Source: Methanothrix harundinacea
Lineage (GTDB): Archaea; Halobacteriota; Methanosarcinia; Methanotrichales; Methanotrichaceae
DNA: 43,015 nucleotides
Direction: 5' to 3'
Assembly: GCA_001509375.1 (NCBI GenBank)
Contig: LGFT01000028.1
Coordinates: 1-43,015, forward strand
Under the pieces are notes generated by a model. That model did no database searches, was not told where the DNA came from, and was given only the letters and a program-made list of their open reading frames with translations. Shown piece after piece: positions 1 to 43,015 of this stretch; positions within the stretch are counted from its first letter, which is position 1, and the number at the start of each line of letters is the position of its first letter. Position numbers and translations under genes: made by a program.

Positions 1-19
1 ATAGGATGGAGAAAGTCCT

Positions 20-358
20 TCATCTAGATTTGGTTTCGGGCAGATAATCGGCTCGGACGGGCGAAAAGATCTCAACAGCTACCGAATCTTCGAGAATTAG
101 AGCACCATGTTCGGCGTTGGCTGGTATACACCAGCTATCACCAGGCTCTGCCTCGAATTCTTCGTCACCTATGGATAGCAATATTCTGCCCGATACCAGA
201 TATCCAGTCTGCTCATGAGGGTGGTTATGTTTGGGAAGAAGGCTACCTTCCGATAACTTGAACTCAGTGAGCAGCGTTTCTTTACCGTAAACCAGGGTCT
301 TCTGGCTTATGCCCTCCAGGGCCTGTTTATATCCATCGTTTTGCCGCTTGTAAAACAT
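20..358 (-). CDS. Small single-domain cupin protein
   Basis: This encodes about 112 residues forming one cupin beta-barrel. The first cupin motif is seen as HNHPHEQTGYLVSG, with two His and a Glu placed to bind a metal. The second is GDSWCIPANAEHGALIL, containing the third His. The substrate is unknown; such small cupins may be sugar- or small-molecule-binding proteins, isomerases or dioxygenases. An in-frame GTG lies two codons upstream (364), but the ATG at 358 has a better-spaced GAGG ribosome site, so I chose it. It is the downstream neighbour of the HEAT-repeat gene on the same strand, about 38 bases away, and may be co-transcribed with it. Confidence 0.85.
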   Translation of the reverse strand: MFYKRQNDGYKQALEGISQKTLVYGKETLLTEFKLSEGSLLPKHNHPHEQTGYLVSGRILLSIGDEEFEAEPGDSWCIPANAEHGALILEDSVAVEIFSPVRADYLPETKSR

Positions 359-396
359 GCTCACAGCCTCTTGTGCCAGCGTTCATTTGATCAGTG

Positions 397-1059
397 TCAA
401 CTCGCCCCCAGCTTCTCCAGCGCCTCTGCCGCCATCTTTCTGACCGCCTCGCTTTCATCCTGTGCGGCCAAATGGGTGAGGGGCTCGATGGCTTTTGGAT
501 CGCCTATTTTGCCGAGAGCCTGGGATGCTCTCCACCGTACGCCGTAATGACCATCCTTGAGGGCCTCGATGAGATGATCTACGGCTTTGGGATCACCGAT
601 CCTGCCAAGAGACTCAGCAGCCGCCTCTCTCACCCATCTGTCCTCATCTTTTGAAGCCAGATCGGTCAACGGCTCCGTGGTCTTCGTATCGGATATTCGA
701 CCAAGGGCCAAGGCCGCTTGACGTCGGACCATATGGTCCTCGTCTTTGAGAGCCTCAGTGAGAGCCTCTATCGCCCTCGAATCCCCTATACTGCCGAGAG
801 CGGGGGCAGCCTGCCATCTTACGCTCCAGTCCTTATCTTTTAGAGCCTCAGCTAGAGCCTCTATCGCCCTCGAATCGCCTATATTGCCCAGGGCAGAGGC
901 AGCCGCCTGGCGGACCATCACGTCCTCGTCCTTGAGGGCCTCGATGAGAGGATCGATTGCCCTGGGATCGCCCATATTCCCGAGTGCTGAGGCGGCCACC
1001 TGACGAACCCGAGGGGACTCGTCCTTCAAAGCTCTTATGTGATCATTTATTATTGGCAT
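397..1059 (-). CDS. HEAT-repeat (PBS lyase-like) protein, seven repeats
   Basis: The 220-residue protein consists almost entirely of seven helical repeats of about 31 residues with the pattern DExxxVRxxAAxALGxIGDxxAIexLxeALK. This is the HEAT/PBS-lyase repeat family, which forms a right-handed solenoid used for protein-protein contacts; no catalytic residues are expected. No signal peptide is seen, so it is probably cytosolic. Repeats two and three are nearly identical at DNA level, showing recent unit duplication. The partner is unknown. The gene precedes the cupin gene on the same strand. Confidence 0.9.
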   Translation of the reverse strand: MPIINDHIRALKDESPRVRQVAASALGNMGDPRAIDPLIEALKDEDVMVRQAAASALGNIGDSRAIEALAEALKDKDWSVRWQAAPALGSIGDSRAIEALTEALKDEDHMVRRQAALALGRISDTKTTEPLTDLASKDEDRWVREAAAESLGRIGDPKAVDHLIEALKDGHYGVRWRASQALGKIGDPKAIEPLTHLAAQDESEAVRKMAAEALEKLGAS

Positions 1060-1119
1060 TTCAACCCACCACGCTAAATTCTGGTTTAAGTCTTACCTCT
1101 CAAAGTACTAGATATTTAT

Positions 1120-1134
1120 ATTGTTACCAACAAT
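1120..1134. promoter_or_regulatory. Inverted repeat ATTGTT-ACC-AACAAT near the HEAT-gene promoter
   Basis: Two perfect 6-base arms are separated by 3 bases. The element sits just upstream of an ATATAAATATC-like TATA element read on the minus strand, so it could be an operator for the HEAT-repeat/cupin genes. Function is inferred from position only. Confidence 0.35.
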
Positions 1135-1356
1135 AAAGGTGTTTCGATCCACCAAAACCTGTCCATCGGCAATGCCTTCTCATTCCTTGCAACATATCAA
1201 TGTTTATGGAGCCCAAGATGTCCTATATATTGAAGGTATATCGCTAGTCGCGGTTTTTCCCCTCCCTTTTAGGATGCCTCTCGAATCTACTACGATTTTC
1301 CATATCCTCCGCTCGAAGCGCCGTCCCGCCCTGATCTGGCAGGTGGGGCTAAAGAT

Positions 1357-1366
1357 GATATATATC
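1357..1366 (+). promoter_or_regulatory. TATA box candidate for pgk
   Basis: The sequence GATATATATC lies about 50 bases before the pgk start. The predicted transcription start is near 1383-1385, giving a short leader carrying the AAGGAGG ribosome site. Confidence 0.4.
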
Positions 1367-1415
1367 TTGAATAAAACCCTAGCATAGCAAAAATCCCCCA
1401 GAAGGAGGGAGTCAG

Positions 1416-2633
1416 TTGAAGGATTATCTCACGCTAGACGATTTCCCCATCAAAAACCAGAGGATATTGGTTCGGGTCGATGTAAACTCCCCCATGGACC
1501 CCGCCGGAAAGATCCTCGACGACAAGAGGTTCCGCGGCCACCTGCCCACCTTGCGCGACCTGGAGGAGGCAAGGGTCGTTCTGATGGCCCACCAGAGCCG
1601 CGCAGGAAAGAAGGACTTCACGACTCTGGAGGCTCACGCCCGCCGGTTTTCCCAGCTTCTGCACCGTGAGGTCACCTACGTCGACGACATCTTCGGCTCC
1701 CACGCCCGGGAGTCGATAAGGGCGATGAAGCCCGGCGACGTCATCCTCCTGGAGAACACCCGCTTTTACGCCGAGGAAAACATCAGCCGCCCGCCCGAGG
1801 AACACGCCAAAAGCCACATGGTCAAACAGCTCTATCCGCTCTTCGATCTGTTCGTCAACGACGCCTTCGCCGTATCTCATCGTTCCCATCTATCCGTCGT
1901 CGGGTTCACCGAGGTCCTCCCCAGCGCAGCTGGCCGGCTGATGGAGAAAGAGATCGACTCCCTGGACATGGGCGTCCGCGGGAATGAGCACCCATCGATC
2001 TTCGTCCTCGGAGGAACAAAGGCGGACGACTCGATCAAGGTGATCCAGAACGTCTTCAACCGGGGCGGTGTCGACCAGGTCCTGGTCACAGGGATCGTGG
2101 CCACGGTCTTCCAGATGGCGTCGGGGATCGACGTCGGCGAGAAGAACCGGGAGTTCGTGAAGGGGCTCGACTACTCCGGACAGATCTCTATCGCCAAAGA
2201 CCTCCTTGATAAGAACCCTGGCAAGATCGTCGTCCCCCAAGACGTCGCCCTGGACAAAGACGGCGAGAGGCTGGACGTCGCCATTGAGAAGATCCCGCCG
2301 AACCTCCAGATCGCCGACATCGGCCTGGAGACGATCGTCGACTTCTCCAAGAAGATAAGGGAGGCGGAGATCGTCGTTCTGAACGGGACCGCCGGGATCT
2401 TCGAGAAGGAGAAGTTCGCCCTTGGAACCGCAGAGATCCTCAAGGCCGCCACCGAAGCTGGCTTCTCCATCGCGGGCGGCGGCCACACCAGCGCCGCCAT
2501 CGAGGAGCTGGGCCTGGAGCCGAAATTCTCCCACGTCAGCACCGGCGGCGGAGCCTCCATAAGCTACCTCTCCGGAGATCAGCTGCCTGGGATTGAGGCA
2601 CTGAAGAAGGCGGCATCTAGGTACAGGAAGTAA
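1416..2633 (+). CDS. pgk: Phosphoglycerate kinase
   Basis: The enzyme transfers phosphate between 1,3-bisphosphoglycerate and ADP (reversible) in glycolysis/gluconeogenesis; in a methanogen the gluconeogenic direction matters most. The 405 residues match the usual archaeal length. The N-terminal substrate loop is seen as ILVRVDVNSPMD (residues 17-28), followed by LMAHQSR and an NDAFAVSHR motif. The C-terminal nucleotide-binding domain has GGTKADDS and GGGHTSAAIEELG. The start is TTG, supported by a strong AAGGAGGG site about 6 bases upstream and by the conserved N-terminus. It is monocistronic: convergent with the DHH gene downstream and divergent from the HEAT gene. Confidence 0.96.
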   Translation: MKDYLTLDDFPIKNQRILVRVDVNSPMDPAGKILDDKRFRGHLPTLRDLEEARVVLMAHQSRAGKKDFTTLEAHARRFSQLLHREVTYVDDIFGSHARESIRAMKPGDVILLENTRFYAEENISRPPEEHAKSHMVKQLYPLFDLFVNDAFAVSHRSHLSVVGFTEVLPSAAGRLMEKEIDSLDMGVRGNEHPSIFVLGGTKADDSIKVIQNVFNRGGVDQVLVTGIVATVFQMASGIDVGEKNREFVKGLDYSGQISIAKDLLDKNPGKIVVPQDVALDKDGERLDVAIEKIPPNLQIADIGLETIVDFSKKIREAEIVVLNGTAGIFEKEKFALGTAEILKAATEAGFSIAGGGHTSAAIEELGLEPKFSHVSTGGGASISYLSGDQLPGIEALKKAASRYRK

Positions 2634-2661
2634 TAATTAGAATTCAGAGAGGGGTATCGCA

Positions 2662-3618
2662 TCAGGCTTGCCGGGGCCCCACCAGGGCCTCCATAACTTT
2701 TTTCCTGCACTCGGTGAGAAGCTCGTTGGCAGGCCCTGAGACCTCCAGGGCGGCGGCTCCCCGGTGGCCGCCCCCGTCTCCCTGGTGGGCCCTCGCCACC
2801 TCTCCCATGATCGCGGCGAGATCGAGGCCCGCGAGAACGGCGGCCCTCCTGGCGCGGCCGCTGATCCTGCACTTGCGATTGTGGACCCCGCCGACGAGGG
2901 CTACGTCCGCGCCGATCTCGACGAGGGTCATCGCGCTCGACCCCTCGAAGGCACTCACCTCCGAGGAGACGACCACCCAGTCGTCCGTCCACTCGATCTC
3001 GGCCCTGGAGGCGGCTTTTAGGGCGGCAATCCTCCTGGAGGTCTCCGTCGGGATCCTTGAGAGGACGTCCAGAGCCTCGGCGTACTCGATCTCACATTTT
3101 TCCAGGATTTCTGAAACCGTCCGAAAAGAGGAAGCTCGAGCGTGCTTGAACCTGCCCGTATCGGTTATTATCCCCACCAAGAGGGCGAGGGCAGCCTTTT
3201 GACTAGGCCGAGATCCACTCTTCATCAAGATCTCCCAGACGATCTCTGCGGTGGAGTCGGCAGGCCTTTGGATGTAGAAAAGGGCGGTTTCGACCAGATC
3301 CCTGTCCTGGTGATGGTCGACGACGGCGTAATCGTTGAGATTTAAATCGCCGACCTGAAGCCTCACAGCCGTGTCCACAACCACCACCAGGTCGTATTCC
3401 TCAAAGGATGGATCGATCTGGATATCAGAACCTATTGCCCTCAGAAGGGCCGAGGCGGTCCTGCTCACCCCTTCCACAGCGGCCAGGTCGCCCCCGAAGG
3501 CCTCCTGAAGGGAAAACCCGCTCCCCACCGCGTCGGGATCAGCGTTCCTGTGGCAGAGATAAAGAACTTTTTCGTACCCACTGATCAGGTCTTTGAACTC
3601 ATTCGCGCTAATTTGCAT
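2662..3618 (-). CDS. DHH-family phosphoesterase (archaeal RecJ/NrnA-like)
   Basis: The 318-residue protein has the ordered DHH-family metal motifs: CHRNADPDAVGSG (motif I, with Asn where many members have His), VVDTA (motif II), VDHHQD (motif III) and GIITDTGRF (motif IV). A DHHA1 substrate-binding domain with GDGGGHRGAA follows. Family members are Mn-dependent phosphodiesterases acting on single-stranded nucleic acid, nanoRNA or cyclic dinucleotides; sequence alone does not say which. It lies upstream of nothing obvious on its strand and is convergent with pgk (28-base gap). larE lies about 60 bases upstream on the same strand. Confidence 0.88.
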   Translation of the reverse strand: MQISANEFKDLISGYEKVLYLCHRNADPDAVGSGFSLQEAFGGDLAAVEGVSRTASALLRAIGSDIQIDPSFEEYDLVVVVDTAVRLQVGDLNLNDYAVVDHHQDRDLVETALFYIQRPADSTAEIVWEILMKSGSRPSQKAALALLVGIITDTGRFKHARASSFRTVSEILEKCEIEYAEALDVLSRIPTETSRRIAALKAASRAEIEWTDDWVVVSSEVSAFEGSSAMTLVEIGADVALVGGVHNRKCRISGRARRAAVLAGLDLAAIMGEVARAHQGDGGGHRGAAALEVSGPANELLTECRKKVMEALVGPRQA

Positions 3619-3679
3619 CCAGCAACACGATTCCCCTGATGATAGAAAAAAGTTGTTCGAGCAGCAGAATAGGAGCCCT

Positions 3680-4399
3680 TCAACCCTTCATAACAATTTC
3701 CCGATATCCGAGGCGTTTCAGCTTCTCGATCGCGTCTTCGGATATCTTCTCCCCGTTGGAGATCCCCACTTCGACCTGATCGCCTCTATCTAAGATCCAC
3801 GACCTTTTGGGGAGAAGGTCTTCGGCAGCTTCAACCCGACTGAGCCGCTCGGGGCTGAGAGGTCCCTCAATCCTCGTAGCAAGACAGGATCTCGAAGGTC
3901 GATCGGCATTGGAGAGACCGATCCCCCTTGCCATATCTCTCACCTCGCCCTTTGTTATCCCAAGCTCCCGGAGAGGCATTCTGATCCCGGCCTCAAAAAG
4001 AGCCCTCATTCCAGGCCGGTCATCGGCCCTGTCCGAGGCGTTGGTGCCGTCGACCACGAATTTTATCCCCCTCGACCCCGCCTCGTCGAGGAGCCTTTCG
4101 GCCATCGCCCTCTTGCAGAGATAACATCGCAATGGAAGGTTGCCGCAGATCCCCTCCAGCTCCAGCGCCCTTACCTCCAGGACCAGGTGCTCGATACCGA
4201 TCTCAGCTGCGACAGATCTCGCGTTGGCAAGGTCCGCGCGGGACTGCAGCTCCGACCTCACGGTAATGGCTAAGGCTCGATCTCCCAGGGCGGAACGGGC
4301 CGCTGCGGCCAGAACTGAGCTGTCCACGCCCCCCGAGAAGGCGACGACGACCCCATCCAGGCCGTCGAACCAGCTCCTCAGATCGTCGAAAGACGCCAT
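3680..4399 (-). CDS. larE: ATP-dependent sacrificial sulfur transferase LarE family
   Basis: The protein (239 residues) carries the PP-loop pyrophosphatase motif AFSGGVDSSVLAAA near residues 20-33, used to adenylate a carboxylate. A YLCKRAM segment follows, then PSRSCLATRI. The Cys in the CLATR motif corresponds by family knowledge to the sacrificial sulfur-donating Cys in bacterial LarE. LarE-type proteins activate a pyridinium dicarboxylate for nickel-pincer cofactor synthesis. No LarB, LarC or LarA gene is visible here, so in a methanogen it may serve another thiolation. It is transcribed away from trkA; the shared intergenic region contains a perfect 14-base palindrome. Confidence 0.85.
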   Translation of the reverse strand: MASFDDLRSWFDGLDGVVVAFSGGVDSSVLAAAARSALGDRALAITVRSELQSRADLANARSVAAEIGIEHLVLEVRALELEGICGNLPLRCYLCKRAMAERLLDEAGSRGIKFVVDGTNASDRADDRPGMRALFEAGIRMPLRELGITKGEVRDMARGIGLSNADRPSRSCLATRIEGPLSPERLSRVEAAEDLLPKRSWILDRGDQVEVGISNGEKISEDAIEKLKRLGYREIVMKG

Positions 4400-4429
4400 T
4401 AATAGAGAAGAGCCTCCCGGGGCATTTCA

Positions 4430-4443
4430 GTCTGGCGCCAGAC
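4430..4443. promoter_or_regulatory. Perfect 14-base palindrome between larE and trkA
   Basis: GTCTGGCGCCAGAC is a perfect palindrome in the 134-base divergent intergenic region, 31 bases upstream of larE and about 90 bases upstream of the chosen trkA start. Position and symmetry suit a dimeric regulator. No such regulator is identified in the window. Confidence 0.45.
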
Positions 4444-4478
4444 GCGAACCACGCGAAAGCCTTTTCCCGTCGTCAAGA

Positions 4479-4488
4479 CTTTATGTGG
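4479..4488 (+). promoter_or_regulatory. TATA-like element for trkA
   Basis: CTTTATGTGG lies about 50 bases before the ATG at 4534. The predicted transcription start is near 4508-4512. Confidence 0.35.
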
Positions 4489-4533
4489 TCCATATTCACT
4501 CTCGGGGCATTGGCTCGGGATAGGTGGGATTTC

Positions 4534-5859
4534 ATGCAGATATTGATCACTGGAGCCGGTGAGGTCGGGTTTCACCTGGCGAGAGAGCTCTCAGGCTCCT
4601 ACGATGTCACCGTAATCGATCAGAGCAGGAAGGCCTGCGAGCGGCTGGAGGGGGTCGATGTGAAGGTCCTCCAGGGGAACGCCGCCAACGCAAAGCTCCT
4701 GATCGAGGCCGGGATACAGGATGCAGAGATCGTCGTCGCCGTCACCGGCAACGACGAGGTGAACATCATCACCTGCATCACCGCCAGCCATCTGGGCGCC
4801 GGGAGGACGATCGCCAGGGTCAGCAACTCCGACTACATTGACCAGCCGATGAAAGACCGAAAACAGATCGGCATCGGCCTCATGATCTGTCCGGAGCTGG
4901 TGATGGCCGAGAGAATTGTAACCGACCTCTACTTTCCCTCGATGATAGAACGCAGGAGTCTCGCGGGTGGGAAGGGCGAGCTGATCGAGCTCACCATCCG
5001 GGAGGAGATGCCCCTCGTCGGCCCGATCGCGAACGTCGACCTACCGGAGAACTGCAGGCTTGCTGCCATCAAGAGAGGGGACGAGATCCTGATCCCCAAG
5101 AAGGATGACTCCATAAAGGGCGGGGACCGCCTGATCCTGACCTGCGATGCGAAGTCGGTGCCGAAGCTTCGAAGGCTGGTCCACGAAGATACCGCCACCC
5201 ACAAAATCATGATCGTCGGCGGTGGGGTCGTCGGTTTTTACCTTGCCAAGTGGCTGGAGAAGATGGATTTTGATCTGAAGCTGGTGGAGATCGATAACCT
5301 TCGCTGTCAGGAGCTGGCAGAAGAGCTTCCCGAGACCCTCATTCTCAACGGCGACGGGACCGACATTTCGCTGATCAAGGCCGAGAACGTCGGTTCCATG
5401 GACATCGTCTTCTCTGTCACGGGCTTCGACGAAAAGAACCTACTTTGCAGCCTGTTGGCCAAACAACTGGGGGCCGAGAAGATCGTCGCGAGGGTCGACA
5501 GGAGCGATTACATCGACCTCTTCGAGATGGTGGGGGTGGACCACGCCATCAGCCCCGGGAGGGTGACCGTCGAGGCGGTCCTCCGGCTTATAAGGGGTGG
5601 AGAAGAAGTCATGGTCATAGGTAAAGACGAGGCCGAAATTCTGGAGTTCCGGGCCGAGAAGGAAGCGAAGATTCTTGGGAAGAACGCGGCCGATAAGATG
5701 CCGAAGGGGGCGATTCTCGGCATGATCATGCGAGGCAGCCAGCCGATAATCCCCACCGCCGAGACCGAGGTGAAGGATGGGGATCGGGTCTTCATCCTCG
5801 CCCTGTCTCAGACCCTTCCCAAGGTCAAGGCCCTCTTCTCCACCGAGGGGGGCGCCTGA
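4534..5859 (+). CDS. trkA: Trk-type potassium uptake regulatory subunit TrkA (two RCK repeats)
   Basis: The 441-residue cytosolic protein contains two RCK units, each a Rossmann NAD-binding domain followed by a TrkA-C domain. The dinucleotide-binding loops are ITGAGEVGFHLAREL at the N-terminus and IVGGGVVGFYLAKWL at about residue 228. TrkA binds NAD(H)/ATP and gates the TrkH/KtrB membrane channel for K+ uptake. No TrkH gene lies in this window, so the pore subunit must be elsewhere. The frame is open 17 codons further upstream, but ATG 4534 is preceded by AGGTGGGA at good spacing and matches the family start. Confidence 0.93.
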   Translation: MQILITGAGEVGFHLARELSGSYDVTVIDQSRKACERLEGVDVKVLQGNAANAKLLIEAGIQDAEIVVAVTGNDEVNIITCITASHLGAGRTIARVSNSDYIDQPMKDRKQIGIGLMICPELVMAERIVTDLYFPSMIERRSLAGGKGELIELTIREEMPLVGPIANVDLPENCRLAAIKRGDEILIPKKDDSIKGGDRLILTCDAKSVPKLRRLVHEDTATHKIMIVGGGVVGFYLAKWLEKMDFDLKLVEIDNLRCQELAEELPETLILNGDGTDISLIKAENVGSMDIVFSVTGFDEKNLLCSLLAKQLGAEKIVARVDRSDYIDLFEMVGVDHAISPGRVTVEAVLRLIRGGEEVMVIGKDEAEILEFRAEKEAKILGKNAADKMPKGAILGMIMRGSQPIIPTAETEVKDGDRVFILALSQTLPKVKALFSTEGGA

Positions 5860-5885
5860 TCTTTGCGACTCGGGGCATAACCTCA

Positions 5886-6479
5886 TCAATCTGAATAATC
5901 CTCATCTCTGGCGGGGGGCCATCTCCCATCCACCTTATCCTTCGCTGCCAACAGATCGGATATGAAGACCTCCCTGAGGTTTCCATTTCGCAGGACGGCC
6001 GCTGGATGGAAGGTGACGAGATAGATCTCCTTGAATAATCGCCCCCGGAGGGAGGTCACCCCCTCCAGGTCCAGGACCGCCTTCGTCGCGGCATTTCCCA
6101 TGAGGATCACCACCTTCGGCTGGACGAGTTCGATCTGAGCTTCGAGATAGGGACGACAGGCTTCGACCTCATCATTCTTCGGCCTTCTGTTATTTGGCGG
6201 CCGGCATTTGACCGCGTTCGTTATGAAGATTCGGGACCTGTCGATCCCCGCCTCCTCGAGGCAGCGGTCGAGGACCGAGCCAGCCCTCCCCACGAAGGGC
6301 CTTCCGGCCAGGTTCTCGTCCCTTCCCGGAGCCTCGCCGACGAGGAGGATCTCGGCCCACTCAGGCCCCTCGCCCGGGACGGCTTTAGTCCTATCCTTTG
6401 AGAGAGGGCACCGACGGCAGGATCGTATCTCCAAAGCGAGGGAATCGAGCTGATCTCGCGTTCTTCGTCTCATAATCAT
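5886..6479 (-). CDS. Type-4 uracil-DNA glycosylase (Fe-S UDG)
   Basis: The 197-residue enzyme removes uracil from DNA in base-excision repair. The N-terminal CRRCPL motif supplies two of the four cluster-binding Cys expected in family 4 enzymes. The active-site region is VGEAPGRDENLAGRPFVG, then ITNAVKCRPPNNR, and a late TFHPAAVLRN motif supplies the conserved His. Length and motif order match the family (TIGR00758-like, from memory). An alternate ATG lies two codons downstream at 6473. It converges with trkA, 26 bases apart. Confidence 0.93.
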   Translation of the reverse strand: MIMRRRTRDQLDSLALEIRSCRRCPLSKDRTKAVPGEGPEWAEILLVGEAPGRDENLAGRPFVGRAGSVLDRCLEEAGIDRSRIFITNAVKCRPPNNRRPKNDEVEACRPYLEAQIELVQPKVVILMGNAATKAVLDLEGVTSLRGRLFKEIYLVTFHPAAVLRNGNLREVFISDLLAAKDKVDGRWPPARDEDYSD

Positions 6480-6579
6480 ATTTTCGTTCTCTTTTCAGGT
6501 CTATATTCATCGGAAGAGCCTCGCGAAACGAAACGTTCTTATTCATTTAAGCCAGAAACGCCCCTCTAAGGTGGTACGA

Positions 6580-6813
6580 ATGGTTGAATGGACAGGAAGC
6601 CTCAGAAAGTTCGACGACTTGTGGTACACCATTGAGAGGATCGTCTACGGAAAGGGCCAGCTCAGCGGGTTCACCTCGGAAGAGATCTACAATAACCTCC
6701 GCGACAAATCCTTCTTCAAGAGCGCCGAGGATCTCCACAAATTCCTGATCGAGAACGACAAAAAGTACAGGGTCAGGGCCCTGGAAACCGGCGGCTGGGA
6801 GCGCTACTGGTAG
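6580..6813 (+). CDS. Small conserved-looking protein of unknown function
   Basis: The 77-residue product is charged and rich in aromatic residues (WTGSLRKFDDLWYTIERI near the N-terminus and WERYW at the C-terminus). There is no signal peptide or membrane segment, so it is probably cytosolic. An AAGGTGG ribosome site at 6569-6575 fits the ATG at 6580 better than the in-frame GTG at 6571. Its codon use resembles the neighbours, which supports a real gene. It ends 2 bases before the convergent nucleotidyltransferase gene. I do not recognise the family. Confidence 0.75.
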   Translation: MVEWTGSLRKFDDLWYTIERIVYGKGQLSGFTSEEIYNNLRDKSFFKSAEDLHKFLIENDKKYRVRALETGGWERYW

Positions 6814-6815
6814 TC

Positions 6816-8087
6816 TCACTTCTCGCGGAAATATATATTTGCGTCGTCGGTGCCCAGCTGTGAGAACTTCCCCGTGGCAAGGATCTTGTAGCTGTACCTG
6901 AGAGGGGCCACTCTGGTACCTGGCCCGACCACCGACTCTGGGGGAAGGATGACGTTCTCTCCCACCACCGGTATCTTGCCCGGTTTGCAGGGGGGCTGGT
7001 CCGCGTCAAGGACGCACTTTGTCCCGACGGTCGAGTGCCTCCCCACAATCGTCTTGTTCAGGACCGATCCCCTCTTTATGTTGGCGAAGCTCATCACCAT
7101 GCTGTTTTTTATCACCGAGTCCCTCTCGATCAGGCTGGTGTGTCCGATGTGAGAGTTTTCGATGACTGCGCCCTTCTCGATGCTGCAATTTCGGCCTATG
7201 AAGACCTTCCCCCGAAGTTCGATGTCGCCTGATTCCAGGTACCTTCCTATCCGATGGAGGGTTTTTGGGTTGATCCACTGGCCTGGGCGGTACTCATTTC
7301 TGAAGGCGTAGTGCTCCACCTTTCCGCCGAGAAAGTCCATCGCCGCCTGGAGAAGCCTTTCTGGAGTGCCTATGTCGATCCAGTAGCCTTTGACAGGATA
7401 GCCGTATACGGGATAACCGTGCTCGGTGAGATAGGGGATGAGGTCACCCCCGATGTCTCTTGCCGAGTCGCCCATCTCGGCTAGAACCCCCCGGACCTTT
7501 GGAGAGAATAGATAAAAGGCGGTGTTGATCATCCTACTCGGCTCCTTTCCGGGTGCAGGTTTCTCCACGAAGCCGTTGATCTGCAGATCCTCGTCGATCT
7601 TGGCGACGCCGTACTGAGAGACGTCCTCTTCTGCACCCAGCTCCTTCAGGGCGACGGTGAGAATCGCCCCCTTATCCCGATGAAAATCAATGAACTTCTT
7701 GAGGTTGATGTCTATGACGTTGTCTCCTGAGACGACGAGCATATCCTCTCTTATATCGAAGTAGCTGGCACAGTATCTAAGAGAGTCGGCGCTCCCCTTG
7801 TCGTCATACTGAGGCTGGTAGGCGAACTCCTCGATATCGTTTAGCCCCAGCCTCTTGAAGAACCCCTCTCCTGCCTTGAAATAATTGTTGAGGGGGAGGG
7901 TGTTCTCCGCCCCCTTGCTTCCGAGGACAAACCGCCTGCATCCCTGGGTCGCCAGGACCCTGAACAATGTCGCGATTATGGCGGTGTCGCAGAGGTCTAC
8001 CAAGGGTTTGGGCTGGTCGAGGGTAAGAGGATAAAGCCTCGTTCCTCCTCCGCCGACGGTGGCGATTACTGGTGGAAATATCACCAT
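6816..8087 (-). CDS. Sugar-phosphate nucleotidyltransferase with C-terminal left-handed beta-helix
   Basis: The 423-residue protein begins with the nucleotidyltransferase signature GGGGTRLYPLTLDQPKPLVD, followed by VVSGDNVID (metal-binding Asp) and GFVEKPAPGKEP. The hexapeptide-repeat C-terminal part (roughly residues 275-390) is of the left-handed beta-helix type. Such enzymes make NDP-sugars, such as UDP- or GDP-activated sugars or glucose-1-phosphate derivatives, for surface glycans or nucleotide-sugar pools. The exact sugar cannot be assigned from sequence. A GAGGTGA ribosome site precedes the ATG and overlaps the end of the upstream microprotein gene, indicating co-transcription. Confidence 0.88.
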   Translation of the reverse strand: MVIFPPVIATVGGGGTRLYPLTLDQPKPLVDLCDTAIIATLFRVLATQGCRRFVLGSKGAENTLPLNNYFKAGEGFFKRLGLNDIEEFAYQPQYDDKGSADSLRYCASYFDIREDMLVVSGDNVIDINLKKFIDFHRDKGAILTVALKELGAEEDVSQYGVAKIDEDLQINGFVEKPAPGKEPSRMINTAFYLFSPKVRGVLAEMGDSARDIGGDLIPYLTEHGYPVYGYPVKGYWIDIGTPERLLQAAMDFLGGKVEHYAFRNEYRPGQWINPKTLHRIGRYLESGDIELRGKVFIGRNCSIEKGAVIENSHIGHTSLIERDSVIKNSMVMSFANIKRGSVLNKTIVGRHSTVGTKCVLDADQPPCKPGKIPVVGENVILPPESVVGPGTRVAPLRYSYKILATGKFSQLGTDDANIYFREK

Positions 8088-8099
8088 GTCTTCACCTCA

Positions 8100-8192
8100 T
8101 CAGTAGCCACGCCTGATCTTGAGGATTATCCTGGTTACCATGAAGACGATCAAGAATATTATTACGTAGAATACGATCTCCTGGGTTGTCAT
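8100..8192 (-). CDS. 30-residue single-pass membrane microprotein
   Basis: The frame starts at ATG 8192 and encodes 30 residues: a polar start (MTTQEI), a hydrophobic helix of about 18 residues (VFYVIIFLIVFMVTRIIL) and a basic tail (KIRRGY). This is a typical N-out or hairpinless single-span microprotein. A TATA element on the minus strand (8214-8225) is centred about 27 bases from the ATG, which predicts a leaderless mRNA. Its stop lies 12 bases before the nucleotidyltransferase ATG, whose ribosome site abuts it. Function is unknown; an accessory to the downstream enzyme or a membrane-complex subunit is possible. Confidence 0.6.
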   Translation of the reverse strand: MTTQEIVFYVIIFLIVFMVTRIILKIRRGY

Positions 8193-8213
8193 GTTCTTTT
8201 CGTGGATGTTGAA

Positions 8214-8225
8214 GTTTATATTTTT
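8214..8225. promoter_or_regulatory. Bidirectional TATA element
   Basis: GTTTATATTTTT reads as AAAAATATAAAC on the minus strand. It is positioned for a leaderless transcript of the microprotein on the minus strand and for a leader of about 90 bases before isocitrate dehydrogenase on the plus strand. Confidence 0.45.
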
Positions 8226-8336
8226 GATGGGTGGGAGGATTCAGGCCAAAACGAGAACAGTGAACTATGGATCAGAGGGTTAATTATAGAAAAAGGGAGG
8301 ATAAGGGAGTGCGAGATTCAACTGAGGATGAAAGTC

Positions 8337-9539
8337 ATGAGCGAGAGGAGAGAGGCTATAGAGAGGGCGATGGCCCATTTCGAGAAGCTGCTCGCGGAGC
8401 AGATGGACCGGGTGGAGAGAATGAAGGCCGCCGAGGACTGGATCGATTACTCAAAGGTCGATCCCATCGTCATCGGGGTGGTGGGGGGCGACGGGATAGG
8501 ACCATACATCAGCGGCGAGGCCAAAAAAGTCCTCGAATATCTGTTAAGGAACGAGGTCAAAGCGGGGAAGGTCGAGATCAGAAACATCGCTGGTCTATCC
8601 ATTGAGGAGAGGGCGAGGGCGATGAAGGCCATCCCCGACGGGGTCATCGAAGAGCTAAAGAGGTGTCACGCCATCCTCAAAGGGCCCTTGACGACGCCGA
8701 AGAAGGGCGATCCCTGGCCTAACCTGGAGAGCGCGAACGTGGCTATGCGCCGGGAGCTGGACCTCTTCGCCAACGTCCGGCCCGTGAAGGTCCCAAGCCA
8801 GGGGATCGACTGGATCTTCTTTCGGGAGAACACCGAGGGCGCCTACATCCTGGGGAGCCAGGGGCTGAACGTCAACGACGAGATAGCCTTCGACTTCAAG
8901 GTGATCACAAATCCCGGAGCCGAAAGGATCGTGAAGCTCGCCTTCGAGCACGCGAAGAAGAACGGGATAGACCGGGTCACGGCCGTCACCAAGGCGAACG
9001 TCATCAAGACCTCCGACGGCAAGTTCCTGGAGGTGGCAAGAAAGGTCGCTGAGAAATATCCCGGGATCGAGCTCGACGAGTGGTTCATCGACATCATGGC
9101 GGCAAAGCTCGTCGACCCTAAGCGGAGGACTCAGTTCCGGGTGGTAGTTCTTCCCAACTTATACGGCGACATCATCACCGACGAGGCGGCAGAGTTCCAG
9201 GGGGGCGTCGGGACAGCGGGATCAGCCAACATAGGGAAGAGGTACGCCATGTTCGAGGCAATTCACGGCTCGGCCCCCAGGATGGTGGAGGAGGGAAGAG
9301 CCCAGTATGCCGACCCATCCAGCATGATGAGGGCCGCCGTGATGCTCCTCGGCCACATAGGCTTCGTCGAGGAGGCAAAGAGGCTAGAGATGGCCCTGGA
9401 CATATGCAGCCAGCATGAGAAGAAGGTGGTCCTCACTGGACGGCAGGACGGGGCCACAGGGGCCGAGTTTGCGGACTACGTGATGGAGACGCTCCATGAC
9501 CCGGACCTGGAAGGGAAGTGGAAGGGATATCAGAGCTGA
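8337..9539 (+). CDS. icd: Isocitrate dehydrogenase (isocitrate/isopropylmalate family)
   Basis: The 400-residue enzyme oxidatively decarboxylates isocitrate to 2-oxoglutarate. The substrate-specificity segment ESANVAMRRELDLFANVRPV fits the SxNxxxR pattern typical of isocitrate rather than isopropylmalate enzymes. Further landmarks are FFRENTEGAY, the catalytic Lys/Tyr region TKANVIK, LYGDIITDEAAE and FEAIHGSAP. Coenzyme preference is not settled. The frame is open 45 codons upstream, but ATG 8337 has a GAGGATGA site just before it and the upstream part looks non-coding. With the aconitase-family gene at 38.3-39.5 kb it fits a partial oxidative route to glutamate. Confidence 0.85.
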   Translation: MSERREAIERAMAHFEKLLAEQMDRVERMKAAEDWIDYSKVDPIVIGVVGGDGIGPYISGEAKKVLEYLLRNEVKAGKVEIRNIAGLSIEERARAMKAIPDGVIEELKRCHAILKGPLTTPKKGDPWPNLESANVAMRRELDLFANVRPVKVPSQGIDWIFFRENTEGAYILGSQGLNVNDEIAFDFKVITNPGAERIVKLAFEHAKKNGIDRVTAVTKANVIKTSDGKFLEVARKVAEKYPGIELDEWFIDIMAAKLVDPKRRTQFRVVVLPNLYGDIITDEAAEFQGGVGTAGSANIGKRYAMFEAIHGSAPRMVEEGRAQYADPSSMMRAAVMLLGHIGFVEEAKRLEMALDICSQHEKKVVLTGRQDGATGAEFADYVMETLHDPDLEGKWKGYQS

Positions 9540-9689
9540 AGCGAATAATGGTCAGGTTTGTCGTAAGGGTCGGGCTGCCCTCTGAGGTCACCCGGCTTCA
9601 ACTTCAACTTCAATCGAAGCGCATCGGATCGCATCTCGGATCGAGACACGAAAGCGCTCGATCCACCATCGCCGCAAGAGAGATCTTGG

Positions 9690-9921
9690 AAAAGGAGGTT
9701 TCGCCTACTCGGCGACACGAGGTACTGGGACCGAGTAGCAGTCCGGAGCCTCGCCGACGAGGTGGGGAGGATCGTGAGAGCAAAGCTTCTGAGCCCAAAG
9801 TGGGTTGAGGAGATGAAGCGGCACGGCTACAAGGGTGCAGGCAACATATCGAAGATCGAAGAGGGTCTGCGGGGCCTACGGCTGGGAGGCAACGACCCTG
9901 GAGGATAAGATCGGAAGGTGA
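9690..9921 (+). pseudogene. Decayed C-terminal remnant of a CobN-like chelatase large subunit
   Basis: In the frame starting at 9714 the sequence reads DTRYWDRVAVRSLADEVGRI and then VRAKLLSPKWVEEMKRHGYK, ending in GAGNISK. This is the highly conserved NPKW-xxx-M-xxHGYKGA end of CobN/BchH-type cobalt or magnesium chelatases. Near 9863 the reading frame must shift by one base to recover GAYGWEATTLEDKIGR, the next conserved block, which ends at a stop at 9919-9921. No long open frame lies upstream, so the first thousand or more residues are missing. It is a relic, not a functional gene. Confidence 0.75.
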
Positions 9922-9971
9922 GGGCCCGGCGTCGGTCCTAGACCTTCAGCCGATTTCGACTTTTTCAAAAG

Positions 9972-9979
9972 AGATATAT
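9972..9979 (+). promoter_or_regulatory. TATA candidate for the MNT antitoxin gene
   Basis: AGATATAT lies about 45 bases before ATG 10019 and is followed by CCCCGGGG. It is consistent with a short-leader transcript. Confidence 0.35.
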
Positions 9980-10018
9980 CCCCGGGGCTCATTTTGGGTC
10001 GCGAACGGCCTGCAGGTG

Positions 10019-10351
10019 ATGCCATTGACCGAGGACACTCCAAAGATGAATCCAGATCGCCCCTCTCTCGACGATATCGTCAGGGCTCTGAGGGAGATCG
10101 TACCCGATCTCGCGGAGCGCTACGGCGTGAAGCATTTGGGCATCTTCGGCTCTCATGCCAGGGGCGAGGCGGACGATAGAAGCGACCTCGATATCCTGGT
10201 GGAGTTCGAGAGAGAGCCCACGTTATGGGAGTTCATCCGGCTCGAAAGAGAGCTGAGAGACGAGCTGGGTGTCAAGGTAGATCTGGTGATGAAGAAGAGC
10301 CTAAAACCCGGGATCGGAGGGGCTATCCTGAAGGAAGTGGTGGCGGTTTGA
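10019..10351 (+). CDS. MNT-type minimal nucleotidyltransferase antitoxin
   Basis: The roughly 110-residue protein has the minimal nucleotidyltransferase signature FGSHARGEADDRSDLDILVE, with the GS and DxD residues for Mg-NTP binding, and a later VDLV segment with a third acidic residue. Family members (MntA) pair with HEPN RNases and neutralise them by AMPylation. The start is uncertain: GTG 10016, ATG 10019 and ATG 10046 are all in frame, and AGGTGATG overlaps the first two. The next frame, which overlaps its stop, is a HEPN gene cut short, so this may now be an orphan antitoxin. Confidence 0.85.
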   Translation: MPLTEDTPKMNPDRPSLDDIVRALREIVPDLAERYGVKHLGIFGSHARGEADDRSDLDILVEFEREPTLWEFIRLERELRDELGVKVDLVMKKSLKPGIGGAILKEVVAV

Positions 10352-10527
10352 GAGCTGGAAGGGACTCCAGGGATTATCTCAGGGATATCGCCCCTTATGC
10401 AGAGGTCGGGGAGAGGATGGTGAAGGGCTTGGATTTCGATGAGTTCGCAAAAGATGAGGTGAAGGTCTTGGCGGCACTCCAGGTCCTCGAAATAATCGGC
10501 GAGGCATCGAAAAAGCCTACGGAGTAA
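10348..10527 (+). pseudogene. Truncated HEPN (DUF86) toxin gene
   Basis: A frame beginning with TTG at 10348 overlaps the antitoxin stop, the usual MNT-HEPN arrangement. It encodes 59 residues resembling the N-terminal half of DUF86 HEPN proteins: RDYLRDIAPYAEVGER, then a FDEFAKDE stretch and ALQVLEIIGEASKK. It then stops. Full proteins run to about 110-140 residues and end with the catalytic RxxxxH motif, which is missing here, and the next bases do not restore it in another frame. It is therefore very probably inactive as an RNase. Confidence 0.7.
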
Positions 10528-10560
10528 TATAAATCTAATAAAATTATCCTGGGGCTCCCA

Positions 10561-11451
10561 TCACCCCAGGATCTCTTGAAGCTTGAAGAGGTGAGGCCCG
10601 AGATTCCCCTCGAAGTTCCCGGCCGATATCTTGACCACGCCGGGGACCGTGCAGGCTGCGGTGATCCCGGCCCGCATAGACTCTTCGATGGCCTCCCGGC
10701 TGACGCCGTTGATCACCACCTCGTAGGAGGCCCGGATCTCAGGCGGTAGGATGCAGACCCCCTCATCCTTGAGGGTGGGGCAGAACCTCTCGTTCGTCGA
10801 GGCCTTCAGGAACTTGTAGCGGCTTCCCACCTTCGAGCCGCTGGAGACGACCCCGCCGGGGAAGGGGGTAATCGTCCCCTCCACCTCTCGGATCGCGTCG
10901 ACGGCCGCCTCGGCGGCCATGAGGGCGGAGGCCTGGTTCTCCGCCATGATGTAGAAGTTTCCTCCTGCGATCCCGTCGACGGCGCCCATCTTTTCTTCCA
11001 CTATGAAGTCGCCGGACATCACCGGGATGCTGCAGACGCCCCGCTCGCAGTAGGCCATCTCCTTCTGAAAGCCGTCTCCGAAGAACTTCAGCTTCGCACC
11101 CGTATCAAACTGCTTCTCAGCCTCCGGCAGGCCGTTGAAGACCGCCGTTGTGGGGGCGGTGAGGATGCACTGGCCTATCCTCGCTAGGAGCGATCCCTCC
11201 AGGTTCTTGAAGCTCATGTTGCAGATCTGGATGTAGACGCCGGGCCTCCCGTCCGGGGTCTCGTCCCTCCTCGCTAGTCGCTCTATCCCGGCCTCTGCCG
11301 GGCACATGATCACAGAGGTCCCAAAGCCCGTCGCCTCCCGAGCCGCCTCCATCGCCCACCTCTCGGTGATCGCCGTTACCAGAACTCTCCCCACCTTTAT
11401 CGGAAAGCCCTCTGCAAAGGTATCCTCGATCTCTACGCCGTTTATATCCAT
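10561..11451 (-). CDS. ftr: Formylmethanofuran:tetrahydromethanopterin formyltransferase
   Basis: The enzyme moves the formyl group between methanofuran and tetrahydromethanopterin (or tetrahydrosarcinapterin), a cytosolic C1-pathway step. Landmarks are INGVEIEDTFAEGFPIKVGR at the N-terminus, CPAEAGIE, GVYIQICNM and a late TVPGVVKISAGNFEGNLGPH. The product is 296 residues, matching the family. A GTG three codons upstream (11460) is open, but ATG 11451 gives the expected N-terminus and sits 8 bases from GAGGAG. In an aceticlastic methanogen the oxidative branch supplies electrons or anabolic C1 units. purO lies 37 bases upstream on the same strand. Confidence 0.96.
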   Translation of the reverse strand: MDINGVEIEDTFAEGFPIKVGRVLVTAITERWAMEAAREATGFGTSVIMCPAEAGIERLARRDETPDGRPGVYIQICNMSFKNLEGSLLARIGQCILTAPTTAVFNGLPEAEKQFDTGAKLKFFGDGFQKEMAYCERGVCSIPVMSGDFIVEEKMGAVDGIAGGNFYIMAENQASALMAAEAAVDAIREVEGTITPFPGGVVSSGSKVGSRYKFLKASTNERFCPTLKDEGVCILPPEIRASYEVVINGVSREAIEESMRAGITAACTVPGVVKISAGNFEGNLGPHLFKLQEILG

Positions 11452-11487
11452 CCCGTCCACTCCTCAAAAATGAGCAATTTCATATTT

Positions 11488-12093
11488 TCACTCAGGCTCT
11501 GGGTTGTAGACCGCGACCTCGAAGCCGCCCTCCTCCTCGAAGGCCGCCGCCGAGCAGACCGGCCGCTCGAAAACCAGGCCGTAGGCCGCCTTCGCTATCT
11601 CCTCAGCGCTCTCGCCCACAACTCCCGCGGCCTCAAACTCCGTCTTCTCGTAGGTGGCGACCAGAAAGGCGGACTCTTCGGAGAGGTCGAACTCCTTCGT
11701 CCTGATCTCGCCGTTCTTCGCGATCCCAAGCCACCCCCGGACCCCCATCACGACCCCGGCGATCCGCGGGGTGTCCAGCTCATCCCTCTCGTAGCCGTAG
11801 GCCGTCAGGCTGAGGGCTATAGCGTCGAGGGGCCTCATTCCGTCATCGATCTTCTCTGCGATCATGTCGGCCTGGGTTCCGTTGGCGACGACCGCCGCCT
11901 TCCCTGACAGGCGGATGCAGTTGTAGGCTATGTAGGGGTTCTTCTCCAGGTCCTTCAGGTCCACGGGCGATACCAGGACGGATTTGCCTCTGACCTGGGC
12001 CCGCCGATTAGGAAAGGAGCGGGAAGACACCCTATACCCGACCCAGGATCGATCTTTCGTCCTGCCTATGACCACAATCCTTCCGACGTACAT
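11488..12093 (-). CDS. purO: Archaeal IMP cyclohydrolase PurO
   Basis: PurO closes the ring of FAICAR to give IMP, the last step of purine synthesis in many archaea. The 201 residues match the family length. It starts MYVGRIVVIGRT, has RSFPNRRAQV, a PYIAYNCIR segment and VVANGTQADMIAEK, which are characteristic of PurO. It is preceded by a GGAGATGG ribosome site. The upstream por operon ends with a T8 tract inside the short intergenic region, so purO may be separately initiated or read through. Formyl-group chemistry links it loosely to the neighbouring ftr. Confidence 0.93.
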   Translation of the reverse strand: MYVGRIVVIGRTKDRSWVGYRVSSRSFPNRRAQVRGKSVLVSPVDLKDLEKNPYIAYNCIRLSGKAAVVANGTQADMIAEKIDDGMRPLDAIALSLTAYGYERDELDTPRIAGVVMGVRGWLGIAKNGEIRTKEFDLSEESAFLVATYEKTEFEAAGVVGESAEEIAKAAYGLVFERPVCSAAAFEEEGGFEVAVYNPEPE

Positions 12094-12104
12094 CTTCCAT
12101 CTCC

Positions 12105-12112
12105 AAAAAAAA
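12105..12112 (-). terminator. Oligo-T terminator after porB
   Basis: Read on the minus strand, a run of eight T follows the porB stop by about 26 bases. U-rich tracts are the standard archaeal termination signal. It separates the por operon from purO. Confidence 0.55.
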
Positions 12113-12138
12113 GTTTTGAGGAGAGGGGCATCCAGTCC

Positions 12139-13017
12139 TCAGTCGATGAGGCCGTACTTCTCGGCGTTGGCGTCGGCCATCGCCTGAAGCTGGGCGACCA
12201 CCTCGGCGCCTCCCTCGGCCCTGAAGAGGTGTTTGAACCTCCCCTGGGTCTTGAGGTACTCCTCGACGGGCTTCTTCCTCCGGATCTTCTTTACGTCTGT
12301 TAGGACCCCGTCGACGTACTCGCATAAAGGCAAGAGGCAGGTCTCGACGACGAGCCTCGCTTGCTCAATGGTATCTCCAGCCTCGAAGCTCCACCCTGTG
12401 ATACAGGGGGCGTTGATCTGGATATATGCGGGCCCGTCGGCCTCAAGAGACCTCTTCACCTTCCGCCGAAGGTCAACGGGGTAGGCGATGGACGCCGTGG
12501 CCACATAAGGAACTCCATGGGCGACGGCTATGGCCGCCATATCCTTTTTGGGCCGGGGGTTTCCAAGGCTGAGCTTTCCCGTCGGCGTCGTCGTCGTCTT
12601 GGCGCAGAAGGGGGTCGATCCGCTCCTCTGGACTCCGGTGTTCATGTAGGCCTCATTGTCGTAGCAGACATAGGTGATCCGATGACCCCGGTCGAACATC
12701 CCGGAGATGGCCCCAATCCCTATATCGAAGGTGGATCCGTCGCCTCCGATGACCAGGACGTTCGTATCGGTCTTTCCAAACCTCTTGAGGGCGACCTCAA
12801 CTCCCGAGGCTACAGCCGCGGGGTTCTCGAAGAGGGAGTGAACCCAGGGCACCCTCCAGGAGCTCTCCGGGAAGGGGGTCGATGTGACCTCGAGGCATCC
12901 CGTGGGCGAGGCGACTATGGTGTTGGGCCCCGCGGCGTCCAGGACGAGCTTTATAGCCGTGGGCATTCCACATCCTGCACAGGCCCTGTGGCCGGGTGCA
13001 AACAAACTCTCTTGCAT
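12139..13017 (-). CDS. porB: Pyruvate:ferredoxin oxidoreductase beta subunit
   Basis: PorB binds thiamine pyrophosphate and carries Fe-S ligands. The 292-residue protein opens with FAPGHRACAGCGMPTAIK, where the CxxC helps bind the proximal cluster, and has the TPP motif GGDGSTFDIGIGAISG followed by the expected YDNEAYMNTG. PFOR reversibly couples acetyl-CoA + CO2 to pyruvate with reduced ferredoxin, the entry of acetyl units into biosynthesis in methanogens. It is the last gene of porCDAB, 10 bases after porA, and is followed by a T8 terminator. Confidence 0.96.
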   Translation of the reverse strand: MQESLFAPGHRACAGCGMPTAIKLVLDAAGPNTIVASPTGCLEVTSTPFPESSWRVPWVHSLFENPAAVASGVEVALKRFGKTDTNVLVIGGDGSTFDIGIGAISGMFDRGHRITYVCYDNEAYMNTGVQRSGSTPFCAKTTTTPTGKLSLGNPRPKKDMAAIAVAHGVPYVATASIAYPVDLRRKVKRSLEADGPAYIQINAPCITGWSFEAGDTIEQARLVVETCLLPLCEYVDGVLTDVKKIRRKKPVEEYLKTQGRFKHLFRAEGGAEVVAQLQAMADANAEKYGLID

Positions 13018-13027
13018 GATAATCCTC

Positions 13028-14206
13028 CTAGAGACACTCTGGCTTCACGTCGAAGATCTCAAACTCCGACTCTATCCCTGCATCCAACACCCTCGACGCC
13101 CGCTCGACCATCGCTCTTACGTGCTTGATCCCGATGTCCCGCCCTCCGAGCCCCACCGCAAACCCGATGATGGGGGTCCTGATGGAGCTGTTGTAGAACG
13201 CCCCCTTCAGGTCGGTGAGAAGGGCGCCCTCATACCCCATGGAGATGTCCTTCTCTATCGACGCAATGACGCTTGCATCCTTGAGCGCCCTCTTCAGCTC
13301 GTCCCCTGGGAACGGCCGATAGCTTCTGATCTTGACCAGACCCACCTTCACCCCTTCGGACCGAAGGTCATCGATCGCCTCCTTGACCGTTCCGACGATC
13401 GAGCCCATGGTGACCAGAGCTATCTCGGCGTCGTCCATGGCGTAGGTGTCGATGAGGCCGCCGTAACCCCTGCCGAAGACCTCCTCGAACTCCCGGGTGA
13501 CCTCTGCGATCTTCTCTCTCGACCTCTCCATCGCCTGGTACTGGAGGTACTTAAACTCGGTGAACCAGCTGGGGTCGGCGAAGGCCCCAAAGGTCTTGGG
13601 GTTCTCCGGGTCCAGGATATGCTCCGGCCGATAAGGTGGCAGAAACTCTCGGACCATCTCCTCGTCCAGAAAGTCCACCGGCTCGTAGACGTGGGTTAAG
13701 ATGAAACCGTCCATGCAGACCATGGAAGGCGTAAGTATCTGTGGGTCCTCGGAGATCTTATAGAGCATGGGCGTGAGGTCGATCGCCTCCTGGACGTTCT
13801 CGGCGTAGATCTGGATCCAGCCCGAGTCCCTGACGCCCAGAGAGTCCTGCTGATCGTTCCAGATGGAAAGGGGGGCGCTGAGGGATCTATTGACCGTCGT
13901 CATGACGATGGGCAGGCGCATCCCCGAGACGTTGTAGAGGACCTCGAACATCAGGGCGAGGCCCTGAGAAGTCGTCGAGGTGTAGGTCCTCGCCCCCGCA
14001 ACGCTCGCCCCGATGAGAGACGAGAGGGAGGAGAACTCCGACTCGACGTTGATGTACTCGCAGTCGAGCTTTCCGTCGGCGACGAACTCCGATAGGTGCT
14101 CCACGATGTGGGTCTGAGGCGTGATCGGATATACCGATACTACGTCGGGCGAGCAACACCGGACGGCGTCGGCTATCGCATAAGATCCTTCCACCACTCT
14201 CCTCAT
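13028..14206 (-). CDS. porA: Pyruvate:ferredoxin oxidoreductase alpha subunit
   Basis: The 392-residue subunit contains the substrate/TPP-binding alpha domain: VVSVYPITPQTHIVEHLSEF near residues 24-43, VESEFSSLSSLIGASVAGAR, and TSTTSQGLALMFEVLYNVSG. A transketolase C-like domain with VTMGSIVGTVKEAID follows. It combines with PorB, PorC and PorD in the cytosolic complex. Its ATG immediately follows the porD stop, with no spacer, which implies translational coupling. Confidence 0.96.
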   Translation of the reverse strand: MRRVVEGSYAIADAVRCCSPDVVSVYPITPQTHIVEHLSEFVADGKLDCEYINVESEFSSLSSLIGASVAGARTYTSTTSQGLALMFEVLYNVSGMRLPIVMTTVNRSLSAPLSIWNDQQDSLGVRDSGWIQIYAENVQEAIDLTPMLYKISEDPQILTPSMVCMDGFILTHVYEPVDFLDEEMVREFLPPYRPEHILDPENPKTFGAFADPSWFTEFKYLQYQAMERSREKIAEVTREFEEVFGRGYGGLIDTYAMDDAEIALVTMGSIVGTVKEAIDDLRSEGVKVGLVKIRSYRPFPGDELKRALKDASVIASIEKDISMGYEGALLTDLKGAFYNSSIRTPIIGFAVGLGGRDIGIKHVRAMVERASRVLDAGIESEFEIFDVKPECL

Positions 14207-14467
14207 CTACTTCTCCTCCAGAACCATGGTGATCGCTCCCCGCGGGCACTCGTGGGCGCAGACGCTGCACCCCTTGCAAAAGTCCAGATCTGGGACAAAG
14301 TTGCCCTCGATCTGGTGGATGCAGCTCTCGGGACAGTAGATCTCGCAGAGGCTGCACTTGATGCACTTGTCGTGATCGAAGACGGGCACAAAAGTTCTCC
14401 AGGCACCGGTCTTGGTGATCTCGGTGCTCCCCGGCTCCACCACCATCTTAACTTCGCATTTGCTCAT
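14207..14467 (-). CDS. porD: Pyruvate:ferredoxin oxidoreductase delta subunit (2x[4Fe-4S] ferredoxin)
   Basis: The 86-residue ferredoxin-like subunit has two classical cluster motifs: [16 protein letters not shown] and [16 protein letters not shown], each CxxCxxCxxxCP. It carries electrons from the catalytic subunits to external ferredoxin. It overlaps porC by 4 bases (ATGA) and abuts porA, so the operon is tightly coupled. Confidence 0.96.
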
Positions 14468-15003
14468 CGAGAAACCCCCTTGTAAGCGGTCTTTATGGCG
14501 TCGAGGTTCTTCTCCCCGAGGGCTCCACTGAACCTGCCCAAGATGGCCTTGTTTATGCTCTCGAGGCTCACCTCACCGGTGGCGCCACAGAAGGCGCCAA
14601 GCATGGTGGTGTTGACGATGGGCCTTCCCAGCTTCTCGAGGGCGATCCTGGTGGCGTCGATGGTGACGATCTCCGCCTTCGTCTTCAGCAACAGGTCTTT
14701 GGCGCTCTTGTCGGTGTTGATTATTATCTTCCCCTCGGGCTTAAGGCCGCTCGCCAAGTCGACGACGTCGAGCAAGGTAACGTCCTGAACTATGACGTAA
14801 TCAGGCTCGTAGATCTGGCTCCTGATCCGGATCGGCTCATCTGCAATCCGGGCAAAAGCCATGACGGGAGCGCCTCGCCGCTCCACACCAAAGGCGGGAA
14901 AAGCCTGGGAGTACTTTTTATCTTCAAAAGCCGCAATAGCTATCAACTCAGCAGCAGTAACAGCTCCCTGGCCACCCCGGCCGTGAAATCGAATCTCCTT
15001 CAA
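14464..15003 (-). CDS. porC: Pyruvate:ferredoxin oxidoreductase gamma subunit
   Basis: The 179-residue gamma subunit starts with the family signature [20 protein letters not shown] and continues with [17 protein letters not shown]; this domain binds coenzyme A. The start is TTG at 15003, supported by a strong GGAGGTCA site just upstream and the conserved N-terminus; the ATG slightly upstream is out of frame. It is the first gene of porCDAB. Confidence 0.95.
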
Positions 15004-15109
15004 CCGGTTGACCTCCTCATCGGCGTGAGGCCGCGAAGGATAAAGCCTTTTCGGAGATCGAGGCGACGCCCTTTTAGGAATTGAACCGATGGCGGCGCGT
15101 CACCACATT

Positions 15110-15117
15110 TTTATATC
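15110..15117 (+). promoter_or_regulatory. TATA box for the 240-residue protein
   Basis: TTTATATC lies about 33 bases before ATG 15147. The transcription start would be close to 15138-15142, giving a near-leaderless mRNA. Confidence 0.45.
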
Positions 15118-15146
15118 GGACGCGCGCCTAAAGCAAAGAGTTTCCC

Positions 15147-15869
15147 ATGAAGGATGATAAGGAAGAAGGGAAGGGAAAGGTGGAGGAGGATAACCAGGGC
15201 GAGCTCCTCTTCGCCGTCAAGGCGGCCCAGCAGAGCCTGCCCGAGGGCGTGAGCCCTCAGATGGGAGAGATCCTGGCCTTCATCGAGGGAATGGCCCCCT
15301 TCCTGAAGAAGGAGACCCTCATCCAGATCAAATGTTCCAGCTGCGACAACTACGCACCATCCTTCTTCCCCAGCGAGGACGACTTCAGCGTCGTGGAGCC
15401 ACGGGCTTTTTGCCACGCCAAAAAGCAGCCTCACCACCACCTCAACCTCTTCACCATAGCCAAGTGCCTCGAGCACTCAAAAGAGGCCCAGAAAAAACTT
15501 TTGCAGCTTGCGAATTCGGTGGTGGAAGAGGATCTCCGGCCAGCCCTCGCCGACAAGAAGCTCTACGATCGAAACGCCTTCGCCAGCTACGATGTGGACT
15601 ACAGAATAATCCCGGAGAGGAGCATGGTCTGCATAGAGTTCGGCCACGACGACGACAGAGATTTCATCGAGAGCGGAATTGAGATCTGCATTCTGAGGCG
15701 GCTGGACCCGGGCTTCGGCGAAGATGCCACAAAGATCAAGGCGGTTCAAACGTACGGCCGACCCGTCATGGTGGTGATGGCCGCCCGCCAGATAAGGAGA
15801 CTGATGGGGATCGATGAAATCCTCGAGGGAATAGCCGAAAAAAGGGAGATGGACATAGTCTATCTCTGA
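15147..15869 (+). CDS. Unrecognised Cys/His-containing cytosolic protein
   Basis: The 240-residue product begins with a highly charged Lys/Glu tail and lacks signal or membrane segments. Residues 62-66 form CSSCD, and about 25 residues later comes FCHAKKQPHHHLNLF, so a metal site made of Cys and His is plausible. The C-terminal half is compact and acidic (EFGHDDDRDF). I do not recognise the family or assign a function. It has its own TATA box and stands alone between the divergent por operon and the PIN-ATPase gene. Confidence 0.8.
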   Translation: MKDDKEEGKGKVEEDNQGELLFAVKAAQQSLPEGVSPQMGEILAFIEGMAPFLKKETLIQIKCSSCDNYAPSFFPSEDDFSVVEPRAFCHAKKQPHHHLNLFTIAKCLEHSKEAQKKLLQLANSVVEEDLRPALADKKLYDRNAFASYDVDYRIIPERSMVCIEFGHDDDRDFIESGIEICILRRLDPGFGEDATKIKAVQTYGRPVMVVMAARQIRRLMGIDEILEGIAEKREMDIVYL

Positions 15870-15927
15870 TATCCGTTTTGGTTTCGATCATAAGTACTAA
15901 ATAACTAATTGAAGGATGTTTATTACA

Positions 15928-17739
15928 ATGGTAGATTGCATAGTGCCTGATACGAGCGTGGTGATCGACGGCAGAGTCTCTGCCAAGGTGGCCTCCGGCG
16001 AGTATCGTGGCAAACGAGTTGTAGTCCCCGAAGCGGTGGTGGCGGAGCTAGAAGCCCAGGCGAACCACGGCCGCGAGACGGGGATCAAGGGGCTTGAAGA
16101 GCTGAGACGCCTCTCGGAGCTGGCGAAGTCCGGCAAGATCGAACTGGAATATGTGGGCGTAAGGCCGGACCTGGACCAGATAAAGCTCGCAGGAGGTGGA
16201 GAGATCGACGCCATGATCAGGGATGTGGCCTTGGACATCGGGGCCTTCTTCCTCACCAGCGACTCGATACAGTCCAGGGTGGCCGAGGCAATGGGGATCG
16301 AGGTGGAGTACGTCCGTCCCCAGAGGGAGGAGATCAAACCCATCAGCCTTGAGAAGTACTTCACTCCAGACACCCTATCGGTCCACCTCAAAGATGGGAC
16401 GGTCCCCATGGCCAAGAGGGGGAAGGTCGGGGAGTTCAGCCTGGTTAAGATCGGAAATCGGAGCCAGAGCGAGAGAGACCTCCGGGATATGGTGAGGGAG
16501 ATCTTTGAGAGGGTCAAGTCCGACCCCAACGCTCACATCGAGATGGAGAAGATCGGGGCGGCCGTCGTCCAGCTCGGTCCCATGAGGATCGCCATCGCCC
16601 GCCCCCCCTTCGCGGACGGCCTCGAGATAACGGCGGTGAGGCCCGTGGCCCGAGTCGACCTCGAGGACTACCGACACAGTGACGAGCTGAAGGCGAGGCT
16701 GAAAGAGGCCCATCGGGGGATAATGATCGCAGGCCCACCGGGGTCGGGCAAGTCCACCTTCGCCGCAGGGGTCGCAAAATACCTCCAGAAGTGCGACTAC
16801 GTCGTCAAGACCCTGGAGGCTCCAAGGGATCTCCAGGTCCCTCCGGAGATCACCCAGTACGGCCCTCTGGAGGGGAGCATGGAGGCATCGGCGGACATCC
16901 TTCTCCTGGTGAGGCCCGACTACACCATCTACGACGAGGTGAGGAAGACCAAAGACTTCCAGGTCTTCGCGGACCTGAGAATGGCTGGGGTCGGGATGAT
17001 CGGAGTGGTCCACGCCAATAAGCCCATCGACGCCCTCCAGAGGCTCATCGGACGGGTGGACCTGGGGATGATACCCCAGGTGATCGACACCATCGTCTTC
17101 ATCGAGAAGGGGGAGGTGACCAAAGTCATGGACGTGGAGTTCATGGTCAAGGTTCCATCGGGCATGACCGAGGCAGACCTCTCCCGGCCCGTCATCGTCG
17201 TCAAGGACTTCGAGACGGGAAGGGCCGAGTACGAGCTCTACACCTACGGGGAGGAGATCGTGATCATGCCTATATCGAAGGAGGGGATGAAGCCCGCATC
17301 CTGGAACCTCGCCTCCCGCCAGGTCCAAGAGGAGATGTCAAGCCACCTGAAGGGCCCCTTCGAGGTGGAGATGATCAGCGACTCCTCAGCGGTGGTGAGG
17401 GTTCTGGAGAAAGAGGCGGCGAAGGTAATAGGCAAGTCGGGAAAGAGGATCGAGCAGATAGAGAAGAACCTCGGGATCCATATAGACATCCAAACCTTCG
17501 ACGACCAGGAGGAGCCCCTCAGCCCTCATATCGAGGACACCGGCCGCCACCTGGCAATCTGGGTCGGCGGAAGTCCTGGGGAGAGGGTCGAGATCTACGT
17601 CGGAAAGGAGCCGGTATTCACGGCCACCGTCGGCCGGAGGGGCGACATCAGGATGGTGAAGTCCTCAGACCTCGCAAAGCAGATCATGCTGAGGCTGAAG
17701 CATGGCGAGAAGCTGGAGGCCCGGAAGATCCGGGACTGA
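15928..17739 (+). CDS. PIN domain / PilT-like ATPase / KH domain fusion protein
   Basis: The roughly 603-residue protein combines three modules. The N-terminal PIN nuclease-fold domain starts CIVPDTSVVIDGRV and has DAMIRD and a later LTSDS acidic set (residues 1-125). The central secretion-type ATPase has Walker A AGPPGSGKSTF near residue 270 and a Walker-B-like region around YTIYDEVRKT. The C-terminal KH RNA-binding motif is AAKVIGKSGKRIEQIEK. Such proteins are widespread in archaea and suggest RNA handling, but the reaction is undefined. ATG 15928 is preferred over ATG 15916 because GAAGGATG sits at proper distance before it. T-tracts follow the stop. Confidence 0.92.
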   Translation: MVDCIVPDTSVVIDGRVSAKVASGEYRGKRVVVPEAVVAELEAQANHGRETGIKGLEELRRLSELAKSGKIELEYVGVRPDLDQIKLAGGGEIDAMIRDVALDIGAFFLTSDSIQSRVAEAMGIEVEYVRPQREEIKPISLEKYFTPDTLSVHLKDGTVPMAKRGKVGEFSLVKIGNRSQSERDLRDMVREIFERVKSDPNAHIEMEKIGAAVVQLGPMRIAIARPPFADGLEITAVRPVARVDLEDYRHSDELKARLKEAHRGIMIAGPPGSGKSTFAAGVAKYLQKCDYVVKTLEAPRDLQVPPEITQYGPLEGSMEASADILLLVRPDYTIYDEVRKTKDFQVFADLRMAGVGMIGVVHANKPIDALQRLIGRVDLGMIPQVIDTIVFIEKGEVTKVMDVEFMVKVPSGMTEADLSRPVIVVKDFETGRAEYELYTYGEEIVIMPISKEGMKPASWNLASRQVQEEMSSHLKGPFEVEMISDSSAVVRVLEKEAAKVIGKSGKRIEQIEKNLGIHIDIQTFDDQEEPLSPHIEDTGRHLAIWVGGSPGERVEIYVGKEPVFTATVGRRGDIRMVKSSDLAKQIMLRLKHGEKLEARKIRD

Positions 17740-17758
17740 AGAGCTCTTCATCCTCCAC

Positions 17759-17782
17759 TTTTTTTCTCATCACCCATTTTTT
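17759..17782 (+). terminator. Oligo-T tracts after the PIN-ATPase gene
   Basis: A T7 run (17759-17765) and a T6 run (17777-17782) start 20 bases after the stop. They match archaeal U-tract termination. Confidence 0.5.
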
Positions 17783-17785
17783 CAG

Positions 17786-17824
17786 ATCCTCATCATATCA
17801 TATTCTGAATCCTCATCATATCAT
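17786..17824. repeat. 16-base direct repeat at the 3' end of the DUF63 gene
   Basis: ATCCTCATCATATCAT occurs at 17786-17801 and again at 17809-17824, 23 bases apart. The second copy contains the stop codon of the DUF63 gene. Confidence 0.8.
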
Positions 17825-18481
17825 GAGGGGGTACATCACCAGGGCAGTGCCGGCGAGGTCGATGAGAAAATTGGGGAGAACGTGCTTTTCGGTGTAGCCG
17901 AACCAGTCAACTCCGACGTAGGTGGAGCTGGCGTCCAGCATGTGAGCATACAGGATCAGAAGGTTGAGCCGATCGGACAGGAACGAGAACTTCAGCCGGG
18001 ATGCGGCCGCCCACGCCGCCAGGGCCACCGCCGACCCCAGGGAAAATATCGCCAGAGGCACCAAGAGGGACTCCGTTCCTTTCGAGAAGAGGAACAGGAA
18101 GTTGACTCCGGTCCAGAGCAGGCCGATGACGACATAGCCTGAGAGATACCGATCCTTCAGAACCCACCGAAAGAAGAAGAGGCTCGCCAGGGTTACCGCG
18201 GCCACCAGAAAGTAGATGATGGGCGTAATCAGCAGGTACTTCTCTGGGGCCGCCACCAGATTTGCGTCCTCGACGACCCGGAGGCTCGAGCCCGCCAGGA
18301 TGTAAGGGACGGTGCAGAAGATGAACTTCTCGTCGAGGATGATGTCGAGCCGTCGAAAGAGCCTGACGATCAGCAGGAGCATACATCCCAGGATCAGGGC
18401 CCAGGTGACGGTGTTCACCGGGTTGTAGCCTGTGTCGCTGATGATGGGTTCTATGTAGTATTCGTATATCCAGGGGTGCAA
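17816..18481 (-). CDS. DUF63-family multi-spanning membrane protein, possibly C-terminally truncated
   Basis: The 221-residue protein has about six hydrophobic spans and the DUF63-like beginning HPWIYEYYIEPIISDTGYNP, followed by a VNTVTWA span and a YAHMLDASSTYVGVD motif. This archaeal membrane family has no established function. The start is TTG at 18481, preceded by AGAGGAGCT. From memory, family members run 250-300 residues and end with further spans. Here the frame ends abruptly inside one copy of a direct repeat, so the last helix or two may be lost. It converges with the PIN-ATPase gene. Confidence 0.75.
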   Translation of the reverse strand: MHPWIYEYYIEPIISDTGYNPVNTVTWALILGCMLLLIVRLFRRLDIILDEKFIFCTVPYILAGSSLRVVEDANLVAAPEKYLLITPIIYFLVAAVTLASLFFFRWVLKDRYLSGYVVIGLLWTGVNFLFLFSKGTESLLVPLAIFSLGSAVALAAWAAASRLKFSFLSDRLNLLILYAHMLDASSTYVGVDWFGYTEKHVLPNFLIDLAGTALVMYPLMI

Positions 18482-18699
18482 AGGGGCCCAGCTCCTCTAG
18501 ATGATCTTCTCGATTGCGTAATTTGATCAATGTGGTGGCGACATGATATATTTAAGGATCGTTCTTCTATGGGCCGAAGAGCTGGGGATCGAAAGAGGAG
18601 GTGATGAGGGTGCTGTAATAACTGGGAGAAGGAGAGAAGAAAATACTGCGTCTCCCGCCAGCACTTATCCGTCCTCAACTTCGCGAAAGGCGCGGAAGA

Positions 18700-18707
18700 T
18701 TTATATA
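18700..18707 (+). promoter_or_regulatory. TATA box for psmB
   Basis: TTTATATA lies 63 bases upstream of the psmB ATG. The predicted transcription start is near 18730. The rest of 18482-18762 holds a second TATA-like element (18545-18554) suited to the divergent DUF63 gene, and no gene. Confidence 0.5.
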
Positions 18708-18762
18708 GTGATGGTGGTGAAGGGAACTCGTCCGTTTTCTGATTTTAATTCGAGGTATTTAG

Positions 18763-19386
18763 ATGGTCGAGGTGTTCAAAGGCACAACTACGGTGGGAAT
18801 CGTCTGCAAAGATGGTGTAGTGCTCGCATCAGAGAGCCGGGCCACCATGGGCAACTTCATCGCCAGCACCACTGCACAGAAGATATATCAGATCGCCGAT
18901 CGCGTCGGCTTGACCACCGCGGGGGTGGTGGGCGACGCTCAGTCCATCGTCAGGATGATCCAGGTGGAGTCGAGGCTCTACAATATGCAGAGGGGCGAAC
19001 CGATGACGGTCAAAGGGACAACCTCTCTTCTCTCCAACGTCCTCGCCTCTAGGCGATACTTCCCCTTCATGGTGCAGCTCTTGTTGGGCGGCGTAGATAA
19101 GAAGGGACCACAGCTCTTCTCCCTAGACGCCCTGGGAGGGCAGATCGAGGAGCAGAAGATCGTGGCCACGGGATCTGGTTCTCCCACCGCCTACGGAGTC
19201 TTGGAGGCGCTCTACGACCCCGAGATGGGAATCGAGGAGGGTGGGAAGCTCGCCGTAAGGGCCATACACAACGCCATGAAGAGGGATTCGGCTTCTGGCG
19301 ACATCATACAGTTGGTCAAGATCACCGGCGACAAGTATGAGGTGGTAGATGAATCTGTCGTGGAGAAGATCCGGCAAAACCTCTGA
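18763..19386 (+). CDS. psmB: 20S proteasome beta subunit
   Basis: The 207-residue subunit is the threonine protease of the archaeal proteasome. A seven-residue propeptide (MVEVFKG) precedes [20 protein letters not shown], so Thr8 becomes the catalytic N-terminal nucleophile after autocleavage. The conserved AQKIYQI supplies the active-site Lys and [13 protein letters not shown] is typical. It assembles with PsmA rings, encoded elsewhere. It is followed by fttA after 28 bases, a pair often seen near each other in related archaea by my recollection. Confidence 0.97.
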
Positions 19387-19395
19387 GTATTAAAC

Positions 19396-19402
19396 TTTTT
19401 TT
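19396..19402 (+). terminator. U7 tract between psmB and fttA
   Basis: CTTTTTTT lies 10 bases after the psmB stop and 12 bases before the fttA start. It could partly terminate psmB transcripts ahead of the gene for the U-tract-recognising termination factor itself. Confidence 0.4.
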
Positions 19403-19414
19403 GGATGTGTTTCA

Positions 19415-21322
19415 TTGTCTGTTGAGGAAGTGCTCCTTGAGCTTAAGCGGAGAGTGCAGAGCAAACTGCCTCCGAACATAAACGTCACCGGCATCGAATT
19501 CGAGGGCCCTGAGCTGGTAATATACACTGACGACCCGAGAAGGCTGGCAGACGATGGAGAGATCATCCGCTCCCTTGCAAAAGATTTGAGAAAGAGAGTG
19601 GTGGTCAGGCCCGACCTGAAGGTCCTGGCCGACCCCGAGGGCGCGGTGAAGAAAATTCAATCGGTAGTTCCCCCTGAGGCGGGGCTCACCGACTATTATT
19701 TCGACGGCGAGACGGGGGAGGTGGTGATAGAAGCCGAGAAGCCAGGGCTCGTGATCGGGCGGCACGGAGCTACTCTTCGAGAGATCACAAAGCTGATCGG
19801 CTGGACCCCGAAGGTGGTGAGGACGCCGCCCGTCCGATCCAGCACCATCGCCAACACCAAAGAGTATCTCCGGAGCGTCCAGTCGGAACGGAAGGAGATA
19901 CTCAAGACGATCGGAAGGAGGATCCATCGGGATGTAGCCTCGAAAGACCAGTGGGTCAGGATAACCACCCTCGGCGGGTGCCGGGAGGTGGGAAGAAGCT
20001 GCATGCTCCTCTCGACCCCGGAGTCGAAGATCATCGTTGATTGCGGCGTAAATGTCGGGTCTGACGACAGCGCTACTCCCTACCTGTACGTCCCAGAGGC
20101 GTACCCCCTAAACCAGATCGACGCCGTGGTCCTCACCCACGCCCATCTCGACCATGCTGGCCTCGTTCCTATGCTCTATAAGTACGGTTACGAGGGTCCG
20201 ATATACTGCACCCAGCCCACAAGAGACCTCTTCGTCCTCCTCCAGCTCGACTACATCGATATAGCGGGGAGGGAGGGGAAGAGGATACCTTACGAGTCGG
20301 CGATGATCAGGGAGGCTCTGAAGCACACCATTACCCTCAACTACGGTGACGTGACCGACATCGCCCCCGATACGAAGCTCACCATGCACAACGCAGGCCA
20401 CATCCTGGGGTCTGCGATCTGTCACTTCCACGTGGGAGATGGCCTCTACAACGTCGCCTTCACTGGGGACTTCAAGTTCGAGAAGACGAGGCTCTTTGAT
20501 CCCGCCGTCCACTCCTTCCCCAGGCTTGAGACCCTGGTGATGGAGGCGACCTACGGCGGATCAAGCAGCACCCAGCCCTCTCGGAAAGAGGCCGAAGGGA
20601 GGTTATTGAAGGTGGTCCGGGAGACGATAAGGCGGGGCGGAAAAGTGGTCATCCCGGCCTTCGCAGTGGGAAGAAGCCAGGAGGTGATGATCGCCCTCGA
20701 GGAGGCGATCAGGAAGAAGTATCTCGACGAGATCAACGTCTACCTCGACGGCATGATCTACGAGGCCACTGCCATCCACACCACATACCCCGAGTACCTG
20801 AACAACGAGCTTCGTGACCTCATCTTCCATAAGGGGATCAACCCCTTCCTCTCTGAATGTTTCGTCCAGGTGGAGACCGCCAATCAGCGGACGAACGTCA
20901 TGGAAGGCGACCCATGCGTCATCCTGGCGACGAGCGGGATGATGAACGGTGGCCCCATCCTCGAATATCTTAAGGGCCTGGGGCCCGACGAGAGGAACAC
21001 CCTGGTGATCGTGGGATACCAGGCTGAGGGGACCCTAGGCCGCCGGATTCAGAAGGGATGGAACGAGGTCCCCCTCTCCTCCGAGGGGAGGACCCAGACG
21101 GTCAAGATCAACCTGGAGGTGGTGACCGTCGACGGCTTCTCAGGCCACTCCGACCGAAACCAGCTGATGGACTATGTGAGGCGGGTCTACCCCAAACCCT
21201 CGAGGGTGATCACAAACCACGGTGACGAGAGCAACTGTCTCGACCTCGCCAGCTCCATATACAAGAAGCACAGAATACCGACGATGGCGCCCATGAACCT
21301 GGAGACGATAAGGCTCATCTGA
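19415..21322 (+). CDS. fttA: FttA/aCPSF1: KH-domain beta-CASP ribonuclease, transcription termination factor
   Basis: The 635-residue protein is the archaeal CPSF73 relative that cleaves nascent RNA at U-rich sites and terminates transcription. Two KH-type RNA-binding modules occupy roughly residues 1-140. The metallo-beta-lactamase domain has HAHLDHAG at 242-249 and GHILGSA. The beta-CASP part has [10 protein letters not shown], and the C-terminal [14 protein letters not shown] supplies the last metal-binding residues. The start is TTG at 19415, giving the usual [15 protein letters not shown]-terminus. It is probably co-transcribed with psmB. Confidence 0.96.
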
Positions 21323-21364
21323 TCCTGGAAATGGATTGGCCAAAAAAGATGTTTGGATAGGGGA

Positions 21365-21424
21365 AGATGTCAAGACAAAAGGCTGCGGCCCGATCCCCGC
21401 AGCCTTCGGCCCTTCCTGGCATCT
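21365..21424 (+). ncRNA. Potential structured RNA or leader hairpin downstream of fttA
   Basis: A 10-base perfect stem (AAGGCTGCGG at 21379-21388 with CCGCAGCCTT at 21397-21406) closes an 8-base loop. An outer 8-base stem (AGATGTCA at 21365 with TGGCATCT at 21417, one G-U pair) encloses it. It sits in the 235-base gap before the next regulator gene. A transcript is not demonstrated; a terminator-like or leader role is possible. Confidence 0.35.
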
Positions 21425-21557
21425 GTCGGGAGGGTGAAGATGACACCTACTCGCCATCACCTCCTGGAATCGACCATAACGCGTCTCGATGGCGGCGATG
21501 GATTCTTCAAAAGATTTATCAAATTTGAGCGCCAATTGGCGGGCGAGGTTTTGTGCG

Positions 21558-22073
21558 ATGGGAAAGAGAACTCGGATAATCAACGATCCCTCCGATCTTG
21601 TTCCTCTGCTCCTGGCTTTCGGTTCAGAAGTTCATAAGCAGGTATTTGAAGAGCTCTGCTGTGATTGGCGTACAGAAGCGGAGCTTTCAGAGATTATCGG
21701 CGACCCGAGAGGGGTTCATAGGAGCCTCGATCTTCTGAAGAAGAGCGGATTGGCGGAGACCAAGTGGAAGACGCCAAAACCCGGTGAAACCCCGGAGAAG
21801 GAGTATCACTCCAGCTACTCACGGATTCAGGCGAACTTCGTCTGTTCCCTGGAGGATCTGAGCGAGCTGATATACCTCACCTCGATGTCAGAAGATGAGC
21901 TCCGGGAGATCACCGAGAAGATCGAGGAGGTCGTCGCCAAGGGCAACACCTCGCTCAATAACCTCTCCCGAGAGCTGAATCTCAGCCAGGCCTTCATAAG
22001 AGGCGCTGCGAAACGAGCGGAGAGGCTCACCGTTAGGGGTCAGCGGATCGAGCTCTCCAGAGAAGAGGTTTAG
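21558..22073 (+). CDS. ArsR-like winged-helix transcriptional regulator
   Basis: The 171-residue protein has an N-terminal winged helix: VHKQVFEELCCDWRTEAELS, then EIIGDPRGVHRSLDLLKKSG as the recognition region, and a KEYHSSYSRIQANF wing-like segment. The C-terminal half is helical and charged and includes a second possible HTH (LNNLSRELNLSQAFIRGAAK). No ligand-binding Cys pair is evident. Translation most likely starts at ATG 21558, with GAGGT nine bases ahead. Three bases separate it from the next regulator, so the two are co-transcribed and may act together. Confidence 0.82.
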   Translation: MGKRTRIINDPSDLVPLLLAFGSEVHKQVFEELCCDWRTEAELSEIIGDPRGVHRSLDLLKKSGLAETKWKTPKPGETPEKEYHSSYSRIQANFVCSLEDLSELIYLTSMSEDELREITEKIEEVVAKGNTSLNNLSRELNLSQAFIRGAAKRAERLTVRGQRIELSREEV

Positions 22074-22076
22074 AAG

Positions 22077-22865
22077 ATGGTCGACGTTTTACAGAGCAAG
22101 AGGGACAGCTCCAGGTTCCAGATCCTGGTGGAGATCGCCGCAAACCAGCCTAACGTCCGGCAGAAGGAGGTGGCCGACAGGCTCGGCGTCACGCCCCAGG
22201 CCATCTCCGAGTACATCAAGGACCTGGTGGCCGACGGGCTCGTGATATCCGACGGCAGGATGAGATATCGGATCACAAAAGAGGGGGTGGAGTGGCTCCT
22301 CGAGAGCGCCGCCGAGCTGAAGAGGTACGCCAGGTTCGTAATGGAGGAGATCATAAGCCACGTCTCCGTCTGGGGAGCCATCGCCGACGAGGACCTCGAG
22401 GAGGGGGAGACGGTATCTCTGGAGATGAGGGACGGGCTCCTCTACGCTGGCCGGAGGGAGGGGGAGAGCGCAACTGGAGTCACCATCGCCGAAGCCCGGG
22501 CCGGAGAGGACGTGGGGATCTCAAACCTCAAGGGGCTGATCAGCCTTACCGAGGGGAAGATCACCGTCTGCAAGGTTCCCAGGGTCCAGATGGGCGGGTC
22601 TCGGAATGTGAACCTCGCGGCCCTCACCAACCTAATCTCCAATGGGAAGATGGTGGGTGCCCTGGGGATAGAGTCTCTTGTAGCCCTGAGAAAAGTCGGC
22701 CGGGAGCCGGACGTCTTCTTCGGGGCGAAGGAGTCGGCGGTGGAGTCGGCCTTTCACGGCGTATCCTCGGTGATCATCTGCGTCGACGAGCAGGTTCCAA
22801 ACCTCATGGGAAGGCTTGAAGCCGAGGGGCTGAAGTACGAGCTCGTCGACTTAACGGCGTCCTGA
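22077..22865 (+). CDS. Winged-helix regulator with C-terminal ligand-binding-like domain
   Basis: The 262-residue protein starts with a clear winged helix: RFQILVEIAANQPNVRQKEV, then ADRLGVTPQAISEYIKDLVA (recognition helix) and a MRYRITKEGVEWL wing. Residues 110-262 form an alpha/beta domain of unknown ligand, with repeated Gly-rich stretches and VALRKVGREPDVFFGAKES. A similar architecture is widespread in methanogens, but no target is known to me. It is encoded between the ArsR-like gene and the helicase on one strand. Confidence 0.82.
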   Translation: MVDVLQSKRDSSRFQILVEIAANQPNVRQKEVADRLGVTPQAISEYIKDLVADGLVISDGRMRYRITKEGVEWLLESAAELKRYARFVMEEIISHVSVWGAIADEDLEEGETVSLEMRDGLLYAGRREGESATGVTIAEARAGEDVGISNLKGLISLTEGKITVCKVPRVQMGGSRNVNLAALTNLISNGKMVGALGIESLVALRKVGREPDVFFGAKESAVESAFHGVSSVIICVDEQVPNLMGRLEAEGLKYELVDLTAS

Positions 22866-22875
22866 TCGAGCCTCG

Positions 22876-25314
22876 ATGTCGATCGCGGTTCTGGCCAGGG
22901 CTGAGAAGGGCAGGGTTCTCATTCTCCCTCTTCGGGGTGCTGAGACCCTATTCGAGGGGTATCTCCGCCTCCAGGAGACGCCAAAAGGGCCGAGGCCCAA
23001 GAAGTTTCTGGTCAATAAAGATGGGGACGAGAGGTACCTCCAGCCCGAGGACCTGGTCAGACTCCTCCGGAAGGCCAGCGCCATCTACATCGCGCGGGGA
23101 GACCCCGCTGTTGAGGACCAGTTCATCACATTTCTCGAAGGATACCAGCTCCCTCACCGGAAGGTCTCGATCTGTCAGCAGTGCCTCTCGGAGAAGAGAA
23201 GGTTCACCCCCCTGGACGGAAGGGCGATCAGGTTTAAGGGCGGCTTGATCTGCGAGCGTTGCGCCGCCGAGGAGCTCCGGAGAGAGGCCGACTTCAGGCA
23301 CCTGGGCCGGGCGGCGAAGCTCCACATGGCTAGGCTCCTTCTCAAGAGAAGAGACCTCGACGACGTCCTCTCCCTCCTCAGCCTTGAGAGGCTCGACTCG
23401 GACATGACCAAATTCGACGAGATACCAGCGATGAAGGAGGAGGACCCGATGCTCGTCGAGGCCCTCGACCTCCCTCCCGAGTTCAAGAGTTTTCTAATGA
23501 AGAGGACTGAGACGCTCCTTCCGGTCCAGGCCAAAGCGGTTCGTGGGGGGCTCTTGAAGGGGAATAACCTCCTGGTCGTCTCGGCCACCGCCACCGGCAA
23601 AAGCCTCGTGGGGGAGATGGCGGGGATCAAGAACTTCCTGGACGGGAGGGGAAAGCTCCTCTTTCTCGTCCCTCTGGTGGCCTTGGCGAACCAGAAGTAC
23701 GATCAGCTCTCCCTCTATCGGGATCTGGGGGCCAGAACGTCGATAAGGGTGGGGGTTTCAAGGATCAAGCTCGGCAAGGGAAAGAGGATGAGCACGGATC
23801 TGAACTCGGAGATCATCGTCGGGACCTACGAGGGGGCGGACCAGGTTCTCCGGACAGGAAGGAACCTGGGCAGGGTCGGGACGGTGGTGATCGACGAGGT
23901 CCACATGCTCGAGGAGGCAGAACGGGGCCATCGCCTCTCGGGTCTGATCGCAAGGCTCCGGTTCTCCTTTCCTCAGGCCCAGTTCATCTACCTCTCGGCG
24001 ACCGTGGGAAACCCCGACGCTCTCGCAAAGGAGCTCGGCTCCGACCTCATCGACTACGCAGTGAGGCCCGTTGCCATCGAGCGGCACCTGATCTTCGCAG
24101 AATTTCAGGAGAAGAGGGGACTTTTGAGGAGGCTCGTCCGGGAGGCGGCCTCCAGGACCTCCTCTACGGGTTACAAAGGCCAGACGATAATCTTCACCAA
24201 CTCGCGGAAGAACTGCAACAGCCTAGCCATGGCCATACCAAACTCCGCCGCCTACCACGCCGGGATGCAGTACGATCAGAGAAGGAAGGTGGAGGCTCTC
24301 TTCACCGAGGGGAAGATCGACGCCGTAGTGACGACGGCCGCCCTCGCCGCAGGCGTCGACTTTCCCGCCTCCCAGGTGATCTTCGACTCCCTCGCCATGG
24401 GGATCGAGTGGCTGTCCGTCCACGAGTTCAACCAGATGTTGGGAAGAGCCGGGAGGCCCGGATACCACGACCGGGGGATCGTCTACCTCCTTCCCGAGCC
24501 CGGCAAGAAGTACCAGGGCGGGAGAAGCGAGTCCGAGGACGAGGTGGCTCTGCAGCTGCTGCGGGGGCAGATGGAGGACGTCCTCCCCGAGTACGAGGAG
24601 GAAGAGCAGCAGGAGGAGGTCTTGGCCAACGCCGTGGTGGCTAGGTCGAAGGAGGAGCTGGTCCGGCTCCACAGGCTGACCATCGGCCTCGACGATATGA
24701 ACTTCAGCCTCAGGCTCCTCGCAGACGCGGGTCTCGTGAAGGGCATCGATCCCACCCCCATCGGACGGGCTGCTGCAGCCCACTTCCTCACCCCGGAGCA
24801 GGTAAAGGTGATCCGAGAGGGGCTCGCTGAGGAGAAGCCGCCTCTAGAGGTGGCCGTCGACCTGGAGAGCTTTGAGGACCTCTACCTCAAGGCGGCAGAC
24901 CGGATCTCGGCGAAGCTTCGGATGCAGGTCTCATCGAGGGCCCTCCACGGCTCGGTGATGGACCTCCTCAGCGGCGAAGACCTCACCAAGCTCGACCCGA
25001 AGGTGCGTGAGGAACTTTTGAACTTCGCCAAGGAGTTCACAAGATGCAGCTGCCAAGAAGCCCCTTACTGCGGCTGCCCCGAGCGGAAGGTCTCCCTCAA
25101 GATCCTGGAGCTCCGGTCCGAGGGGGCAAGCCCGAACCGGATCATCCAGGAGTTCAACGACTCTTACGGGATATACGCCTACACCGGCGATCTGATCAAC
25201 TACCTGGATACGATCGTCCGCCACCTGGAGGCGATCGAGGATATCGCCCGGGTCCTCGGCAAAAGGGAGAGGGCTAAGGAGGCGAAGAGGCTCCGGGAGA
25301 GGATCGAGGGTTGA
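22876..25314 (+). CDS. Large archaeal DExH-box helicase with Cys-rich N- and C-terminal modules
   Basis: The 812-residue superfamily 2 helicase has motif I VVSATATGKSLVGEMAG (about residue 236), DEVH box VVIDEVHML (about 338), motif III FIYLSATVGN and motif VI QMLGRAGRPGY (about 522), similar to Hel308/Ski2-like enzymes. Before the motor is a zinc-ribbon-like pair, CQQC then CERC (about 101-123). After it comes CSCQEAPYCGCPERK (about 716-730), a second possible metal site near a DUF5814-like C-terminus. Its substrate, DNA or RNA, is unknown. It lies 10 bases after the regulator gene and is probably in the same operon. Confidence 0.88.
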   Translation: MSIAVLARAEKGRVLILPLRGAETLFEGYLRLQETPKGPRPKKFLVNKDGDERYLQPEDLVRLLRKASAIYIARGDPAVEDQFITFLEGYQLPHRKVSICQQCLSEKRRFTPLDGRAIRFKGGLICERCAAEELRREADFRHLGRAAKLHMARLLLKRRDLDDVLSLLSLERLDSDMTKFDEIPAMKEEDPMLVEALDLPPEFKSFLMKRTETLLPVQAKAVRGGLLKGNNLLVVSATATGKSLVGEMAGIKNFLDGRGKLLFLVPLVALANQKYDQLSLYRDLGARTSIRVGVSRIKLGKGKRMSTDLNSEIIVGTYEGADQVLRTGRNLGRVGTVVIDEVHMLEEAERGHRLSGLIARLRFSFPQAQFIYLSATVGNPDALAKELGSDLIDYAVRPVAIERHLIFAEFQEKRGLLRRLVREAASRTSSTGYKGQTIIFTNSRKNCNSLAMAIPNSAAYHAGMQYDQRRKVEALFTEGKIDAVVTTAALAAGVDFPASQVIFDSLAMGIEWLSVHEFNQMLGRAGRPGYHDRGIVYLLPEPGKKYQGGRSESEDEVALQLLRGQMEDVLPEYEEEEQQEEVLANAVVARSKEELVRLHRLTIGLDDMNFSLRLLADAGLVKGIDPTPIGRAAAAHFLTPEQVKVIREGLAEEKPPLEVAVDLESFEDLYLKAADRISAKLRMQVSSRALHGSVMDLLSGEDLTKLDPKVREELLNFAKEFTRCSCQEAPYCGCPERKVSLKILELRSEGASPNRIIQEFNDSYGIYAYTGDLINYLDTIVRHLEAIEDIARVLGKRERAKEAKRLRERIEG

Positions 25315-25324
25315 AGTCTCGATC

Positions 25325-26197
25325 TCAGATCCGACCCCCTGTTCTGAAGGCTTCTTTGATAAGATCCTCTCTGAAGAACTCTCCCGCATCCCCGCCCACG
25401 GCGTAATTGTAGACCGCCGCCGAGTATATCCCGCCCAGGGTCGAGCTGATGAGCCCGATGCCCAGAAGGAGCAGGACGAGGAGGATGGCGATGGCGATGG
25501 CGGCTAAGGGAGACGTATCAGCGACGAAGACGATGGCAGCGATCCCCAGGATCACGGCAGCGATCGCAAAAAGGCCGAAGACGAGACCGATGCTGATACC
25601 ACCAACCACCTGCTCGCCCCAGGTCTTTTTCAGAAGGCTGGAGCTCCGCCTGATCGCCTCCCCGGGCCCCACGTCTTCGGTCACCAGGACCGGGACCGCC
25701 AGAAAGGTCGCCAGGTTCCAGGCCATCCCCACGATGGACGAGGCGAGGGCCCCGATCAGGGCCAGGGGGTTTCCCCTCCCCTCAGACTCCCCAGCCTGGG
25801 AGAATAGCTTCAGGATCATCCCCACGGTGGCGGCGATGGCGGCGTAGCCCAAGATAGAACGGAGGTGGCTCTTCGCGATCCCAAAGCCGTCCCCCAGAGT
25901 CGGATCGCCGCCCCGGAGCCTTATCAGGGCCGCGCCCACTAGGGCCGAGTTGGCGAAGATCACGACGGAGTACTGGACGAAGTAGAAGGCGAAGACCACC
26001 ACAATTTCGGCAACGCCGGGGTCCTCTGCCGCATCAATGAAAAACCCCGTCGAGTTGAGGGGAAGAAAGAAGGCGATAGAGACGATCAGAAGGGCGATTG
26101 CCGAGATGATCGGATAGATCAAAAGCTCCCTGTCGGAGCGCAAGACCATGGCGCTGGCCTTCACCAGCGCCCAGCTATTTCCCACCCGTTCGAACAT
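25325..26197 (-). CDS. DUF6159-like polytopic membrane protein
   Basis: The 290-residue protein starts VGNSWALVKASAMVLRSDRE, resembling DUF6159 proteins, and has about six hydrophobic segments rich in Ala, Ile and Val. Pairs of spans surround a cytosolic DVGPGEAIRRSSSLLKKTWG motif. No transport motif is recognisable. It lies 97 bases downstream of the secreted-protein gene on the same strand and converges with the helicase gene, so it may belong to the envelope locus or have its own promoter. Confidence 0.82.
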   Translation of the reverse strand: MFERVGNSWALVKASAMVLRSDRELLIYPIISAIALLIVSIAFFLPLNSTGFFIDAAEDPGVAEIVVVFAFYFVQYSVVIFANSALVGAALIRLRGGDPTLGDGFGIAKSHLRSILGYAAIAATVGMILKLFSQAGESEGRGNPLALIGALASSIVGMAWNLATFLAVPVLVTEDVGPGEAIRRSSSLLKKTWGEQVVGGISIGLVFGLFAIAAVILGIAAIVFVADTSPLAAIAIAILLVLLLLGIGLISSTLGGIYSAAVYNYAVGGDAGEFFREDLIKEAFRTGGRI

Positions 26198-26294
26198 GTT
26201 TATCTCCCAAAAGTTATTTTATTGGTACCATCAAATATCGTCAGTGTTTATAAAATCTGCGCTGGAGGTTCGAGCCATCGGCGAAGAGGGTCTC

Positions 26295-26855
26295 CTAATA
26301 TCCGGTCAGGTTGTAATCGATCACCACCCCTATCCCCTCCACCTCGTAGCCGAGAACCTCCACCTTCATGGAATCCTCGGTTTTGGAGAAGGAGTACTCG
26401 AGCCCCTCCGAACAGCTGACGGCCAGCATCGCTGCATCTTTTGGGAGATAGAAGGCCAGATGACACTCGTTCCAGCCGAGATCGGCCTCAAACTCAAGCC
26501 TCGTCTCATCACCCAAAGTCGAGGTCAATCCGCTGCTTTTGGCGTAAAGCTCCCTCGTATCCTCGTCGTAAAAGAGCTCGGCGCCCTCGAGGAAGGCGAG
26601 ACCTTCCGGCTCAGCCTCGAGATATCCGATGATGAGAGCCCTTCCCTCCGCCTCCACGTAGACGTCCAGGACGATGCTTCCGGCGGCCGCTCCTGCTCCG
26701 CCTTCGCCATCTGCGCCGACGAGATCGTCGGCCAGCACCGAGGACGGGGGGAGGGGCGAAAAGGCTACGGCGGCCAGGAGGAGATAGACCATGACCGCCG
26801 ACGGCGATCCCCAACGGAGAGGCCGAGATCTCTGATCTCCTTCGATCAGGCCCAT
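26295..26855 (-). CDS. Secreted stand-alone paralogue of the regulator ectodomain
   Basis: The 186-residue protein has an N-terminal signal-like segment (MVYLLLAAVAFSPLPPSSVL; an internal Met at 26792 is an alternative start). The mature part aligns by eye with the ectodomain of the regulator encoded at 27832-28893: VLDVYVEAEGRALIIGYLEA against VLDIYADDAGKALVTGYANG, then YDEDTRELYA against YDEDASQLYA. It lacks the membrane span and winged helix. The start is 6 bases after the stop of the preceding gene, implying co-transcription. It may bind the same extracellular ligand or partner; function is not established. Confidence 0.75.
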   Translation of the reverse strand: MGLIEGDQRSRPLRWGSPSAVMVYLLLAAVAFSPLPPSSVLADDLVGADGEGGAGAAAGSIVLDVYVEAEGRALIIGYLEAEPEGLAFLEGAELFYDEDTRELYAKSSGLTSTLGDETRLEFEADLGWNECHLAFYLPKDAAMLAVSCSEGLEYSFSKTEDSMKVEVLGYEVEGIGVVIDYNLTGY

Positions 26856-26861
26856 GGTCCC

Positions 26862-27830
26862 TCAGGTCCCAGAAGCTATCGTCTGGAGCGTCTCTCGGGG
26901 CCACCACCTCGGATCGGCCCAGGAGCCTCCTTCGGGCAAACCAGCCCAGGGACCACCGCGCCTCAGGTCCCAGGAGATTATAAAATGGCGATCAGGCTCC
27001 AATGGGCATCCGAGACATCCCGGGCTGGTCAGGATCATCTCCAGGAATGGGTCCCGAATCTCTGGGCCGCTCCATGCAAAAAATGATGGCACGCCTCCCT
27101 GGGGACGAATATATCCGGCCTCCAATCCTTCCAGATCGCCTATCCAGGCCGGGCAGGACTCCATCCTGCACCCTCTGCCGACCGACGAATCCAGGATAAC
27201 CAGGTAGCTTCCGGCACGGGGGCCGCCGAGTATCAGGAGGGTCCCTACCCCAATGGAGGAGCCGTCCTCCCGGTGGCGGGTCTCGATGCTGACGGTGCCG
27301 GCGATCTCGTGGTCGGGCCCGGGAGCCGTTGGAATAGCGCCCCAGACCGGCTCCATCAAATCCGCCACCAGAGTCGATTTTCTCCCCTCCGATGTTAGGT
27401 TGAGGTTTTCGAGGAGATAGTGGGCATGATCGAGGCGGATGTTCCCTCTATAGCTGTAGGCCCCATCGTCGCCCTCGATCTCGGCCTTGATCTCCCCGAG
27501 GGTCCTGTTTTCCCCCAGAAGCCGGCGAACCTCTGATGGGTCGATCCCCCTCGCCCTCTCCACCTGGAGCCTCACGGACAGGGTCTCGTTCTCGGGGCCA
27601 AAGGCAATCCCCCTCTCCGAGCGGACGATGGATATCAGAACTGGAGGTCTTTCCCCGGGATGGCCCATGTGGGCGATTTGACAGAAGACAAAGCAGGGAT
27701 CCTTTGCCATAATCTCATCTCCTCCGCCTCCGCACCCCCCCAAAGGAAAGGCGAGGCCCTCCCCAACAAGGCTCATCAACAGCAACGCGCCCAACCCCGG
27801 GCCCAAGACCCCTCTGAAGACAGATCTCAT
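26862..27830 (-). CDS. Secreted Cys-containing protein of unknown function
   Basis: The 322-residue protein starts with a signal peptide (MRSVFRGVLGPGLGALLLMS) and has a Gly- and Cys-rich early segment with CGGGGD and CFVFC. Two more Cys pairs lie near the end (GRGCRMESC and GCLGCPLE), suggesting disulphides or metal binding outside the cell. The rest is beta-rich with no recognised domain. The frame is open upstream into the regulator gene, but ATG 27830 lies right after the regulator stop with GGAGG about 12 bases before it, so I use it. It is the middle gene of a three-gene operon. Confidence 0.7.
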   Translation of the reverse strand: MRSVFRGVLGPGLGALLLMSLVGEGLAFPLGGCGGGGDEIMAKDPCFVFCQIAHMGHPGERPPVLISIVRSERGIAFGPENETLSVRLQVERARGIDPSEVRRLLGENRTLGEIKAEIEGDDGAYSYRGNIRLDHAHYLLENLNLTSEGRKSTLVADLMEPVWGAIPTAPGPDHEIAGTVSIETRHREDGSSIGVGTLLILGGPRAGSYLVILDSSVGRGCRMESCPAWIGDLEGLEAGYIRPQGGVPSFFAWSGPEIRDPFLEMILTSPGCLGCPLEPDRHFIISWDLRRGGPWAGLPEGGSWADPRWWPRETLQTIASGT

Positions 27831-27831
27831 G

Positions 27832-28893
27832 CTAATACACATCCTCCCCCCTCTCGCAAATCGTCCAATCCCGATCGTCTTCCCCTCTGAGCCGCTGGGA
27901 CAGTTCAATGACGTTCGTTCTTCCCCATTCTTTCTTGGTTACGATATTTCTCCTCTCCAGAGAGATTATTATCCCGGTTAGGGAGGATTTGGGTATCCCC
28001 GTCTCGTACCTGATATCTGCCTGGGTCATCTTACCGTCGTGCTTTATCAGAGACTTCAGGACCGACCTCTCCCTCTCGGTGAGGGTATCCATCACCGCCA
28101 CCATCCCCGCCGAGATCGACGAATCGGCCTTCTCGTCCTCCGATGAAGGAGGACGAGAGGCGTCTGGGATCGAAACGGCCTCGGCCCCATGGCTCTCCTC
28201 AGCCTCTGGGACTTCAAGAAGGGCCTCGTCCGCCTCGAAGCCATCAGAAGTTTTTGAAGCTCCTTGCAAGGGAGAGCTGCCCATCTTTCTCAACTTGGCG
28301 GCCGCAACGATGGCGATCAGGGCGACGATGGCTCCGACCAGGATGATGGGGGCTGAAGAGCTCTCTTCTGGCGGAAGGCCGCTGGCTGCCCCCTCCACAT
28401 GGCCGCCGGTGAGGGGCTGGCGGTACCGGACGGCGGCAGTGGGGCCCGTTACGTCGTAGCCGTGAAACTCCACCATAAAGGAGTCGCTGGAGGAGGATAC
28501 GAGGTAATCAAGCCCCACGGTTCCGGTGATGTTGCTGAGCTGAACATTTTCTGACAGATAAAAGGTGACATGATACTCGCCGTAGATCCCCTCCGCAGGC
28601 AGCCTGATCTCCCATTCGTCCCCACTCTTCCATGTAAGAGCGTTGGTCACCGCGTAAAGCTGGCTGGCATCCTCGTCGTACTGGTATTCTGAGGCGTTCA
28701 GAAAGGGGAGACCTTCTATGCCGTTGGCATATCCCGTCACCAGAGCCTTGCCGGCATCGTCGGCGTAGATGTCGAGGACGAGGCTCCGGGAATCGGAGCT
28801 CTCTTCCTCCTGAGCCCAAGAGCCCGAGCTGATGATGATAACGATTACAGTGAGGGTCAACGCCAATCGGCTCAGTCTTTCGATATCCTTCAT
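27832..28893 (-). CDS. Membrane-tethered winged-helix transcription regulator
   Basis: The 353-residue protein has a signal peptide (LALTLTVIVIIISSGSWA), an ectodomain at about residues 36-165, a transmembrane span APIILVGAIVALIAIVAAAK (about 181-200), a charged linker, and a MarR-like winged helix at about 268-345 (LTERERSVLKSLIKHDGKMT, then IPKSSLTGIIISLERRNIV). The topology puts the ectodomain outside and the DNA-binding domain inside, making it a one-component transmembrane regulator. It heads a minus-strand operon and is divergent from the exported-protein genes at 29-33 kb, its likely targets together with its own operon. Confidence 0.8.
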   Translation of the reverse strand: MKDIERLSRLALTLTVIVIIISSGSWAQEEESSDSRSLVLDIYADDAGKALVTGYANGIEGLPFLNASEYQYDEDASQLYAVTNALTWKSGDEWEIRLPAEGIYGEYHVTFYLSENVQLSNITGTVGLDYLVSSSSDSFMVEFHGYDVTGPTAAVRYRQPLTGGHVEGAASGLPPEESSSAPIILVGAIVALIAIVAAAKLRKMGSSPLQGASKTSDGFEADEALLEVPEAEESHGAEAVSIPDASRPPSSEDEKADSSISAGMVAVMDTLTERERSVLKSLIKHDGKMTQADIRYETGIPKSSLTGIIISLERRNIVTKKEWGRTNVIELSQRLRGEDDRDWTICERGEDVY

Positions 28894-28940
28894 CGAGATC
28901 CTTTTGCAAAGCTCATTTTTGAGTCGGTGGTTGGAGGTCG

Positions 28941-28951
28941 AATATATTTAA
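28941..28951. promoter_or_regulatory. Shared TATA region of the divergent envelope operons
   Basis: AATATATTTAA can act in either direction. It is 48 bases before the regulator ATG on the minus strand and about 70 bases before the plus-strand gene, which also has CGTATAATTC at about 28979. An 8-base palindrome GTTCGAAC (29000-29007) adjoins the plus-strand ribosome site. Confidence 0.4.
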
Positions 28952-29020
28952 GATTTGGCGACGTGCTTACTACGAGACGTATAATTCATAAATGATAAAG
29001 TTCGAACAAGGATGTTCTAT

Positions 29021-30259
29021 ATGAGCTGGAAGTCTTCAAGTCGCGGGATCGCCTCGGCCACAGCCCTCCCGTCTCAAGCACTGCTGGTCCTCCTTTTATC
29101 ATCCTCCATCCTGGGGGCCGGCGAGCTAGTGGCAAACAGGTATGGCGAGATCGATGAAACGCCGTTGTTAACGGCACAGGAGGAGGTTTTAGATCTCAAT
29201 CTCAGCTCTGGATGGGTGAATGCCAACGAGGGGGAGACCACAGGATCGATGGAACCTGAAGATGTATCGGCTTATTCCGATGAATCTATCCTGAGCGATG
29301 AGGATGCGGCCGAGACCCTTGATCCGGAGACGGCCTTCTATGCGGAGGCTGAGGAGGTCGAAGAAGAGGAGGAGGAGGAGGCCGAGCTGACGATGGCCGA
29401 GGCGGTGGTCTACGTCTTCAACAACGACGACGACACCCTAAGCATATCCCTCTTCATAGACTCGGAACTCTTGGGTACCGAGGACGTCTCCAAGGACAAA
29501 GAGAAGAAGTTCGGAAACTACCCTCTCGTGACCGGATCCCACAGCTTCAAGATCACCTGGTGGGATGACGACACCAAGAAGACTCACCAGGAGGAGCTGG
29601 TCGCAACGGTGGAGGGTGTGACTGCGGTCACCCTCTACACCACCCTGAACAAGGGGCCTGAGAAGTTCGAGATGAATGTTATGTTGAGAAACGAGAACTC
29701 CAAAGACCTCGAAGCCTACCTCTACATCGACGGTGAGTATGAAAAGCAGAAGACCGCCAAAAAGGAGAGCACCACCGACTTCGGCAAATTCGACATCGAG
29801 GAGGGGGTCCACGTGCTCGCAGTGAGGTGGCAGGACCCGGAGACGAAGATCGATTATGAGAAGAGAAAGACGATCAGGGTCGACGGAAAGGACGTCGTCA
29901 CCTTCCACGCCCCCGCTGGGATGACCTTCCAGACCGACGAGGAGGCCGCCTCAAAGGCCGCCGCCAAAACGACCACCAGCAGCAAGACTGAGACCACCTC
30001 AACGAAGACGGCCTCGACTTCAGCCACCACAAACGATGCGGTAGAGGGGGGGGAATCACCATCAAAGACCGGGACGGGCGACTCAAACAAGCCGTCCTCA
30101 AACTCCGGCGAGGTCAAATCCGCGGCTGATAAAGGCCAAAGCGAGCCAGAAACCAATGAGAACAACGGGGACGCCGGTCCCGATGTTACGAATGTGACCC
30201 TCTACCTCACGACGATTGGAGCGATCCTGGCCATCTACATCATATTCTTCAGGCGTTGA
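29021..30259 (+). CDS. Acidic exported protein with two beta-domain repeats and C-terminal anchor
   Basis: The 412-residue protein has a signal peptide (ALPSQALLVLLLSSSILGAG), a strongly acidic segment with a run of Glu (about residues 105-118) and two similar domains. The first contains AVVYVFNNDDDTLSISLFID and the second MNVMLRNENSKDLEAYLYID. A Ser/Thr/Lys-rich stalk follows, then a C-terminal hydrophobic helix (LYLTTIGAILAIYIIFFRR). This layout suits a surface protein anchored in the cytoplasmic membrane, perhaps glycosylated in the stalk. The start at ATG 29021 is favoured by AAGGATG seven bases ahead; ATG 29012 overlaps that site. Confidence 0.8.
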   Translation: MSWKSSSRGIASATALPSQALLVLLLSSSILGAGELVANRYGEIDETPLLTAQEEVLDLNLSSGWVNANEGETTGSMEPEDVSAYSDESILSDEDAAETLDPETAFYAEAEEVEEEEEEEAELTMAEAVVYVFNNDDDTLSISLFIDSELLGTEDVSKDKEKKFGNYPLVTGSHSFKITWWDDDTKKTHQEELVATVEGVTAVTLYTTLNKGPEKFEMNVMLRNENSKDLEAYLYIDGEYEKQKTAKKESTTDFGKFDIEEGVHVLAVRWQDPETKIDYEKRKTIRVDGKDVVTFHAPAGMTFQTDEEAASKAAAKTTTSSKTETTSTKTASTSATTNDAVEGGESPSKTGTGDSNKPSSNSGEVKSAADKGQSEPETNENNGDAGPDVTNVTLYLTTIGAILAIYIIFFRR

Positions 30260-30264
30260 TTTGA

Positions 30265-31845
30265 TTGAGAGCTTTCCTGGCATATATCCTCCTGGCATCG
30301 ATGATCGGATCAGCAGTGGAGTGGGGAGACCGGGCTGAAGGAGATCTCCGCTGGGGAGAGACGCTTCAGATGGGCGATTACACCCTGGAGGCGGCAGACT
30401 TCACCCCCGAGGATGTGACGCCGAGGATGGTGATGCTGAAGCTTTATAAAAATGGGGAGCTCATCGCCACCCGGGCGCTGAAGTCCGGCGACAGCTTCTC
30501 CCTCGACGACGAGGTGAGGGTGGTGGCCCAGGAGGTCAGGAGGAGGGACTACCTCGTCGACGAGTCGGCCGAGCCCCGCGCCAGGGTGGTCCTTTTCGTC
30601 AGGGCGGTCCCCGAGCTTCAGATCCGCGTCGTCTCAGACGAGGACGTCTACAAGGCCGGAGATTGGGCTAAGCTCGAGATCGAGATCGAGAACGTCGGCA
30701 CGGCGGACGCGGAAGAGGCGGTGATCGAGGTGACTTCGGACCCGGCGATCTTCCGCTCGAGATATTCGAGATCGATCCTCTCCCCCGGCGAGGTCTGGGA
30801 CGAGGACCCGGATACGGAGGATATCGACCCCATCGCGGAGAGGTTCAAGGTGCCTTCGGTCCCCGGACCCGAAGAGGTCTCTCTTAGGGTTCATGCCCGG
30901 TACCTCGACTCCGAGGTGGGGGTTCACGAGTCCTGGGGCGGGACGAGCTTCGACATCTTCGGACCCCTCAAGCTCTACAAGCGCACAGAGGATGAGATCA
31001 GGTTCGGAAAGAGCGGCTACGTCCACCTCACCGCCAGCAACGGCGGCGATAGAGCTCTCGAGGCCGATCTCTCAGACTCGACGGGCAGAGACTTCGCGGC
31101 GGACGCCGCTCTGAGATGGAAGATGACGATCCCGCCGGGAAGCTCAGAGGCCGTCAGCTACACCATAAGCGCAAAAAAGCCCGGTGAGGGGCAGATCCTT
31201 CCGCCCGCCGAGGCGGTCTACACCATCGACGGGAGGGCATACACTGTCAAATCGACGAGCGCCATCGTCGACGTCATCGGTCCTCTGGTGGAGGTGAAAA
31301 AGTCGGTCTCATCGTCAAAGATCGAGAAGGGCGAAGAGGTTACGGTGAACCTGACGGCGAAGAACGTCGGCAACCGGAGGACGAAGGCATCGGTGAATGA
31401 GACGATTCCCTCCTGGGCCCGCCTAGTCTCCGGGGAGACGAAGTTATCCCACCTCCTCCTGCCAGGGGAGGCGGCCGGACTGGAGTACACCATATCCTGC
31501 CCTGAGGCGGGCAGCTTCGAGATCCCGCCCACCAGCGTCTGTTACAGGGACGAAGAGGGGACCGCCTGCACCCTGGAATCCTCTCGCCTCCGGATAACGG
31601 TCGAGGACGAGGAGATAGACGACTCCACGGCCGCCGAGATAGACGGGAACGGAACGGCCCTTCCATCGCAAGCCTCGGATGAAGAGAACGGCATCGAGAT
31701 GAAAGGTGATCAGAGGTACGACGGCAAAGACGAGGCCAAAGGAGGTGGATCGGTGAGCGGAAGAGCCCAGGAAGAGGGGTCCGTCCTCTGGGCGATACCG
31801 GTTCTGATCCTGATCATATTCGTTGCCTTAGACCGATACCTTTAG
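30265..31845 (+). CDS. Anchored exported protein with CARDB/NEW3-like repeats
   Basis: The 526-residue protein has a short signal peptide (RAFLAYILLASMIGSAV), a beta-rich N-terminal domain starting WGETLQMGDYTLEAADFTPE, and two or three immunoglobulin-like domains with the CARDB/NEW3 look: DWAKLEIEIENVGTADAEEA, YVHLTASNGGDRALEADLSD and EEVTVNLTAKNVGNRRTKAS. A hydrophilic stalk leads to a C-terminal span (VLWAIPVLILIIFVALDRYL). It begins with TTG five bases after the previous stop, so it is the second gene of the operon. Its role is likely structural or adhesive at the cell envelope; this is inferred. Confidence 0.8.
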   Translation: MRAFLAYILLASMIGSAVEWGDRAEGDLRWGETLQMGDYTLEAADFTPEDVTPRMVMLKLYKNGELIATRALKSGDSFSLDDEVRVVAQEVRRRDYLVDESAEPRARVVLFVRAVPELQIRVVSDEDVYKAGDWAKLEIEIENVGTADAEEAVIEVTSDPAIFRSRYSRSILSPGEVWDEDPDTEDIDPIAERFKVPSVPGPEEVSLRVHARYLDSEVGVHESWGGTSFDIFGPLKLYKRTEDEIRFGKSGYVHLTASNGGDRALEADLSDSTGRDFAADAALRWKMTIPPGSSEAVSYTISAKKPGEGQILPPAEAVYTIDGRAYTVKSTSAIVDVIGPLVEVKKSVSSSKIEKGEEVTVNLTAKNVGNRRTKASVNETIPSWARLVSGETKLSHLLLPGEAAGLEYTISCPEAGSFEIPPTSVCYRDEEGTACTLESSRLRITVEDEEIDDSTAAEIDGNGTALPSQASDEENGIEMKGDQRYDGKDEAKGGGSVSGRAQEEGSVLWAIPVLILIIFVALDRYL

Positions 31846-31905
31846 GGCCCGGATGATGAAGAAGATCTCCGAATTCCAGGAGAACTAGGAGGGAAGAAAG
31901 GAGAG

Positions 31906-33078
31906 ATGCTCAAAACCATTCCGATCCCATCACTGATCAGAGCAACCTTAATCCTGTTGATCCTCGTTCATCCCGCCCTAGGCCAGGCCCCGGATTTGGA
32001 GTGGGAGGTGGCCTTCGGCGGTGCTGGGGATGAGAGGGGGCTCGCCCTCCAGGAGACGAGAGACACCGGCATCGTCGTCGCGGGCTACACCTCCTCGAAG
32101 GGGGTGGGAAAAAAAGATCTCTGGCTCATCAAGACCGACTCCGAGGGGGAGATGGAGTGGGAGAGGACCCTCGGTGGTCCCGCCGACGACGAGGGATGGG
32201 CCGTCCTGGAGACGAAGGACGGCGGCTATCTGTTGACGGGGTTCACCGAGTCCGAGGGCTCTGGGGGAAAAGACCTCTGGCTCGTCAAGACCTACTCCGA
32301 CGGCTACGAGAGATGGAAGAAGACCTTTGGAGCTGCCGGCGACGATTGGGGCGTCGCCGTCCTGGAGACGAAGGACGGGGGATACGCCGTGGCCGCTGTC
32401 ACCACCTCCCGGGGGTCAGGCGGCTCCGACGGCTGGATTTTGAAGACCGACCCTGATGGGAACCTGGAGTGGGAAACGACGATGGGCGGATCCAAGAACG
32501 ACGGCATCTCCTCGATCTTGGAGATTGAAGACGGCTACCTCGTCGTCGGCTTCACCGAATCCTACGGCGCGGGCGGAAAGGACATCTGGCTCGTGAAGAT
32601 GGACCCAGAGGGCGAGAGGATCTGGGAGAAGACTTTCGGAAAAGGTGGCGATGAGAGGAGCAACTTCGTCCGGGAGATGGAGGATGGCTACGTCGTCGTA
32701 GGCGTTTCGGATTCCGGGGGCTCAGGGGGAAGGGACGTCTGGCTCATCAGGACCGACATTGAAGGGGAGACGATCTGGGAGAAGACCTTCGGCGGCTCTG
32801 GAGACGACGGCTGCTGGTCCGCCGCTGAGGGAGAAGGCGGCCTCATCTTCATTGGCTACACCGAATCTCAAGGAAGAGGGGACCAGGACCTCTGGCTGTT
32901 AAAGATCTCCCCCGATGGGGAGAAGGCGTGGGAGAAGACCTTGGGAGGATCGGGCTTCGATCTCGGAAGGGCGATCGTCTCGACGAAGGATGGCGGATGG
33001 GCGATGACGGGATGGACTGAATCGATGGGATCGGGGGGCGAGGATCTTTGGCTGGTGAAGATCGAGGGGAGATCATGA
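31906..33078 (+). CDS. Exported seven-repeat beta-propeller protein
   Basis: The 390-residue protein has a signal peptide (ATLILLILVHPALGQA) and then seven repeats of about 52 residues, each ending with a DLWLVKTDxxG-like strand and starting with WEKTFGGxGDDxG. Seven such units should close into a beta-propeller. No catalytic residues are evident; extracellular propellers commonly bind partners or ligands. A GGAGAG site precedes the ATG. It is 60 bases after the CARDB-like gene and its last codons overlap the methyltransferase start. Confidence 0.85.
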   Translation: MLKTIPIPSLIRATLILLILVHPALGQAPDLEWEVAFGGAGDERGLALQETRDTGIVVAGYTSSKGVGKKDLWLIKTDSEGEMEWERTLGGPADDEGWAVLETKDGGYLLTGFTESEGSGGKDLWLVKTYSDGYERWKKTFGAAGDDWGVAVLETKDGGYAVAAVTTSRGSGGSDGWILKTDPDGNLEWETTMGGSKNDGISSILEIEDGYLVVGFTESYGAGGKDIWLVKMDPEGERIWEKTFGKGGDERSNFVREMEDGYVVVGVSDSGGSGGRDVWLIRTDIEGETIWEKTFGGSGDDGCWSAAEGEGGLIFIGYTESQGRGDQDLWLLKISPDGEKAWEKTLGGSGFDLGRAIVSTKDGGWAMTGWTESMGSGGEDLWLVKIEGRS

Positions 33079-33707
33079 CGAAAAAAGAGGTCTGGGGAGG
33101 GCCGAACCCACTGAGCAGCTGCCGAAGTCCGGCGGCCGAGGACCGAGAGATCGTTTGGTTGGAAGATGTTTATGAGCCTGCCGAGGACACCCTCCTCCTC
33201 CTCAGGGTCGCCCTGGAGGAGGTCGATACCTTCGATCGTGTCCTTGAGATGGGGTGCGGCCGCGGGATGATATCAAAACGACTGGTCCCCCTGGCCAAAA
33301 GCGTCCTCGCCACCGACATCAACCCCAGCGCAGCGAAGATCCTTAGACGAGCCGGGATCGACGCCGTTCAGGCAGACCTCTTCTGTGGAATCAGGTCCAA
33401 GTTCGATCTGGTCCTCTTCAACCCCCCCTACCTTCCCACCGGTGAGGGCGAGGTCCTGAAGGGCTGGCTCAACTTCGCCTTCGACGGCGGAAAAAATGGC
33501 AGAGATACGATAAACCGCTTCCTGGAGATGGTGGGCGACCACCTCGAGGCCGAAAGGGGACGCGCCCTCCTCCTCATATCAAGCCTCAGCGGCTCTTGGC
33601 AGGTCATAGAGAAGGCGCGAGAAGAGGGGCTGTCGGTAGAGGTGGTCGCGAGGGAGAAGCACTTCTTCGAGGAGCTCTTAGTCCTAAGGCTCACCCTCCG
33701 CCCATAG
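33075..33707 (+). CDS. HemK2/Mtq2-type class I methyltransferase
   Basis: The 210-residue protein has the class I SAM-binding motif VLEMGCGRGMISKRL and the substrate-binding NPPY tetrapeptide in LVLFNPPYLPTGEG, plus the N-terminal VYEPAEDTLLLLRVA typical of HemK2/Mtq2 proteins. By family knowledge these methylate the Gln of the GGQ motif in release factor aRF1, usually with a Trm112-like partner. The start is ATG 33075, overlapping the propeller stop as ATGA. Its position behind envelope genes looks incidental, but it is translationally coupled. Confidence 0.9.
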   Translation: MTKKEVWGGPNPLSSCRSPAAEDREIVWLEDVYEPAEDTLLLLRVALEEVDTFDRVLEMGCGRGMISKRLVPLAKSVLATDINPSAAKILRRAGIDAVQADLFCGIRSKFDLVLFNPPYLPTGEGEVLKGWLNFAFDGGKNGRDTINRFLEMVGDHLEAERGRALLLISSLSGSWQVIEKAREEGLSVEVVAREKHFFEELLVLRLTLRP

Positions 33708-34018
33708 GATTTGAGGAGGAGTGGTCGCACGCTACTGATTTCTCAGATCGGAGCACGCCTTCGCGAACCTATTTAAAAATATGTAACAAATCCGGGTAGT
33801 CGCCAAAATCTAGATGAATCCAAAAAATGGGCCGAGATCTGATAAAACCGGAGAATTGATGTAAGATCATCTGGATATATAATCATAAGTTGGGGTCAAA
33901 GGTTTAAAAAGTTGTACGTTTGTGCTCCAGAACTTTTTTGCTAATATTGAGCAAAAATGTTGTGCTCCAATATACTTATATGCGAAGAACAATGACGTGT
34001 TATCACAGAGGTGCTTTG
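33708..34018. other. AT-rich regulatory interval before the DUF1699 genes
   Basis: This 311-base gap has no gene. It contains TATA-like sequences (TTTAAAAA near 33903, CTTATATG at 33975-33982), an 8-base inverted repeat and a pair of 10-base direct repeats, all described separately. Confidence 0.6.
33920..33969 (+). promoter_or_regulatory. Paired direct repeats flanking an inverted repeat, upstream of DUF1699
   Basis: TTGTGCTCCA occurs at 33920-33929 and 33960-33969, exactly 40 bases apart. Between them TTTTTGCT (33935-33942) and AGCAAAAA (33950-33957) form a perfect inverted repeat. The set ends just before the TATA candidate CTTATATG at 33975, where an operator would be expected. Confidence 0.5.
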
Positions 34019-34423
34019 ATGATGAAAATCAGAGTGGTCAGTTCAAAGAAGGAGATCGACGATCTCAATCGAAACGAACAGATGATACACTTGGCCTTCA
34101 GGGCGTCGAACACGGACATATTCAGGCTCCTACAGTCTTGTCCCAGGCTCAGGGCGATCCAGGTACCTTCGTCCTATTATAAGACCATGTCTCATGCAGG
34201 TCAGATGTTTTTGGAGATGCAGGGCGTGGAGATCATCGAGGGGGATGTCTGGGGCCACAGAAAGGATATCGACGAGTACTACACCGTCGACGACAAGGTA
34301 ATGGAGAGGATAAATAACCTCCAGTCCGAGGGGATAAACGCGGACGAGATCGCGGGAAGGATCTCCAGGGAATCGAAGCTCTCCCCTGCGATGGTAAAGT
34401 ACATGATAAAACTGACAACCTGA
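34019..34423 (+). CDS. DUF1699-family protein, copy 1
   Basis: The 134-residue cytosolic protein starts MMKIRVVSSKKEIDDLNRNE and shares the family core LAFRASNTDIFRLLQSCPRL and GVEIIEGDVWGHRKDIDEYY with the neighbouring copy. The C-terminus (INADEIAGRISRESKLSPAM) looks like a small helix-turn-helix-like bundle. DUF1699 is found in methanogens and its function is unknown. An ATG at 34019 with GAGGTG upstream is preferred; the frame is open 33 codons before it, into the promoter. It is followed 170 bases later by a paralogue of identical length. Confidence 0.85.
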   Translation: MMKIRVVSSKKEIDDLNRNEQMIHLAFRASNTDIFRLLQSCPRLRAIQVPSSYYKTMSHAGQMFLEMQGVEIIEGDVWGHRKDIDEYYTVDDKVMERINNLQSEGINADEIAGRISRESKLSPAMVKYMIKLTT

Positions 34424-34440
34424 AAGAATCGAAGCTCTCC
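34370..34440 (+). repeat. 15-base direct repeat at the end of DUF1699 copy 1
   Basis: GAATCGAAGCTCTCC occurs at 34370-34384, inside the gene, and at 34426-34440, just after its stop. The offset of 56 bases is not a multiple of three, so it is not an internal protein repeat; it looks like a small duplication relic. Confidence 0.7.
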
Positions 34441-34478
34441 AGACCAAGACCATATGAACTTTTGAGACGATTTGCATT

Positions 34479-34536
34479 CGGCGGCATCTCTGGACCAGGT
34501 GCTGGATCTCGTGGAGACAACTTCCAGGTGCCGCCG
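34479..34536. repeat. Inverted repeat between the two DUF1699 genes
   Basis: CGGCGGCA (34479-34486) pairs perfectly with TGCCGCCG (34529-34536), and TCTGGA/TCCAGG inside can extend the stem. It could form a hairpin in the intergenic RNA. Confidence 0.45.
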
Positions 34537-34593
34537 TCGCTTCAACGGCTTGAAGTCTTGTTATCAAATTCAAAATAGTTCTGGTGTGATTCT

Positions 34594-34998
34594 ATGATGA
34601 AGATCAGGATAGTGAGCTCCAAAGATGATATAAAAGATCTCACGAGAAACGATCAGACGGTCCACCTGGCTTTCAGGGCCTCCAGCACTGACATGTTCAA
34701 ACTGCTTCAGTCCAGTCCAAGGCTGAGGGCCGTACAGGTTCCGCCCTCCTATTACAAGAACATGCCCAATACCGGCCGAGCTTTTCTGGAGACGCAAGGG
34801 GTGGAGATCATTGAAGGTGATGTCTGGGGATACAGAAAGGACATCGACGAGTATTACGTCATAAACGACAAGATTATAGAGAGAATAAACGATCTCCATT
34901 CTGAGGGGCAGAATGTCGAAGAGATCTCATCGAGGATCTCCTGGGAGTCTAAGCTCTCTCCGGCGATGGTCAACTACATCATCAAACGGTCAACTTGA
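34594..34998 (+). CDS. DUF1699-family protein, copy 2
   Basis: This 134-residue paralogue of the preceding gene is the same length and starts MMKIRIVSSKDDIKDLTRND. It keeps LAFRASSTDMFKLLQSSPRL, VPPSYYKNMPNTG and GDVWGYRKDIDEYYV. Differences are scattered, so the duplication is not recent. It lacks the repeat-rich promoter of copy 1 and may depend on read-through or a weak promoter of its own. Function is unknown; it converges with the GTPase gene. Confidence 0.85.
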   Translation: MMKIRIVSSKDDIKDLTRNDQTVHLAFRASSTDMFKLLQSSPRLRAVQVPPSYYKNMPNTGRAFLETQGVEIIEGDVWGYRKDIDEYYVINDKIIERINDLHSEGQNVEEISSRISWESKLSPAMVNYIIKRST

Positions 34999-35076
34999 AA
35001 GGATAATACCATAACGAGTTCCCTTCTTGTATCAGAGATGGCTGACAACCAGAATAAGCCTCTATTTTCCTTTCTT

Positions 35077-36057
35077 TCATTTTTCGTGCAGATCCGACCA
35101 CCCGATTTCTTTGCCAACATCCGCGCCGAGATCGTCGCAGGAATTTTCCAGCATCGCAACCATCCTGTCCAAGACCTCCGCCACCCCATCACCGCTCAGT
35201 GTGGACATGGTCATGTCTGCATCCTCGTAGGCGACGAGGTCTCTCTTATTCGCCACCACAAGCACCGGGAGGCGGAGCCAGCCCTTCACGTCGGTCAGAA
35301 GTCTCAGCTGGTCGGCCATGGAGAAGCCGCAGTACTCGCTCGGGTCCAGGATGTAGAGGACGGCTCCCCGAAGGTGCCTGAGGGCGGCTATCGCCTGAAG
35401 CTCGATCTCGTTTCTCTGGGATAAAGGCCGATCCAATAGTCCCGGGGTGTCCACCACCTGGTACCTCTGATGATCGCGGACGAAGTGGCCCACCCCCACC
35501 CCCTTCGTGGTAAAGGGGTAGCTAGCGATCTCGGGCCTCGCCCCGGTGACGGAGATCATGAAGCTCGACTTGCCTACGTTAGGATATCCTGCGACGATGA
35601 TGGTGGGGACGTCGGGATCGACGGTGGGCATGCCCCTCAATTTCTGGCGGGCGTCGTTCAAGAAGAGAAGGTCCGGCTCAATCGACTTCATCACCGAGGC
35701 CATCCTCCCAAAGGCGCCCCGTCTCAGGGATCGTTTATCTCCGGACCCCTTCATCTTCGTCAGATGATCTTTGGTTATGGCCCGGATCTGGGAGGCTGCC
35801 CAGGAGACCCTCGATAGATGGATCCTCATCTCGTCCACCCCCACCGCAGCGTCGGCCAGATCGTAATAGAAGGGGGGGATGTTCATGAATGATGGGTACT
35901 TTCGGACCAGGTTTGTCAGGTTGTCTGAGAGGATGTTTCCGGCGGTCATCAGCATTGACTCGTCCTTCTTCTGACCTGTTGACGCCCTCGTCGACCTTCT
36001 GAAGGCCCGGTCCAACAGCTCCTGGGAGGTGGGGACGGTTGGAAGCCTTTCGAACAT
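35077..36057 (-). CDS. NOG1-like TRAFAC GTPase
   Basis: The roughly 326-residue GTPase has an N-terminal helical domain (FERLPTVPTSQELLDRAFRR) typical of archaeal/eukaryotic NOG1, then G1 AGYPNVGKSSFMISV, G2/G3 region SYPFTTKGVGVGHF and VVDTPGLLDRPL, and G4 VANKRDL. NOG1 acts in large ribosomal subunit assembly; the same role is inferred here. The frame continues 72 codons upstream without family resemblance, and ATG 36057 starts the conserved part. It is divergent from gar1. Confidence 0.88.
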   Translation of the reverse strand: MFERLPTVPTSQELLDRAFRRSTRASTGQKKDESMLMTAGNILSDNLTNLVRKYPSFMNIPPFYYDLADAAVGVDEMRIHLSRVSWAASQIRAITKDHLTKMKGSGDKRSLRRGAFGRMASVMKSIEPDLLFLNDARQKLRGMPTVDPDVPTIIVAGYPNVGKSSFMISVTGARPEIASYPFTTKGVGVGHFVRDHQRYQVVDTPGLLDRPLSQRNEIELQAIAALRHLRGAVLYILDPSEYCGFSMADQLRLLTDVKGWLRLPVLVVANKRDLVAYEDADMTMSTLSGDGVAEVLDRMVAMLENSCDDLGADVGKEIGWSDLHEK

Positions 36058-36179
36058 AACCACTATGGACGTCCCTTCGAGGAGATAAACTTTGAGTCCG
36101 GGGCAAAAACTCATCAAATAAAATGTTTGCGGAACCTTTATATAGGATTGCCCCGAACAAGTTGGGGTGAGGTGACCTA

Positions 36180-36458
36180 TTGAAGAGGTTGGGTACCACC
36201 CAGCATTTAGTTCAGAAGAAGTTGATTGTGCGCACAGAGCCCATAAATGGCGGAAAAAATGCAGAGCTTCCAAGGATCAATTCTGTCGTTGTAGATCACA
36301 AGAAAGTCAGGATCGGCCGGGTTTTTGACATATTCGGTCCGGCAGATCACCCCTACATTGCCGTCAAGCCTTATCGAAACGTCGATGCGGCAGTTCACCT
36401 GGGAAAGAAACTCTATTTCGAGGAGCGCGGGTTTGGTGGAAGAAATAGAAAAGATTAG
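36180..36458 (+). CDS. gar1: H/ACA RNP protein Gar1
   Basis: The 92-residue protein is the Gar1 component of H/ACA guide RNPs, which pseudouridylate RNA with Cbf5, Nop10 and L7Ae. It has the expected small beta-barrel: [20 protein letters not shown] and [10 protein letters not shown], then a basic/Gly tail ([11 protein letters not shown]). The start is TTG, with GAGGTGACC at good distance. Its 3' end overlaps the start of tfb by about 26 bases, a gar1-tfb pairing seen widely in archaea. Confidence 0.92.
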
Positions 36459-37449
36459 GGAGATCGAACGGTCTGAGAAAGAGAAGATCCAAGAGAAGAT
36501 CAAGCTCAGGCGAGAGAAGGAGAAGGTAGACGAGTTTGAGAAGTTCATCGTCGAGTGCCCTGAGTGCGGAAGTCACGCCCTCGTCCACGACTACGAGAGG
36601 GCTGAGCTCGTCTGCAGCGACTGCGGCCTCGTCATCGACGAGAACTTCATCGACCAGGGACCTGAGTGGAGGGCCTTCGATCACGATCAGAGGATGAAGA
36701 GGTCAAGGGTCGGCGCTCCCATGACCTACACCATCCACGACAAGGGACTATCGACTATGATAGACTGGAGGAACCGGGACTCCTATGGCAAGACCATCTC
36801 CTCCAAGAACAGGGCCCAGCTATACCGTCTCCGAAAGTGGCAGAGGAGAATCAGAGTAAGCAACGCCACCGAGAGGAACCTGGCCTTCGCTCTGTCCGAG
36901 CTGGATCGGATGGCTTCGGCCCTGGGCCTCTCCCGGAACGTGAGGGAGACGGCCGCCGTAATCTACAGGAAGGCCGTCGACAAGAACCTGATTAGGGGTA
37001 GGAGCATCGAAGGGGTCGCCGCCGCGGCCCTCTATGCGGCCTGCAGGCAGTGCAACGTTCCAAGGACCCTCGATGAGATCGCCGAGGTCTCGAGGGTCTC
37101 GAGGAAGGAGATCGGAAGAACCTACAGGTTCGTATCACGAGAGCTCTCCCTCAAGCTGATGCCCACAAGCCCCATTGACTACATACCCCGCTTCTGCTCC
37201 GGATTGAGCCTAAAAGGCGAGGTCCAGGCGAAGGGGATAGAGATCCTCCGCCAGGCGGCAGAGAAAGAGCTGACCAGCGGCCGGGGCCCCACAGGGGTGG
37301 CGGCGGCGGCGATCTACATCGCCTCGATCCTCTGCGGCGATCGGAGGACCCAGCGAGAAGTGGCGGACGTCGCCGGGGTGACGGAGGTCACCATCCGGAA
37401 CCGCTATAAAGAGCTGGCCGAAGAGCTGGGAATTGAGATCATCCTCTGA
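36433..37449 (+). CDS. tfb: Transcription initiation factor TFB
   Basis: The 338-residue factor bridges TBP and RNA polymerase. A zinc ribbon is seen as [10 protein letters not shown]...CSDCGLV (about residues 42-63), then the B-reader/linker ([20 protein letters not shown]) and two cyclin-like repeats ([20 protein letters not shown] and the second ending [17 protein letters not shown]). A final HTH binds BRE. TTG 36433, with GAGGAG before it, gives MVEEIEKIR, resembling known family starts; GTG 36436 is an alternative. Upstream open frame codons lie inside gar1. It is the only TFB here; some methanogens have more. Confidence 0.96.
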
Positions 37450-37470
37450 ACTACGAACAATAAAAGCGCC

Positions 37471-38271
37471 TCAGAAGGACATGGCCCTGGCGAGAACCCC
37501 CGTGGCCTCCGCCAGGGCCGCCTCTCTCCTCCAAATTTTGGATAACCTCTCTTGGGCCATCCTCATGGAGTAGGGCTCGAGGGTCCAATCGACGCCCTGG
37601 TATCCCACATCCATCAGGATCAGACCCTCGGCCGGGGCGGGGTTAACACCCCGATTGACTCCAGGATCGAGAAGCTCGCGGACCCAGTCCAGATCCCGCT
37701 CGCCGGATCCCACCTTCTCCAGGACTGTAGCGATCTTCCTCACCATGTTCCATAGAAAGCCGTCGGCCCTCACTTCCAGGAGAACTGAGCCGCTCTCTTC
37801 CGAGATATCGAGCTTCATCAAATTTCGAGTGGTGGACCGGCTCTTCTGCGAGGACAGGTTCCGAAAGTCATGGACTCCCAGAAGCTCGCGGCCGGCATCC
37901 CGCATCAGGTCGAGGTCGAGGCCTTCTTTTGGAAGGATGTACCTGTACTCCCTCCAGAGGGCGGCGTGGCGGGCGCTGAAGTTCTCGGGGACGGTCGCCC
38001 AGGCCCAGGCCCAGACGTCCGGGGGAAGCCTGCTGTTTATAACCCTCGGCGCGGCCAGGGACGCCTTCCTCGGATCGATGAAGAAGTCTATAACCTGACC
38101 CAGGGCGCTGACCCCCCGGTCGGTCCTCCCTGCGTAGCAGAAGCTCCCGTCGTTGAGGCGGAGGGACTGGAGGGCATCTCGAACGACGGACTGGACCGTC
38201 AGGACCTCGGGCTGGAGCTGGAAGCCGTGGTATCCGCCGCCGAGGTAGCCGAGCTTGAAGGCGACCTTCAA
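37471..38271 (-). CDS. truA: tRNA pseudouridine synthase A
   Basis: The 266-residue enzyme isomerises uridines at tRNA positions 38-40. The catalytic Asp lies in FCYAGRTDRGVSALGQVIDF. Other landmarks are YLGGGYHGFQLQP at the N-terminus and VRADGFLWNMVRKIATVLEK. It starts 2 bases after the stop of the aconitase-family gene, so the two are co-transcribed despite unrelated roles. It converges with tfb, 21 bases apart. Confidence 0.93.
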   Translation of the reverse strand: MKVAFKLGYLGGGYHGFQLQPEVLTVQSVVRDALQSLRLNDGSFCYAGRTDRGVSALGQVIDFFIDPRKASLAAPRVINSRLPPDVWAWAWATVPENFSARHAALWREYRYILPKEGLDLDLMRDAGRELLGVHDFRNLSSQKSRSTTRNLMKLDISEESGSVLLEVRADGFLWNMVRKIATVLEKVGSGERDLDWVRELLDPGVNRGVNPAPAEGLILMDVGYQGVDWTLEPYSMRMAQERLSKIWRREAALAEATGVLARAMSF

Positions 38272-38273
38272 AG

Positions 38274-39536
38274 TCAGATCTCTCTCGGATCGGTGATCTC
38301 ACCGGTGATGGCTCCGGCGGCCGCCGTCGCCGGAGAGCAGAGGTAGACTTTGGCCTTCGGACTCCCCTGCCTTCCCTGGAAGTTCCTGTTCGAGGTGGAG
38401 AGGGACGCCTCGCCGTCGCCGAGGAGGCCGAAGCTTCCACCCATGCAGGGGCCGCAGCATGGCGACTCCACGATGGCGCCGGCCTCCATGAACTTTTCGA
38501 CGAGGCCAGCCCGGAGAGCCTTCATGTACTCGGTTCTGCTGGCGGGGATCACCACCATCCGAACGCCCCGGGCCAGAGGCTCGCCTCCCATGACCTGGGC
38601 CGAGAGCTTGAGGTCCTCAAATCTCCCGTTGGTGCAGGAGCCGAGGAAGATCTGGTCGATCTTCGTCCCGGCGAGGTCGCTCGCGGGGACCACGTGGTCG
38701 ACGTTGTGGGGGACTGCCACCAGGGGCGGAAGGTCGTCGACCTCCCAGACCCGTTCCTCAAAGGAAGCATCGTCGTCGCCGTGAAGGACGGTTCCTTCGT
38801 CGAAGTCCTCGACCCTCTCCCTGATGTAGCTGTAGGTCGTCAGATCCGGGTCGACGAGGCCGGCCTTCCCGCCCATCTCGATCGCCATGTTTGTCATGGT
38901 CATCCTCTCGGAGACCGACATCTCCGAAACGGCGGAGCCCGCAAACTCGCAGGCCTTGTAGGTGGCACCGTCGGCCCCGACGTCGCCGATCATCCTCAGG
39001 ACGACGTCTTTTGAGGTGACGAGCCGGGAGAGCCTCCCCTCAGCCCGAAGCCGCAGGGTCTCGGGGACCATGAACCAGAGCTTCCCGGTGGCGAAGACCG
39101 AGGCCATGTCGGTGCTACCGATCCCCGTCGAGAATGCCCCAAGAGCCCCGTAGGTGCAGGTGTGGGAGTCGGAGCCTACGATGAGGTCGCCGGGGAGGGC
39201 GTGCCCCTTCTCCGGCATCACCTGGTGGCAGACCCCCTCGAAGACATCGTAGTTGAGGATTCCCTGCTCGAGGGCGAACTTTCGGAGCATGATGTGGTTT
39301 TCGGCGGCAGCGAGGCTATCTGCCGGGACCTGATGGTCGAAGAGGATCACTATCTTTGAGGGGTCCCAGACCGTCGCGTCCTCGCCTGCGATCTCGTAAA
39401 ACCCCTTCACCGCCAGGGGGCCGGTGATGTCGTGGACCATGGCCCGGTCTATATCGGCCATGATGAACTCGCCAGCCCTCACCTCCTTCTTCGAGGCTCG
39501 AGAGAAGATCTTCTCAGAGAGGGTGTAACCAGCCAT
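38274..39536 (-). CDS. Aconitase-family dehydratase large subunit (isopropylmalate/homoaconitate type)
   Basis: The 420-residue protein is the large, Fe-S-binding subunit of a two-subunit hydro-lyase. It has [19 protein letters not shown] at the start, [32 protein letters not shown] and [19 protein letters not shown]; the Cys in the last two motifs are the expected cluster ligands. Archaea carry both isopropylmalate dehydratase (leucine) and homoaconitase (coenzyme B) versions, and this could be either. The small subunit is not in the window. ATG 39536 is 8 bases after GGTGATCC, an excellent ribosome site, so the seven-codon upstream extension is rejected. Confidence 0.88.
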
Positions 39537-39949
39537 GACCAGCTGGATCACCGCCAAAATAGATAAAGCTTGACCCTCGCCTCGATGGCTCAGGGAAAGT
39601 ACAAAATATTCTCCAGAAGATCTGATAGATATTTCAGGGCGCTTCTCTCGATCAACAACTTGGAGCTCAAGGAGGCAGCTCTACAAAATCTCCCTCATCG
39701 GCGATCGCCTTCAGGATGAGATCTATAAGCAGAGCCTTTCTTCTCCCGTTCTATCATCTCTTCGAGGAGCTGGCTGAAGGTCTCTCCCGGCCTCTTGAGA
39801 TCGGAGAGATCTGCCCATACCGACTCTGTCACTGCTAGACGCTTCTTTGCAATCCGGATGATATTGCAAATGTTGTAAAGCTGGATATAAATTTCAGTGT
39901 GCTCAATGATGAAAAGGTCTTTCAGACCTTAGTAGACGGATGAACGCCT
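39537..39949. other. Gene-poor interval with an antitoxin relic
   Basis: This 413-base gap contains no intact gene. It holds a frameshifted antitoxin-like sequence on the minus strand (listed separately), and no recognisable toxin frame accompanies it. Confidence 0.6.
39667..39892 (-). pseudogene. Frameshifted VapB-like antitoxin relic
   Basis: On the minus strand one frame reads IAKKRLAVTESVWADLSDLK, then RPGETFSQLLEEMIEREKK, the pattern of small VapB-type antitoxins (short DNA-binding start, then LKRPGETFS). After an AAGAAA run the frame must shift by one base to continue [20 protein letters not shown], a plausible native C-terminus ending at 39667. The unshifted frame ends soon in an unrelated tail. 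No ATG start is clear. It is a broken antitoxin with no VapC partner seen. Confidence 0.55.
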
Positions 39950-41095
39950 TCACCATACCTTCCCGGCCAGGCAGTACCTGAACAAAAGCTTCAGAAGAGG
40001 CGCGTACTTCGGCTTTATGATACCGGGATGCAAAAGGCCCCGCCAGACCAGCAGGGGGCTGGCGGTGATTTTGAGGCCGGGGAAGACGAGGCCGTCCATG
40101 GCGGCCCCGAGTCGGCAGAGATCTTCATTCGAGAGGCTCGCCAGAACGTCTCTCCCCTTCATGTGGAGGTTTGATGCGACGAAGTCCCTTCTCATCCTCG
40201 GCTCGTACTCGATATTCTTCGTCTCGCCCCGGAGGAAACGGTCGATGGCATCGGCGGCGATCCGGGCCGACCTCGCCGCCGGGTAGAGGCCGCCGCCGGT
40301 GAAGGGGTTGGTGAGCCCTCCGGCGTCCCCGATCAGGACGGCCCTCCCTTTCTGGAGCTTTTTGGCAAGGCCCAGGGGTATGGCGCCCCCGTTCTTCTCG
40401 ACGACCTCGCCCTCGATTTTGTACTTCGATATGAACCTTTCAAGGGTCGGGAAGGTGCCGAAGCAGCCGACGTTCGCCGTCCCCCGCTCGCTTTTGGGAA
40501 ATATCCAGCAGGAGTACGATCTGCAGTTTTTGGTGCGGGAAGGTTGGGGGCAGAGGTCGCGGTCGATGTATGCGTATATGGCGTCGTCCTCGGGCCATCT
40601 CATTTCCAACTGGGCCGCGGGGACGACCCGGTTTCTCTCGCCCATGGAGCGGGCAACCCGCGAGGCAGGGCCGTCTGCCCCGACGATCGTCTCGGCTCTG
40701 ATCGTCTCTCCTCCCAGAAGGCGGACCTCGCCGGATTCCGGGTCAATCCTCTCGACCTTCTTTCCGAGGGCGACTTCCGCCCCCGCCCGCTCCGCAAGCG
40801 TCAGAAGGTGCTGGTCGAAACGGGGCCGATCGAGCATCAGGAGGTCGCCCCTTAACCTGTAGCCCGTCTGGTTCGGAAAGACGACCCTCAAGTAGCGGAC
40901 TTTGCCAGAGATGAAGTCTCCGGTGGACATAGCAAACTCAGGATAGCAAGCGGCGAAGAGCCCCTCTGCGCACTGTTTTGGAATCCCGACCGCCTCCTTT
41001 CTATCGATGAGGAGGACGTCGTGCCCCATCTCCGATAAAAAGCGGGCTGCCGTGCTCCCGGCGGGACCCGCGCCCACCACCGCTGCCGAATACAC
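39950..41095 (-). CDS. Geranylgeranyl reductase-family flavoprotein
   Basis: The 381-residue FAD-dependent oxidoreductase has the dinucleotide-binding VYSAAVVGAGPAGSTAARFL at the start and the second FAD motif LIGDAGGLTNPFTGGGLYPA. This family reduces double bonds of isoprenoid chains, for example in archaeal membrane lipids (digeranylgeranylglycerophospholipids) or quinone/menaquinone-like chains. The start is GTG 41095 after a GGAG-rich site. The open frame continues upstream into the divergent marker-14 gene and is not used. The exact isoprenoid substrate is not determined. Confidence 0.88.
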   Translation of the reverse strand: MYSAAVVGAGPAGSTAARFLSEMGHDVLLIDRKEAVGIPKQCAEGLFAACYPEFAMSTGDFISGKVRYLRVVFPNQTGYRLRGDLLMLDRPRFDQHLLTLAERAGAEVALGKKVERIDPESGEVRLLGGETIRAETIVGADGPASRVARSMGERNRVVPAAQLEMRWPEDDAIYAYIDRDLCPQPSRTKNCRSYSCWIFPKSERGTANVGCFGTFPTLERFISKYKIEGEVVEKNGGAIPLGLAKKLQKGRAVLIGDAGGLTNPFTGGGLYPAARSARIAADAIDRFLRGETKNIEYEPRMRRDFVASNLHMKGRDVLASLSNEDLCRLGAAMDGLVFPGLKITASPLLVWRGLLHPGIIKPKYAPLLKLLFRYCLAGKVW

Positions 41096-41153
41096 GCTGT
41101 TCTCCTTCTCCTCACAAAAGATCAAACTTTCGATTTTGGGCAGCGACCCGAAG

Positions 41154-41162
41154 AGTTTATGG
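41154..41162 (+). promoter_or_regulatory. TATA-like element for the marker-14 gene
   Basis: GTTTATGGT lies about 32 bases before ATG 41186, predicting a very short or absent leader. It resembles the CTTTATGTGG of trkA. Confidence 0.35.
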
Positions 41163-41185
41163 TCTGAAAGTTCGTCCGAGAGACT

Positions 41186-42625
41186 ATGAGCATTGCCCGT
41201 CTCCTCAGGTCTAAGCCCAAACCGCGAATTGCCGAGAGCCCTCCCGTGGACATCCTGGAGCTGAAGAAGGAGCCCTACTACATCGTAGCCTCTGTGGAGG
41301 TGGGCAATAGCACCACCAAATGCATCCTCACCGCCACCAACATGAAGAACGGCCAGACCCGGATCGTCAATAAGACGGTGAAGATGACCCGAGACGTCCG
41401 GATGTCCAAGCCTGGGGAGGACGTCTTCGCAAAGACCCTCTGCGGCACCCCTCTCACCAGGGAATCGGTCTCGGAGCTGGTGAGAGACACCCTCCTCGAG
41501 AGCCACGCCAAGGCGAGACTCTCCATCAAAGACGACCTGAACTTCGTCGTTCGATCGACAGGGGTCGTCGCCGGCTTCTCCTCGCCCGACGAGGTGGGAA
41601 CCTTCATCCAGGCCCTCGCCGACGGCTGCCTCATAGCGGGGGTCCCGCCGAGGCTGATGACCCCGGCGATGTCGATCCAGAACATCCCCGATCGGTTTCG
41701 TCCCTACAGCCTGATGGAGAAGATCGTCTTCAACGGGCCCGTAGCCTCGGTCTTTCCGCCAAAGGGCTCGACGGGGGTCGAGATCGTCGCCAACGAGATG
41801 GAAGGGGAGCTAGCCACTGCCGGGATAAAGGAGGGGTCCAAGTGGACCGACGTAGACTTTCGAAACCCCTGCCTCTCCCTCGACTTCGGGACGACCCTAG
41901 ACGGCAGGATCACCTCAGCAGAGCTGCCATACTCCAACACCATCGGAAACTTCTGCGGCCTTGCGGGGGCTATACCCGACGCCCTGATCCAGGGGACGGG
42001 GCTCGTCGACCCTCAGACGGGGACGACCCTCGACCTCTTCGAGGGGAAGAAGGTGAAGATCGATAAAACTGCCCGGGAGTACGCGAGGGCGATCGACGAG
42101 CATATCAGGATAGAGAGGGTGCCCGTCGGAAGGACCAGGTACGGGAGCGTTCCCGTCGATCCCGCCGCCGCCAAAAAGATCGGGGTCGTTCTCATCGGCT
42201 GCGACGTCGGGGAGAACGGAAGCCAGCTCAACCGTTTAGCTCAGATCGGAAGGGAGATCCACCAGGAGAAGGGGCTCAAGGCCCTCTTTGGCGCCATCGA
42301 CGTCGCAGCGGCTCACACCGCCCGGCGACTCGTGGAGGTGGCGATTGAAGCCGGGCTCGTCACGAAGGAGACGGCCATAGGCATCACCGGCAGGGCCGGG
42401 ATCAGCGGAAACAAGCCCGAGCTGATCTTGGAGGAGATAGGAACGCTCAACCTCTACGACCAGCCCGAAAAGAACATAGTCTTCGTCGACGACGGCCTCG
42501 CTCGAGGAGCGGCGGTGATGGCCCGGTGCATGAACTCCATGGGGACCCCGAAGCACCCTATGGGGGGCTTGCGGGGCGGAGGCTGCATCCTCAAGAAGAG
42601 AATCGACTACGAGTCGAGGACCTGA
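41186..42625 (+). CDS. Methanogenesis marker protein 14
   Basis: The 479-residue protein matches methanogenesis marker 14, a family found in methanogens and of unknown biochemical role. It is an ASKHA-fold-like protein: an N-terminal IVASVEVGNSTTKCILTATN stretch resembles an actin/sugar-kinase phosphate-1 loop, and a second DFGTTLDGRI motif and VVLIGCDVGENG follow. A C-terminal GGLRGGGCILKKR segment is Gly/Cys-rich. Similar proteins activate Fe-S enzymes in bacteria, so ATP-dependent maturation of a methanogenic enzyme is possible but unproven. Confidence 0.9.
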   Translation: MSIARLLRSKPKPRIAESPPVDILELKKEPYYIVASVEVGNSTTKCILTATNMKNGQTRIVNKTVKMTRDVRMSKPGEDVFAKTLCGTPLTRESVSELVRDTLLESHAKARLSIKDDLNFVVRSTGVVAGFSSPDEVGTFIQALADGCLIAGVPPRLMTPAMSIQNIPDRFRPYSLMEKIVFNGPVASVFPPKGSTGVEIVANEMEGELATAGIKEGSKWTDVDFRNPCLSLDFGTTLDGRITSAELPYSNTIGNFCGLAGAIPDALIQGTGLVDPQTGTTLDLFEGKKVKIDKTAREYARAIDEHIRIERVPVGRTRYGSVPVDPAAAKKIGVVLIGCDVGENGSQLNRLAQIGREIHQEKGLKALFGAIDVAAAHTARRLVEVAIEAGLVTKETAIGITGRAGISGNKPELILEEIGTLNLYDQPEKNIVFVDDGLARGAAVMARCMNSMGTPKHPMGGLRGGGCILKKRIDYESRT

Positions 42626-42691
42626 CTTTCGAAAGGCCGGAACCTGCAACATCCGGAAGTTAGCAGAAGGGGACAAACAGGTGAGAGGGGA

Positions 42692-42699
42692 CTTATAAG
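42692..42699 (+). promoter_or_regulatory. TATA-like element before the right-edge gene
   Basis: CTTATAAG lies about 20 bases before ATG 42714. This is short for a leadered start, so the real start could be downstream. Confidence 0.35.
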
Positions 42700-42713
42700 C
42701 GGACGTTGGAACG

Positions 42714-43015
42714 ATGGAACCTGGCGAGGATCGGCCTTTGAGGAGGCTCGTCGAAAGGGAGGCAGAGAATTCTGCCATCTCAAAAGAGGGAGGGTCGAAG
42801 AGGCTGACAGGGCTCTACCCAAAACCCCTGGAGGGGGAGAGGATACCCATATCCTTCCTCGGCGCCGAGAAGAGGAGGATCGGCTGGTCGCCGGAGGAGG
42901 GAAAGAGCGTCTCTATCGACGAAGAGACCGACGTCTCCTCCCTCAAGCGGGTTCGGGAGATAAACGAGGTCCAGATCTTCAACTGGCTCACCGGGAGGGA
43001 GGGGCTGATCGAGCT
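42714..43015 (+). CDS. Unrecognised protein, 5' part only
   Basis: The frame starts at ATG 42714 and is open to the right edge (about 100 residues seen). The visible part is charged and hydrophilic with no signal peptide: an Arg/Glu-rich start, a GLYPKPLEGERIPISFLGAE segment and a KRVREINEVQIFNWLTGREG segment. I do not recognise the family. It follows marker 14 by 88 bases on the same strand, so a link to methanogenesis-related proteins is conceivable. The start is uncertain because no strong ribosome site precedes it. Confidence 0.6.
   Translation, partial: MEPGEDRPLRRLVEREAENSAISKEGGSKRLTGLYPKPLEGERIPISFLGAEKRRIGWSPEEGKSVSIDEETDVSSLKRVREINEVQIFNWLTGREGLIE

Follow-up and report, generated by a model that had tools for sequence, protein, structure and literature searches.

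A gene for a transmembrane transcription regulator (REG) and a downstream gene for an exported partner protein (CYS) form the core of the locus analyzed here, and their joint inheritance in three archaeal lineages suggests that the two constitute a simple signaling pair leading from the cell exterior to DNA. The pair was found in a 43,015-nt stretch of Methanothrix harundinacea DNA (hereafter, the window), at a divergent locus spanning positions 25325–33078 in which all seven open reading frames were confirmed in position and strand. The earlier description of this locus, made from the sequence only, is sound, but the wider claim attached to it should shift from the surface genes that face REG to the REG–CYS pair.

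REG (27832–28893, minus strand; 353 aa) has a signal-like segment (residues 4–22), an ectodomain of about 130 aa N-terminal to a single, strong membrane span (181–199, mean hydropathy 2.81), an acidic linker (14 D/E versus 4 K/R) and a C-terminal winged helix (271–331) that matches Pfam DUF7343 (PF24034; E = 3e-14; 53.1 bits against a curated cut-off of 27.6). This architecture bears out the proposal of a membrane-tethered winged-helix regulator with a signal peptide, ectodomain and one span, and domain order and fold predict a single-pass transmembrane transcription regulator of the one-component kind. The winged helix is nearly invariant across homologues (PKSSLTGI..LERR, GRTN). The ectodomain is modeled as all beta (mean pLDDT 93), with no convincing match to any Pfam family when 85 members were scanned and nothing significant among PDB sequences. 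A fold search with the ectodomain model (window positions 28405–28797) retrieved a yeast oligosaccharyltransferase chain of about 433 aa (TM-score ~0.6, E ~0.008), which, judged by chain length, is probably Ost1/ribophorin I; a distant fold relation is possible and serves as a lead only.

CYS (26862–27842, minus strand) follows REG so closely that the two genes overlap or abut at 27828–27842. The TTG at 27908 previously taken as its start is unlikely; translation probably begins at one of the ATGs at 27842 or 27830, positions that overlap the REG stop codon or come immediately after it, and CYS may be translationally coupled to that stop. The protein is exported, as anticipated, and carries a hydrophobic segment only at its N-terminus; the cysteines for which it was singled out vary among homologues, so that conserved cysteines are rejected as a feature of the family. 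Its conserved domain of about 155 aa (modeled over residues ~62–220) comprises eight strands, with two helices inserted between strands 2 and 3, and Foldseek retrieved as best matches mostly calycin-type, lipocalin-like barrels (the fHbp barrel, nitrobindin, nitrophorin and avidins), all of them weak (calycin-type E 0.005 or worse, none below 0.001; TM-score ~0.3 by query length). We tentatively regard the modeled fold as a lipocalin-like barrel. The third gene of the minus-strand operon, ECTO2 (26295–26855), encodes a soluble, secreted protein paralogous to the REG ectodomain (39% identity over 128 aa), as had been recognized from the sequence. Searches of Pfam and NCBIfam with CYS, ECTO2 and ACID2, the exported protein encoded opposite REG, gave no useful match.

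Gene neighborhoods were mapped for 67 REG loci, comprising 38 from Methanotrichaceae (9 from this genus and 29 from other genera) and 29 from outside the family (18 from ANME-1, 10 of the Methanoperedens type and 1 from f36), and CYS was counted as linked when encoded on the strand of REG and no more than 2.5 kb downstream of it. By this measure, CYS was linked to REG in 57 of the 67 loci: 9/9 in this genus, 23/29 in other Methanotrichaceae, 17/18 in ANME-1, 8/10 of the Methanoperedens type (both misses being contig ends) and 0/1 in f36. Some of the remaining 10 loci are contig ends; those in genus g11 and at L045, L061 and L064 are real separations, and CYS paralogues are also found without an adjoining REG. 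The linkage is maintained while the flanking genes change. A soluble ectodomain copy follows REG in 4 of the 9 loci of this genus, in 10 of the 29 of other Methanotrichaceae and in none of the 29 outside the family; an exported protein with N-M-T-(L/I)-x-E-(I/L) repeats (the N-M-T-repeat protein) is encoded near REG in 18 of the 29 loci of other Methanotrichaceae genera. A MacB-type ABC operon, consisting of an ATPase, an exported CARDB-like protein and a MacB_PCD/FtsX permease, lies within 6.5 kb of REG in 9/10 Methanoperedens-type loci, 6/29 loci of other Methanotrichaceae and 1/18 of ANME-1.

Several individual neighborhoods are recorded here as observations in their own right. At L045 (8829–14539; G015:C1), three REG paralogues stand in a row with exported TPR-type proteins between them and no CYS alongside, representing a local expansion of the regulator. 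In two g11 genomes (L103 in G049 and L104 in G048), the N-M-T-repeat protein, CYS and the ectodomain copy are clustered on a contig apart from REG, implying that this part of the neighborhood can travel without the regulator. In the Methanoperedens-type loci L151 and L154, a gene between CYS and the MacB operon, similar to the a7 genes of L157 and L158, encodes a small exported protein that carries a CxxCH motif and ends in a PGF-type sorting tail; this is possibly a single-haem protein.

REG was present in all 50 Methanotrichaceae genomes searched, and a search across the taxonomic order gave the same 50. Across 393 genomes of the phylum, a profile of the REG ectodomain matched 45, which comprise Methanotrichaceae, the large and distant family f9 and two further single genomes, the matches outside Methanotrichaceae being Methanophagales (ANME-1) and Methanoperedens; the ectodomain was absent from the listed genomes of f2, a family of the same class that by inference is Methanosarcinaceae. 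Both REG and CYS occurred in 42 of the 393 genomes, REG only in 3, CYS only in 4 and neither in 344, counts that take no account of kinship. In a quick tree of REG, with lineage labels assigned from record titles and family membership, the ANME-1-type sequences group together (SH-aLRT 93) near Methanotrichaceae, and the Methanoperedens-type sequences occupy a separate, strongly supported long branch. REG may have been transferred between the ancestors of Methanotrichaceae and those of ANME-1, but the inner support of the tree is modest. One contig with REG, CYS and a MacB operon (L159) comes from a record titled Nitrospirae bacterium, isolate Kmv42, and is probably a mis-binned Methanoperedens contig.

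Transmembrane transcription regulators (TTRs) are widespread in Bacteria and Archaea (PMC10269533), and the membrane-bound regulators of archaea include arCOG00381 and ArnR (PMC4858521). REG resembles all of these in combining a DNA-binding domain (here, DUF7343) and at least one transmembrane region (here, 181–199) in one polypeptide, with no phosphorelay, but differs in its ectodomain without a Pfam family, its fixed exported partner gene and its soluble ectodomain copy. Membership of the C-terminus in DUF7343, which is MarR/TrmB/IclR-like, gives no function by the family name and leaves the ectodomain as a separate matter. Closer in gene organization are the co-component systems VtrA/VtrC and ToxR/ToxS, where the gene for a membrane-tethered regulator has next to it, often with an overlap, one that encodes a periplasmic partner of the lipocalin-like type, and PsaE/PsaF, another such system (PMC9214523). 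Like these, REG–CYS joins a tethered helix-turn-helix regulator to a small exported protein whose gene overlaps or abuts that of the regulator; CYS, modeled with eight strands and with weak calycin-type matches, may also have the barrel fold of the known partners. The co-component regulators, however, have an N-terminal helix-turn-helix, a span and a C-terminal periplasmic domain, whereas the sensor of REG is N-terminal and its winged helix C-terminal; theirs is CadC-like and that of REG DUF7343/MarR-like and archaeal, with no sequence relation shown; and CYS differs from their partners in having only an N-terminal hydrophobic segment. A further trait of co-component systems is an obligate heterodimer of the two extracytoplasmic domains; the REG–CYS contact is putative. 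Given its reversed topology and different winged-helix family, REG–CYS is not a member of the co-component class, although by analogy it may work in a similar way.

To our knowledge, little is understood about envelope sensing in archaea that lack an outer membrane, and we know of few archaeal transmembrane regulators with a defined partner or target. A search of one literature collection on DUF7343, COG2512 and ANME-1 with MacB regulators yielded nothing relevant, and the locus is not mentioned in the searched main-text passages of the Methanothrix DIET papers. The presence of REG–CYS in Methanothrix-type methanogens, ANME-1 and Methanoperedens makes it a compact candidate sensor in organisms relevant to methane cycling. 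If REG–CYS works as proposed, it would show that the design of a regulator plus an exported partner evolved not in enteric bacteria alone but also in archaea.

Starting from the computed domain order, fold, linkage and distribution, we infer a contact between REG and CYS, a signal, DNA targets and a direction of regulation. In the reading that we prefer, and to which we assign even chances, REG is a transmembrane one-component regulator that acts with an adjacent exported partner and controls the operon that encodes it and, probably, genes for the envelope or for export. The N-terminal beta domain, located outside the cytoplasm, would sense, probably in concert with CYS, a state of the envelope or of the cell exterior, and this state would be transmitted through the single membrane helix and the flexible acidic linker to the winged helix. 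The latter would control the operon in which REG itself resides, REG–CYS–ECTO2 in M. harundinacea, extended in relatives by the MacB-type exporter and the N-M-T-repeat protein, with ECTO2 acting as a competitor or co-sensor for the REG signal. In this genus, REG would have been placed head to head with an older ACID2–CARDB–PROP operon, which may or may not be under its control. We tentatively put forward a more specific and less likely version, in which this is a reversed-topology archaeal pair of a beta receptor and an exported lipocalin-like partner that would respond to a hydrophobic or envelope-derived ligand and control MacB-type export and envelope genes, in Methanothrix-type methanogens and in two groups of anaerobic methane oxidizers.

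The alternative that survives best, which we regard as possible but not probable, is that REG mainly regulates a MacB-type export or envelope-stress response comprising MacB, the N-M-T-repeat protein and CYS, with a logic like that of bacterial exporter-linked sensors, and in this genus acts in trans on the separate MacB locus. MacB/FtsX-type ABC exporters are operon neighbors of REG–CYS in several lineages, and REG and CYS form one contiguous stretch with the MacB-type operon in loci of g4, g9 and the Methanoperedens type; in this genus, the exporter is found at another locus. In M. harundinacea, this is a single cluster on a separate contig (G000:C88; L100:5410–10583) that contains the N-M-T-repeat protein, two CYS paralogues and the MacB-type ABC operon, and the same cluster is present in five relatives, with two CYS-type copies in five of the six genomes and one longer copy in G009. 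Comparison with other lineages thus suggests that REG, CYS, the N-M-T-repeat protein and the MacB operon belong together. Against a direct regulatory connection, the palindrome TGAACGGTNNTNGTTCRG, which occurs upstream of the MacB cluster and has exactly one site in each of 6 of the 9 genomes of the genus (with one mismatch allowed), does not occur between REG and ACID2, and a search for an operator shared by that region and the MacB operon within the genus found none. Furthermore, three members of the genus have REG but no close homologue of the MacB permease.

The plus-strand genes facing REG encode the exported trio that was read from the sequence. ACID2 (29021–30259) is an acidic protein with a signal segment and a C-terminal anchor, as described, but its start was moved from 29012 to the second ATG, at 29021, which is probably the correct one, because the first ATG is not conserved. 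CARDB (30265–31845), the operon partner of ACID2 across the family, is a CARDB/DUF11-type exported protein with Pfam matches to BatD, DUF11 and CARDB and a C-terminal span or anchor. PROP (31906–33078) is an exported beta-propeller with seven repeats of about 52 residues starting at 33, 85, 137, 189, 240, 291 and 342, which resembles SBBP-type propellers and, by sequence, also part of CylK chains in the PDB.

The sequence-only reading held that REG reads the state of the envelope and sets the expression of these divergent genes, forming a surface-remodeling system, and gene order speaks both for and against this view. REG and ACID2–CARDB are head to head in all nine genomes of the genus, which is not attributable to chance, and the DNA between them contains, in all nine species, two nearly invariant blocks separated by a spacer of variable length. 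Block 1 (28940–28960, minus strand; GAATATATTTAAGATTTGG on the plus strand) is TATA-like and probably represents the REG promoter; its core, TTAAATA-ATTC, also occurs upstream of REG in several other Methanotrichaceae genera, with nothing clear in ANME-1 or Methanoperedens. Block 2 (28977–29001, plus strand; ACGTATAATTCATAAATGATAAAGT), located in front of ACID2, is the probable promoter or operator of that gene and occurs only once in the genome at up to three mismatches. Outside the genus, however, ACID2 is divergent to REG in none of 58 loci (among them 0/29 in other Methanotrichaceae, 0/18 in ANME-1 and 0/10 of the Methanoperedens type); in other genera, ACID2 and CARDB lie side by side at sites unrelated to REG (in G046, at 1.11 Mb versus 0.60 Mb), and 20 of the 50 family genomes have REG with no ACID2 detected. 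Regular occurrence of REG homologues without the exported genes, the outcome named in advance as speaking against the linkage, thus holds for the genes of the plus strand, whereas it does not hold for CYS. In addition, a copy of block 2 with six mismatches precedes ACID2 at a comparable place in g11, where the contig displays no REG, so that conservation of this block is no proof of control by REG; it may simply be ACID2's own promoter. Control of ACID2–CARDB–PROP by REG is possible within this genus; as a general rule it is not supported, and we consider a surface-remodeling system of this kind unlikely.

The gene divergent to ACID2 in other genera encodes a small membrane protein (L212–L220), the homologue of which in M. 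harundinacea resides on C88 (L100:13986–14420), about 3.4 kb past the MacB operon, suggesting a swap of partners by rearrangement. The head-to-head order of REG and ACID2 is probably the product of a rearrangement in this genus and was subsequently retained, the ACID2–CARDB pair being older. The still more doubtful view that REG–CYS–ECTO2 is a conserved envelope operon with REG targets elsewhere, the facing genes being a mere leftover of that rearrangement, fits the position of the small membrane protein, but all nine congeners keep both the order and the two intergenic blocks.

At the far end of the minus-strand genes lies a DUF6159 membrane protein (25325–26197, minus strand; E = 8e-72), which had been noted as lying beyond them. 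It adjoins the cluster in just two members of the genus, M. harundinacea and one other (L033), and was rejected as a member of the unit. Beyond PROP, the window encodes two closely similar proteins of about 134 aa in tandem (33920–34423 and 34594–34998), which are kept in most of the genus members with flank sequence.
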